Source: Candidatus Micrarchaeota archaeon CG1_02_55_22 (GTDB lineage: Archaea; Micrarchaeota; Micrarchaeia; Norongarragalinales; UBA97). From it: DNA of 42,101 nucleotides. The notes beneath the pieces are model-generated. The model was not told where the DNA came from, did not search any database, and was given only the letters and a program-made list of their open reading frames with translations. Both the position numbers and the translations under genes were made by a program. The stretch lies in the NCBI GenBank assembly GCA_001871595.1, contig MNVH01000026.1, positions 1 through 42,101 on the forward strand, given 5' to 3'. Positions 1 through 42,101 of the stretch are shown in pieces. Numbering within the stretch: position 1 is the stretch's first letter; each line of letters begins with the position of its first letter.

Positions 1-1
1 C

Positions 2-883
2 GAGGACATGAACATAGCAGATATGCAAGAAATCGCGAAAGAATCGGCAAAACTACTCAATGCCGGTAACCACGGCCTAATCATCACGCACGGAACCGAC
101 ATACTGCACTATACTGCCGCAGCCGTAGCGCTAATGCTCAACAACCCCGCCCGACCAATCGCCCTCGTCGGAGCACAACGCTCGCCCGACCGCGCGAGCT
201 TTGACGGCTCGATGAACCTATTGTGCGCCGCGCACTACGTCGCTAGCGACATCGGCGAAACCGCGGTAGTGATGCACGCCGACGGCAACGACGTTTATTG
301 CCACGCCAACCCGGCGACGAAGGTGCGCAAGATGCACACCTCGCGGCGCGACGCTTTCCGAACGATAAACAGCCAACCGATAGCCCGCGTGTACCCGGAC
401 GGCAGAATCGAGGAGTTGCGCGAGAACCGGCGCGCAAACGACGACAAGGTAGTGGCCGACACGCGGTTTGAAAATAAAATCGCGCTAGTAAAACTAGTGC
501 CGGGCCTCGACCCCGAGATACTGCAATACTATAAAGACAAGAAATACCGCGGCTTGATTATAGAAGGCTTCGGATTAGGCCATGTTCCAAACGAAACGCG
601 CCAACCCGGCTACAACTGGGTCAAAGCAGTTAAAAAAGTGGTTGACGCCGGCATATTTGTCGGAATTACTTCACAGTGCATCAACGGCCGAGTCAACTCC
701 AACGTGTACCGGAATCTGCGCGACCTAGCCGCTACAGGCGCAACGCATCTCGAAGACATGTTACCAGAAACCGCGTACATAAAGCTCGGCTGTGCGCTCG
801 GGCGGTTCAAGGACGTTGACAAGGCGAAAAAGTTCATGCTAAAAAACGTTGCGGGCGAGTTCAACCCGCGGCTCACGGAATGA
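2..883 (+). CDS. gatD: Glu-tRNA(Gln) amidotransferase subunit D (5' truncated by window)
   Basis: GatD is the asparaginase-like subunit of the archaeal GatDE amidotransferase; it releases ammonia from an amide donor for conversion of Glu-tRNA(Gln) to Gln-tRNA(Gln). The reading frame is open to the left edge, so about the first third (N-terminal domain and the first catalytic Thr) is missing. What remains has the asparaginase motif THGTDILHYTA, followed by VGAQRSPD and the DGNDVYCH region, then GFGLGHVPN and the TSQCINGRVN stretch, in the order usual for L-asparaginase/GatD. The stop overlaps the gatE start by ATGA, so the two subunits are translationally coupled. An ATG at 8 is in frame but is internal to the family alignment. 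Family call is secure. Confidence 0.95.
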   Translation, partial: EDMNIADMQEIAKESAKLLNAGNHGLIITHGTDILHYTAAAVALMLNNPARPIALVGAQRSPDRASFDGSMNLLCAAHYVASDIGETAVVMHADGNDVYCHANPATKVRKMHTSRRDAFRTINSQPIARVYPDGRIEELRENRRANDDKVVADTRFENKIALVKLVPGLDPEILQYYKDKKYRGLIIEGFGLGHVPNETRQPGYNWVKAVKKVVDAGIFVGITSQCINGRVNSNVYRNLRDLAATGATHLEDMLPETAYIKLGCALGRFKDVDKAKKFMLKNVAGEFNPRLTE

Positions 884-2679
884 CTAAAATGGCGAAAGGG
901 TTCAAGTGCGGGATAGAGATACACCAACGCCTAGACACCAAAAAACTCTTCTGCGACTGCTACTACAACGACGAAAAAGGCGCGGGAAAAGGCCACGAAA
1001 GCACGGTGACACGCCGCTTGAGGGCGGTTACAGGCGAATTGGGAATAGTCGACCCTGCCGCAGAATTCGAGGAAGCCAAAGGAAAGCCTACGAAATACCT
1101 CTACAATGACGCCAACGCGTGCCTTGTTGAACTCGACGAGGAACCGCCCCACCAAATAAACCCGGACGCACTCGCAGTGGCACTCGCAATAGCCGAAGCA
1201 CTCAACGCCAAGCCCGTCGACGAGATACACGTCATGCGCAAGACCGTCGTCGATGGCTCGGCAGTCGGCGGGTTCCAACGCACCGCACTAGTGGCACTCG
1301 ACGGCGTGCTCAAAACCAGCAAGGGAAACGTAGCGATACCTACAATCTGCCTCGAAGAAGAGAGCGCGGGAATACTCGACAACGAAGGCAGCGTCAACGC
1401 GTACCGGCTCGACAGGCTCGGCGTGCCACTCATCGAACTAGCCACCGACGCATCGCTGAAAGACGGAGAGCACGCAGCTGAAACCGCGCGACTCATAGGT
1501 GACTTGCTGCGCGCAACCAACCGCGTACAACGCGGCATAGGCAGCATCAGGCAAGACGTCAACGTGTCAATCCAAGGTGGAAACAGAGTCGAGGTAAAAG
1601 GCGCCCAAGACCTTCAGATGCTGCCCGAACTTATTGCAAACGAAGTTCTACGACAAGAATCACTCTTGAACTTGAAAGAGAAAACGGTAAAACTAAACCC
1701 TAACGGTCACGTAAAGAGCGTGCACGCCGCGTTCAAACACACGCGTGCTCAAATGATTGCCAACGCGCTTTCCTCTGGCAAAACAGTTATGGCGACTAAA
1801 CTCGACGGCTATGCCGGCGTTCTCGGCAAAGAGCTAATGCCAAACCACCGATACGGAACCGAACTCAGTGATTATGCAAAGACCGCGGCCGGCGTAAGGG
1901 GCATCATACACAGCGACGAAGACCTATCAAAATACGGAATCACCCCAAAAGAGGATGTGGCAGTCCGAGCCGAACTTTCGTGCAATAGTACTGACGCGTG
2001 GGTCGCGTGCGTGGCCGAAGAAACCGTTGCGGTCAAAGCGCTAGAAGCAGTAATCGCACGGGCTCGCGAGAAAGGCGTGCCGAAAGAAACCCGGAAAGCA
2101 AACGGGGATACTAGCAAATTCATGCGGCCCCTGCCCGGCGCAGCGCGCATGTACCCGGAAACCGACGTAAAACCAATAGTTTTAACGAAAGAACTTTTGA
2201 AACAAGCTAAAACCACTAGGCTCGAACCGCTTGAGAAGAAATCTGCCCGCTACGAAAAACTAGGGTTGCCTAAAGCGATGGCGGAAGAGATGGCCCGCGA
2301 CCGGAACAACCCCTTCTTCGAAGACCTTGCAACGCCGAACAACGCCCTCCTCCTGGCTTCGACAATACTTCAGACGCTAAAGGCAATAAGGCGCGAGGGC
2401 GAAGACGTATCGCAAATCACTGAAAAAGACATCGCATTCACGATCCGAGCGTACGACGACGGAGAAATAACCAAACAAGCGGTTGCAGAAATCCTCAGGC
2501 AACGCGCGAAAGGAAAACCCGCGGCCAAAACGGCGACCGAACTGACACGCATTCGCGGGAAAGAGCTCGAAGAATTGCTGGCAAAAGCAGGCGATTTGGC
2601 CCAATTAATGCGTGAAAACCGGCTCCGCGTAGACGGCGAAGAAGCCGCCCGGCTCTTTGCTTCACACAAACGTAAATAA
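880..2679 (+). CDS. gatE: Glu-tRNA(Gln) amidotransferase subunit E
   Basis: GatE is the tRNA-binding and kinase/transamidase subunit of GatDE, found only in archaea. The 599-residue protein starts GFKCGIEIHQRL with a CDC metal-ligand region, has the conserved FQRTALVALDG and GIGSIRQDVNVSI blocks of the GatB/E catalytic domain, a mid-protein GAD-type insertion (about 270-410), and a C-terminal helical YqeY-like tail from about 480. Length is close to the usual 600-630. The ATGA overlap with gatD decides the start; ATG at 889 (MAKGFK) is an alternative. A separate GatB homologue is encoded at 16525, so this genome carries both GatB/E paralogues. Confidence 0.97.
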   Translation: MTKMAKGFKCGIEIHQRLDTKKLFCDCYYNDEKGAGKGHESTVTRRLRAVTGELGIVDPAAEFEEAKGKPTKYLYNDANACLVELDEEPPHQINPDALAVALAIAEALNAKPVDEIHVMRKTVVDGSAVGGFQRTALVALDGVLKTSKGNVAIPTICLEEESAGILDNEGSVNAYRLDRLGVPLIELATDASLKDGEHAAETARLIGDLLRATNRVQRGIGSIRQDVNVSIQGGNRVEVKGAQDLQMLPELIANEVLRQESLLNLKEKTVKLNPNGHVKSVHAAFKHTRAQMIANALSSGKTVMATKLDGYAGVLGKELMPNHRYGTELSDYAKTAAGVRGIIHSDEDLSKYGITPKEDVAVRAELSCNSTDAWVACVAEETVAVKALEAVIARAREKGVPKETRKANGDTSKFMRPLPGAARMYPETDVKPIVLTKELLKQAKTTRLEPLEKKSARYEKLGLPKAMAEEMARDRNNPFFEDLATPNNALLLASTILQTLKAIRREGEDVSQITEKDIAFTIRAYDDGEITKQAVAEILRQRAKGKPAAKTATELTRIRGKELEELLAKAGDLAQLMRENRLRVDGEEAARLFASHKRK

Positions 2680-2702
2680 AACAAGGGAGAGAAAAGATAG
2701 CT

Positions 2703-3818
2703 ATGGAAATGGAAGAAAGCCCCTTAAGCCAAATGGGCCCAATACTCGATAAAGTCAAATCACTATTACCAGTGCTCGTTGTTTTGGCCGTACTAGTCAT
2801 TGCGGCGTTCTGGTACCTGAGCTTGCCAAAACCCGGAACGGTGAATGTAACCGTGAAACAAATTGATGGCGAAAGCATCAACGGGGTCTTGGTAACACTC
2901 ACAAACGCGCAAGGCAACGAAGCCGTACCCCCCCAAATCACGTTAAACGGCGGCAGAGCAACATTCGCCAACGTTCCAGGCGGCGCGGATTACACCGTCA
3001 TGGCCCAGCCGCTACCCGGCTATACTGATCCTGCGCCCCAGATCATCACCCTTGCTTCAGGCGCGTCTGAAACAGCAATCTTAGAACTCGGAAAGAATGC
3101 ACCAAACATAAAACTCGCGCTGGATGCAGAAAGCCAAAAAGCAATCGGTGCGCTGACCGCCAACTGCGTACAGCCAATCATAGTCAAAATAAGCAATGCA
3201 GGCACGGATGCGTATCAAGCCGAGCTCGTTACTGGCCCCAACGACAAGCAAGCCGAAATCGTGCTCGACCAAACCTCGAAAGACGTGCTTTCTGGCGAAG
3301 AAGTCGCAGTAACTGGAAAAATATTAGTAGGCGGAGTGGTCGACGAGTACTCGGAGAACGCGTACGAGAAACAAATGAGCATTCGAATCAAAGGCACAGC
3401 TGGACCGGACACCAACATTCCAGTAGACTTGAAAATTACTTCGACAACCAAGCTCGAACTCGATACCACCACTATTTCGGTAAGCCAACGCGAGCCGTAC
3501 ACCCAATTCATCAACCTCCAAAATACCGGTGCAAAACCGATCACAAACCTTGGTTTTAAGCTCCAGCTCGACCCACAACTTACCAACCTTTGCGGCGAGG
3601 ATGGCGGCGGGTGCATCACGCTGGAATGGCCGGCCGGAAGCAACGGGCAGCGAGTTGACACGCTGTTTCAAAGTGACACGATGCAGGTAGGCATAAAGAT
3701 AAACCCGCCTTCAAGCACGGGCAAGTACCTGGCGCATTTACTATTTACTGCAACGTGCCTGAACAACCCGGGAAAAGACGTCACCATACAGCTCGACGTA
3801 CCTGAACCTCAAGCTTAG
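2703..3818 (+). CDS. Membrane-anchored protein with Ig-like extracellular domains
   Basis: Unrecognised 371-residue protein. It has a short cytoplasmic N-terminus, one strong membrane segment at about 20-42 (LLPVLVVLAVLVIAAFWYL) and a long exported region. Residues 48-125 look like a carboxypeptidase-regulatory/CNA-B-like beta sandwich (GTVNVTVKQIDGESINGVLV, then GGRATFANVPGG and a YTV strand). Residues 130-365 resemble two further beta-rich domains of the CARDB/NEW3 kind (LQNTGAKPITNLGF). No catalytic motif is visible. It lies 24 nt after gatE behind a purine-rich GGGAG stretch and just before the pilus ATPase, so a surface or pilus-associated role is possible but is inference. Confidence 0.75.
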   Translation: MEMEESPLSQMGPILDKVKSLLPVLVVLAVLVIAAFWYLSLPKPGTVNVTVKQIDGESINGVLVTLTNAQGNEAVPPQITLNGGRATFANVPGGADYTVMAQPLPGYTDPAPQIITLASGASETAILELGKNAPNIKLALDAESQKAIGALTANCVQPIIVKISNAGTDAYQAELVTGPNDKQAEIVLDQTSKDVLSGEEVAVTGKILVGGVVDEYSENAYEKQMSIRIKGTAGPDTNIPVDLKITSTTKLELDTTTISVSQREPYTQFINLQNTGAKPITNLGFKLQLDPQLTNLCGEDGGGCITLEWPAGSNGQRVDTLFQSDTMQVGIKINPPSSTGKYLAHLLFTATCLNNPGKDVTIQLDVPEPQA

Positions 3819-3825
3819 ACTCTTT

Positions 3826-3848
3826 CCGGCAAAGGTTTTTCAAGCCGG
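3826..3848 (+). terminator. Small hairpin between gene clusters
   Basis: The gap between the Ig-like protein and the pilus ATPase holds CCGGC (3826-3830) and GCCGG (3844-3848) around a loop that contains a T5 run. It could be a weak transcription terminator or a leader hairpin of the ATPase mRNA. Only five pairs are certain. Confidence 0.3.
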
Positions 3849-3865
3849 CAACCGTTATTCTGCGT

Positions 3866-5434
3866 ATGACGTACCTCGAAGATTTGCTTAAAAGGGCCAA
3901 GAGCGAAAGCGCAGGCAAAAAACGAGCAGAATACACCGCAGTCACAGAAACACGCGAAACGCCCACCTCGCAAGTAAAAACCGAAGAGAAAATGCTTATA
4001 GACCAGTACGGGGACGTCAAAATCTACAAGGTGCGGGGCGACCCCCTCCTGCTATACGAAGTTCCGACGCCCCAGTATAAGGGCGAAGAAAAAGCTTTGA
4101 TAGACATAATTCTAGACATCTCAGCCAACACGATAAACGTCAACGAAGCGCTGTTTCAAACACAAGCCGAGAAACGCGCGCGATACTTCCACAAAGTAAT
4201 GGAATTGATTGACACCACGCCCGAACTAAAAATTCCTGCACACTCCAAGGAATTCTACGCCAACGCAGTGGTACGAGAAATCGTGGGTTTCGGGCTAATA
4301 GACCCGCTCATAGCAGACGACGCCCTAGAGGAAATAATGGTCATCGGCGTAAACAAACCAACCTACATCTTCCACCGCAAGCACCAAATGATGCGAACCA
4401 ACATTACGTTCTATGCGGACAAGGATATCACCGACCTCATAGACCGCATTGCCCGAAACGTCGGCAGACACATTGACAACCAATCACCCCTCCTCGACGC
4501 ACGCTTACCCGATGGAACCAGAGTAAACGCGACAATACGCCCAATAAGCCTCAACGGCAGCACTATTACCCTTAGAAAGTTCCGCAGCGACCCGATGAGC
4601 ATCATCGACCTAATAAACAACAACACGCTAGACTACGAAGCCGCGGCATTCCTATGGATGGTAGTAGAGGGATACGGTGCCCTCCCCGCAAACATGATAA
4701 TAGCAGGCGGAACTGCCAGCGGAAAGACGACGACGTTAAACGCACTAATAGAATTCGTACCGAATTTCGAACGAATAATTTCAATCGAAGACACCGCCGA
4801 ACTCCAGTTGCCTTACGATCACTGGATTCGCTTTGAAGTACGCCCACCCGGACTAGAAGGCCTTGGCGAAATAACTTCAGACATGCTCCTTAAAAACGCA
4901 CTCCGCATGCGCCCCGACCGCATCGTCGTCGGCGAAATACGCGCCGAAGAAGGCTATACCCTATTTAGTGCTATGAACACCGGCCATCGCGGCGCGATGG
5001 GAACACTGCATTCGAACAACGCTCACGAAACTTTAATCCGGCTCACCAACCCGCCAATGCAAGTGCCAAGGATAATGCTTTCAGCTCTAAACTTTATAGT
5101 GATGCAGCAACGCACCTACGACCGGCGTAAAGGACTAATCAGGCGCGTCACAGAAATCGCTGAAATGGTACCAATAGAAGACGATAAACTGCCCGAGGTA
5201 CAAGTGCTCTACAAATGGGACCCAGTAAAAGACGACCTTGAAAATACGGGAACCCCATCCCATTACTTCCAATCCTTGGCACAATACACCGGCCAACCGC
5301 TCGAAGCGATAAACAACGAACTCAAGGAACGCGCACGCGTACTAAAGGAACTCAACGAAAAAGGCCTACGGGAACTGGATGAAATATGCACGGTGACCCA
5401 GAACTACTCCCTCAAAAAAATGGGAAAATTCTAG
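3866..5434 (+). CDS. Type II/IV secretion-system ATPase (TadA/archaeal pilus assembly ATPase)
   Basis: Hexameric cytoplasmic motor that powers assembly of type IV-like pili. The 522-residue protein has an N-terminal domain, then the secretion-ATPase core: LPDGTRVNATIRP at about 213-225, Walker A GGTASGKTTT near 281-290, the Asp box IISIEDTAEL, Walker B MRPDRIVVGEIRAEE and the His box MGTLHSNN. These are hallmarks of the PilT/VirB11 superfamily in the archaeal TadA/GspE2/FlaI branch. It is followed within 12-13 nt by two TadC-like platform genes, giving a Tad-like pilus operon. Whether it serves an adhesion pilus or an archaellum is not decided here, but no archaellum accessory genes (flaG/H/J set) are visible. 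Confidence 0.95.
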   Translation: MTYLEDLLKRAKSESAGKKRAEYTAVTETRETPTSQVKTEEKMLIDQYGDVKIYKVRGDPLLLYEVPTPQYKGEEKALIDIILDISANTINVNEALFQTQAEKRARYFHKVMELIDTTPELKIPAHSKEFYANAVVREIVGFGLIDPLIADDALEEIMVIGVNKPTYIFHRKHQMMRTNITFYADKDITDLIDRIARNVGRHIDNQSPLLDARLPDGTRVNATIRPISLNGSTITLRKFRSDPMSIIDLINNNTLDYEAAAFLWMVVEGYGALPANMIIAGGTASGKTTTLNALIEFVPNFERIISIEDTAELQLPYDHWIRFEVRPPGLEGLGEITSDMLLKNALRMRPDRIVVGEIRAEEGYTLFSAMNTGHRGAMGTLHSNNAHETLIRLTNPPMQVPRIMLSALNFIVMQQRTYDRRKGLIRRVTEIAEMVPIEDDKLPEVQVLYKWDPVKDDLENTGTPSHYFQSLAQYTGQPLEAINNELKERARVLKELNEKGLRELDEICTVTQNYSLKKMGKF

Positions 5435-5446
5435 GGGCGCTTCTAA

Positions 5447-6559
5447 ATGAAGAAAAACACTTTCGAACGCCTCCGTGAACTAAGAAGCGATGATGACGGC
5501 CCTAAAGACCAAGCAGAAAAGAAAAAAGAAAGACAAGAAATTGGGTCACTAATAACAAAGATAAGAGAAAAAACCCGAACCGAAGAAGTCACCGAAGAAA
5601 GAACTAGAAATATACAAAGAGCCCTCGCGGAAACTCCGGAAACCATACGCCGGCCCCAAATCAAGAACCGTAACGGAATCCAAATAATAGGAAACATTTA
5701 CGCGGCCTTCCGGCGCCCCCTGAACAAGACATCAGAATTCTTTTCGCGGCTGCCGCTCGCCAGCGAACTAGAATCAAACCTCCGCGCATCAGGCCTCCAC
5801 CTGGACGTAGAATCGTACCTAGCAATAACCAGCACGGTTGCGTTCATCGCGGCAATAATGGTGGCTACAGTATTCTCTGCTTTAGGTCTCAGCACAGTGC
5901 AAACCGGAATAGACGCAATCCAGAGCGTTTCCATAGGCTTGGTAATGGGAATACTCACCTTCTTCATGGCCGGAATACTCCTAGTGATGTACCCAGGACT
6001 CAAAGCGAGCGATCGCGCGGCAGAAATAGACCGCGAGCTGCCCTTCGCACTAAGACAAATGGCCACTCAAATGAAAGCGGGAGTAAGCTTTCAAAAAGCC
6101 ATGGCATCTGTTGCAAACTCAAACTATGGCCCGCTCAGCGCAGAGTTCAACCGAGCTATAGCTGACATGAACGCGGGCAAGCCGACGGAACGCTCACTGG
6201 TCGACCTTACTGAAAGAACCAAATCCAAAGGACTCAGGCAAGCCATACTTCAAATTGTTAGGTCGCTCAAGACTGGCGGGGCAATGTCTGACATAATAGC
6301 CGCAATAGCCAGTGACGTCGCGTTCGAGACCAGAATGAAAATACGCGACTTCACAGAACAACTCAACATAATCAGCGTAGTCTTCACAATGGTCGCAATC
6401 GTCGCCCCAGTAGTGATAACAATACTAGCCGCCATTACTCAGCTACCCTTACTGGGCGGTTCGCTCAACGAAGGAATAGTCGTAGTCGCATTTAGCGCAA
6501 TAATAATGGTGAACGGGGTAATACTCCTATTCATAAAACGCATCGAGCCAATAACATGA
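5447..6559 (+). CDS. TadC-like pilus platform membrane protein (first copy)
   Basis: Type II secretion F/TadC-family inner-membrane platform that couples the ATPase to pilin insertion. The 370-residue protein opens with a highly charged cytoplasmic region of about 75 residues rich in Glu/Lys/Arg. It then has paired membrane segments near 125-185, a cytoplasmic T2SF domain containing ELPFALRQMATQMKAG and GPLSAEFNRAIADMNAGKP, and two C-terminal membrane segments. An AGGGG SD lies before the ATG. It overlaps the second TadC gene by ATGA. Family assignment rests on the T2SF signature and operon position. Confidence 0.92.
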   Translation: MKKNTFERLRELRSDDDGPKDQAEKKKERQEIGSLITKIREKTRTEEVTEERTRNIQRALAETPETIRRPQIKNRNGIQIIGNIYAAFRRPLNKTSEFFSRLPLASELESNLRASGLHLDVESYLAITSTVAFIAAIMVATVFSALGLSTVQTGIDAIQSVSIGLVMGILTFFMAGILLVMYPGLKASDRAAEIDRELPFALRQMATQMKAGVSFQKAMASVANSNYGPLSAEFNRAIADMNAGKPTERSLVDLTERTKSKGLRQAILQIVRSLKTGGAMSDIIAAIASDVAFETRMKIRDFTEQLNIISVVFTMVAIVAPVVITILAAITQLPLLGGSLNEGIVVVAFSAIIMVNGVILLFIKRIEPIT

Positions 6560-7491
6560 AAAAAGGCATTCTCAACGGAAAGTATGAGCAACTCGAGCGC
6601 TACTACCGCGGAGCAGGAATACGAATAAAATTCCAACATTTCGTTGTGCTGCTCTGCATTCTTGCTATACTAAGCGCGATTGCCAGCTACTATTTAGCAC
6701 TCCTAATACCCACCTCCGGGGACCAGGATCCAACCACTATAGTGGTAGTGACGTTCATATCCATACTGAGCTTGATACTAGCAATACCGTTCAGCCTACG
6801 TAACCAGCGCCTCGACGCGGTGGAAGACAATCTTCCAGACGCACTAAAACACATGGCAATCGTACTGAAAGCAGGCGGAACCATAGAAAGCGCCATAAAA
6901 GAAGCTTCAACCACAGATTACGGCCCATTAAGCAACATACTCGCCAGCGCGCTAGAACAAATAAAAAAGGGGCGCGAATTCGAAGAGGTCTTGAACGACG
7001 TAGCACTCGAATCGGGCTCGCGCCTATTCGAAAGGATAGCGGGAATAATTAGCGACGCCAAGAAGGCGGGCGCAGGGCTGTCCGACACCATGTCCGCCAT
7101 AGCCGACGACGCGCGAGAAATCAACAGAATCAAACGCGAACGCGTATCCCGTACGACAATGCCGGTAATCTTCCTTTACGCGTCGATACTAGCGTTATCG
7201 CCATTCATATTCGGGTTCACGATGACCATTGTCACGTTCATCGGAAGTGGAATAACCTGCGCCCTCCCCGGCGCGCCCCCACTACGGCTAGGTGTACTTA
7301 ACGGAATCATCGTCACGTTCATGGCGATAGAGGCCATAATAGTAACACTCGCAATAGGAATCATTCGCGATGGAAAAATGCTCAAGTATATTGTTAGAAT
7401 CCCAATAATGATCCTTATAACCCTCGCCGTGTACGAATTCGGCAAGAGGTTCGGATTATTCATAATCGGAGGCGGTGGAACTTGCGGCTGA
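6556..7491 (+). CDS. TadC-like pilus platform membrane protein (second copy)
   Basis: Second T2SF/TadC-type platform protein, 311 residues. Two membrane segments lie at about 25-75, followed by the T2SF core (NLPDALKHMAIVLKAGGTIE, then YGPLSNILASALEQIKKG) and three hydrophobic segments in the C-terminal third. The ATGA overlap with the previous gene implies stoichiometric expression; paired TadB/TadC-like platform proteins are usual in Tad-type systems. The 3' end overlaps the next small pilin gene by 10 nt in another frame. Confidence 0.92.
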   Translation: MKKGILNGKYEQLERYYRGAGIRIKFQHFVVLLCILAILSAIASYYLALLIPTSGDQDPTTIVVVTFISILSLILAIPFSLRNQRLDAVEDNLPDALKHMAIVLKAGGTIESAIKEASTTDYGPLSNILASALEQIKKGREFEEVLNDVALESGSRLFERIAGIISDAKKAGAGLSDTMSAIADDAREINRIKRERVSRTTMPVIFLYASILALSPFIFGFTMTIVTFIGSGITCALPGAPPLRLGVLNGIIVTFMAIEAIIVTLAIGIIRDGKMLKYIVRIPIMILITLAVYEFGKRFGLFIIGGGGTCG

Positions 7492-7592
7492 AAGGACAAA
7501 CAGCAGTTGAATACCTTCTACTAGTGGGTACCTCGGTACTTTTAGTGGGAATCGTAGCATGGTTCATAAAAACTAGGGTGTTAAGTAGTTGA
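7482..7592 (+). CDS. Tiny class III signal-peptide pilin-like protein (36 aa)
   Basis: A short frame overlapping the end of the second tadC. The TTG start gives LRLKGQTAVEYLLLVG followed by a continuous hydrophobic stretch and a short basic tail. The K-G-Q-T-A-V-E-Y pattern is the archaeal class III (type IV pilin-like) signal peptide: cleavage after Gly, Glu at +5, then the hydrophobic assembly helix. Almost nothing remains after the helix, so it would be a minimal subunit or an assembly factor. The stop overlaps the next start by TTGA. Confidence 0.75.
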   Translation: MRLKGQTAVEYLLLVGTSVLLVGIVAWFIKTRVLSS

Positions 7593-7774
7593 AGATGTTC
7601 GCGCGCGAAGAATCCGCGCAAGGTGGTTTCGAGTACCTTCTTTTGATAGGCGCAGCCATCCTCCTCGTAGTCCTAGTATTAACCGTCGTCAGAAACCAAA
7701 TTTTTACACCGGTGACAAATTCGAGCGCGACAAACGCAACATCTATACAAAGCCACATCCAGAACCTCACCTGA
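7589..7774 (+). CDS. Small class III signal-peptide pilin-like protein (61 aa)
   Basis: The protein carries EESAQGGFEYLLLIG, the Q-G-G-F-E-Y version of the archaeal pilin processing site, followed by a 20-residue hydrophobic helix and a short Thr/Ser/Asn-rich exported tail with N-X-S/T sequons. The TTG start (7589) is chosen because it makes the same TTGA start-stop overlap seen repeatedly in this window; ATG at 7595 would remove two residues. It is the last gene of the motor operon and a plausible major or minor pilin. Confidence 0.82.
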   Translation: MKMFAREESAQGGFEYLLLIGAAILLVVLVLTVVRNQIFTPVTNSSATNATSIQSHIQNLT

Positions 7775-7779
7775 TAAAA

Positions 7780-8820
7780 ATGAAGATAATTCACAAGGAC
7801 GAAGCCTTGCCAGTAATAAAACTTAAACCCGAGTCGCTAGAAGACCTTTGGTACCTCTCAAAACTAATAAAAAAGAACGACGCGGTCGAAGGCCGTTCGG
7901 AAAGGCGTTTCAAGGTATCCGGAGCCAGCCGTGACTCTGGTGAAAAAAAGCCAGTCAACTTAAGAATCAAAACGGAAACCGTAGAGTTCGCCGAATCTTC
8001 AAACAAGCTTCGCATTACAGGCACAATAGAAGCGGGAACTCCGGAAGAGTACGCCCCTAAGGGCGACTTCCACACGCTCGACGTTGAACCCCACAAACCA
8101 ATAAAGATATTCAAGAAACTCTCGGCAGGCGAAAAGAAGACTCTTCAAGACGCGCTTCAACACTCAACGCACGTCAAGGCGCTCGTTCTGCTCATGGACG
8201 AGCGTAAGGCGCTGGCCGCGCTCATACAAACCCGTGGAACCAAGATGCTCTTTGAAAAGGAGAGCACCGCCAGCAAACGCAACGTCAAAGAATTCGAGGC
8301 CAACCGCACCAAGTTCTATAAAGAACTGGCCGACGCGCTCGAAATGAGTGAAGCAGAAGCAATAATAGTGGCCGGTCCCGGCTTTGAGAAAAACTCGTTC
8401 CAAACGTACCTGAAGGAAAAACACGCCAAACTAATGGCTAAGACCACGTTCGATTACGTATCCAGCGCCGAAAAAAGCGCGCTCAAAGAACTACTGGCAA
8501 AAGGAGCAGTAGCAAAAGCCATAGGAAACCGAAAACAAGCCGAGGAACTAGCCGCACTCGAACAATTGAAGGCAAGCGTGGCCAAGAACGACGGCAACTC
8601 GGTATACGGACCGGCGGAAGTAGAACACGCACTGGCCGCACACGCGGTCGAAAGGCTACTGATAACCGACGAACTACTCCGAAGCGAAGAGAGCCAGCAC
8701 ATAATGGAGCTTGCCGAGCTCGACGCGGTGCCAGTTCTAGCATTCAACTCCGACGGCGAAGCCGGCGCCGAGTTCTCGGCGTTCGGCGTGGCAGCGTTCC
8801 TGCGCTTCAAGATGCGGTAA
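7780..8820 (+). CDS. pelA: mRNA surveillance protein pelota (Dom34/eRF1-like)
   Basis: aPelota binds the A site of stalled ribosomes with aEF1A or recruits ABCE1 for ribosome rescue. The 346-residue length matches the family. The N-terminal Sm-like domain is seen in the opening IKLKPESLEDLWYLSKLI and GEKKPVNLRIKTE. The central domain contains IIVAGPGFEKNSFQTYL, and the C-terminal domain has YGPAEVEHALAAHAVERLLITDELLR followed by the PVLAFNSDGEAG strand, all typical. It lacks the GGQ of peptide-releasing eRF1, as expected. It begins 5 nt after the pilin stop, so it may be co-transcribed with pilus genes, with no obvious functional link. Confidence 0.96.
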   Translation: MKIIHKDEALPVIKLKPESLEDLWYLSKLIKKNDAVEGRSERRFKVSGASRDSGEKKPVNLRIKTETVEFAESSNKLRITGTIEAGTPEEYAPKGDFHTLDVEPHKPIKIFKKLSAGEKKTLQDALQHSTHVKALVLLMDERKALAALIQTRGTKMLFEKESTASKRNVKEFEANRTKFYKELADALEMSEAEAIIVAGPGFEKNSFQTYLKEKHAKLMAKTTFDYVSSAEKSALKELLAKGAVAKAIGNRKQAEELAALEQLKASVAKNDGNSVYGPAEVEHALAAHAVERLLITDELLRSEESQHIMELAELDAVPVLAFNSDGEAGAEFSAFGVAAFLRFKMR

Positions 8821-8828
8821 CCGCCAAT

Positions 8829-9371
8829 CTAACAAGTCACGTTTACAACTGCAACAACGGAAGACGCACGAGTAATATTGAAACGCGCCCACCCCGTACC
8901 ACGCAAAATACCAACGGATCGGTTGTCGTAAACGTTGCGCGCGTACGAGACATCAGTAGAATTTGCCAGAATAGTGTAATTGAACTGGTACGTATAACTC
9001 CCTGCACAAGAGGACACCGTGACCGAGGATATATTCAGGCCAGTGTAATTAACCGTAACACGAGAATCGGACAATAAGCTGCTCAAATTATTGAAATAAT
9101 TGGTGGCGTTGCTATGAACGCTCGCGTTGACGATGGATGGATTTGCACCGCCACAACCACACCCGCCATAAGCCGAATCAAACAACGCGTCGGCGAAAGC
9201 AGCCGTGTAAGAATAGTTAGCATCAACCACCCGGTCGGACACCCGCCTAGCATCCAAAACAGTAATTGCAGAATCTTGCGCGGAAGAAATTACAAACTGG
9301 GCCCCAACAGCTAGAACCAGCAAAAGCACTACCAAGCCACCTATAAGCAACGATGCAAACCCCTTCTTCAA
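8829..9371 (-). CDS. Pilin-like secreted protein, heavily N-glycosylatable
   Basis: 180-residue protein starting KKGFASLLIGG with a long hydrophobic segment, then an exported domain containing a CGCGG cluster near residues 69-73, later Cys residues, and about eleven N-X-S/T sequons, an unusual density that implies a surface-exposed glycoprotein. The TTG start at 9371 gives a TTGA overlap with the upstream gene; a GTG at 9383 is possible. It is the last gene of a four-gene minus-strand run and is convergent with pelota. The KKG signal fits prepilin peptidase processing less perfectly than its neighbours do. Confidence 0.72.
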   Translation of the reverse strand: MKKGFASLLIGGLVVLLLVLAVGAQFVISSAQDSAITVLDARRVSDRVVDANYSYTAAFADALFDSAYGGCGCGGANPSIVNASVHSNATNYFNNLSSLLSDSRVTVNYTGLNISSVTVSSCAGSYTYQFNYTILANSTDVSYARNVYDNRSVGILRGTGWARFNITRASSVVAVVNVTC

Positions 9372-9763
9372 GAGCCCACCCACGCCGCCTTATACAATCC
9401 GGAACCAGAATCCTGGGTCGAAAGTAAAGTACCATTAGAACCTGAAACGGATACTACACAAACCGATTGATTCGTACAACCGGCAAGCGACGGGTACTGC
9501 CATAATTCACCCTGCAGCCAACGACCACTCGACGGACGTGACTCAGTAATGCTGAAACCAGTAGACGTCTGAAAGTTGCCTGTGGTGAATGAAACGTTGT
9601 TGCGGTACTTTAATACAAGATAATCGCGTGCCAGCTCAGAATGCAATGCCTCGGCACGATCCGCTGCACCCCACTGCGAATGCACCAACAATACTGAATA
9701 AGCCGTAAAGAGTATTGTTACCGCAATGAGGCCGTCAATGGTCAAAATGAGAGCGCGCTTCAC
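9368..9763 (-). CDS. Pilin-like secreted protein
   Basis: 131-residue protein beginning KRALILTIDGLIAVTILF, a positively charged N-tip followed by a hydrophobic helix containing an Asp, resembling type IV pilin-like N-termini, then an exported domain with two Cys in the C-terminal third (AGCTNQSVCVV) and sequons. The GTG start at 9763 overlaps the preceding stop by GTGA; an upstream ATG at 9790 would lie within the neighbouring gene. It belongs to the same operon as the three flanking pilin-like genes. Confidence 0.7.
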   Translation of the reverse strand: MKRALILTIDGLIAVTILFTAYSVLLVHSQWGAADRAEALHSELARDYLVLKYRNNVSFTTGNFQTSTGFSITESRPSSGRWLQGELWQYPSLAGCTNQSVCVVSVSGSNGTLLSTQDSGSGLYKAAWVGS

Positions 9764-10101
9764 CTGCAGACTCGAACCTCCAAAGTACAATATCCGGGAG
9801 CATCAGTACACGGCGAGAACCGTTTAGACACGAGCATGTTTCCGTAGCCGTCACAGGAAAAACCAGTGCAATTACCAGAACCATTAGAATACTGGTAACA
9901 AAAGTTCCGCGTTGTCAAGTAGTAATAGGACGCGCCCTGGTAAATGGCCTGCACTGCCGCATCCGGGTCATTGCTGTACAAAGATCCTGACTGATACAAC
10001 TGACGTTGAAAAGACTCGGACAACTGGAGAGTGACGCCAATGGCCAACATGAGCAAAGCCATGCCCACAATAAGATCACTGCTTAGAAGCTGGCCCTTCA
10101 A
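9760..10101 (-). CDS. Class III signal-peptide pilin-like protein
   Basis: 113-residue protein with KGQLLSSDLIVGMALLM, a class III-like signal with cleavage expected after Gly, then a hydrophobic helix and a Cys-rich, Tyr-rich exported domain with six Cys that could form three disulfides. The TTG start at 10101 overlaps the preceding stop (TTGA); a TTG at 10107 would add two residues (MRLKGQ). It lies in the operon running from 10523 to 8829. Confidence 0.75.
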   Translation of the reverse strand: MKGQLLSSDLIVGMALLMLAIGVTLQLSESFQRQLYQSGSLYSNDPDAAVQAIYQGASYYYLTTRNFCYQYSNGSGNCTGFSCDGYGNMLVSKRFSPCTDAPGYCTLEVRVCR

Positions 10102-10523
10102 ACGCAACGCCCCCTCGAGAAAGACACGCGATACGAATTCTCATAAAAACAAACCCAATCCCCGGCGGTATCATTACAGAAAGATACTAAACTCCCATTC
10201 ATAATGCAAGAACCATACTCGGTGACGCTAACCCCGCCCATGGATACATTGAGCAGGGAAGCATTGTCCGCCGTCAAGTTTACTGCAGCACCACTACTAC
10301 CAGCAAGCACGCACGGCATGCGAAAAGAAATATTGGCTTTTGAAACACAGGCCTCGTTGGCCACACCAACTATTGAAGCTGAAAGCGCCCGTCCCGCAGC
10401 ATACTGGTTAGCTTCCGACAAATCGCCGTAAAAGACGTTCACATAGTTAGTGAACCACAAAACTAGCACTATAAACAAGGAAAACACTAGGAACAGCTCT
10501 ACTGAAATCTGTGCCCTAGTCAT
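10098..10523 (-). CDS. Class III signal-peptide pilin-like protein, first gene of operon
   Basis: 141-residue protein. TRAQISVELFLVFSLFIVLVLWF gives the classic A-Q-I-S-V-E-L-F pilin site with Glu at +5, followed by a hydrophobic helix and an exported domain with six Cys and many N-X-S/T sequons. ATG at 10523 is preceded at about 25 nt by a TATA-like TTAAATG on this strand (10543-10551) with no SD, so translation is probably leaderless and this is the promoter-proximal gene of the four-gene run. Confidence 0.8.
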   Translation of the reverse strand: MTRAQISVELFLVFSLFIVLVLWFTNYVNVFYGDLSEANQYAAGRALSASIVGVANEACVSKANISFRMPCVLAGSSGAAVNLTADNASLLNVSMGGVSVTEYGSCIMNGSLVSFCNDTAGDWVCFYENSYRVSFSRGRCV

Positions 10524-10542
10524 CTTCAGATTAGCCCGACGT

Positions 10543-10551
10543 CATTTAACT
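10543..10551 (-). promoter_or_regulatory. TATA-like box of the 10523-8829 pilin operon
   Basis: Minus-strand AGTTAAATG sits 24-26 nt upstream of the ATG at 10523, the spacing expected for a leaderless archaeal transcript. No SD-like sequence is present between them. Confidence 0.5.
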
Positions 10552-10559
10552 CTATTGCG

Positions 10560-11744
10560 TTAGAACACCAAAGACAACGCCGCAGTTGAAAGGCCGAAAT
10601 AATACAACAAAGTCGGAACCAGCAGCGCACCAGTACCGTAAGCGGGACGCAACCCCGAAATACTAATGGACAGCCCAATACATGCAGCCACGGCCGCCGC
10701 AAACACCGCCGGGCCACCGCCAGACAAATACAATGCTAACACCAAAGCCCCAAGAACGACGCCGTTAAACAACGGCCCGGACAAACGCGACAAAACAGCA
10801 ACCACGCGGCGCGCACAAAGCCATACCAAAACACAAGCCGCGAAAAAAGACGCTAAAAACGCCGCGGCTAAAACCCACATAAACGCCGCGGATTCCGGCG
10901 CCGAAACTTGCACCGCAACCGCTGCCGCTGAACGCGCACGACCAATAAAGAATACCGCCGCAAAATCAAAAAATAATTTCGACGCGGCCACCGCGGACGC
11001 AAGCGAAAGGAAAGTCTCACGAGAAGACGCTAAAAACAAGAAAGCTATACCCGCAATAACTGCTGGCGACACCGCGGGGAACAACCCGGAAACAAAACCC
11101 AAAACCACGCCCAAAGCGACTGGCAAAGGCGCAGGCAACTTGAGCCTCGGCTCCCGCCACTCCGCACTAAAGCCATTAGGAACTGAAAGAAACAGCGCAG
11201 GAACACCAAACAATCCCACTAGCAGAGGAAACAACGGCTCCTTCAAACCATTAAGCACCAAGAAACCGAGCACGCCGGCAAAAACAAAAGCCACTAAACC
11301 AAGAGCCGCTCGATAAACAGATCGCTCGCCAACAAAAAAGATTAACACCAAGCCCGCAACCGCCCAACCAAGCCAAGGCGAAAGTACGGAATAAACGAAA
11401 GGCATGATCGCGCCATAGAACGGAACCAGAAAGAAAGAGAAGATTATGGCGAGGCCAGCGCTTGAAAGCATGTTTGAAGCGGCAGCCACCCCCTCGCCGG
11501 CAAGCGCCATCCGATGCGCCGGCAAAACACTAACACCCTGCGAATCGGAGGGAACAGCGAAAAATACGGCCGGAAGAACCTCGAACGCAAGCCTGCTGGC
11601 GGCAAACGCGGCAACAAAAACTGCAAGCTCGGGCCCCGAAAACAACCCGGCTAGAAATGGAAGAACGGAATTAACGTGCAAAAAAGGTACAAGACCAGAC
11701 ACGCCTGCTGAAGCGCCTAAAAACAAGGCCAAAAACGGATTCAA
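10560..11744 (-). CDS. TctA-like polytopic membrane protein (DUF112/COG1784 type)
   Basis: 394-residue, very hydrophobic protein with about ten membrane segments. The start SGLVPFLHVNSVLPFLAGLF resembles the G-x-x-P-G-x-H-x-N loop of archaeal tripartite-tricarboxylate-transporter TctA-like proteins, and the middle VSGLFPAVSPAVIAGIAFLFLASS looks like the internal repeat of that loop (G-x-x-P-x-x-x-P), as expected for an inverted-repeat transporter. The classical PG motif is degenerate (VPFLHVN, FPAVSP). The TTG start overlaps the upstream OB-fold gene by TTGA. No TctB/TctC partners are visible, so the substrate is unknown. It sits at the end of the peptidase/pilin operon. Confidence 0.7.
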   Translation of the reverse strand: MNPFLALFLGASAGVSGLVPFLHVNSVLPFLAGLFSGPELAVFVAAFAASRLAFEVLPAVFFAVPSDSQGVSVLPAHRMALAGEGVAAASNMLSSAGLAIIFSFFLVPFYGAIMPFVYSVLSPWLGWAVAGLVLIFFVGERSVYRAALGLVAFVFAGVLGFLVLNGLKEPLFPLLVGLFGVPALFLSVPNGFSAEWREPRLKLPAPLPVALGVVLGFVSGLFPAVSPAVIAGIAFLFLASSRETFLSLASAVAASKLFFDFAAVFFIGRARSAAAVAVQVSAPESAAFMWVLAAAFLASFFAACVLVWLCARRVVAVLSRLSGPLFNGVVLGALVLALYLSGGGPAVFAAAVAACIGLSISISGLRPAYGTGALLVPTLLYYFGLSTAALSLVF

Positions 11745-12094
11745 CGCCCCACCGAATCCGAGTCAAGCAACTGCAACCGGCCATTCCTCACCACGCCGAC
11801 AAAACGCAAGGCTTCGCCCGACCGAAACAGTGCTGATGGCGTGATTGGTAAACGTGACACGACCTCGGGCGAAACAAACACCTTAAAACAACGAGCGGAA
11901 CACGCCTCAACAATAATAGAAGAATTATCATACTCATACCCGCGAACAACGCCGCGGACGCTAACGAGATTTCCTGCCTCGAACGACAAGTCTTCCGCTA
12001 AAACTTCCCGCGGCCCCCAAGCGCTCAGGAAGAAGGCAAATGCGGCTAGGCCCGCAACCGAAAGGAAGACACACACCGGAAGCAACTGCTTCAA
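11741..12094 (-). CDS. Membrane-anchored OB-fold-like protein
   Basis: 117-residue protein with one N-terminal signal or membrane segment (about 5-25), then a small beta domain: LVSVRGVVRGYEYDNSSIIVEACSARCFKVFVSPEVV and a final ALRFVGVVRNGRLQLL strand. The G-x-V-x-x strand pattern resembles an OB-fold of the nucleic-acid/tRNA anticodon type, here extracytoplasmic. Two Cys (CSARC) may form a disulfide. The TTG start is preceded by GGGTGA. It lies between a pilin-like gene and the TctA-like gene. No function can be assigned. Confidence 0.65.
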   Translation of the reverse strand: MKQLLPVCVFLSVAGLAAFAFFLSAWGPREVLAEDLSFEAGNLVSVRGVVRGYEYDNSSIIVEACSARCFKVFVSPEVVSRLPITPSALFRSGEALRFVGVVRNGRLQLLDSDSVGR

Positions 12095-12100
12095 TCACAT

Positions 12101-12478
12101 TCACCCGACAGAAACACAGTATTTATGATAAACGGCTTGCACGCACTCGGTCGAAGTGTCAACTGAAAGCGAGGGATTGAAAACTCCGGCGACTGCGGAC
12201 AACATCGACCGCCGGAGAACCGTGTCCCCCGAATACAAAGAACCATTCAAATAAATCGAGGGCGTGAAAGTATAGTTCGCACTTAAATCTACATAATCAA
12301 TCGAAGTCAAACGCAAGGACGCGTTTTGTATAACGAATGACTGCGCACCGACACGGGCTGCGGCAAGCGCTGAAGAAACCTCGGCGTCTCCGAGCACGGG
12401 CAATACTACGCCGACAATAATAGACAATAGAACTGACAACGCGAGCAGATACTCCCCACTAGCTTGACCGCGCGGCAT
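12101..12478 (-). CDS. Class III signal-peptide pilin-like protein
   Basis: 125-residue protein beginning MPRGQASGEYLLALS: R-G-Q-A-S-G-E-Y is a textbook class III signal with Glu at +5, followed by a hydrophobic helix and an exported domain with sequons and a C-terminal Cys pair. The ATG at 12478 is chosen over an upstream in-frame start at 12496 because it puts the processing site at the N-terminus and overlaps the preceding stop (TGATG). Candidate pilin of the peptidase-linked operon. Confidence 0.8.
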   Translation of the reverse strand: MPRGQASGEYLLALSVLLSIIVGVVLPVLGDAEVSSALAAARVGAQSFVIQNASLRLTSIDYVDLSANYTFTPSIYLNGSLYSGDTVLRRSMLSAVAGVFNPSLSVDTSTECVQAVYHKYCVSVG

Positions 12479-12921
12479 CAAACAACCCTCGTGCAATTAA
12501 CGAGAACCGACGACCCGTTGTGATAAACCGTCAAATCAAACCAACCTGTGGACGCGCTGTAAGGCGGACAAGAAGCGTTGAAGAAAACAGCAGAGTTCTT
12601 GAGCGGACGGCTATTAACACGGCCCAACAAAGAAGGATCGGGATCGCATTGAAGCGTTTCAGTGCTAGCGTTAACAATAAAACACAAGCTAGCCGCCGGA
12701 ATAAAGACCTGCCCGCGTACAATCGACCCGTTACCTGACAAATATACTAAATCAATAAACGAACCCACCGAATCCAAAGCAGCCTTTGAGAGAGCTGCGT
12801 TGTTCAAGGACTCGGCGTCACGCAACTGGGCTTCCGCAGTCGTCAACAGCACCGCGGCCAGAGCAAACAATAGGGATAAGACAAGAAAGAACTCGACACT
12901 TACCTGACCCCTAACAACCAT
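12478..12921 (-). CDS. Class III signal-peptide pilin-like protein
   Basis: 147-residue protein beginning MVVRGQVSVEFFLVLS, again R-G-Q-x-S-x-E-F followed by a hydrophobic helix of about 20 residues. The exported domain contains four Cys and several N-X-S/T sites. It overlaps the 3' end of the prepilin peptidase gene by 22 nt, so it follows the processing enzyme in the same operon. Confidence 0.82.
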   Translation of the reverse strand: MVVRGQVSVEFFLVLSLLFALAAVLLTTAEAQLRDAESLNNAALSKAALDSVGSFIDLVYLSGNGSIVRGQVFIPAASLCFIVNASTETLQCDPDPSLLGRVNSRPLKNSAVFFNASCPPYSASTGWFDLTVYHNGSSVLVNCTRVV

Positions 12922-13910
12922 GGCAACACACCGGCAGCGGATGCCGCAAAACCCGCCACTAGAATAGGCGCGAACGGCAGCGTCCTACGCACAACAACTT
13001 GTTTCACGCCGCGCCTTTTTAACTCTGCTATCTGGCTAGAAGAAAACCCGGCGGCACGATTAGGGCCAGCAATAAAACGAGCGGGCGGACGAAGGGCTAA
13101 AAGCGCGTCGGCAACATGACCTGATGAAACCAAAGAAATTGCATTGCGCAAGGATGGGCCGGCCACAACGCGCGCGGAATCGCCAACCGCAACGATAAAC
13201 TCCGCTGGAACGTCGCCGGGCGCTAGACGGCCAACGACAACGGTAGACCGGAAAGCATGCTGTTGTAGAAGGCCGAACGAGGCTTTTAGCACACCGATAA
13301 CTAATATGGCCGCAAAAGAGAAGGCCGCGACGACAAAAGCGTTGGGCCCCAAAAACCACGCGGAAACACCGAACGCCATGACGCCCAAGAACAAGGGAAT
13401 CCGAATGAAAGAAAGAACGGCCAGCAAAATAAACATGGCTAGAGGGGAAGGCCACAATGACAACACTGAAAGAATGGCGGGAGCTAACAATGCCGACTCG
13501 AACGCGGGCCGCAGATCCGACTTCACTGCATCGCGCAACTCACGCCAGCGACCAACTACTAAGGACGCAAACAAGGCTATGGAAACTGGAACAAGAAATA
13601 ACGCAGACAGAAGAAATAGTTCAAACGGCAAAAACACATCGGCCCTATTTACCGCCAAGAAAGCAGCGAGCGCGGTAAAGAATTTCGCATCCCCGCCAGC
13701 CCAGGCGCCAATCCGATAAAGTAAGTACGCGAAAACGAACGACCCGGCAACTAAAAGCACAAACTGAAGCCCGGCGCCAGCCGCCGCCCCGAAGGCTATT
13801 GCCGCTATTAACCCGCCGTAATTCAACGCGTTAGGAATCCGTCGTTCACGCAAGTCGTACACTGACGCAAGAATACAGAAAGCCGCGGCAACTACTAGAT
13901 GCTCGTTCAT
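12900..13910 (-). CDS. Archaeal prepilin/preflagellin peptidase (A24, FlaK/PibD/EppA type)
   Basis: Aspartic membrane protease that cleaves class III signal peptides. Both catalytic Asp motifs are visible: D19 in SVYDLRERRIPN and D74 in GGDAKF. Several membrane segments fill residues 1-220. The C-terminal third has a soluble segment (GDVPAEFIVAVG to FSSSQIAELKRRGVKQVVVRR) followed by PFAPILVAGFAASAAG, a layout known from longer euryarchaeal members. At 336 residues it is longer than the simplest PibD proteins. It is surrounded by four pilin-like genes, which are its likely substrates. The start overlaps the upstream pilin stop (TGATG). Confidence 0.93.
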   Translation of the reverse strand: MNEHLVVAAAFCILASVYDLRERRIPNALNYGGLIAAIAFGAAAGAGLQFVLLVAGSFVFAYLLYRIGAWAGGDAKFFTALAAFLAVNRADVFLPFELFLLSALFLVPVSIALFASLVVGRWRELRDAVKSDLRPAFESALLAPAILSVLSLWPSPLAMFILLAVLSFIRIPLFLGVMAFGVSAWFLGPNAFVVAAFSFAAILVIGVLKASFGLLQQHAFRSTVVVGRLAPGDVPAEFIVAVGDSARVVAGPSLRNAISLVSSGHVADALLALRPPARFIAGPNRAAGFSSSQIAELKRRGVKQVVVRRTLPFAPILVAGFAASAAGVLPWLLGVR

Positions 13911-14077
13911 CGGACCAGCATGGAGAGAGTATTGTTGCGTTCGACACGAACCCGCGAAACCACGAGGTCCGACAAGCTACGCAACTGGAGCGCCACACCA
14001 ATGCCAACGAGTATTACTGCCAAACCCATCGCTACAAGGAGTAAATACTCCGTCGACCCTTGAGCTGAATCATCCAT
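13907..14077 (-). CDS. Tiny class III signal-peptide pilin-like protein (56 aa)
   Basis: Reading the minus strand from ATG 14077 gives MDDSAQGSTEYLLLVAMG and a hydrophobic helix, then a short basic/polar tail ending SMLVR. S-A-Q-G-S-T-E-Y is the same processing site as in the neighbouring genes, with Glu in the +5 region. It starts 7 nt after the upstream pilin stop and overlaps the peptidase start by TGATG, so it is firmly inside the operon. Confidence 0.78.
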   Translation of the reverse strand: MDDSAQGSTEYLLLVAMGLAVILVGIGVALQLRSLSDLVVSRVRVERNNTLSMLVR

Positions 14078-14084
14078 GCAACCA

Positions 14085-14285
14085 TTACGCCAGGTTAGTA
14101 CACGTGCCGTTATCCGAACAACTAATGTTAACGACCGCGCGCCAATTGCCTATGCTCTGGTTGATTTGTGTGTTGGCGGAAGGAATGACGTTGTTGCGGA
14201 GGATTACTACGGCTATCACTACTATAAGTAAAACTCCGGCCAACAACAGGATATACTCTAAAGCACCCTGTGCACGATCATCCAT
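14085..14285 (-). CDS. Class III signal-peptide pilin-like protein, first gene of peptidase operon
   Basis: 66-residue protein starting MDDRAQGALEYILLLAG, then a hydrophobic helix and a short exported tail with two Cys (SCSDNGTC) and sequons. ATG 14285 has a GAGGT SD about 6 nt upstream and a TATA-like TTTAAAC/AATTAAG further up (about 14317-14335 on this strand). The N-terminus is nearly identical in style to the 7589 pilin (AQG-x-x-EY), suggesting paralogues shared between the two pilus loci. Confidence 0.82.
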   Translation of the reverse strand: MDDRAQGALEYILLLAGVLLIVVIAVVILRNNVIPSANTQINQSIGNWRAVVNISCSDNGTCTNLA

Positions 14286-14377
14286 ATAGAACCTCAAAGG
14301 CGCAAACATTAACCTTAATTAGTTTAAAATGGTTACTAAGACGGAAGATACGCAGATTCAACGCGGAGGGAAACAAA

Positions 14378-14560
14378 ATGCAGCTAAGCAAGTCAGGAAT
14401 ACTAAGCCTCGTCCTCGGAATACTCGTTTTAGGCGCGGCCTGGCAGTACGGCTTCGCACAAGACGTCCAAGCACTCATCTTGAACGGCCTCGTACTAGGC
14501 GGACTCACTTGGCTCGGCCTTGTTTTACTCGTGCTAGGCGTGCTCATCATACTAATCTAG
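14378..14560 (+). CDS. Small two-helix membrane protein (60 aa)
   Basis: Unrecognised 60-residue protein, MQLSKSGILSLVLGILVLG followed by a short polar turn (QDVQ) and a second hydrophobic segment ending VLGVLIILI. ATG 14378 has an SD-like GGAGGG 8-9 nt upstream. It is transcribed away from the peptidase/pilin operon and convergent with the next gene. Family unknown; coding call rests on SD, start and clean two-helix topology. Confidence 0.65.
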   Translation: MQLSKSGILSLVLGILVLGAAWQYGFAQDVQALILNGLVLGGLTWLGLVLLVLGVLIILI

Positions 14561-14564
14561 TAGT

Positions 14565-15170
14565 TTAACCGGATTCTGAGAGAACCGCGCCAGATTGCGA
14601 AAGCCCTAACAACAGCTCCCGGTCTTCCGATGCCCAATAAGCTATCCATCGCGCGCCGGGCGATGCAGCGGCAAAAGACTCTAGCGCGGAAACGTCGATG
14701 CCAGGACAATACTCAAGCGCAGCTTGTGCAACTATCGGCACAGCAAACCCACAAGCCCTTCCGCCGGCATAAAGTATCGAACGTGCATCCGGACGAGTAC
14801 TGGTGGCTATAATGGCTTCCTCGGGATAGGTAAGAAAAGTACCGGCATGGCAACTGGTAACTACCGCAAGGTCAATGCCATGGCGCATTGGAAGCAAATG
14901 ATACGTTCGAATGAAGACTTCAGGGCAAGCTGAATTGGGCGAAAGCGTAATCTTGGATACAACCGTCCACTCCTCGCCGGACTTATTTGCAGCGTAAACC
15001 GAGAAAAGCGGCGAACGGCCTACAAAAGACTCGTCTTGAGCCAGGTCATCCAAAACGAACCGCACCGCATCCGCCTCATACTTAAGGGGCTGTGCGCGGG
15101 AAAAAGTGTAGGCAAACAAAAGCAAGAGCACTACTATCACTACCACGCCCAAAATACGGAAAAATCCCAT
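14565..15170 (-). CDS. Membrane-anchored exported protein of unknown function
   Basis: 201-residue protein with an N-terminal membrane anchor (MGFFRILGVVVIVVLLLLFAY), then an exported alpha/beta domain with five Cys and the segment EEAIIATSTRPDARSILYAGGRACGFAVPIV. I do not recognise the family. ATG 15170 is chosen because a TATA-like CTTTAAAA lies about 28 nt upstream on this strand, giving a leaderless start; the longer TTG start at 15191 would place the start too close to that box. Confidence 0.7.
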   Translation of the reverse strand: MGFFRILGVVVIVVLLLLFAYTFSRAQPLKYEADAVRFVLDDLAQDESFVGRSPLFSVYAANKSGEEWTVVSKITLSPNSACPEVFIRTYHLLPMRHGIDLAVVTSCHAGTFLTYPEEAIIATSTRPDARSILYAGGRACGFAVPIVAQAALEYCPGIDVSALESFAAASPGARWIAYWASEDRELLLGLSQSGAVLSESG

Positions 15171-15209
15171 ACGCTTATTACGGGACGCCAATGTTTTAAA
15201 GAATGCGGT

Positions 15210-15431
15210 TTAGAAGCCCACGTTTGGGTCAGCTTCCTGGTTAGTCACATCCCAACGCATGCGGGAAAACAAGACAAAGACCGCACCGAAAAACAACGCG
15301 ATAACCGGCTCGTGCTCAAAAACAATAAAATAGACGATTAGGATAAGTAAAGCCAAGGAAACGTTACTTGACGCAGCTACGCCCGACAAGCCAGGCGGAT
15401 CAACCGACCGCGTCAAATCATTCCAAGCCAT
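15210..15431 (-). CDS. Small two-helix membrane protein (73 aa)
   Basis: Unrecognised 73-residue protein with a polar N-terminus of about 24 residues, two adjoining hydrophobic segments (SLALLILIVYFIVF and PVIALFFGAVFVLFS) and an acidic tail. The ATG has a strong GGAGGGG SD, but that SD can pair with a CCCC run 15-20 nt upstream in the transcript, so its translation may be regulated by the structured leader at 15432-15595. Confidence 0.65.
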   Translation of the reverse strand: MAWNDLTRSVDPPGLSGVAASSNVSLALLILIVYFIVFEHEPVIALFFGAVFVLFSRMRWDVTNQEADPNVGF

Positions 15432-15546
15432 TACACACCCCTCCGAAAGGAAAATGGGGGCGGCGAGAAGAACTCTTTACAGGATTACCTCCTTGGGGTT
15501 GTCTTTTCGCCGAAGCCCCGAAGCCTTTACAGAGCGGGTTCCACAA
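15418..15546 (-). CDS. Possible upstream small ORF (42 aa) overlapping the 73-aa gene
   Basis: On the minus strand a GGAGGGG SD at 15555-15561 stands 8 nt before TTG 15546, which opens a 42-codon frame ending at 15418, 14 nt inside the next gene in another frame. The product is basic and Gly/Pro/Ser-rich with two Cys (LWNPLCKGFG near the start, GGVCNGLE at the end). SD spacing, a TATA box about 40 nt upstream and the overlap favour a leader peptide or coupled small protein. The same stretch also folds into strong hairpins, so it may be RNA structure rather than coding. Confidence 0.35.
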   Translation of the reverse strand: MWNPLCKGFGASAKRQPQGGNPVKSSSRRPHFPFGGVCNGLE

Positions 15547-15595
15547 CTTTACTACCCCTCCGCAACCATATGCACGCCCAACTATAAAAGACTGC
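15432..15595 (-). promoter_or_regulatory. Structured 5' leader with repeated SD elements
   Basis: Minus-strand TATA-like CTTTTATAG (15583-15592) predicts a transcript starting near 15560, giving about 130 nt before ATG 15431. The leader has an 11-position stem (15461-15471 with 15502-15512; one A-C mismatch), CGGAGGGGT twice (at each SD), CTGTAAAG twice, and a CCCC run (15456-15460 region) able to pair with the GGGG of the proximal SD at 15438-15445. This looks like a regulated or riboswitch-like leader; no known class is recognised. Confidence 0.45.
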
Positions 15596-15651
15596 CGTAA
15601 TCTCGACACAATAGTAACAAAAGCAATGCAAGAGTCCAGAAACCAACACTA

Positions 15652-15669
15652 TCTCAGTAATTACTGAGA
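15652..15669. promoter_or_regulatory. 18-bp perfect palindrome (possible operator)
   Basis: TCTCAGTAATTACTGAGA is self-complementary over all 18 positions. It lies in a 170-nt gene-free stretch, about 60 nt upstream of the TATA-like GTATAAAAATA (15729-15739) of the ACT-domain gene and just upstream of the divergent leader promoter. It is a good candidate for a dimeric regulator site. Confidence 0.45.
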
Positions 15670-15770
15670 AACGAGTAGGCTAGAAACAACCAAAACCGTC
15701 TAAAGACAGGGTTATTAAACAAAAGTACGTATAAAAATAACACAGTCGCGTTTTATGAGAGGGTGGTAAT

Positions 15771-16499
15771 TTGTCACGCAACGGCGTATCCGACGCAGTC
15801 AACCAAATACTGGACGAAATGGGTTTCCTAAAGCTACCCCTCCAAAACGACTTGATAAACTACTCGGCGCTCGCCCGATTCATCGAACCGCTTATTTCCG
15901 AGAAGATGAACGGCCACAAGCCAAGCATGGATGCAGTGATAATGGCGATTCGACGCTACGTTTCGCGCGCCGAACACCGCGAATCCGAAGACTTGCTCTA
16001 CCTACTAGGCAATATCAAGCTCGTCCTGCGCACCGGAGTAAGCGTACTGCACCTCAAGCGCTCTACCGCGTTATACACCGCACTCGTCGACATCGAGAAA
16101 AACAAGGTAAACTGGCACCAGGGCGACAAGATGAACATCATCCAGAGAAGTGAGGAAATCACGGTTATTGCGAGCCACAAGCTCCTCCCGCTCATCCAAG
16201 AGGCCGCACCCCACGAGGAGATACTCTACAAACTCGATGATTTAGCCATGCTCACCCTCGAATACCCGCTGGAAGCCAACAGCACGCCCGGAACAATATC
16301 ATTCATCGCGCTTCAACTAGAGAGCGCGAACGTCAACGTCATCGCGATGTACAACACTTTCACAAAAATGTCGCTCATCATCTCTGAACGCGACGCGTCA
16401 AAGGCGTACGAAAAGCTTAGCCGTGCATTCACCGAATGCCGCAAGGCCGCAGAACACTCCGCGCGGCCCAAAGAACACGCCACTAGCAATAAAACTTAA
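15771..16499 (+). CDS. ACT-domain regulatory protein
   Basis: 242-residue cytoplasmic protein. The N-terminal 70 residues are helical and HTH-like (DAVNQILDEMGFLKLP, then SALARFIEPLI). Residues about 150-225 carry a ferredoxin-like ACT fold: EYPLEANSTPGTISFIALQLESANVNVIAMYN and MSLIISERDASKAYEKL, similar to the ACT domains of aspartokinases. This HTH-plus-ACT layout is known from archaeal predicted amino-acid-responsive regulators. The TTG start has a GAGAGGGTGG SD 5-14 nt upstream and a clear TATA box at 15729. The ligand is unknown. Confidence 0.75.
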   Translation: MSRNGVSDAVNQILDEMGFLKLPLQNDLINYSALARFIEPLISEKMNGHKPSMDAVIMAIRRYVSRAEHRESEDLLYLLGNIKLVLRTGVSVLHLKRSTALYTALVDIEKNKVNWHQGDKMNIIQRSEEITVIASHKLLPLIQEAAPHEEILYKLDDLAMLTLEYPLEANSTPGTISFIALQLESANVNVIAMYNTFTKMSLIISERDASKAYEKLSRAFTECRKAAEHSARPKEHATSNKT

Positions 16500-16524
16500 G
16501 CCTTTCGCCGCACAACAAACATTG

Positions 16525-17907
16525 ATGAAGACAGTCATCGGACTAGAAATCCACTTACAGCTCAAGACGCAGAGCAAGCTGTTCTGTTCATGCCCCACGG
16601 AGGGCTACCGCGAGGCTTCGCCAAACAGCCTAGTGTGCCCTACGTGCGTATCACAACCCGGCTCAAAACCATTCGGCGTAAACGCCGCAACGATAACGCA
16701 GGCGCTCAAAATCGCGCTAGCGCTGGGCTCGAAAATCACTGATGCTAAAGTACTCGTACAACGCAAGCACTACTTCTATCCCGACCTCGCAAGCGGCTTT
16801 CAACGCACCAGTAAACCCATAGCAACCGGCGGAGCGCTCTGTGGGGTGCGCATACGCGAAATGCACATCGAAGAGGATCCGGGCCAGTACGACTTGCGCA
16901 AGGGTACGGTAAACTACAACCGCAGCGGAATCCCGCTCATCGAAATCGTTACCGAACCCGACATGGACTCGCCCGACCAAGCACGGCAGTTCTTGGACGA
17001 ACTCAAAGCCGTGCTAGACTACCTCGACGCGAGCCGCGTTGAACCCGGCAGTATGCGGTGCGACGCCAATATCTCAATTTCCATGGATGGCAAGGAAGGC
17101 ACGCGCACCGAGATAAAGAACATCAACTCGTTCAAAGGAGTCTACACCGCGCTCTCGTTTGAAGGCGCACGGCAAAGAAGCATGCTGAAAAACAAATTGA
17201 AAATCGAACAGGAAACGCGCCACTACGATGAAGCCCAAGGCATCACCACGCTGCTGCGCAAGAAGGAGAGCGCGGACGACTACCGGTACTTCCCGGACCC
17301 CGACGTTCCACCGATAGAAATATCGCAAACCGAGGTCGTACAACTCAAAAAACGCATGCCCGAACTGCCAAGCCAGAAACGCGAACGCTTCCGCAAGGAC
17401 TACGGTATAACCGAGGAAGAAGCATTCACAATAACACTAGAAAAGCCGCTCGCAGACGCGTTCGAAGAAACTACGAAAAAGGTTCCGGCGGCAAACGCTG
17501 CACGCTTTTTCCGTGGCACGCTAAAAAAACAACTCAACTACCGCTCGCTCGACTACAAGGATAGCTCGCTCTCACCAACAACGATAATCGAACTCCTCTC
17601 GCTCCTTGAAGAAAAACAGATAACCGAGAAAGTATCCGAACAGCTGCTTATCGGCTTACTCGACAAAGGCTTAACGCCAAAGGAGAACGCGCAAAAGCAA
17701 GGGCTGCTGGGCGTGCATGGCGGCAAGGAAATCGAAGCTCTTGTGGAAAAGGCAATTGCGGACAACACGAACGCCGTAACAGACTACAAGAACGGCAAGC
17801 CCGAGGCGTTGCACTTCCTAGCGGGACAAGTAATGAAGCAAAGCAAGGGCAAAGCCGACCCCACAATCGTCAAAAAACTACTTGAAAAGAAACTCGCTAA
17901 AGAATAG
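16525..17907 (+). CDS. gatB: Asp-tRNA(Asn)/Glu-tRNA(Gln) amidotransferase subunit B
   Basis: GatB is the tRNA-binding/kinase subunit of GatCAB. The 460-residue protein starts MKTVIGLEIHLQL, with the zinc-site Cys pattern FCSCPTEG and VCPTC, then SGFQRTSKPIATGG, EDPGQYD, NYNRSGIPLIEIVTEPDM and MRCDANISI, all GatB hallmarks. The C-terminal YqeY-like tail runs from about 320 and ends VKKLLEKKLAKE. ATG 16525 is chosen over an upstream in-frame start because it aligns with the family N-terminus. gatA and gatC are not in the window. With GatDE present for Gln, this enzyme most likely serves Asp-tRNA(Asn), as known for archaea having both. Confidence 0.96.
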   Translation: MKTVIGLEIHLQLKTQSKLFCSCPTEGYREASPNSLVCPTCVSQPGSKPFGVNAATITQALKIALALGSKITDAKVLVQRKHYFYPDLASGFQRTSKPIATGGALCGVRIREMHIEEDPGQYDLRKGTVNYNRSGIPLIEIVTEPDMDSPDQARQFLDELKAVLDYLDASRVEPGSMRCDANISISMDGKEGTRTEIKNINSFKGVYTALSFEGARQRSMLKNKLKIEQETRHYDEAQGITTLLRKKESADDYRYFPDPDVPPIEISQTEVVQLKKRMPELPSQKRERFRKDYGITEEEAFTITLEKPLADAFEETTKKVPAANAARFFRGTLKKQLNYRSLDYKDSSLSPTTIIELLSLLEEKQITEKVSEQLLIGLLDKGLTPKENAQKQGLLGVHGGKEIEALVEKAIADNTNAVTDYKNGKPEALHFLAGQVMKQSKGKADPTIVKKLLEKKLAKE

Positions 17908-17948
17908 TGGCAGGCAACGCTTTTATCTTCCCGAACCCAATCAATCTT

Positions 17949-18290
17949 ATGCCTGCACTAGCGCCGTTTGAAAGACTACACGAAGAACTGGGCCTCCCTT
18001 TGCCGGAAAAAGACGAGCTGCCGCACCGGAAAGCCTACTTGAGCCGCCTCTTCAGCAAACACCTCACGCCGCGCCAGAAACAAGCAATGCAATTATGGCT
18101 CGGCTGGCACAAAGGACACCCCGAAGCGCACGGCAACTACGCTCAGACCGGCAAAGCGATGGGAATCACGGCGACGCCAGCCACCCAAAAGATACAAGGA
18201 TCAATAAGCAAATTGACGATAGTGTTACGCAACGAGGAAGCCGCCGCCCAAAGCGCCGAGACTGCATACTTTAACCGACGCAGGCCTTAG
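17949..18290 (+). CDS. Sigma-70 region 4-like helix-turn-helix protein
   Basis: 113-residue basic protein. LTPRQKQAMQLWLGWHKG and AQTGKAMGITATPATQKIQGSISKL match the region 4/GerE-type HTH consensus (a LTxREKQVLxL-like opening, then a recognition helix). Archaea have no sigma factor, so this is a stand-alone DNA-binding protein. ATG 17949 is preferred because a TATA-like GCTTTTATC lies about 28 nt upstream (leaderless); GTG 17907 would overlap the gatB stop. Its target is unknown. Confidence 0.65.
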   Translation: MPALAPFERLHEELGLPLPEKDELPHRKAYLSRLFSKHLTPRQKQAMQLWLGWHKGHPEAHGNYAQTGKAMGITATPATQKIQGSISKLTIVLRNEEAAAQSAETAYFNRRRP

Positions 18291-18299
18291 GCACTACAA

Positions 18300-19370
18300 C
18301 TATCGGAAGGGCCGCGAGTCGCGCCGCAGCCTGAATAGTTCTGGATAGAAGCCGAGCTTGCTCGTCAAGGCCGCTGAAGCGTAATCTATTTCTGCCCCAT
18401 CCATCGCCGCACGCAAATCAGCCTCTATAAGCACCGCAGGATAAGCATAGTTCTTATTCAAACGCGAGAGCGAATCAACCGCGGTCGCAACGCGCGCTAT
18501 ATCCTCCGGCTTGTGGGCGAGGAAATCAACGCGCAGCGGCCTGTCAAATGCAACCGGTTTCAAGTAAAGGCTGGATATCTTCTTCGACCACGCGCCCAAC
18601 TCCGTTAAGACACTGGACTCGCTTGCTTCCGACGCGTACTTGAAGGCGGGCGAACGCTCCCCAACTGAGAGAAAATCGTACAACAACGTCGCGTCGTTCG
18701 TACGCTCTAACACGTCGCCGTACTCACGCATTGCCGGAATAGCCCTGCAAAGGTCGGTAAAATGCCTGCCGCGAGAGTCCTTCACCACGCCGGCAAGCAA
18801 GGTACCGCGTTCGGTGCACGCCTCGTAGAGCGCCAACAACGTGGCGACCGCCTCGTCGTACAACTTTGAAACTGAAGAGCCCGCCGAGGGCTTGTCCGAA
18901 ATTTGTGGAACGATGCTCCCGTCAAGCAAAAGCAGGTTTGGCGCATGCTTTTTTTCGAGTTCGAGTGCGCACGACAACTCGGAGGAAAGGCGCTTGAGGT
19001 TCTTCACCCAGTTGAAGTCTTGCGAATTAAGCGAAGAATCCCAGTGCAGTTCGGTTTGCGGCAGCGAAGACGGGTAATACGCGTGACCGGTACGATTACC
19101 GCCAACGTAATCGAACACGACGCCGCACGAACGGTAAGCGAACAGATCAACGGACTGGAATTCTTGCGAAACAATGCCGCCGTCAACCGCCGCAACGCTT
19201 CCGTTAAAAGGTGCGCGTTGCACTTCTAGCTTGAGGCCGGGCTCGAGAAAGTCGAACGCTGTAGATTCTGGAAGTGTTGCCGACTTGAGCGCGGCTACGG
19301 CTGCTAGCCTTCGCTCGGAGAAAGAGCGCACTTGCTCCGCCAAACCATTCAGGGCTTCGTCGAAAAGCAT
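18300..19370 (-). CDS. nurA: NurA 5'-3' nuclease
   Basis: NurA resects DNA ends with the HerA translocase in archaeal recombination. The 356-residue protein shows the family blocks in order: AAVDGG (metal Asp near 63), LLLLDGSIVP (about 146-155), VVKDSRGRHF (about 197-206) and YAYPAVLIEADLRA near 310-323. HerA, Mre11 and Rad50 are not in the window. The gene diverges from pth2 across a 43-bp intergenic region containing TATA-like boxes for both directions. Confidence 0.88.
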   Translation of the reverse strand: MLFDEALNGLAEQVRSFSERRLAAVAALKSATLPESTAFDFLEPGLKLEVQRAPFNGSVAAVDGGIVSQEFQSVDLFAYRSCGVVFDYVGGNRTGHAYYPSSLPQTELHWDSSLNSQDFNWVKNLKRLSSELSCALELEKKHAPNLLLLDGSIVPQISDKPSAGSSVSKLYDEAVATLLALYEACTERGTLLAGVVKDSRGRHFTDLCRAIPAMREYGDVLERTNDATLLYDFLSVGERSPAFKYASEASESSVLTELGAWSKKISSLYLKPVAFDRPLRVDFLAHKPEDIARVATAVDSLSRLNKNYAYPAVLIEADLRAAMDGAEIDYASAALTSKLGFYPELFRLRRDSRPFR

Positions 19371-19413
19371 TTAGACACGCTTTTATTGCCGCGGGCAACC
19401 AATATAATTTGCT
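19371..19413. promoter_or_regulatory. Compact divergent promoter nurA/pth2
   Basis: The 43-bp gap holds GCTTTTATTGCC (about 19379-19390), about 30 nt before the pth2 ATG on the plus strand, and AAATTATATT on the minus strand (about 19402-19411), about 33 nt before the nurA ATG. Neither gene has an SD, so both are probably leaderless, and the two preinitiation complexes would overlap physically. Confidence 0.5.
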
Positions 19414-19761
19414 ATGGCTGAACTAAAGCAAATTATCGTAATCAGGACGGACTTGGACATGGGCCGCGGCAAGATGGTGGCCCAAGGCTGCCACGCTTCG
19501 CTCGACGCGGCGCTCAACGTTTCGGCGTCGCTGCGCAACGAGTGGCTCGGCACGGGTGGAAAAAAAATAGTCGTCAAAGTATCTAGCGAACGCGAGCTCC
19601 AAACGTTGTTCATGGAAGCCAAAAAACTCAAGCTACCAGCCTCAATCATCCACGACGCGGGCCACACGCAAGTTGACCCCGGCAGTGTTACTGCGGTGGC
19701 AATCGGTCCGGCAAAAGAAAGCGATCTGGCCACGCTGACTAACGGGCTCAAACTCCTTTAG
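19414..19761 (+). CDS. pth2: Peptidyl-tRNA hydrolase, archaeal/eukaryotic type (Pth2)
   Basis: Pth2 frees tRNA from peptidyl-tRNA that drops off ribosomes. The 115 residues carry the complete signature: KQIIVIRTDLDMGRGKMVAQGCHASL with the catalytic-region Gly-Lys and His, KIVVKV, LPASIIHDAGHTQVDPGSVTAVAIGP and the terminal LTNGLKLL. The length is exactly typical. ATG follows the leaderless promoter described for the divergent region. Confidence 0.97.
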   Translation: MAELKQIIVIRTDLDMGRGKMVAQGCHASLDAALNVSASLRNEWLGTGGKKIVVKVSSERELQTLFMEAKKLKLPASIIHDAGHTQVDPGSVTAVAIGPAKESDLATLTNGLKLL

Positions 19762-19764
19762 GCG

Positions 19765-20694
19765 CTACACTTTTTCGAGCCATTTTGCGTACTTCTCGTT
19801 CTTGCCGTTGACTACATCGAAGAAGGCGGCCTGAATTTTTTCGGTGACCGGACCGCGCGAGCCGCTGCCGATGACACGGCCGTCGACCTCGCGTACGGGC
19901 GTGACTTCCGCAGCGGTACCGGTAAAGAATACTTCGTCGGCGACGAAGAGCTCCTCTCGATTAATCTCGCGCTCGACAACCGGGATGCCCAAGTCGTTTG
20001 CAAGAGCGATTATTGCACCCCGCGTGATTCCGTCGAGCACGCTGCTGCTCAAGCCAGGTGTGACGAGCTCTCCTTTTTGCACGAGGAAAATGTTTTCCCC
20101 GCTCCCCTCGGCAAGCTTGCCCTGCGTATTGAGCAGAATAGCCTCGTCAAAGCCGTGCTGCAATGCGTCCTGTTTTGCGAGCACGGAATTCAAATAATTA
20201 CCACAAGCTTTCGCCATGCCCGGCAAAGCAGCAGAGTCGATGCGACGCCAAGACGAAACATTGACGCGGATGCCTTTCTTCAACCCCTCTTCGCCAAGGT
20301 AAGCGCCCCACGGCCAACAAGCTATTGCGACATCGACCGGGTTGCCTGCTGGGTTGACGCCCATCGAACCGTAGCCATAGTAGGCAATGGGACGAATGTA
20401 ACAGGAATCGAGCTTGTTCGCCTTGACCGTTTCTTTCACCGCGGCGCACAATTCGTCAACGGAGTACGGTAATGGCATTAGATAGATTTTTGCGCTGTTG
20501 TGTAGTCGCTGCATGTGCTCGCGCAAACGGAATACTGCGGGACCGGAAGCGGCATTATAGCAACGGATTCCTTCGAAGACGCCGGTACCGTAATGCAGCC
20601 CGTGCGAAATGACGTGAAGCTTTGCATCGTCCCACGCGACGAGATTTCCGTTCAACCAAATCTTTTCTGTTTTTTCTATAGCCACAATAAACAC
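19765..20694 (-). CDS. ilvE: Branched-chain amino acid aminotransferase
   Basis: PLP-dependent fold type IV transaminase for Val/Ile/Leu. The 309-residue protein has IWLNGNLVAWDDAKLHV, HGLHYGTGVFEGIR, the PLP Lys region PGMAKACGNYLNS (Lys162), EAILLNTQGKLAEGSGENIF, and LDGITRGAIIALA, followed by EVFFTGTAAEVTPV. The start is GTG 20694 or GTG 20685; the latter has GGGTG at SD distance. A minus-strand TATA-like TTTTTAAGAG lies about 30-40 nt upstream. It is convergent with pth2 (3-nt gap). Confidence 0.95.
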   Translation of the reverse strand: MFIVAIEKTEKIWLNGNLVAWDDAKLHVISHGLHYGTGVFEGIRCYNAASGPAVFRLREHMQRLHNSAKIYLMPLPYSVDELCAAVKETVKANKLDSCYIRPIAYYGYGSMGVNPAGNPVDVAIACWPWGAYLGEEGLKKGIRVNVSSWRRIDSAALPGMAKACGNYLNSVLAKQDALQHGFDEAILLNTQGKLAEGSGENIFLVQKGELVTPGLSSSVLDGITRGAIIALANDLGIPVVEREINREELFVADEVFFTGTAAEVTPVREVDGRVIGSGSRGPVTEKIQAAFFDVVNGKNEKYAKWLEKV

Positions 20695-20812
20695 ACCCGT
20701 GGGTAGAATAGGCGAACAAGACTCTTAAAAATCAATCTGATGGTCGTTGCAAAACTTTTGCGCAACAAATTTTCTAGAGGCAAAAATGAAAACGAAATCG
20801 GAGGTTTTTTAA

Positions 20813-21031
20813 ATGCGGTTGCGTTTAGTTTTGCAACGGTCGCCCGCAAAGGCGAATGGAGTGATGAAAGATATGGTAGTAAAGAAACCGTTCGGCGGAT
20901 ATACCGTCAGTTTCAAGAGCGTTGCAGACATGACGCTCGGCGACGTCTTCGGGACCGCACCCATAACCCCAAGCGAAATGACGAAGAAGATCTGGGCAGT
21001 TATCAAGCGCAAAGGACTATCCAAGAAGTAA
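20813..21031 (+). CDS. Half-SWIB-domain small basic protein
   Basis: 72-residue protein whose C-terminal half (about 38-72: LGDVFGTAPITPSEMTKKIWAVIKRKGL) matches the first half of a SWIB/MDM2-like domain, including the x-P-x-S/T-E-x-T-K-K-x-W-x-x-I-K pattern. The normal second half (the acidic linker and final helices) is absent: a stop follows directly after KGLSKK. A GGAGG SD stands 8 nt before ATG 20813 after a leader of several dozen nt; the inner ATG at 20873 (MVVKKPFGG) is an alternative start. It may be a small chromatin protein working with the next gene. Confidence 0.65.
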   Translation: MRLRLVLQRSPAKANGVMKDMVVKKPFGGYTVSFKSVADMTLGDVFGTAPITPSEMTKKIWAVIKRKGLSKK

Positions 21032-21040
21032 GTGGTACTT

Positions 21041-21286
21041 ATGGCCCGCGATTTGGATGAAGCGATTGCCGAGGAAGAAGAATACGAGGCAGAAGACGCC
21101 GATCAAATCAAGGAACAAGAGTACAAGAGTGAGTACGACGACGTGGAAGGCGAAAACACGGCGCCCACCAAGTCAATACCGTTCAAAAGGGGTGACAGGA
21201 ACATGGTAAAGAAAAAGGCGGCCAAAAAGGCAGTGAAGAAGAAAGCAGCGAAGAAGACAGTCAAGAAGAAGGCGAAGAAGAAATAA
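21041..21286 (+). CDS. Acidic N-terminus/Lys-Ala-rich tail protein
   Basis: 81-residue charge-polarised protein. Residues 1-45 are strongly acidic (AIAEEEEYEAEDADQ) and the last 27 residues are almost only Lys, Ala, Val and Thr in a KKKAAKKAVKK repeat, like histone H1/Hc-type tails. It follows the half-SWIB gene by 10 nt and is probably co-transcribed. An internal ATG at 21203 with AGGA just before it could express the basic tail alone (27 aa). No enzymatic function is likely; nucleic-acid binding is inferred from the tail. Confidence 0.65.
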   Translation: MARDLDEAIAEEEEYEAEDADQIKEQEYKSEYDDVEGENTAPTKSIPFKRGDRNMVKKKAAKKAVKKKAAKKTVKKKAKKK

Positions 21287-21291
21287 GTTGT

Positions 21292-21352
21292 CAGCCTAGG
21301 CTGTTGCTTTGATTAGTTTGCCTTCTCTTTTTTTTTCTTTTTATATTTTGTA
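21292..21352 (+). terminator. Palindrome plus T-rich terminator
   Basis: After the Lys-rich gene comes CAGCCTAGGCTG, a 12-bp perfect palindrome (21292-21303), and then a T-rich run at about 21324-21352 (CTCTTTTTTTTTCTTTTT). Poly-T tracts are sufficient archaeal terminators. It ends the plus-strand pair and lies before a convergent gene. Confidence 0.65.
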
Positions 21353-21362
21353 ACTTTTAAAA

Positions 21363-21827
21363 TTAGATTTTTAGTGCGAGGACTTTGTTCCATTCGTGGG
21401 CTTCGACTTGGCCATCGTCTTGGACGAAAAACAGGTAACTGCAATTGAATAGCTTGCTGAGCCGCTTCCAGTTGTTAGGCATGCCCTTAATCTGCGTGAC
21501 AACCAAGGGCTTGACGTCTGCAGGAAAAGCGAGGCCTAATACATCCCGGGATGAAACCGTGTCAGCGAACAATAGGAGCTCGCCCAAGGACTCGGTGAAA
21601 TTCGAGTGCTCGCCGCCCTTACCACGGATGACGACGTACAACTTGCTCGCACGCTTGGCGTGCTTGAATATTGCTAGGCACTCTATTGCGGTGCACCGCG
21701 CGGCTATTTTGTGCCACTCGCCGCGGGCGGCAAGCCACTGGACCAACGGCTCGCCCACCGAAAGGTAGTCGTCCATCTTCTTTTCCTTACGGAAAGAAAT
21801 CATCCAGCGCTTGTTCAGCGGCTTCAT
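21363..21827 (-). CDS. Conserved-looking hypothetical protein
   Basis: 154-residue cytoplasmic alpha/beta protein that I do not recognise. There is a basic N-terminus, then DDYLSVGEPLVQWLAARGEWH, ASKLYVVIRGKGG and DVKPLVVTQIKGMPNNWKRLSKLFNCSYLFFVQDD, an arrangement suggesting alternating strands and helices. No metal or catalytic signature is evident. ATG 21827 has AGGA close by; a TTG at 21842 is in frame. It is transcribed alone, convergent with the terminator above. Confidence 0.6.
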   Translation of the reverse strand: MKPLNKRWMISFRKEKKMDDYLSVGEPLVQWLAARGEWHKIAARCTAIECLAIFKHAKRASKLYVVIRGKGGEHSNFTESLGELLLFADTVSSRDVLGLAFPADVKPLVVTQIKGMPNNWKRLSKLFNCSYLFFVQDDGQVEAHEWNKVLALKI

Positions 21828-21932
21828 TCCTGGCCTATTCAAATATCAGATACACCGGTAAAACGAGCTTTCTCACCAATAATTAGGGGGTATCGAAACT
21901 AATAAAGGTTTACAAAAAAGAGAATTGCCGGA

Positions 21933-22184
21933 CTAAGCGTCCAAGTCTTGTTCGGTGACGTTCAGGTCGTAATCTTCATACACCGAATAGTTGCCGACAG
22001 CCGCGCTGTCATTAAGGATATCATCTATACCGTCAGACGCCGCTGCGACCTCGCCTGAAACGCCAGCCATGGGCGCGGGGGCAGGGGAAACCGTGGGTTC
22101 GGGAGACGCCGTCGGCCCGAATCCGCCAATGCAACCAAACAATAGCAAACCAACGAAAAGGCCCGAAATAAGAAAGACTTTCAC
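21933..22184 (-). CDS. Small lipoprotein
   Basis: 83-residue protein. KVFLISGLFVGLLLFGCIGG is a lipoprotein signal with the lipobox L-L-F-G-C; the mature part begins with a Pro/Thr/Ser/Ala-rich linker (PTASPEPTVSPAPAPM) and ends with an acidic Asp-rich segment with sequons. GTG 22184 is favoured because GGGGTG stands 6 nt upstream; GTG 22193 is also open. The linker style matches the Pro-rich tail of the next secreted protein. Confidence 0.7.
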   Translation of the reverse strand: MKVFLISGLFVGLLLFGCIGGFGPTASPEPTVSPAPAPMAGVSGEVAAASDGIDDILNDSAAVGNYSVYEDYDLNVTEQDLDA

Positions 22185-22262
22185 AACATGCACCCCTTGT
22201 TTAAAGTAACGCGATAAAATAAAAACGGCCGCACCCCCCGCATCAAGTACGCGCCGACGGCT

Positions 22263-23645
22263 CTAAGCAAGCGGGACCGTCACCGAAGCGTTTATTGACG
22301 TGTTTATGGAAATATCAGTCGCCGTCGGCGAAGGTTCCGCGGAAGGCGCGGGAGTTGCGGAAGGCGTTGGGGTTACCGCATCGCCGTCCTCGTCTGCTTC
22401 GGACGTTTCCTCAGATTCAGCCTCTTCCTCCGTTTCGTTCCCAACGCCCGCGCTTGCTTCAAACCCACTATTGACGGTAACGACTGCGTCTTCATCCGAT
22501 TGTTCCTCGTCATCGTTTTCTAAGGCCGTTCCTTGCGCAGGAACGTCAGCGGCGACGCTGGCTGAAAGTTCGTGAACCGTCTGTCCGGCTATCGCCCGGT
22601 TGAACGCGACCTTGAGCTGGGTGAACGCCCGATTCAAATTAATCAGCCTCAAACGCGTTTCCTGCAATGAATAATTGCCTGATTCCAAAGCAGTTATCTT
22701 TGCATCTATGTTTGCTGAAATGTTCGAAAGCACGGTAATGTTAACGCCGGCCTCTCCAAGCGCGGTTATGGCGACGTTGGCCCGGCCCAGCATGAGCCTA
22801 GCCTTTACCGTAGCCCGCTCGACCTCCATGGCCAAGTACTCCTTGTTAATCCGTCCCTTGAACAACGCCCACTGCGTGCGAATCGATGCGACTACGGCTT
22901 TCTTTTCATCGGCAGTGCTTGCGGCAGACCAATCCACCTTAGACTCGTTCACAAACGCGTGAATGTCTGCAACCAGTTCTGCGGAAGCACCGCCTGCCTC
23001 CAGCCGGTCAGCGAGCGCGCCCAAACCATCCAAATACGCGACCACGTTGGCGGACACCGCAGCACGGTACTCTTCACGTTCTCTCGAGGTTAATTCTGCC
23101 AGCTTCTTTTTGCGCCAGACTTCGAGCCGGGCTTTCGCGGCGGCGTACTTATCCTCGGCATCATGAAGCCGCACCTCCCTTTGCTCAAGCGCCTTTTCGT
23201 AACGTTCGCCCAGTCGAGCGGTAAGGTTAGCAATCATCTCTTGGCGCAACTCGTCGTGGCGCTCCTGCAATGCCCTTACCCCGTCCCGGGCAATCTGACG
23301 CAGTTCCTTGAAACATTCGGTCCGATTTTCATCCGATGCTACCTGGCAGTCCCGGGCCCGGGCAGCCACGCGGAGCCCGACCGCAGCACCAACCGCGGTG
23401 TTCGCTTTCACCGGCAAGGCATCTATCCGACGGGTCGCGGCGGCCAAAGCGGCAAGGCACGAGTTGCGACTGACGCGGTCGTTAATAACGTTGCACTCCC
23501 CGCGCGCTTGTTCAATTGCATCGCGATTGGACGCGGCAAGGGCGGCGCGGGCCCCGCCGTCAATCGAAACGGCCGCGGCGGCCAAAGAAAACACGGCCAA
23601 ACTAAGAACCACCGCTAAAAACAACGCCCTACCAAATCTTTCCAT
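22263..23645 (-). CDS. Secreted coiled-coil protein with acidic and Pro/Thr-rich tail
   Basis: 460-residue protein: signal peptide (RALFLAVVLSLAVFSLAAAA), then about 330 residues of Ala/Glu/Arg-rich helix with coiled-coil character (ERHDELRQEMIANLTARLGE onward), four Cys near 50-115 (GECNVIND, NSCLAAL, RDCQVAS, TECFKEL) that could pair, an acidic Glu/Asp stretch (about 380-425) and a terminal PTPSATPAPSAEPSPTAT linker ending in a hydrophobic-polar strand. ATG 23645 is chosen since GGAG lies 8 nt upstream; TTG 23654 directly abuts that SD. Family not recognised; likely a surface structural protein. Confidence 0.75.
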   Translation of the reverse strand: MERFGRALFLAVVLSLAVFSLAAAAVSIDGGARAALAASNRDAIEQARGECNVINDRVSRNSCLAALAAATRRIDALPVKANTAVGAAVGLRVAARARDCQVASDENRTECFKELRQIARDGVRALQERHDELRQEMIANLTARLGERYEKALEQREVRLHDAEDKYAAAKARLEVWRKKKLAELTSREREEYRAAVSANVVAYLDGLGALADRLEAGGASAELVADIHAFVNESKVDWSAASTADEKKAVVASIRTQWALFKGRINKEYLAMEVERATVKARLMLGRANVAITALGEAGVNITVLSNISANIDAKITALESGNYSLQETRLRLINLNRAFTQLKVAFNRAIAGQTVHELSASVAADVPAQGTALENDDEEQSDEDAVVTVNSGFEASAGVGNETEEEAESEETSEADEDGDAVTPTPSATPAPSAEPSPTATDISINTSINASVTVPLA

Positions 23646-23700
23646 TTTATTCAACTCCTATCCCTTGGCCGGTGCCCGCAATCGGGAAACTGGCCCAACA

Positions 23701-23729
23701 GCCAAAACGCTATTTAAGCGTTCTTTGGC
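23701..23729. promoter_or_regulatory. Inverted repeat centred on the TATA box of the secreted coiled-coil gene
   Basis: The sequence contains AACGCT (23706-23711), ATTTA, AGCGTT (23717-23722), flanked by outer arms GCCAAA (23701-23706) and TTTGGC (23724-23729). The centre doubles as a TATA-like CTTAAATAG on the minus strand, about 70 nt before ATG 23645. A dimeric repressor bound here would block TBP, so this is a strong operator candidate. Confidence 0.5.
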
Positions 23730-23754
23730 CACAACTTAGAAACGATTCTGCCGG

Positions 23755-23834
23755 GCATACTTTTTAAGCATACTTTGTCAAAAGGTTAACGTAAAGCTTC
23801 AGGCAAGCAGTAACGCACGAACAACGCTTCAGGC
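23755..23834. repeat. Two short direct repeats upstream of the membrane-tethered regulator
   Basis: GCATACTTT occurs at 23755-23763 and 23768-23776 (13-nt period, with a TTTTTAAG TATA-like element between), and GCTTCAGGC at 23796-23804 and 23826-23834 (30-nt period). Both pairs lie in the 230-nt divergent intergenic region between two exported-protein genes and may be regulator sites. Only nine bases match in each, so chance is possible. Confidence 0.35.
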
Positions 23835-23875
23835 GTACGCCATTGGGAGAACAGAGCTCGCGGGGAAGATGATTC

Positions 23876-24565
23876 TTGAAAAAAAGCGTTTTGCTGCTTT
23901 TTATGTTTGCGGCGCTTGCATCCGGCGCAACTATCTACGGAACGGTCTATTCGCCGGACTTGACGCCGCTCCCCGCCGTGGTTTCGATAAGCACCGTTCC
24001 GGTACAGCAAGCGGTGGCGGCCAACGGAACCTACTCTTTCAACGCCGCACCGGGTACTTACGAACTTATGGTAGCGTACAATCTCGGAAATGAGTCGGAA
24101 ACCTACCGTGAAAAAATAACCGTTCCCGCCGGCCCCGGAGAATACCGGCGCGACATACTCGTGATAGGCGGCGACGTCGGCGGGGGGGTAATAGACATTA
24201 TTGACCGCCTGCCTGAAGCGCCGGCGCAAGACGAAACTCCGGCGTCATCCCTCCCATGGCTGCTGGTTGCGGTTATTGCGGGCGGCGTGACGCTAGCCGT
24301 ACTCTTCTTGTACTACGTCCGGCGCAAGCCAACACCGAGCGCGGCAGGCAACGCAACAACGCAAGAAAACGTGAGCAGCACGGAAGAATTGAAGGTGCTG
24401 AGCGAAATCGGTAAATCCGGCGGCCTGATTACCCAAAAAGAATTGCGCAAGCGGCTACCCTATTCCGAAGCGCGCATAAGCATGGTGCTTACCTCGCTTG
24501 AAGCGTCGGGACGGATAAAAAAGATAAAACGCGGGCGCGGCAACTTAATCAAAAGTCAAGCATAA
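23876..24565 (+). CDS. Membrane-tethered winged-helix regulator with extracytoplasmic beta domain
   Basis: 229-residue one-component regulator candidate: signal/anchor peptide (1-18), an exported carboxypeptidase-regulatory-like beta sandwich (about 19-95: ATIYGTVYSPDLTPLPAVV, then NGTYSFNAAPGTYELMV), one membrane helix (about 126-148: LPWLLVAVIAGGVTLAVLF), a linker, and a cytoplasmic winged helix (about 168-229: EELKVLSEIGKSGGLITQKE, then RISMVLTSLEASGRIKK and a basic RGRGN end). The topology would let an outside signal act on DNA. The TTG start has GGGGAAG upstream. It ends convergently with and overlaps the zinc-ribbon gene by 10 nt. Confidence 0.75.
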   Translation: MKKSVLLLFMFAALASGATIYGTVYSPDLTPLPAVVSISTVPVQQAVAANGTYSFNAAPGTYELMVAYNLGNESETYREKITVPAGPGEYRRDILVIGGDVGGGVIDIIDRLPEAPAQDETPASSLPWLLVAVIAGGVTLAVLFLYYVRRKPTPSAAGNATTQENVSSTEELKVLSEIGKSGGLITQKELRKRLPYSEARISMVLTSLEASGRIKKIKRGRGNLIKSQA

Positions 24566-24891
24566 CGCCGGGGCAAAGGTAGGACGGCGCCGCACTTCTT
24601 ACAAGTCTTTTCTTTGCGCTTGTAATCTAACGTAAACTCTGCGCCGCCGCACTCGGGGCATGCACGGCTCGAATCTTGGGTGTGAAAATCACGCCAACCT
24701 GCCTTTCCTTCGCGGAAGACGCGGGGTTTGTCGCCGGTTGGAGCGGGCGCTCCGGGCGTTCGCGGCGTGTTGGTGTCTTGTGCTATATCTTTACCAAAGG
24801 CGGCAACGTCAATACTGCTGCACCGAGGACATTTATCGGCTTCTTCGGCCTGGAAACGAAAATTACAGTTAGAACAGCGAAAAACGCGCAT
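24556..24891 (-). CDS. Double zinc-ribbon protein
   Basis: 111-residue protein with two C4 zinc ribbons: FRCSNCNFRF with CPRCSS at the N-terminus and CPECGGAEFTLDYKRKEKTC with KKCGAVL at the C-terminus, joined by a Pro/Thr-rich linker. The first ribbon is the type found in rubredoxin-like and RNA-polymerase-associated proteins. ATG 24891 is preferred over the longer frame because a TATA-like GGTTTTATTGG lies about 28 nt upstream on this strand (leaderless). Function unknown. Confidence 0.7.
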   Translation of the reverse strand: MRVFRCSNCNFRFQAEEADKCPRCSSIDVAAFGKDIAQDTNTPRTPGAPAPTGDKPRVFREGKAGWRDFHTQDSSRACPECGGAEFTLDYKRKEKTCKKCGAVLPLPRRYA

Positions 24892-24972
24892 AACTATCTT
24901 TGGTTGGGCAACCAATAAAACCCTTTCCCGACCAACTACCCCCCTCACTTCCACTAATCGGTAGTTTGCGGC

Positions 24973-25482
24973 TCACGGGCGGGCTTGTTTGCTAAACTTG
25001 CCTGAATAGCAAGCGGGGCTCGTTGTCTCCTCGAAAACGATTTGGCAGATGCGCAAACCTGGCGCCAAAAACAAGCTGTAGGGCGAATTGTTCACTATTT
25101 CAAGGACTTGAACGTTATCTACACCGGGTTGAACCAAGCTTGAACTCACGTGCACTGCTAAACCCATTCGCGCCATGCTGCTACGCCCCTGCATAAAACC
25201 ACAAAGCCGGGAATCTAGAGCCAACCGCTCTATTGTGGCGCCTAAAACCAATTCGCCTGGCTTTACCAAGATCCCTTTAGGGGCAAACACTTCTTTCGTG
25301 TATTTTTTGTAATCCACCTTGTCTGCAACGGTAACGCGTTGTTTGTGGCTATGGAAAACACGGAAATACGGGCCGAGCCGAAAATCAATCGAACACGCAC
25401 CAACCAACTTTGGCTCGAACGGCGTTATTTTGATCTTACCTTGTTTGAGGTATTGGGAAAGCTTATTGCCGGAAAGTATCAT
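24973..25482 (-). CDS. dcd: dCTP deaminase/dUTPase-family protein
   Basis: Trimeric pyrimidine-nucleotide hydrolase that makes dUTP or dUMP for thymidylate synthesis and controls dUTP. The 169 residues carry the family blocks: ILSGNKL, CSIDFRLG, the active-site GRSSMARMGLAVHV, QPGVDNVQVLEIVN with the catalytic Glu region, and PGLRICQIVFEE. The usual PGWxG is PGVDN here. ATG 25482 starts 48 bp from the divergent JAMM gene. Deaminase versus bifunctional dCTP-to-dUMP activity cannot be told from sequence. Confidence 0.93.
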   Translation of the reverse strand: MILSGNKLSQYLKQGKIKITPFEPKLVGACSIDFRLGPYFRVFHSHKQRVTVADKVDYKKYTKEVFAPKGILVKPGELVLGATIERLALDSRLCGFMQGRSSMARMGLAVHVSSSLVQPGVDNVQVLEIVNNSPYSLFLAPGLRICQIVFEETTSPACYSGKFSKQARP

Positions 25483-25530
25483 AATAAGCTAAATGCGTTT
25501 GGCGTATTAAAAGCTTGGAGTGTTAAAAAG

Positions 25531-25923
25531 ATGGTTAAAATTACGCGGCACGCGCTTGAATCGGCGCTCCACGGGGCGAAGGAATTACATCCGGATGAAT
25601 TTTTGTGTGTTTTTGCTTCGGACGATGGAAGCGTGTTTGACCGAATACTTTTGACTCCACTCGCTGATTACGGACCGACCCACGCCTCATTCAACGATTA
25701 TTTTATGCCAACTGGGGGTTTCAAAGCGTCTTTTCATTCCCATCCAAACGGCGTTTTACAACCTTCGAGACAGGATTTGACACTTTTTTCCGCCAAGGGT
25801 GCGTTCCACGCCATCGCTGGCCCGCCGTACACCAAACAAAATCTGGTTTTTTTTGACAAGCAAGGTAAAAAAGTGGAGTTTACGCCGGAAAAGGATGGCT
25901 CAGTCACCCTCCAATATCAATAA
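25531..25923 (+). CDS. JAMM/MPN+ metalloprotease-like protein
   Basis: 130-residue single-domain protein. Residues about 68-83 read SFHSHPNGVLQPSRQD, which fits the JAMM zinc motif H-x-H-x7-S-x2-D exactly; an upstream Glu (HPDEF, near residue 22) can supply the fourth element. Stand-alone archaeal JAMM proteins deconjugate SAMP-like ubiquitin-fold modifiers or remove C-terminal extensions of sulfur carriers. ATG 25531 has GGAGTG 9 nt upstream, which decides the start over a longer frame overlapping dcd. No SAMP or ubiquitin-like gene is in the window, although a ThiF/E1-like gene is at 34758. Confidence 0.85.
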   Translation: MVKITRHALESALHGAKELHPDEFLCVFASDDGSVFDRILLTPLADYGPTHASFNDYFMPTGGFKASFHSHPNGVLQPSRQDLTLFSAKGAFHAIAGPPYTKQNLVFFDKQGKKVEFTPEKDGSVTLQYQ

Positions 25924-25974
25924 AAACCAACCCAACATTACGTTGAACAGCACAAACAACAACGAGGTCGACCA

Positions 25975-27222
25975 TTGACGGAAGCTTTTACGATAAAAAA
26001 CGTAAGCTCTAGGTGGGTTCTTGATTCCCGTGGAACCCCAACAATATCCGCAACCGTTTCAACCAAGAACGCAAGTGGAACAGCCCTAGTTCCATCTGGT
26101 GCTTCCACCGGCGTACATGAAGCAGTAGAACTTCGCGACGGAGGAAAAGCGTTTGCCAGCAAAGGGGTAAAAAAGGCGGTAAACAATATTAACCGGATTT
26201 TGAGCCCAGCTCTAAAAGGGATAGATGTTAGACGCCAAAAAGAAATAGATTCAAAAAGTATCAAGCTTGACGGCACAAAAAACAAGCAACGATTGGGCGC
26301 AAACGCGATTCTTGGAGTAAGCCTTGCCGCGTTCCGTGCAAGCGCAGCAAGCCAAAATAAACAACCATTCCAACTTTTGAAGGGTAAATTTACTATACCA
26401 ATTCCATTCAGCAACGTGATAAATGGAGGAAAACACGCCGGAAGCGGTATAGAACTACAAGAATTCATGCTAGCGCCCTATAGGGCGCGAAACTTTGAGG
26501 GCGCCTTAGAAAGTGTATGCGAAACCTATTATGAACTCAAAAAAATAATAGAAACAAAGTGCGGCAAACAATATACTGGTGTTGGTGACGAAGGCGGCTT
26601 TGCACCACCCCTCAACTCTAAAGAGCCACTGGAACTCATGCAGGCCGCAGCAGACGCGGCCGGCTATCCTAAAATGGGCTTCGCCATTGACGCGGCTGCT
26701 TCATCATTCTACAAAAAGGGTGCGTATGTTATTGGTGGGGAAAAGCGAACGGTTGACTGGATGATTGATTTCTACGAAGAATTGGTTGAAAAACACAAAT
26801 TAATTTCAATCGAAGACCCGTTCCATGAAGATGACTGGTTGGGTTTTACTGAACTTACCACCGCATTGGGGCAGAAAACACAAATTGTTGGTGACGACTT
26901 ACTAGTAACAAACATCGAACGCATAAACAAAGCTATTCGGCTCAAAGCATGCAACGCGCTTCTCTTGAAAGTAAACCAAATAGGCACATTAACGGAAGCG
27001 TTAGCTGCGGCCGAGCTCGCCACAAAAAACAAAATGACGGTTATGGTGTCACACCGCTCTGGAGAAACCGAGGATGCATTCATAAGTGATTTGGCGGTTG
27101 GTTTGGGTTGCGGTCAAATAAAGGCAGGAGCACCCTGCCGAGGAGAAAGAACCGCAAAATACAACCGATTACTCGAAATAAGCGAAAGCGTGAAAACGTA
27201 CGCGGGAAGGAGTGTGTTTTAG
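25975..27222 (+). CDS. eno: Enolase
   Basis: Converts 2-phosphoglycerate to phosphoenolpyruvate. All active-site blocks are present in the 415-residue protein: SGASTGVHEA, GDEGGFAPP (Glu206), the metal ligands Asp239, Glu280 (SIEDPF) and Asp307 (GDDLLVTN), Lys332 (LLKVNQIGT), SHRSGETED (359-367) and IKAGAPCRGERTAKYN (Lys383). A TTG start with GAGGT close upstream. apgM follows with no gap, so consecutive lower-glycolysis steps are co-expressed. Confidence 0.98.
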   Translation: MTEAFTIKNVSSRWVLDSRGTPTISATVSTKNASGTALVPSGASTGVHEAVELRDGGKAFASKGVKKAVNNINRILSPALKGIDVRRQKEIDSKSIKLDGTKNKQRLGANAILGVSLAAFRASAASQNKQPFQLLKGKFTIPIPFSNVINGGKHAGSGIELQEFMLAPYRARNFEGALESVCETYYELKKIIETKCGKQYTGVGDEGGFAPPLNSKEPLELMQAAADAAGYPKMGFAIDAAASSFYKKGAYVIGGEKRTVDWMIDFYEELVEKHKLISIEDPFHEDDWLGFTELTTALGQKTQIVGDDLLVTNIERINKAIRLKACNALLLKVNQIGTLTEALAAAELATKNKMTVMVSHRSGETEDAFISDLAVGLGCGQIKAGAPCRGERTAKYNRLLEISESVKTYAGRSVF

Positions 27223-28449
27223 ATGAAGGAAGAACAAAAAATATTTTTAATAATTCTTGACGGACTCGGCGACCGGCCTATTGACTCGTTCACCGGACAG
27301 ACCCCGCTTGAAGCCGCCCGCACACCCGTACTAAACCTTTTGGCCGAAAAAGGAACATTGGGTCTAATTGACGTTGAGGGGGTAGGCGTACGGCCTGGCA
27401 GCGACACCAGTTATCTCTCCCTTTTAGGATACGACCCGAAAGAATACTATTTCGGCCGCGGGCCATTCGAAGCGTTGGGCGCTGGAATAAATATGAATCC
27501 CGGCGACGTCGCCTTCCGCGTAAACTTCGCTACATTAGATAAAAAAGGGAAAGTAGCAGACCGACGCGCGGGACGAATAGAAAAATGTAACGAGCTAGCA
27601 AAAGCACTAGAAAAAATAAAAAGTGAAGTAAAGTTTTCGATAAAAGCTACTAGAGAACACCGTGGGGCGTTAGTGTTTAAAGGAAAAGGAATATCACCAA
27701 ACATCACTACCAACGATTCAAAAAACACCGGAGTTAAACCATTAGAAATTAAACCAACGGACGAAACTCCAGAAGCGAAGAACACCGCAAGTATAGCTAA
27801 CGATTTCCTCTCTCAAGCAAACAAATTATTGGATAAACACCCGGAAAACAAGAAACGACAGAAAAACAAGCTGCAGCCCGCCAACTATTTACTCTTACGC
27901 GGAGCGGGCTCGTACCACCCCTTGCCAAGTATAAAAGAACGTTACGGATTGACATCTGCAACCATTGCCGGCGACAGCTTGTATAAAGGAATTGCGATAG
28001 CAACAGGAATGGATGTAGTTGAAGTACGAGGCGCAACCGGCGCAGGAGATACTAACCTATTAGCTAAAACCCTGACCGCCAAAAACACACTGCTGACTCA
28101 CGACTTCGTAGTATTACACATAAAAGGAACAGACGATTTCGGCCACGACGGCGACGCAATGGGAAAGAAAGCGTTCATCGAGCGCGTTGACGCGGCATTA
28201 ACTGAGTTAGCTAACATCGACAACACGATAATAGCATTAACCGGCGACCATTCAACTCCCTGCGCTTTGAAGAACCACTCCGGAGATGCCGTGCCACTGC
28301 TAATCAACGGTAGGGGCGTGCGCGTTGACAGCATCCAAAAATTCGGCGAACGCGACGCAGCCAAAGGTGGCATGGGCCGTATCCGTGGACTCGACCTAAT
28401 GCCCGAACTACTAAATTTGGCCGGTCGCGCAAAGATGTATGGAACATGA
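27223..28449 (+). CDS. apgM: 2,3-bisphosphoglycerate-independent phosphoglycerate mutase, archaeal type
   Basis: Interconverts 3- and 2-phosphoglycerate, the step before enolase. The 408-residue alkaline-phosphatase-fold protein has LDGLGDRPI (metal Asp13), the nucleophile region RPGSDTSYLSLLGYDP (Ser60), GRGPFEALGAG, LRGAGSYHPLPS, IKGTDDFGHDGDA and the metal-binding TGDHSTPCALKNHSGDAVP. It starts directly at the enolase stop (TAG-ATG) and ends in an ATGA overlap with an HTH gene. Confidence 0.96.
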   Translation: MKEEQKIFLIILDGLGDRPIDSFTGQTPLEAARTPVLNLLAEKGTLGLIDVEGVGVRPGSDTSYLSLLGYDPKEYYFGRGPFEALGAGINMNPGDVAFRVNFATLDKKGKVADRRAGRIEKCNELAKALEKIKSEVKFSIKATREHRGALVFKGKGISPNITTNDSKNTGVKPLEIKPTDETPEAKNTASIANDFLSQANKLLDKHPENKKRQKNKLQPANYLLLRGAGSYHPLPSIKERYGLTSATIAGDSLYKGIAIATGMDVVEVRGATGAGDTNLLAKTLTAKNTLLTHDFVVLHIKGTDDFGHDGDAMGKKAFIERVDAALTELANIDNTIIALTGDHSTPCALKNHSGDAVPLLINGRGVRVDSIQKFGERDAAKGGMGRIRGLDLMPELLNLAGRAKMYGT

Positions 28450-28934
28450 ACAACCCCGAAAACGAGACGCTAGAACAGGAACCCTCCGTGCAAGAAACAA
28501 AAACACCGATTAGTGGAAGTGAGGGGGCGCCCAGGAAAAGGACGGGCGCCACGAAAGAGCACTACGACCGCCAGAAAAGCCAGTGTTACGCCTATTTTCG
28601 CGTAAAAAAAGAGGATTTATCAAAAGTATCAAGCGGCCTGTTCACCATCTATGACTTCATTACAAACTCCTTCGCCTACTCAACTACCAAGAAAACCCTT
28701 GCAATAGGCGTGCTCGAACAAGTAAAACAACGGCCGTCAACGTTCACCGAGCTCACCAACGCGCTCGCCGCCAAGAAAAGCACGCTCTACCTAGTTTGTT
28801 TATCGCTCGAGCGCTCGGGATTGATAAAAAAAGCAGGTAAGAACGCACCATACGAGCTCGACGACTCCTTCGGCAAAGCCCTCCGGACGTACGCGGACTG
28901 GTTTTCGGCGTGGGCGGCGCGCCGCGACAAATAG
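28446..28934 (+). CDS. Winged-helix DNA-binding protein of the eno-apgM operon
   Basis: 162-residue protein. The N-terminal 45 residues are disordered, Glu/Pro/Thr-rich then basic (APRKRTGATKEHYD). About 55-150 form a helical domain with a wHTH: LAIGVLEQVKQRPSTFTELT, then AAKKSTLYLVCLSLERSGLIKKAG. The ATGA overlap makes it the third gene of the glycolytic operon, so it may be an autoregulator of lower glycolysis. That is inferred from position only. Confidence 0.7.
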   Translation: MNNPENETLEQEPSVQETKTPISGSEGAPRKRTGATKEHYDRQKSQCYAYFRVKKEDLSKVSSGLFTIYDFITNSFAYSTTKKTLAIGVLEQVKQRPSTFTELTNALAAKKSTLYLVCLSLERSGLIKKAGKNAPYELDDSFGKALRTYADWFSAWAARRDK

Positions 28935-28967
28935 TTTTATTAGGCACCACTGCCCTCTACGAGTAAA

Positions 28968-29369
28968 ATGGGAATACTAGACCTCTTCGGCAAGAAAACC
29001 GTTTCGTTGGCAACACCGTACACGCTGACCTGCGAAACACACCCCTACTCTTTGCAGGCCAATACCAACGATTACGTTGACTTGGAAGTAAACCTCCAAA
29101 ACCACGGCGACGTCGACGAACTCACCGCTGTAGTAATCACCGTCCCGAAGGGTTTGGGCTTCGAGCGCAGCGCAATACAACAGCAACGCGAAGTCCGGCT
29201 CGGGTATTTGAAGCCCGGCGAGAAGAAATTCTTTAAAGTCACGCTGTGGGGCACGCAACGCACCAACGCTGGCAGCTATCCAATCAAGATTCACGCCATG
29301 GCGCACTACAAGGACTACGCGCACGTATTGAAGGAAGTCAGTAAGACGATTACTTTCAGAGTAGGTTGA
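28968..29369 (+). CDS. Ig-like/CARDB-like small protein
   Basis: 133-residue protein without a signal peptide or membrane segment. It begins MGILDLFGKKTVSLATPY and continues as an all-beta domain (VDLEVNLQNHGDVDELTAVVITVP, then REVRLGYLKPGEKKFFKVTLWG and YPIKIHAMAHY), the pattern of CARDB/NEW3 or arrestin-like sandwiches. TATA-like AGTTTTATTAGG lies about 30 nt before the ATG with no SD, so it is probably leaderless. Function unknown. Confidence 0.65.
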   Translation: MGILDLFGKKTVSLATPYTLTCETHPYSLQANTNDYVDLEVNLQNHGDVDELTAVVITVPKGLGFERSAIQQQREVRLGYLKPGEKKFFKVTLWGTQRTNAGSYPIKIHAMAHYKDYAHVLKEVSKTITFRVG

Positions 29370-29374
29370 TAAAA

Positions 29375-29695
29375 ATGAAACTATCAGAACTATCGGGTAA
29401 AACCGTTTTCGACGACGCCGGCAAAAAGCTCGGCCAAATACACGACGTCGTGCTTGACCTGAACGAAGGGCGAGTATACCGCCTCACTACTGCATCAATC
29501 AACGGCACCAGCCGCGACGAAGTCGCCCGCGTCTTCCGCGAAAACAGCATACTTTTCAAGAACATCAAGGCACTCGGCAACATAGTACTCGTCTCAACCG
29601 CTTCCGCGCCCGAAGAGCACGAACCCGAAGCAAAGACAGAACACAAGCACCACCCGCACTACGGCGGGCTCGCAGCCAAATACGCGAGGCACTAG
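29375..29695 (+). CDS. PRC-barrel domain protein
   Basis: 106-residue protein with a complete PRC barrel: [38 protein letters not shown], then [20 protein letters not shown]. The C-terminal tail is His/Glu-rich ([10 protein letters not shown]) and might bind metal. PRC barrels mediate RNA-processing or division-related contacts in archaea (CdpB-like proteins). ATG 29375 has AGGT 7-8 nt upstream; the previous gene's stop overlaps a TTG at 29366. Confidence 0.8.
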
Positions 29696-29696
29696 C

Positions 29697-29852
29697 ATGG
29701 CCTTCGTCCGAGCCAAGACGATAAACGGCAACATCTACCACTACCTAGTCGAATCCCGCCGCACCGGCACAACTGTCCGCCAGAAAGTACTCAAATACCT
29801 CGGCCGCGTAGTGCCTAAAGAGTATGGGGCGCGAAAGAAAAAGGCGAAATAA
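29697..29852 (+). CDS. Small protein resembling the N-terminus of IS1634-type transposases (51 aa)
   Basis: 51 residues: [21 protein letters not shown], then [15 protein letters not shown] and a basic tail. The pattern F-V-R-x-K-x-x-x-G-x-x-Y-x-Y-L-V-E-S and Q-K-V-x-K-Y-L-G is the first segment of IS1634/IS4-family transposases, but here it is a complete free-standing gene with start and stop between two intact genes and no terminal repeats. Small stand-alone proteins of this type are probably domesticated DNA-binding proteins. Confidence 0.65.
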
Positions 29853-30359
29853 TTGTCAAGAACCGAACGGCCAATTCCCGGAATTACGCTCCGAAAAGAA
29901 CCCCGCGGCCCGTGGTTTGGCAGTCTCTCTTTGAACGAATTAAAAGCACGGACCTGGCTCCGCCGCGTGGCCGGCGTTCCAAGTAGAGTTCCACCGGCTG
30001 CCAAAATCCCGCCAGAAATCCAACGCCTTGTTGATGAAAGAAACAGAATAATTGCTCTAGCAGAAACCGGCGAATTCAATCGTAATGCAAGCCCTGCTTC
30101 CGCCAATCACGTTCCAACAACAAAACTCCGCGCACTGTTTTCGGACGCCGAACAAGACGTGCTCCACAACCATTCGCTTTGGGTTCAAAAAATCCTACTG
30201 CCATGGCAAAAGCGGCGTGATTTGCTTCACGCTGCAAAGCATTCGGAAACCGGCATCCTTTCCAGCGACCACCAAGCCGCCGCTCAACGGGTCCTCACGC
30301 CAAGAGAACGCGCATCACTAGAAAGATATCTCGAGAAGCTTCGTGCCGACAAAAACTAG
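29853..30359 (+). CDS. Hypothetical basic helical protein
   Basis: 168 residues, basic, no signal peptide or membrane segment, not recognised. The N-terminal part contains GPWFGSLSLNELKARTWLRRVAG; the C-terminus ends in VLTPRERASLERYLEKLRADKN, resembling the opening helix of a sigma-region-4 HTH, but the recognition helix is missing. The TTG start follows the previous stop without a gap, with a purine-rich stretch upstream. Confidence 0.5.
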   Translation: MSRTERPIPGITLRKEPRGPWFGSLSLNELKARTWLRRVAGVPSRVPPAAKIPPEIQRLVDERNRIIALAETGEFNRNASPASANHVPTTKLRALFSDAEQDVLHNHSLWVQKILLPWQKRRDLLHAAKHSETGILSSDHQAAAQRVLTPRERASLERYLEKLRADKN

Positions 30360-30406
30360 CGTTAACGCAACAAAAATAAAGCTAAGCAAGAGCATCCTGT
30401 AAAAAA

Positions 30407-30555
30407 CTTAGTTAGGAAGCCTTATAGCGAGGAAAGGATTTGAACCTTTGATCTCCGGGTTATGAGCCCAGCGGGCACTCCTGGCTACCCTTAAGGTTTC
30501 GATGTTATCGAAATTACCTCGCTAGCTAGGAGTATGCTTGGCTTCCTGTACTAAG
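30407..30555. repeat. Imperfect inverted repeat enclosing tRNA-iMet
   Basis: CTTAGTTAGGAAGCC (30407-30421) and GGCTTCCTGTACTAAG (30540-30555) are inverted copies with a one/two-base difference in the middle. In the minus-strand transcript they form 8 + 6 base pairs around the tRNA, leaving 16 nt on the 5' side and 3 nt on the 3' side, and are followed by T6 (plus-strand A6 at 30401-30406). This could be a precursor-processing stem and/or terminator. CTAAGCAA also occurs in direct orientation at 30382-30389 and 30552-30559. Confidence 0.55.
30425..30523 (-). tRNA. Initiator tRNA-Met (CAT) with a 24-nt intron between positions 9 and 10
   Basis: The acceptor arm AGCGAGG/CCTCGCT plus A73, the D arm GGGT-AGCCAGGAGT-GCCC, the anticodon arm CTGGG-CTCATAA-CCCGG and the T arm AAAGG-TTCAAAT-CCTTT all fold. 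A1-T72 and the three G-C pairs at 29-31/39-41 mark an initiator. The only misfit is 24 extra nt (30491-30514) between nt 9 and nt 10. This insert gives BHB geometry: G4-G7 pair with the insert's CCTT, a 3-nt bulge TA^A, a 7-bp inner stem TTTCGAT/ATCGAAA with loop AAC, and a second 3-nt bulge AA^G10. The 5' end overlaps the nuclease gene stop by 2 nt. The mature length would be 75 nt. Confidence 0.9.
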
Positions 30556-31394
30556 CAAATTAATTGTGCTGAGGTAAGTATATATATCGAACGATTTAGC
30601 AGGTGTTTGTAAGCTTCCCTATCGCGCTCTTTTACTATTAGGGCTAATTTAGCAGTTGGAAAATGTTTTAAGAGGTATTCAAATTTCTTCTCTAGTTCCT
30701 TGCTTTTTTCAGCCACATCATCCCAACAAGTTACTTCCACAAAAATTGTTTTGCCTTGCTGAATGAAAAAGTCTATGGAATAAAAGCCATTTCGGTTTGG
30801 TGCGGTTATTATTCGTTCGTATTCGTAAGTTATTCCCGCTGAATTTAACGCGCGTGCCACCCGTACTTCTAATTCGTTATACATTTTCTCTCCGTTCGGC
30901 CCAACGCATTTCCGGCCAGTTCGGTTCAATCCTTTCAAGGACCAGATTCTACGTTCGGCTTGGTTTGCCGCAAACATGCCTTTTTTTGTCGTAGCGCTAG
31001 TGTTTCCACCCTTTCTGCATTTGCCGCTCCAATTAGACCTAAAATACGAATCTGTTTCTAGTCGAGTGCGTATAGTTTCAACGCCTTTCTTTGACGCAAT
31101 TTTGGCTTTGTTAATCCAGCGTGCTCTGAATTTTTTGTTTTGCATGTAGCGCCTAATACTTTCGCTAACGCTTTGTCGCATCTTAGTAGAATATTTCTTT
31201 CGGTAGCTCGCGTTTTTTAATTTGGCCGCAACCGCAAGCCCGCCGTTAGCCCGTGTTTGGCGATGGTATTCCTCCGTTCCCATCGCGGCGATAAGTTCTT
31301 CCCGAAGGATTGGTCTGGGCAGGCCTGATTGGATTGAGAGTGTTGCGAGACGTTCGCCGTTACAGAATGACTTAACCAGATCGGCGCTTTTCAT
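30522..31394 (-). CDS. PD-(D/E)XK-like nuclease with tandem DNA-binding-like repeats
   Basis: 290-residue basic protein, visibly richer in A/T at third codon positions than its neighbours. Residues 61-140 contain three repeats with [YF]-R-x-x-[YW]-x-x-K (at 64, 89 and 118), like NUMOD/homing-endonuclease DNA-binding helices. Residues 172-250 resemble a Vsr/DUF559-type restriction-endonuclease fold: NELEVRVARALNSAGITYEYE, FYSIDFFI (Asp208) and KTIFVEVTCW (Glu220, Thr222 in place of the usual Lys). A TATA-like CTTTTTATTTC about 28 nt before ATG 31394 gives its own leaderless promoter. The stop overlaps the initiator tRNA 5' end. A mobile, homing-like or tRNA-locus nuclease is inferred. Confidence 0.7.
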   Translation of the reverse strand: MKSADLVKSFCNGERLATLSIQSGLPRPILREELIAAMGTEEYHRQTRANGGLAVAAKLKNASYRKKYSTKMRQSVSESIRRYMQNKKFRARWINKAKIASKKGVETIRTRLETDSYFRSNWSGKCRKGGNTSATTKKGMFAANQAERRIWSLKGLNRTGRKCVGPNGEKMYNELEVRVARALNSAGITYEYERIITAPNRNGFYSIDFFIQQGKTIFVEVTCWDDVAEKSKELEKKFEYLLKHFPTAKLALIVKERDREAYKHLLNRSIYILTSAQLICLVQEAKHTPS

Positions 31395-31444
31395 AAGAAA
31401 AGCAGCATTCTTCGAAATAAAAAGATATTTGAGGGGGTTTGCCG

Positions 31445-32008
31445 TTAGCTTGTCTTCGTCGTCCGTGCGGCTTCTGCGAGTGGGTTTTCGAGTCGCATCT
31501 TGCTGTCAACGATTTTTTCGAGCGCGCTGATTTTGGCTTCGAGTTCACGCATGCCCTTGGTTCCATCGGAAAACTTGAGTTTCGCGTTGCATGTCGGGCA
31601 GGCAAAGTCCGCGTCCATCGCTTCCTCGAAGGTAAGCGTGGAACAGTTTTTCGCGCATTTGTAGATGACGACCTTGTCGCCCATCATCTTGGTGCGCATG
31701 CCCTCGTACTCTTTCTTAGTCATGAGCAAACGGTTTTGCAGCGCACGGCTCGCGTTGACGCGCCACGTATAAGTAAACCAACCCGACGTCATGTTCTTTT
31801 CGCGGTTGTACTCAACGATTCCGCAGTTGTGCAGTATGTTGAGTATGTTGCGTATCTCGGAGAGCTTGAGGCTCGTGTCTTTCTCAATCTTCTCGTCGGT
31901 CGCGCCGTCGCCAACCGCTTTTGCAACGCGGGCCCCGGGGTCGCCGGCGACTTCGCGGACGAACTCTTCGAGCTCCGCTTCAGAATTGATTTTCTTTTGG
32001 CGAGGCAT
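31445..32008 (-). CDS. tfe: Transcription factor E, alpha subunit (TFE)
   Basis: TFE stabilises the melted archaeal promoter complex together with TBP/TFB. The 187-residue protein has the N-terminal extended winged helix (about 8-90: SEAELEEFVREVAGD, then IRNILNILHNCGIVEYNREK and GWFTYTWRVN) and the C-terminal zinc ribbon with Cys118, Cys122, Cys137 and Cys140, then a coiled tail. An AGGAG SD stands about 10 nt before ATG 32008. The nuclease gene follows downstream after 50 nt with its own promoter. Confidence 0.95.
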   Translation of the reverse strand: MPRQKKINSEAELEEFVREVAGDPGARVAKAVGDGATDEKIEKDTSLKLSEIRNILNILHNCGIVEYNREKNMTSGWFTYTWRVNASRALQNRLLMTKKEYEGMRTKMMGDKVVIYKCAKNCSTLTFEEAMDADFACPTCNAKLKFSDGTKGMRELEAKISALEKIVDSKMRLENPLAEAARTTKTS

Positions 32009-32068
32009 TTATAGTGGACTCCTGAAAAACGCGTTCGTGTTTTCAAGCTAATTATTTGAATCTACTAT

Positions 32069-32587
32069 TTATAGGTTCCCTAGTTTTTCGACGTTTTTTC
32101 CTCTGGGTGATGGCTTGACTCGGAGTTTTGCGCCATCGAACTCGCGGTCAAGCTCTTTTCCATCGAAATATTCGTGCAAAAACACTGCGAGCGAGGAAAC
32201 TTCCGAGTGCGGTTGGTTCCCAACGCCCACATTATAGTCGCACTCTCGATAAATTTCCCACGGCACCTTCTCACCGCCGATAACTATAATGATATCGCCG
32301 GTCTTAGGCAATTTCGGGATAACTTCTACTAACGGCTCGCCGTACATCGTCAAGTGGACTCTGGTTGCCTTGCGTTTGAGCTCTGGTTTCCAAGAACGTT
32401 CGTGGCGTATGCAAAAAGAGCCGCCCCAATTTGCGGCGACGCCGGCAACGCTCTTTTCGAGCGATTGGTCGCGCTCCCCAGTGTAAACCATTTCGTCGGC
32501 GCCGAAAGCACGCGAAACAAGCGCGCAATGCGTAGTGATGCGCTTGTCGCGTGCCGCCCGGTGGTTTAACCTCAAAACAGTAATCAT
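32069..32587 (-). CDS. trm56: tRNA (cytidine(56)-2'-O)-methyltransferase
   Basis: Archaea-specific SPOUT-fold enzyme that 2'-O-methylates C56 in the T loop. The 172-residue protein begins ITVLRLNHRAARDKRITTHCALVSRAFGAD and contains WGGSFCI, GDIIIVIGGEKVPWEIY and YNVGVGNQPHSEVSSLAVFLHEYF, the trefoil-knot SAM-binding elements of the family. It lies between tfe and the divergent tRNA-Lys gene. Confidence 0.95.
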   Translation of the reverse strand: MITVLRLNHRAARDKRITTHCALVSRAFGADEMVYTGERDQSLEKSVAGVAANWGGSFCIRHERSWKPELKRKATRVHLTMYGEPLVEVIPKLPKTGDIIIVIGGEKVPWEIYRECDYNVGVGNQPHSEVSSLAVFLHEYFDGKELDREFDGAKLRVKPSPRGKNVEKLGNL

Positions 32588-32636
32588 GTCTTCACCACAA
32601 GTTTTAATTAATTGTCGGGGCCACTTTATATTCAGT

Positions 32637-32756
32637 GGGCTCGTAGCTCAGCTTGGTAGAGCGGCTGGCTCTTAACACCCCGTTTTTCTCAACCGCGTAG
32701 TCGGCGAACGAGGGGGGAAGTACAGCATGCCAGGGGTTCGAATCCCCTCGAGCCCG
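32637..32756 (+). tRNA. tRNA-Lys (CTT) with a 46-nt intron at about position 39/40
   Basis: Acceptor GGGCTCG/CGAGCCC with G73, D arm GCTC-AGCTTGGTA-GAGC, anticodon stem GCTGG with loop CTCTTAA, T arm AGGGG-TTCGAAT-CCCCT. To rebuild the 3' stem CCAGC, one C follows TTAA (32676) and CAGC resumes at 32723, so the intron is 32677-32722, between nt 39 and 40 rather than the canonical 37/38. The anticodon CTT can pair with AAG near the intron 3' end and CCCC with GGGG inside the intron, a relaxed BHB with 3 pairs in the central helix. TATA-like GTTTTAATTAATTG lies about 30 nt upstream. Confidence 0.92.
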
Positions 32757-32780
32757 CTTGATAGCTCGTTCGTTCGGGTG

Positions 32781-32806
32781 GCCGCGCCAAGGCGGTTTTT
32801 CTTGTT
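32781..32806 (+). terminator. Terminator downstream of tRNA-Lys
   Basis: GCCGC-rich hairpin (CCGCGCCAAGGCGG region) followed directly by TTTTTCTTGTT. The position 25 nt after the tRNA end suits a tRNA terminator. Confidence 0.5.
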
Positions 32807-32859
32807 ATTCTCTACTCAGTAGTACGCCAACCTTTTTATTGCGCCTTTCCCCTAATAGT

Positions 32860-32935
32860 ATTGCGGATTCTGTGAAGGTGGGTTGAACTGGTCGCGCATA
32901 CCTTCTAATTCTAGCTAAGGCGACCGGTTCATATT
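32860..32935 (+). ncRNA. Candidate structured small RNA
   Basis: A TATA-like CCTTTTTATT (32831-32840) has no gene at the right distance: the next gene (rhomboid) has its own TATA at 32961. The predicted transcript holds an 11-bp hairpin, GAACTGGTCGC (32885-32895) with GCGACCGGTTC (32920-32930), one T-G pair, and a 24-nt loop. The loop's ACCTTC (32900-32905) is complementary to GAAGGT (32874-32879) just 5' of the stem, so an H-type pseudoknot is possible. No C/D boxes, SRP or RNase P signatures are seen. Confidence 0.45.
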
Positions 32936-32960
32936 ATTGCGTATAAGCTGCGCCAAATGC

Positions 32961-32970
32961 TTTAATTATA
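32961..32970 (+). promoter_or_regulatory. TATA box that decides the rhomboid start
   Basis: TTTAATTATA lies 21-30 nt upstream of GTG 32991 without an SD between them. It supports a leaderless start at 32991 and argues against the longer frame from TTG 32937, which would contain this box. Confidence 0.6.
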
Positions 32971-32990
32971 TCCGCTCCCTACTCGAAGAC

Positions 32991-33773
32991 GTGAAACTCC
33001 CCTTCGGAACCATTACCCTTGCAATCGTCGTGATAGCGGCCTACGTCTACGCGTCGAACGGCGCGCTCTACCTATCCGACACCGCGCTCGAACAGTTATC
33101 ATTCAGTTTAGCTTCTTCGCCAGCCGCCTTGTTTACACACCAGTTCCTGCACGTGGGCCCGCTGCACTTGCTTGGAAACCTCTTGCCCTTGATAGTTTTC
33201 GGGCTACTGCTCGAAACAGTTCTCTCCAGCGTGGAAATAATAGTGATTTTTCTAACCGCCGGCATAATATCGAGCATACTATTCTCATTCACGAACCCGT
33301 TAGTCTCGCTAGTCGGGGCAAGCACGGGCGTAGCAGGACTAATGGGCGCCGCCGCCGTCGCCCGCCCCAAGCTCGCGCTCTCGCTGTTGTTGCTCACGCC
33401 TGTAATACTCTATCTGGTAATCTTTCCCTTAGCCACGGACTACACGCGGGCAAAGACCGTTGACTTAGTCTCCCAACAACAACAACTCACCGAACAGGTT
33501 GACTCACTCGTAGTCCAAACAAAGTCCAACACTTCTACGCAATTACAGGAACAGCTCGCGCAAACGCAGAGCGCGCGCCAAGACGCAACCCAGCAACGAG
33601 TGCTCGTCGAAAGCGGCAAGGAACGCGAACACTCAACACCCAGCGATTTTCTCGTGCATGTCTACGGAATACTCGTCGGCATCGCCTACGTCGCACTATT
33701 CCACCAACGTCTAGTAAAGACGGGCGCGCAAGAGTTCAAACGTCTAATCGCCTTCGCCAACCGCAAGCTCTAG
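32991..33773 (+). CDS. Rhomboid-family intramembrane protease with Gln-rich insert
   Basis: 260-residue polytopic protein. Rhomboid features: a first membrane helix, FTHQFLHVGPLHLLGN (His59 and Asn63 of the H-x3-N motif), catalytic Ser111 in GASTGVAGLMG (GAST in place of the usual GASG), and His223 in FLVHVYGILVG on the last helix. Between helices about 5 and 6 sits a hydrophilic Gln/Ser-rich segment of about 60 residues (VSQQQQLTEQVDSLVVQ onward), longer than usual. The GTG start is leaderless as described for the TATA box. Confidence 0.85.
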   Translation: MKLPFGTITLAIVVIAAYVYASNGALYLSDTALEQLSFSLASSPAALFTHQFLHVGPLHLLGNLLPLIVFGLLLETVLSSVEIIVIFLTAGIISSILFSFTNPLVSLVGASTGVAGLMGAAAVARPKLALSLLLLTPVILYLVIFPLATDYTRAKTVDLVSQQQQLTEQVDSLVVQTKSNTSTQLQEQLAQTQSARQDATQQRVLVESGKEREHSTPSDFLVHVYGILVGIAYVALFHQRLVKTGAQEFKRLIAFANRKL

Positions 33774-33818
33774 CTCCCATTCGCCTTTAATAGTTTTTCC
33801 CAGCAAAAACACTACAGC

Positions 33819-33930
33819 GCAGGGTTGGCAGAGCAGCTATGCACTCGACTGCAGACTACTAGAATTCGTGCAGTTTTTCGCCAACAAAGACAGAAATCGG
33901 GATAGAGGGGTGCAACTCCCCTACCCTGCT
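33819..33930 (+). tRNA. tRNA-Cys (GCA) with a 41-nt intron at 37/38
   Basis: Acceptor GCAGGGT/ACCCTGC with T73 (the discriminator typical of tRNA-Cys), a short D arm, anticodon stem CTCGA/TCGGG, loop CTGCAG+A and T arm AGGGG-TGCAACT-CCCCT. The intron is 33855-33895 if placed at canonical 37/38; the bulges are AG^A and AA^A, with CTG:CAG in the central helix and a C-A mismatch at its fourth position. TATA-like CCTTTAATAG lies about 30 nt upstream. The mature length is 71 nt. Confidence 0.92.
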
Positions 33931-33970
33931 CTAAAAGGCTATAAACTCTTTAGTGCATATTCTTTTCCAC

Positions 33971-34798
33971 ATGCTTTACGAACCCGAAGAGTATCGCTTC
34001 CTCCGGCACGACTTGCGCGATTCCGTCGGTTCTATCGTTGGGCTAGCGCAAGTGGGGCCCTTATCGGTAGCGCACGGCCATTTCTCTGCCAAAGCACGCG
34101 AACTCGACCGATTGATGCAGTCGGTTCACGATTCCCTTGCCTCAACTTCAGACGAACAGCACCGCCGCGTGCAAGCGCAAGCCAGACTTGCCATGACTCT
34201 TACTAACAAGTTAGTCCGCGACGTTCAAGAGCATCCGGAACTAGTGGCGCGTCCCATTCGTGCCGCGTTCCTAAACCGCGCTTCGCTAGTGTATGGGCTC
34301 TTCCAACAGCTGGCCGAGGTAGAGCCTGACGAAGTCCGCCCGCATTCTGCAATCGACTTAAAGGAACTGCTTTCGGACGAACACTCGCTCCTGCAATATC
34401 AAGGGACTCACGTAAAAAGACGGCTTTCAAGCACCCGTGTCCTCGGTGACCGCGAGCAGCTTGTGCGGCTCTTCCAAAACATCACCAACAACGCGCTAGA
34501 ACACAACGTGTGGAGAGGGAATGCCGCGCTTTCAATAACCGTGAGGGAAAACGGGCCTGACGGAGTGGTGCGCTTTACCAGCCTCAATGCCCGACCGCTC
34601 GACGAAGACTTGCTGGAAATGATGAATTCCGGTACGGCGGTAACAACCAAAACGGGCAGGGGACACGGAATCGGGTTGAGTAGCATCCGAAGAACGATAG
34701 CCGTACACAACGGCACGTTCAAAGCGTTCAACGATCGCAATCGACCAACTATAGAGGTTACTCTGCCGCGCTTCCAGCCGCCAGTACGCAAGCGTTGA
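33971..34798 (+). CDS. Soluble sensor histidine kinase-like protein
   Basis: 275 residues, no membrane segment. The phosphoacceptor-like FLRHDLRDSVGSI (His13) lies at the very N-terminus, followed by helical dimerisation segments and an HATPase_c domain: N box QNITNNALEHN (169-179) and G box GRGHGIGLSS (229-238); the DxGxG box is replaced by SLNARPLDEDLLEMMNSG. No separate sensor or receiver domain and no response regulator gene nearby. ATG 33971 is chosen because TATA-like GCTATAAAC lies about 28 nt upstream. The last 41 nt overlap the convergent ThiF-like gene. Confidence 0.82.
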   Translation: MLYEPEEYRFLRHDLRDSVGSIVGLAQVGPLSVAHGHFSAKARELDRLMQSVHDSLASTSDEQHRRVQAQARLAMTLTNKLVRDVQEHPELVARPIRAAFLNRASLVYGLFQQLAEVEPDEVRPHSAIDLKELLSDEHSLLQYQGTHVKRRLSSTRVLGDREQLVRLFQNITNNALEHNVWRGNAALSITVRENGPDGVVRFTSLNARPLDEDLLEMMNSGTAVTTKTGRGHGIGLSSIRRTIAVHNGTFKAFNDRNRPTIEVTLPRFQPPVRKR

Positions 34799-35606
34799 CT
34801 TGTCTAGCCCGTTTTGCTGTCGCCGCCCGCACGAGTATTCGGCCATCAGGCATCGCCACGAACTGCATGTTTCCAATTTTACCCGCAACCACGCCGTCCG
34901 CAAAGCGTGCGCCCAACCGCGCCGCAATGCGCCGCGTCGGTTTGAACTTGTTATAGAACTGCCATTCGTTGCTGCCGCACAAGCGGAACGCACGTTCGTA
35001 GTGTCTAACTCGCTTGCAATCCCCTTGCGGGAGCAAAACAATTCTCTCCATTCCATCGAAAACCCACAGCTTCCCCGCCAACGCCGCCGGTTGTTTAGTT
35101 AATAAAGTGAGAATTTCCTTGACTTGCTTTTGTGAAGCGCGCCGCAACGCCTCGCGAGTAACGCCTTCAACGCTGCAACTCTGCGGTGGAGGCCGCGGCG
35201 CCCAGCACTCGAAGCGCGGTCCACTCGGCAAGTGCGTCGCACACGCCGAAACGTTTCGCAACGCCGCACAGTAAACCCACGGCACACCAAGAGTGCGGCA
35301 CGCCCTGCTGATTATTGCCCGCGTCTGCCAATTGTCGGTGCAATCCGCGACTACGTTTGCATTCCTCAAAAGTTTTGCTGCGTTTTCTTCATTCAGTTCG
35401 GTAACAACTGCTTTGGCCCCGACGCGTTGCGCGAGCACGGTCGCCTTGGCGCAGCCCACGTCTCCTTCCGCGTAACCGGTTTGAAGCAAGTCGGTTTCGG
35501 CGACCGCGTCGCGGTCGATTACCGTCAGCTTTACGCCCCGTCTTGCGAGCGCCCGCGCGGTAAGGCAACCCGTCCTCCCCGCGCCGACGATTACCACTTT
35601 TTTCAC
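34758..35606 (-). CDS. ThiF/MoeB/E1-like adenylyltransferase-fold protein
   Basis: 282-residue protein with a Rossmann nucleotide site VVIVGAGRTGCLTARALARRG, the E1 signature around LTVIDRDAVAETDLLQTGY and the DCTDNWQTR motif, as in ThiF/MoeB/HesA enzymes that adenylate C-terminal glycines of ubiquitin-fold sulfur carriers. The C-terminal third (about 190-282) is divergent. Several Cys occur but the usual two CxxC zinc pairs are not evident. It is next to the suf operon and in the same genome as a JAMM protein (25531), which together suggest sulfur-carrier or SAMP chemistry; no carrier gene is in the window. Confidence 0.8.
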   Translation of the reverse strand: MKKVVIVGAGRTGCLTARALARRGVKLTVIDRDAVAETDLLQTGYAEGDVGCAKATVLAQRVGAKAVVTELNEENAAKLLRNANVVADCTDNWQTRAIISRACRTLGVPWVYCAALRNVSACATHLPSGPRFECWAPRPPPQSCSVEGVTREALRRASQKQVKEILTLLTKQPAALAGKLWVFDGMERIVLLPQGDCKRVRHYERAFRLCGSNEWQFYNKFKPTRRIAARLGARFADGVVAGKIGNMQFVAMPDGRILVRAATAKRARQVNACVLAAGSAAE

Positions 35607-35663
35607 GCTTGTTTGTTGCCTCTAAAAGCCTAAAACATACTCGCTAGAGCGTCCTGCTCCAAA

Positions 35664-35674
35664 GCCTTAAATAG
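35664..35674 (+). promoter_or_regulatory. TATA box of the padR-suf operon
   Basis: GCCTTAAATAG lies about 25-30 nt before ATG 35697 without an SD, indicating a leaderless first gene. A short GAGC/GCTC inverted repeat (35647-35659) sits just upstream and could be an operator, though with only four-base arms. Confidence 0.5.
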
Positions 35675-35696
35675 TCTTACAGGCAAAAACAGTAAT

Positions 35697-36080
35697 ATGT
35701 CAGTCAGCAGGAATATTGTTAGGGATTTAGGCTTGCTCCAGATGCAGATACTCTGGATTCTCAGCAAGCGCGAGGCCCACGGCTACTTCCTAATGGAACT
35801 CCTCTCCCGAATCAAGAACTCGCCGGTAACGCAAGGCACGTTGTACCCTGCGTTATCAAAGCTCGAACGCCAACGCCTCGTCGCCTTTCGTAAGGAAGGC
35901 ACTCGCGGCAAGAAGCTATTCCACTTAACCGCAAAAGGAAAGGCGATTGCCGACGAAACATGCCGTGAATTCATTTCCACTTATCAGGGCATATTCTACG
36001 ATTTCACGTGTTCCTCATGCAAGGGCCACAGCCACGCCCCTATCCGCCCAATAATTATCGAAAAACAATCGCTCAAATAA
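35697..36080 (+). CDS. PadR-family regulator with C-terminal Cys/His motif
   Basis: 127-residue winged-helix protein. The PadR consensus is clear: [26 protein letters not shown], then [40 protein letters not shown]. Instead of the usual long coiled dimerisation helix it ends with CSSCKGHSH: Cys105, Cys108, His111 and His113 are spaced like a metal or Fe-S site, with Cys89 as an extra candidate. sufC starts 7 nt downstream, so it is the first gene of the suf operon and probably its sensor-regulator; that role is inferred. Confidence 0.85.
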
Positions 36081-36087
36081 GCGCGTC

Positions 36088-36852
36088 GTGTCTAAAATGA
36101 TTAAAGAACTAGCAATTAAGGGACTCCACGCCAGCGTGGCTGGAAAAAGCATCCTCAAAGGCGTTGATCTAGTAGTACGCCGGGGAGAAATCCACGCGCT
36201 AATGGGGCCCAACGGAAGCGGCAAGAGCACACTCTCGAGCGTCATCATGGGCAACCCAGGTTACACCGTCGATGAGGGCGACATTCTCGCCGACGGGAAA
36301 AGCATTCTCAGTCTCGAACCCGAGGAGCGCGCCAAGCTGGGTTTGTTCTTGAGCTTCCAGTACCCACTAGAGGTTCCGGGCGTCACAGTCTCAAACTTCC
36401 TGCGTACGGCTTACGGCCACTTGCACGAACCCATTTCGCCCGTCAAATTTGCCGGACTCCTCAAGAAAGAGCTTTCCGCTTTGCACATGAAGGCCGACGT
36501 TGCTGACCGTTATTTGAACGACGGTTTCTCGGGCGGAGAGAAAAAGAGGGCGGAAATGCTGCAAATGGCTCTACTAAAGCCGTCGATTGCCATACTCGAC
36601 GAGACCGACTCCGGCCTGGACGTCGACGCCCTCAAAATCGTCTCAGAATCCGCCAATCGCCTCGCCAAGGAGAGCGGCACCGGCATCCTGCTCATCACCC
36701 ACTACCAGCGTATACTCAAGTACGTCAAGCCAGACCGCGTCCACGTATTCGTCAACGGCCGCATTGTCAATAGCGGCGGGCCCGAACTCGCCGAAAAACT
36801 CGAGTCCCGCGGTTATGCCGAGTACTCATCAAAACTAGGGCTGGTGGAATAA
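36088..36852 (+). CDS. sufC: Fe-S assembly ATPase SufC
   Basis: ABC-type ATPase of the SufBCD scaffold. The 254 residues show Walker [10 protein letters not shown] (40-48), the SufC-typical [13 protein letters not shown] loop, signature FSGGEKKR (147-154) and Walker [12 protein letters not shown] (168-178), ending with the SRGYAE region characteristic of SufC. The start is GTG 36088 or ATG 36097. sufB begins immediately after the stop. Confidence 0.97.
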
Positions 36853-39459
36853 GTGGATAACGCCAAGCTCAAGGACGAATTCTCAGGCGCGTATAAGTAC
36901 GGCTTCCACGAAACCGACGAGTCCGTCTTCAAGTCGCCTAAAGGCATCAATGCGGATATAGTCACCAATATATCGCGCATGAAGAAAGAACCCGCATGGA
37001 TGCTCGAACGCCGGCTCGAAGGCCTCAAGCTATTCAAGGAAAAGCCCCTGCCAACGTGGGGCGCCGACCTTTCCGCAATAGATTTTGACAACCTGCACTA
37101 TTATTCAAAACCCTCAGAGAAGCAGTTCGATTCTTGGGACGATGTCCCTGAAAAGATGAAGAACACCTTTAACCGCCTCGGTATTCCGGAGGCAGAACAA
37201 AAATTCCTCGCCGGGGTGGGCGCGCAATACGACTGTCTTACCGCCGATACCTTGGTGCCAACCTCGTCAGGACTAAAGAGTATTGCCGAAATCCGGCCCG
37301 GGGATTCCGTTTTTGCTTTGAATGAACCGTCGCGCCAACTGACACCTAAACACGTTATAGCCGTCGTTGATAAGGGAATACGCGAGGTTTTTGAAGTTAC
37401 TGCGGGGGGTCGCGCCATAAAAGCTACGTACAATCATCCTTTTCTTGTACTTTCTCATTATTCGAAGCCTGGTTCCAGACGCGGGCGTTATGTCCGCGAG
37501 TGGAAGTACCTGAACGAAATTCATCCGGGAGATCTAGTCGGTATTGCCAAGCAACTTCCTGATTACGGTTTTCCGCATAAGCTTAATGCGCCCGTTTTAA
37601 ACACCGTAGTTTCGATAACAAACCAGTTTGGCGCGGTTTGGACGCATAATTATGCTTACAAGTACAACGCTGTGAATTTGCCCAAGCAGACTGATTCGGA
37701 CCTGATGTGGCTTTTCGGCTTGTTTACGGGTGATGGTTGGATTGACTCTGCGGGTAAGAGAGTCTCGTTTGCAATACCGTCAACCGAACCAGAATTACGG
37801 TCAGAACTGGCGGCCGTGATTGACAAGCTGTTCGGTATTGGAGTTCGATTCGAGAACGAGTATAAGTTAACTATTCACAGCAAGGCCGTAGCCGGGTTCT
37901 TTACAGAAAACGGGTTTTTCGGCAAAGCAAAGTCGAAGAAATTGCCAGACTGGGTGTATGGTTTGCCGCGTGAGCAGATACTGGCCTTTTTGGGCGGATA
38001 TTTGGACTCTGATGGAACGGTGCTTTCAGGAAAGAAGAGTCACTCAGCGGTCCTGACCAGCGCCAACCCCGTGTTACTGGCTTCTGCGCGAATTTTGACC
38101 ATGCACGCTAGTCTTCAAGCTTCCAAGGTATTCAAAGTCGTACAAAAACAATCTTTTGGAAAACCGGGCGTACAAATCTTCTATCGTTTTACCATAAGCG
38201 GCAGCCTAAAAGATTTGGGCAGCAGAAACCCCTTTCGTTTCAATCGCTTTGGTAAAACAAAGTACGTTCATTCTTTTAATTCTGCAAGAAACACCACTTT
38301 CCGCAAGCATGTAAGCCCAGATTTGGGCTTCGCAAAGATTGATTCCATAGAACACGTCGGTCGCGAGCGTGTTTTTGATATAACTGTTGACAGTGAACAC
38401 AATTTCGTCGCTGAAGGCTTCATAGTGCATAACAGCGAAGTCGTATATCACCACCTAAAAGAATCGCTCGAAAAGCAGGGCGTAGTCTTCCTCGACATGG
38501 ATTCCGGCTTGCGCGAACACGAAGAAATTGTGAAGAAATACTTCGGCACCGTAATCCCGACCGGCGACAACAAGTTCGCGGCGCTCAACACCGCAGTGTG
38601 GAGCGGAGGTTCGTTCGTCCACATTCCGGCCGGCGTTAAAGTCGAGATTCCGCTTCAAGCCTACTTCCGCATCAACGCGAAGAACGTAGGCCAGTTCGAG
38701 CGCACCCTTATAGTTGCAGAGCCCGGCAGTTTCGTTCATTACGTGGAAGGCTGTTCTGCCCCAATATATTCTACCGACGCGTTGCACAGCGCGGTAGTCG
38801 AAATCCTCGCCTTGCCGGGTTCGCACGTCCGGTACACCACGATACAGAACTGGTCGAGCGACGTCTACAATTTGGTGACAAAACGTGCTAAAGCATTCCG
38901 CGACTCTTCAGTCGAATGGATCGACGGCAACATCGGCTCTAAGGTCACGCAAAAGTATCCTTGCATCATGCTCATGGAACCCGGTGCCCGCGGCGAAGTC
39001 GTCTCGATAGCCTTTGCCGGTAAGGGACAGCGCCAAGATGCGGGCGCCAAGATATTCCACCTCGCTTCCGATACGTCGTCGAATATCATCTCGAAATCGG
39101 TCAGCAAGGACGGCGGCCGAACGGTTTACCGCGGTTTAGTCAACGTTGCGCCAAACGCCTCGCGCGTCAAGTCGAACGTCGAGTGCGATGCGCTCATACT
39201 AGATGAGAAAAGCGCATCCGATACGATTCCGTACATGAGCATTAGTAACGAGGACGTGAGCATCTCGCACGAAGCAAGCGTCTCCAAGCTCGACGATGAG
39301 AAGTTGTTCTATTTGCGCACGCGCGGCTTTACTGAAGAGGCGGCAAAGCAATTGCTCGTGCAAGGGTTTATTGAGCCGTTCACGCGCCAGCTCCCAATGG
39401 AGTACGCCGTCGAGCTCAACCGGTTGATAGAACTGGAAATGGAGGGCTCTGTTGGATGA
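36853..39459 (+). CDS. sufB: Fe-S scaffold protein SufB, interrupted by an in-frame intein
   Basis: The 868-codon frame is SufB (about 468 residues after splicing) plus a 400-residue intein at 128-527. The N-extein contains the helical start and ends GVGAQYD; the C-extein resumes SEVVYHHLKESLE and runs through the SufB beta-helix (GVKVEIPLQAYFRIN, VHYVEGCSAPIYS, RTVYRGLVNVAPNA) to the C-terminal ISHEASVSKLDDEKLFYLRTRG. GTG start right after sufC; the stop overlaps sufD by ATGA. Splicing to the normal GAQYDSEVVYH junction is required for function. Confidence 0.97.
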   Translation: MDNAKLKDEFSGAYKYGFHETDESVFKSPKGINADIVTNISRMKKEPAWMLERRLEGLKLFKEKPLPTWGADLSAIDFDNLHYYSKPSEKQFDSWDDVPEKMKNTFNRLGIPEAEQKFLAGVGAQYDCLTADTLVPTSSGLKSIAEIRPGDSVFALNEPSRQLTPKHVIAVVDKGIREVFEVTAGGRAIKATYNHPFLVLSHYSKPGSRRGRYVREWKYLNEIHPGDLVGIAKQLPDYGFPHKLNAPVLNTVVSITNQFGAVWTHNYAYKYNAVNLPKQTDSDLMWLFGLFTGDGWIDSAGKRVSFAIPSTEPELRSELAAVIDKLFGIGVRFENEYKLTIHSKAVAGFFTENGFFGKAKSKKLPDWVYGLPREQILAFLGGYLDSDGTVLSGKKSHSAVLTSANPVLLASARILTMHASLQASKVFKVVQKQSFGKPGVQIFYRFTISGSLKDLGSRNPFRFNRFGKTKYVHSFNSARNTTFRKHVSPDLGFAKIDSIEHVGRERVFDITVDSEHNFVAEGFIVHNSEVVYHHLKESLEKQGVVFLDMDSGLREHEEIVKKYFGTVIPTGDNKFAALNTAVWSGGSFVHIPAGVKVEIPLQAYFRINAKNVGQFERTLIVAEPGSFVHYVEGCSAPIYSTDALHSAVVEILALPGSHVRYTTIQNWSSDVYNLVTKRAKAFRDSSVEWIDGNIGSKVTQKYPCIMLMEPGARGEVVSIAFAGKGQRQDAGAKIFHLASDTSSNIISKSVSKDGGRTVYRGLVNVAPNASRVKSNVECDALILDEKSASDTIPYMSISNEDVSISHEASVSKLDDEKLFYLRTRGFTEEAAKQLLVQGFIEPFTRQLPMEYAVELNRLIELEMEGSVG
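37234..38433 (+). mobile_element. SufB intein with LAGLIDADG homing endonuclease
   Basis: 400 codons in frame within sufB. Block A is CLTADTLVPTSSG with nucleophile Cys1; block B is KATYNHPFLV (Thr65, His68); the endonuclease has LAGLIDADG motifs LFGLFTGDG (160-168) and FLGGYLDSDG (252-261), each with an acidic residue; blocks F/G are RVFDITVDSEHNFVAEG and FIVHN, with terminal His399-Asn400 followed by extein Ser+1. All splicing residues are present. Third-position T/A use is higher than in the flanking exteins, which fits later acquisition. Confidence 0.96.
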
Positions 39460-40544
39460 ATGAAGACAAGCTCTTTACTCGTGACAGTCTCCACCGTATT
39501 AGCGGAGACGCGAACGCCTTTGAAAGATACCGCGCGTTCGCGTGGCCTTCCCCGAAAGAGGACTCCTGGAAGTACTCCTCGCCGGCAATATTCGATTACT
39601 CTAAACTGCCCGCGTTCGCGCCCGCAAAGCCCGGCGTCGACGTCGAGGGCTGCAAGGTATCGTTCGAGCCGTTGCGCGCCGCGTGGGTGCCCAACGACAA
39701 GCTCGAACACGTCGCAGATGCTTTTTCGTCGACTTTCTTAAAGATTGTAGTGCCTAAAGACTCGGTTGCCCGCGCCACCCTCCGCTTCACGCCCAGTGCC
39801 TCGCTCGCCGGCGCAATCCAAATAGATGTCGGCGAGGGTGCGGCGCTCGACTACGCTGAAGACTGGACTTCTAAAAAAGCCGTTTTCTCCGGTTTCAAAA
39901 CTTGGTTCAACCTTGCGCGCGGCGCCAAACTAAAACACTCTGCACTCCAGCGTTTTGCGCCGGGCTCGTTCTCGCTCGCACTAAAAGAGTATCACCTCGC
40001 AGCCGCGTCAACAACTAACTCGGTTCACGCCGAACTCGGGAGCAGTTTCTCGCGCCTCAAGATCGATCAGCACTTCGACGGCGACGGCAGCGCTTCAGAG
40101 AATAAAGCGCTATTTTTCGGTTCGAACGCCGAGCACTTCGACATCACTACGAACGCGTTCCACCACGCGCGCAACACGAAGAGCGACATCGTTGCCAAAG
40201 GCGCGTTGAAAGGCAATTCTTCCGCGGTCTACCGCGGCCTCATCAAGATAGACAAGACCGGCAGCGGCACGGATTCGTACTTACAGGATCGTGTGCTCCA
40301 CTTGTCGAAAGGAGTAAAGTCCAACAGCATTCCTTCGCTTCTAATCGACAACAACGACGTGCACGCGTCGCACGGTGCCACGACGAGCCGCCTCGACGAG
40401 AACGCACTCTTTTACTTGCGTTCGCGCGGCCTGCCGCGCAGCGAAGCCGAACGCCTCGTAGTAGAAGGTTTTCTCGGCGGAGTCGCAGCCGGTTCGCGGT
40501 TCAAAAACGACGTGGCAAAACTGGTGGCGGAGAAGGCGGTTTGA
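39456..40544 (+). CDS. sufD: Fe-S scaffold protein SufD
   Basis: 362-residue SufB/D beta-helix paralogue that pairs with SufB and SufC. The N-terminus is short and helical (RYRAFAWPSPKEDSWKYSS). The C-terminal conserved block IPSLLIDNNDVHASHGATTSRLDENALFYLRSRGLPRSEAERLVVEGFL is typical, with the conserved HGA. The ATGA overlap couples it to sufB, and sufS begins one nt after its stop. Confidence 0.95.
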   Translation: MNEDKLFTRDSLHRISGDANAFERYRAFAWPSPKEDSWKYSSPAIFDYSKLPAFAPAKPGVDVEGCKVSFEPLRAAWVPNDKLEHVADAFSSTFLKIVVPKDSVARATLRFTPSASLAGAIQIDVGEGAALDYAEDWTSKKAVFSGFKTWFNLARGAKLKHSALQRFAPGSFSLALKEYHLAAASTTNSVHAELGSSFSRLKIDQHFDGDGSASENKALFFGSNAEHFDITTNAFHHARNTKSDIVAKGALKGNSSAVYRGLIKIDKTGSGTDSYLQDRVLHLSKGVKSNSIPSLLIDNNDVHASHGATTSRLDENALFYLRSRGLPRSEAERLVVEGFLGGVAAGSRFKNDVAKLVAEKAV

Positions 40545-40545
40545 A

Positions 40546-41754
40546 ATGCTTGACGTTAGAAAAGATTTCCCTATTCTCTCGCGCCGCGTCAACGGCAAAA
40601 AACTCGTTTACTTGGATAACGCCGCGTCCACGCAATCGCCCCGTTCAGTAATCGATGCAGTTAGCGATTACTTTGGTAACCACCATGCGAACGTGCACCG
40701 CGGGGTCCACACGCTCAGCGCCGAGGCAACCGAACTATTGGAAAACGCGCGACGTGAGGTTGCCGGATTCATCAACGCTACGCCAGAAGAAGTAATCTTT
40801 GTGCGTAATACTACCGAGGCGTTAAACCTTGTGGCGCGCTCTTACGGCGATGCATTCATCGGCAAGAACGATTCAATCGTGTTGACGCAGCTCGAGCACC
40901 ACAGCAACATCGTTCCCTGGCAACAGCTTGCCAACCGTACGGGAGCAAAGCTGCATTACGCGCGCATCAACGGGGAAGGAATGCTCGAAGAGAACCACTT
41001 CGCCGAACTCTTGGCTGGCGTTCCTCGTATAACCGCGTTCACCGGCGCATCAAACGCTCTTGGTTCGCTTACGCCAGTGCGAAAGATGGCGCGGCTCGTC
41101 CGCGCTGCCGGTGCAGTATCCGTGCTCGACGCCGCCCAGCTTGCGCCACACGGCGGGCTTGACGTGAAACGCTTGGGTGTTGACTTCGCCGCGTTTTCAG
41201 GTCACAAGCTCTACGGCCCCACCGGCATCGGCGTACTCTATGGCCGAAAAGAGTTGCTAGAAAAAATGCCTGCTTTTCTAGGCGGTGGGGACATGATTCG
41301 CGAAGTTTCGTGGGATTCCTTTACCGTTAACGACTTGCCTTACAAGTTCGAGGCGGGAACGCCGAATATCTCGGGTGCTATCGGTTTGGCCGCCGCCGTT
41401 AGGTACCTCTCGAAAATCGGTCTGGCTCACATCGCTCGCCACGAAGCCGAGCTCACGCGCCAAACGCTAGATTTGTTCGGTCAAGACGAGCGCGTGGTGC
41501 TTTACGGCCCGCCCGCGTCAAAACGCGCAAGCATCGTTTCCTTCAACTACGGTTCAGTGCACGCCCACGACGTTGCAAGCGTGCTCGACTCGCAAGGCGT
41601 TGCCATCCGCAGCGGACACCACTGCGCCATGCCTTTGATGGGCCTTCTCGGCGTGCCCGCAACCGCCCGCGCCAGCTTCGCCTTGTACAATACGCCCAAT
41701 GATGTCGAGGCGCTCGCTTCTTCGCTCAAAAAAGTAGGAAAGATTTTCGGTTGA
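40546..41754 (+). CDS. sufS: Cysteine desulfurase SufS
   Basis: PLP enzyme (class II/SufS type) that releases sulfur from cysteine as a persulfide. The 402 residues include YLDNAASTQSP, the PLP-facing TQLEHHSNIVPWQ (His118), the Lys221 region FSGHKLYGPTGIGVLYG, and the catalytic Cys360 in RSGHHCAMPLM without the extended loop of class I enzymes. LDAAQ replaces the common LDGAQ. The partner sufU follows 7 nt downstream. Confidence 0.97.
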   Translation: MLDVRKDFPILSRRVNGKKLVYLDNAASTQSPRSVIDAVSDYFGNHHANVHRGVHTLSAEATELLENARREVAGFINATPEEVIFVRNTTEALNLVARSYGDAFIGKNDSIVLTQLEHHSNIVPWQQLANRTGAKLHYARINGEGMLEENHFAELLAGVPRITAFTGASNALGSLTPVRKMARLVRAAGAVSVLDAAQLAPHGGLDVKRLGVDFAAFSGHKLYGPTGIGVLYGRKELLEKMPAFLGGGDMIREVSWDSFTVNDLPYKFEAGTPNISGAIGLAAAVRYLSKIGLAHIARHEAELTRQTLDLFGQDERVVLYGPPASKRASIVSFNYGSVHAHDVASVLDSQGVAIRSGHHCAMPLMGLLGVPATARASFALYNTPNDVEALASSLKKVGKIFG

Positions 41755-41761
41755 TGCTCTA

Positions 41762-42101
41762 ATGAATGACGACTTATACGCGCAAGAGATACTGCACCAC
41801 TACAAGCACCCGCAAAACAAGGGTTCTTTGAAAGTGTTCGATGCCGAGGCCCGCGATTCTAACCCGTTGTGCGGTGACTCGCTGCATATCCAGCTCAAGC
41901 TCGACTCAAAGGGCCGCGTGTCGGCAATCGCTTTCGACGGGCCAGGCTGCGCCATCTCGCAAGCATCCGCGTCAATGGTGACTGAGCTCGCCAAAGGCAA
42001 GACCCCGAAACAAATCATTGCCTTAAAACACGGCGACGTTGCGAAGCTGTTCGGCACCAAGCTTTCTCCTACCCGGCTCAAGTGCGCCCTACTATCATTA
42101 A
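41762..42101 (+). CDS. sufU: SufU-type sulfur acceptor/Fe-S scaffold (3' truncated by window)
   Basis: IscU-fold zinc protein that takes persulfide from SufS. 113 codons are visible with no stop: NPLCGD (Cys37, Asp39), GPGCAISQASASMV (Cys63) and RLKCALL (Cys108) give the three Cys and one Asp zinc ligands. The GxGCAISxASxSM form and pairing with sufS indicate SufU rather than IscU. Only a short C-terminal tail is missing. Confidence 0.95.
   Translation, partial: MNDDLYAQEILHHYKHPQNKGSLKVFDAEARDSNPLCGDSLHIQLKLDSKGRVSAIAFDGPGCAISQASASMVTELAKGKTPKQIIALKHGDVAKLFGTKLSPTRLKCALLSL

Follow-up and report, generated by a model that had tools for sequence, protein, structure and literature searches.

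The window analysed here (42,101 nt, contig 60 of the 1.19-Mb, 82% complete assembly of Candidatus Micrarchaeota archaeon CG1_02_55_22) contains an initiator tRNA-Met gene that is interrupted by a tiny bulge-helix-bulge (BHB) intron and overlapped at its 5' end by an ORF for a putative nuclease. We consider it likely, with a probability of roughly 0.7, that the intron, whose BHB appears to depend on the 5' leader of the transcript, and the nuclease gene together represent a homing-endonuclease-like cassette that replaces the 5' end of the tRNA gene. The sequence evidence for the leader-dependent BHB and for the linkage to the nuclease is strong, and these two features, which were absent from the initial annotation of this DNA, are its more unusual ones.

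The initiator tRNA-Met(CAU) gene lies on the minus strand (30425..30523) and measures 99 nt with the intron and 75 nt when mature, with an A1-U72 pair, a GGG/CCC anticodon stem and the anticodon CAU. Read from 30523 to 30425 on that strand, the sequence consists of AGCGAGGUA, AUUUCGAUAACAUCGAAACCUUAA and GGGUAGCCAGG..., in that order. Exon 1 (tRNA positions 1-9, AGCGAGGUA; 30515..30523, minus strand) is the same as the 5' end of intronless orthologues, and exon 2 (tRNA positions 10 to 73; 30425..30490, minus strand) is matched once in its own genome and is up to 94% identical to its orthologues. The gene is missed by ARAGORN, and the Rfam tRNA model recovers only its 3' part, with the D-loop motif AGCCAGG mistaken for the acceptor strand. 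According to the initial annotation, a second intact initiator gene elsewhere would make this copy a pseudogene; no further one was found in the 82% of the genome that is assembled, and the gene probably specifies a working initiator tRNA despite the interruption at 9/10.

A 24-nt insert on the minus strand at 30491..30514 was also claimed in that annotation, and its coordinates, strand and length were confirmed on re-reading. Since the AGCGRGGUA of intronless orthologues runs straight into GGGUAG, the insert must consist of 24 nt at the claimed 9/10 site, and excision of these nucleotides restores the ancestral junction (AGCGRGGTA/GGGTAG). The window sequence by itself is compatible with a cut at either 8/9 or 9/10, but the relatives decide for 9/10 because U8 is always followed by a purine (A, or G in genome G096), whereas the last base of the intron varies between A and T. 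The BHB geometry proposed earlier is likewise borne out, with a 4-bp central helix (G4-A5-G6-G7 with CCUU), 3-nt bulges at the two exon-intron junctions (UA|A and AA|G) and a 7-bp inner stem. Over 19 such introns, 70 of the 76 possible central-helix pairs are formed, against 39 expected from shuffled introns. Inner stems run on without a break for 5.5 bp on average, compared with 0.6 bp in the shuffles. The intron sequences are wholly unlike each other between genomes, while the pairing of the central helix is retained, and removal of the insert leaves an intact tRNA built on the same plan as the intronless orthologues. The intron is thus of the archaeal BHB type and would almost certainly be excised by the splicing endonuclease of the cell.

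The initial annotation had predicted an endonuclease of broad specificity, and the genome does encode an enzyme that is probably of the epsilon2 type. A protein on contig C25 is colinear with the ARMAN-2 epsilon2 enzyme (4fz2) over residues 13-282 (E = 1.3e-82), and it keeps the Tyr160-Lys161 pair of the ARMAN-specific loop (TYKS in the query, TYKV in 4fz2), which is needed for relaxed specificity (PMC12397907). Its gene runs off the contig, such that 282 residues can be read and the C-terminal unit is cut off; the corresponding frames of relatives from the same family extend over 407-442 aa and include a match to the second domain. ARMAN archaea had previously been shown to have introns at unusual positions (PMC4033280). 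The motif in the window departs little from a strict BHB, which means that the intron does not by itself demand relaxed specificity; in the mechanism we propose, it would be this probable epsilon2 enzyme that excises the 9/10 intron.

The outer helix of the BHB is predicted to be contributed by the 5' leader, ACUCCUAGCU (30524..30533, minus strand), 9 of whose 10 positions are complementary to positions 14-23 of the D-arm (AGCCAGGAGU). Corresponding complementarities, from D-loop position 14 onward, exist in relatives with other sequences, as for example CCAGGCU/AGCCUGG in G096, CCAAACU/AGUUUGG in G020 and CCAAGCU/AGCUUGG in G101. Across 18 intron-bearing genes the leader:D-loop duplex has a mean energy of -9.95 kcal/mol, compared with -2.6 kcal/mol across 70 intronless ones (p = 6e-10). 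The paired leader:D-loop cells and the covariation score lie above those of all 500 shuffles and of every slide, and changes on both sides that compensate for each other are seen at the outer pairs -3:16, -4:17 and -5:18 as well as at one central pair. For the gene in the window, the computed probability of the BHB rises from 0.0007 without the leader to 0.93 with 20 nt of it. The fold described in the initial annotation consequently stands with the leader but not for the gene alone, which is predicted to fold into a five-way junction that leaves the acceptor stem intact. For most of the 19 genes, the BHB is promoted more by the native leader than by shuffled ones. The leader gives no such help in G024. 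In G050 it pairs weakly or in a shifted position, as it does at fixed register in several other genes (e.g. G291 and G277), so that a fixed-register test understates the pairing.

From these comparisons it is very probable that formation of the BHB, and with it splicing, depends on the leader. We envisage that the nascent leader would pair with the D-loop, open the acceptor and D arms and build the outer helix of the BHB, and that the cloverleaf would form only after the intron has left. RNase P cleaves off the 5' leader of tRNAs, and since it would thereby remove what the BHB needs, splicing should come first; the effect of the leader predicts an enforced order of splicing, then RNase P. It also advises caution, in that tRNA precursors folded without their leaders can hide a BHB. 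Participation of flanking sequence is a known idea, and flanks are already included by tRNAscan-SE 2.0 when an intron lies close to either end of a tRNA (PMC8450103); the systematic co-evolution of leaders is, as far as we have found, new.

Initiator tRNA genes with the 9/10 intron occur in 21 of 301 Micrarchaeota genomes, which belong to 9 families. A first pattern search had detected it in 8 of the 301, a looser pattern yielded 18 real cases, and 3 more were found beside nuclease genes. Left out of these numbers is G065, a candidate rejected because its gene is intact and intronless and has an AGCG upstream by chance. In a scan of 84,980 bacterial and archaeal genomes, one for each species, the true matches were confined to the Micrarchaeota group, a lower bound given the narrow pattern used; matches in Methanothrix, Halobacteria, Bathyarchaeota, Acidilobaceae and Methanomethylophilaceae proved false for the same reason as G065. 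Close relatives can lack the intron, as do G298 from the same family and G278 from the genus of the intron-bearing G277, which indicates that gain or loss of the intron is frequent. Elsewhere in the same order, five initiator tRNA genes (L069 to L073) contain two or three introns, combining the 9/10 site with one in the anticodon stem and, in some, another in the variable loop or T-loop.

The ORF upstream of the tRNA (30522..31394, minus strand) encodes 290 aa with a predicted HTH and a PD-(D/E)xK nuclease domain. It belongs to no Pfam family, and the profile of its own family matches T7 endonuclease I (E = 7.7e-5). E176, D208 and E220 are invariant in 9 aligned sequences and, by alignment, profile and secondary structure, occupy the acidic positions of the alpha-beta-beta-beta-alpha-beta core, with fold matches that are weak and a structure model of mediocre quality (pLDDT 65). 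The lysine expected two residues past the second acidic residue is replaced by an invariant T222, so that nuclease activity is not certain; the invariant K230 or K237 could serve as a substitute. The copy in G277 contains a stop codon. Close homologues (E < 1e-39) were found in 8 of the 301 genomes, including this one, and all are directly upstream of an initiator tRNA gene with the 9/10 intron (Fisher p = 1.3e-10), versus none at 70 intronless initiator genes. The ORF overlaps the tRNA gene in 7 of these 8 loci. In the window its UAG stop is built with A1 and G2 of the tRNA, and in G101, G020, G277 and G088 the stop consists of U8-A9 and the first base of the intron; where the stop is of this latter kind (loci L207, L209, L211 and L212), a transcript shared by both genes would, once cleaved by RNase P, yield a nuclease mRNA that lacks it. 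The conserved neighbour on the other side is a TFIIE-alpha-like gene (31445..32008, minus strand), which at loci lacking the nuclease is usually the immediate neighbour of the initiator tRNA.

More distant homologues of the nuclease exist as well. One in G014 immediately precedes a tRNA-Asn gene whose D-loop is interrupted by an intron, one in G669, from another phylum, neighbours tRNAs that also have introns in the D-loop, and a weak match (8e-4) in G019 lies within an intron of 16S rRNA. The 16S rRNA gene of G019 (L232) has two inserts, one with a LAGLIDADG ORF and the other with the PD-(D/E)xK ORF. Most weak matches in Thermoproteota turned out to be other proteins, and no relatives were detected in viral contigs, phages or plasmids.

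Several other tRNA genes and homing-type ORFs were observed in the same genome. The window includes a second tRNA gene, likely for tRNA-Lys (32637-32756, plus strand), with an intron of ~50 nt near the canonical anticodon-loop site and no adjoining nuclease gene. At 37699-38088 (plus strand) there is a LAGLIDADG match within an 868-codon frame, probably an intein, and the genome has about ten further LAGLIDADG matches in long frames. Free-standing LAGLIDADG or LAGLIDADG-like ORFs adjoin tRNA genes on contigs C54, C68, C21, C67, C18 and C1 (L215, L254, L251, L256, L216 and L279), often overlapping the tRNA 5' end; the tRNA-Asp on C54 carries a BHB intron at 10/11, and the tRNAs on C21 and C67 are intronless. 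A LAGLIDADG gene on C56 (L258) that was considered for a link to a spacer tRNA with a T-loop intron was rejected, as it sits in a group I intron towards the 3' end of the gene for 16S rRNA. A disrupted tRNA on C12 (L267) has in its vicinity genes for a DNA methyltransferase and, possibly, for a restriction enzyme.

Traces of how such an arrangement might have arisen can be recognized at related loci. Where the nuclease is missing, the TFIIE-alpha gene usually adjoins the tRNA, as in G298, with 41 nt between them. Upstream of the nuclease, G088 and G101 retain old intronless tRNA 5' ends (18/18 and 13/14 nt, respectively), and G296, which has no nuclease, carries a copy of AGCGAGGUA 34 nt upstream; an old 5' end was also sought upstream of the nuclease in the window, and none was found. 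The upstream 5' ends fit an insertion into the D-arm by an element that supplies a new tRNA 5' end, a scheme put forward earlier for a tRNA-Thr of Caldiarchaeum (PMC3293823). We propose that the nuclease gene forms a single cassette with the intron and its unusual leader, that the nuclease would cut intronless initiator tRNA genes in the D-arm, and that repair would then copy in the cassette with its new, intron-bearing tRNA 5' end. The intron would spoil the cut site for the nuclease and leave the tRNA functional. The parts of this proposal differ in strength. We lean towards an active nuclease that homes, and we see an even chance that the intron serves as protection against it. The odds are similarly balanced for a homing cassette of a new kind, with the 3' end of a nuclease gene fused to a replacement initiator-tRNA 5' end, a tiny protective BHB intron and a leader that, as an RNA switch, makes splicing precede cleavage by RNase P.

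Other explanations have to be weighed against this one. The intron might be an ordinary noncanonical tRNA intron of the ARMAN type, and the nuclease an unrelated selfish gene that merely resides near tRNA genes. Thirteen of the 21 intron-bearing genes have no adjoining nuclease, which means that the intron can persist without it, and the intronless tRNAs on C21 and C67 have LAGLIDADG ORFs directly upstream as well; the restriction of the close nuclease homologues to one tRNA and one intron site (8 of 8, and 0 at 70 intronless genes), together with the overlap in 7 of 8 loci, nonetheless makes such a chance association unlikely. We also regard as improbable a site-specific integrating element of the kind proposed for Caldiarchaeum, whereby a recombinase would join an intron-bearing att site with an intronless one and leave a tRNA fragment upstream. 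Its anatomy would be that of the tRNA-Thr insertion in Caldiarchaeum (PMC3293823) and would account for the 5' fragments in G088, G101 and G296, but the ORF matches PD-(D/E)xK nucleases by profile (and weakly by fold) rather than tyrosine recombinases, and one weak homologue has its ORF within an intron of 16S rRNA. The nuclease stop codons that fall within the tRNA gene (7 of 8 genomes), four of them formed by U8-A9 and the first intron base, could alternatively reflect a regulatory or defence operon in which tRNA processing truncates the nuclease mRNA and so ties the level of the nuclease to tRNA maturation; we find this quite improbable, as no other defence gene is linked and a selfish element accounts better for the patchy distribution and for the relatives in rRNA introns. 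Retention of the 24 nt as a fifth arm, which the leader-less minimum-energy fold would allow, a pseudogene or an assembly error can practically be dismissed in view of the conserved central-helix pairing of dissimilar introns, the intact exons, the lack of another detected copy and the recurrence of the arrangement in 21 assemblies.

The origin of archaeal tRNA introns in odd places is an old question, for which the main ideas are relaxation of the splicing endonuclease, transposition of introns and integration of mobile elements. With the homing-like cassette proposed here, a candidate agent (the nuclease), the empty site, old tRNA 5' ends and the intron are seen at one locus in several families, and their combination makes the origin of noncanonical tRNA introns directly testable.

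Among known systems, the LAGLIDADG homing endonucleases of archaeal rRNA introns and I-SspI, the PD-(D/E)xK enzyme of a cyanobacterial tRNA-fMet group I intron, also tie a nuclease gene to an intron of a tRNA or rRNA, as the gene described here abuts the insertion that it would spread; their ORFs lie inside a ribozyme or long intron, whereas ours precedes, rather than resides in, a tiny BHB intron of the protein-spliced kind. The initiator tRNA gene of Thermofilum pendens, which is permuted in the T-arm (PMC4090602), is another disrupted archaeal initiator gene in need of BHB processing, but it has no 9/10 intron and no nuclease reported. The noncanonical BHB introns of Thermoproteales and of ARMAN-1 and -2, which are served by (alpha-beta)2 or epsilon2 endonucleases and can number up to three per tRNA (PMC4033280, PMC6379350, PMC12397907), share with the present case a short BHB intron outside 37/38, and their epsilon2 enzyme with the ARMAN-specific loop resembles the probable epsilon2 enzyme of this genome; the present intron differs in its location at 9/10 of the initiator tRNA, in an outer helix for which the 5' leader and the D-loop provide the strands, and in the linked nuclease gene. 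The insertion in the Caldiarchaeum tRNA-Thr consists of a tRNA 5' fragment, an ORF of 813 bp whose DNA-binding product was classed by SVMProt as a putative recombinase, and a tRNA with a new noncanonical intron at 24/25 (PMC3293823). That layout of fragment, ORF and intron-bearing tRNA is the same as ours in its anatomy, whereas the ORF at the initiator tRNA encodes a putative PD-(D/E)xK nuclease that recurs in several families at one tRNA.
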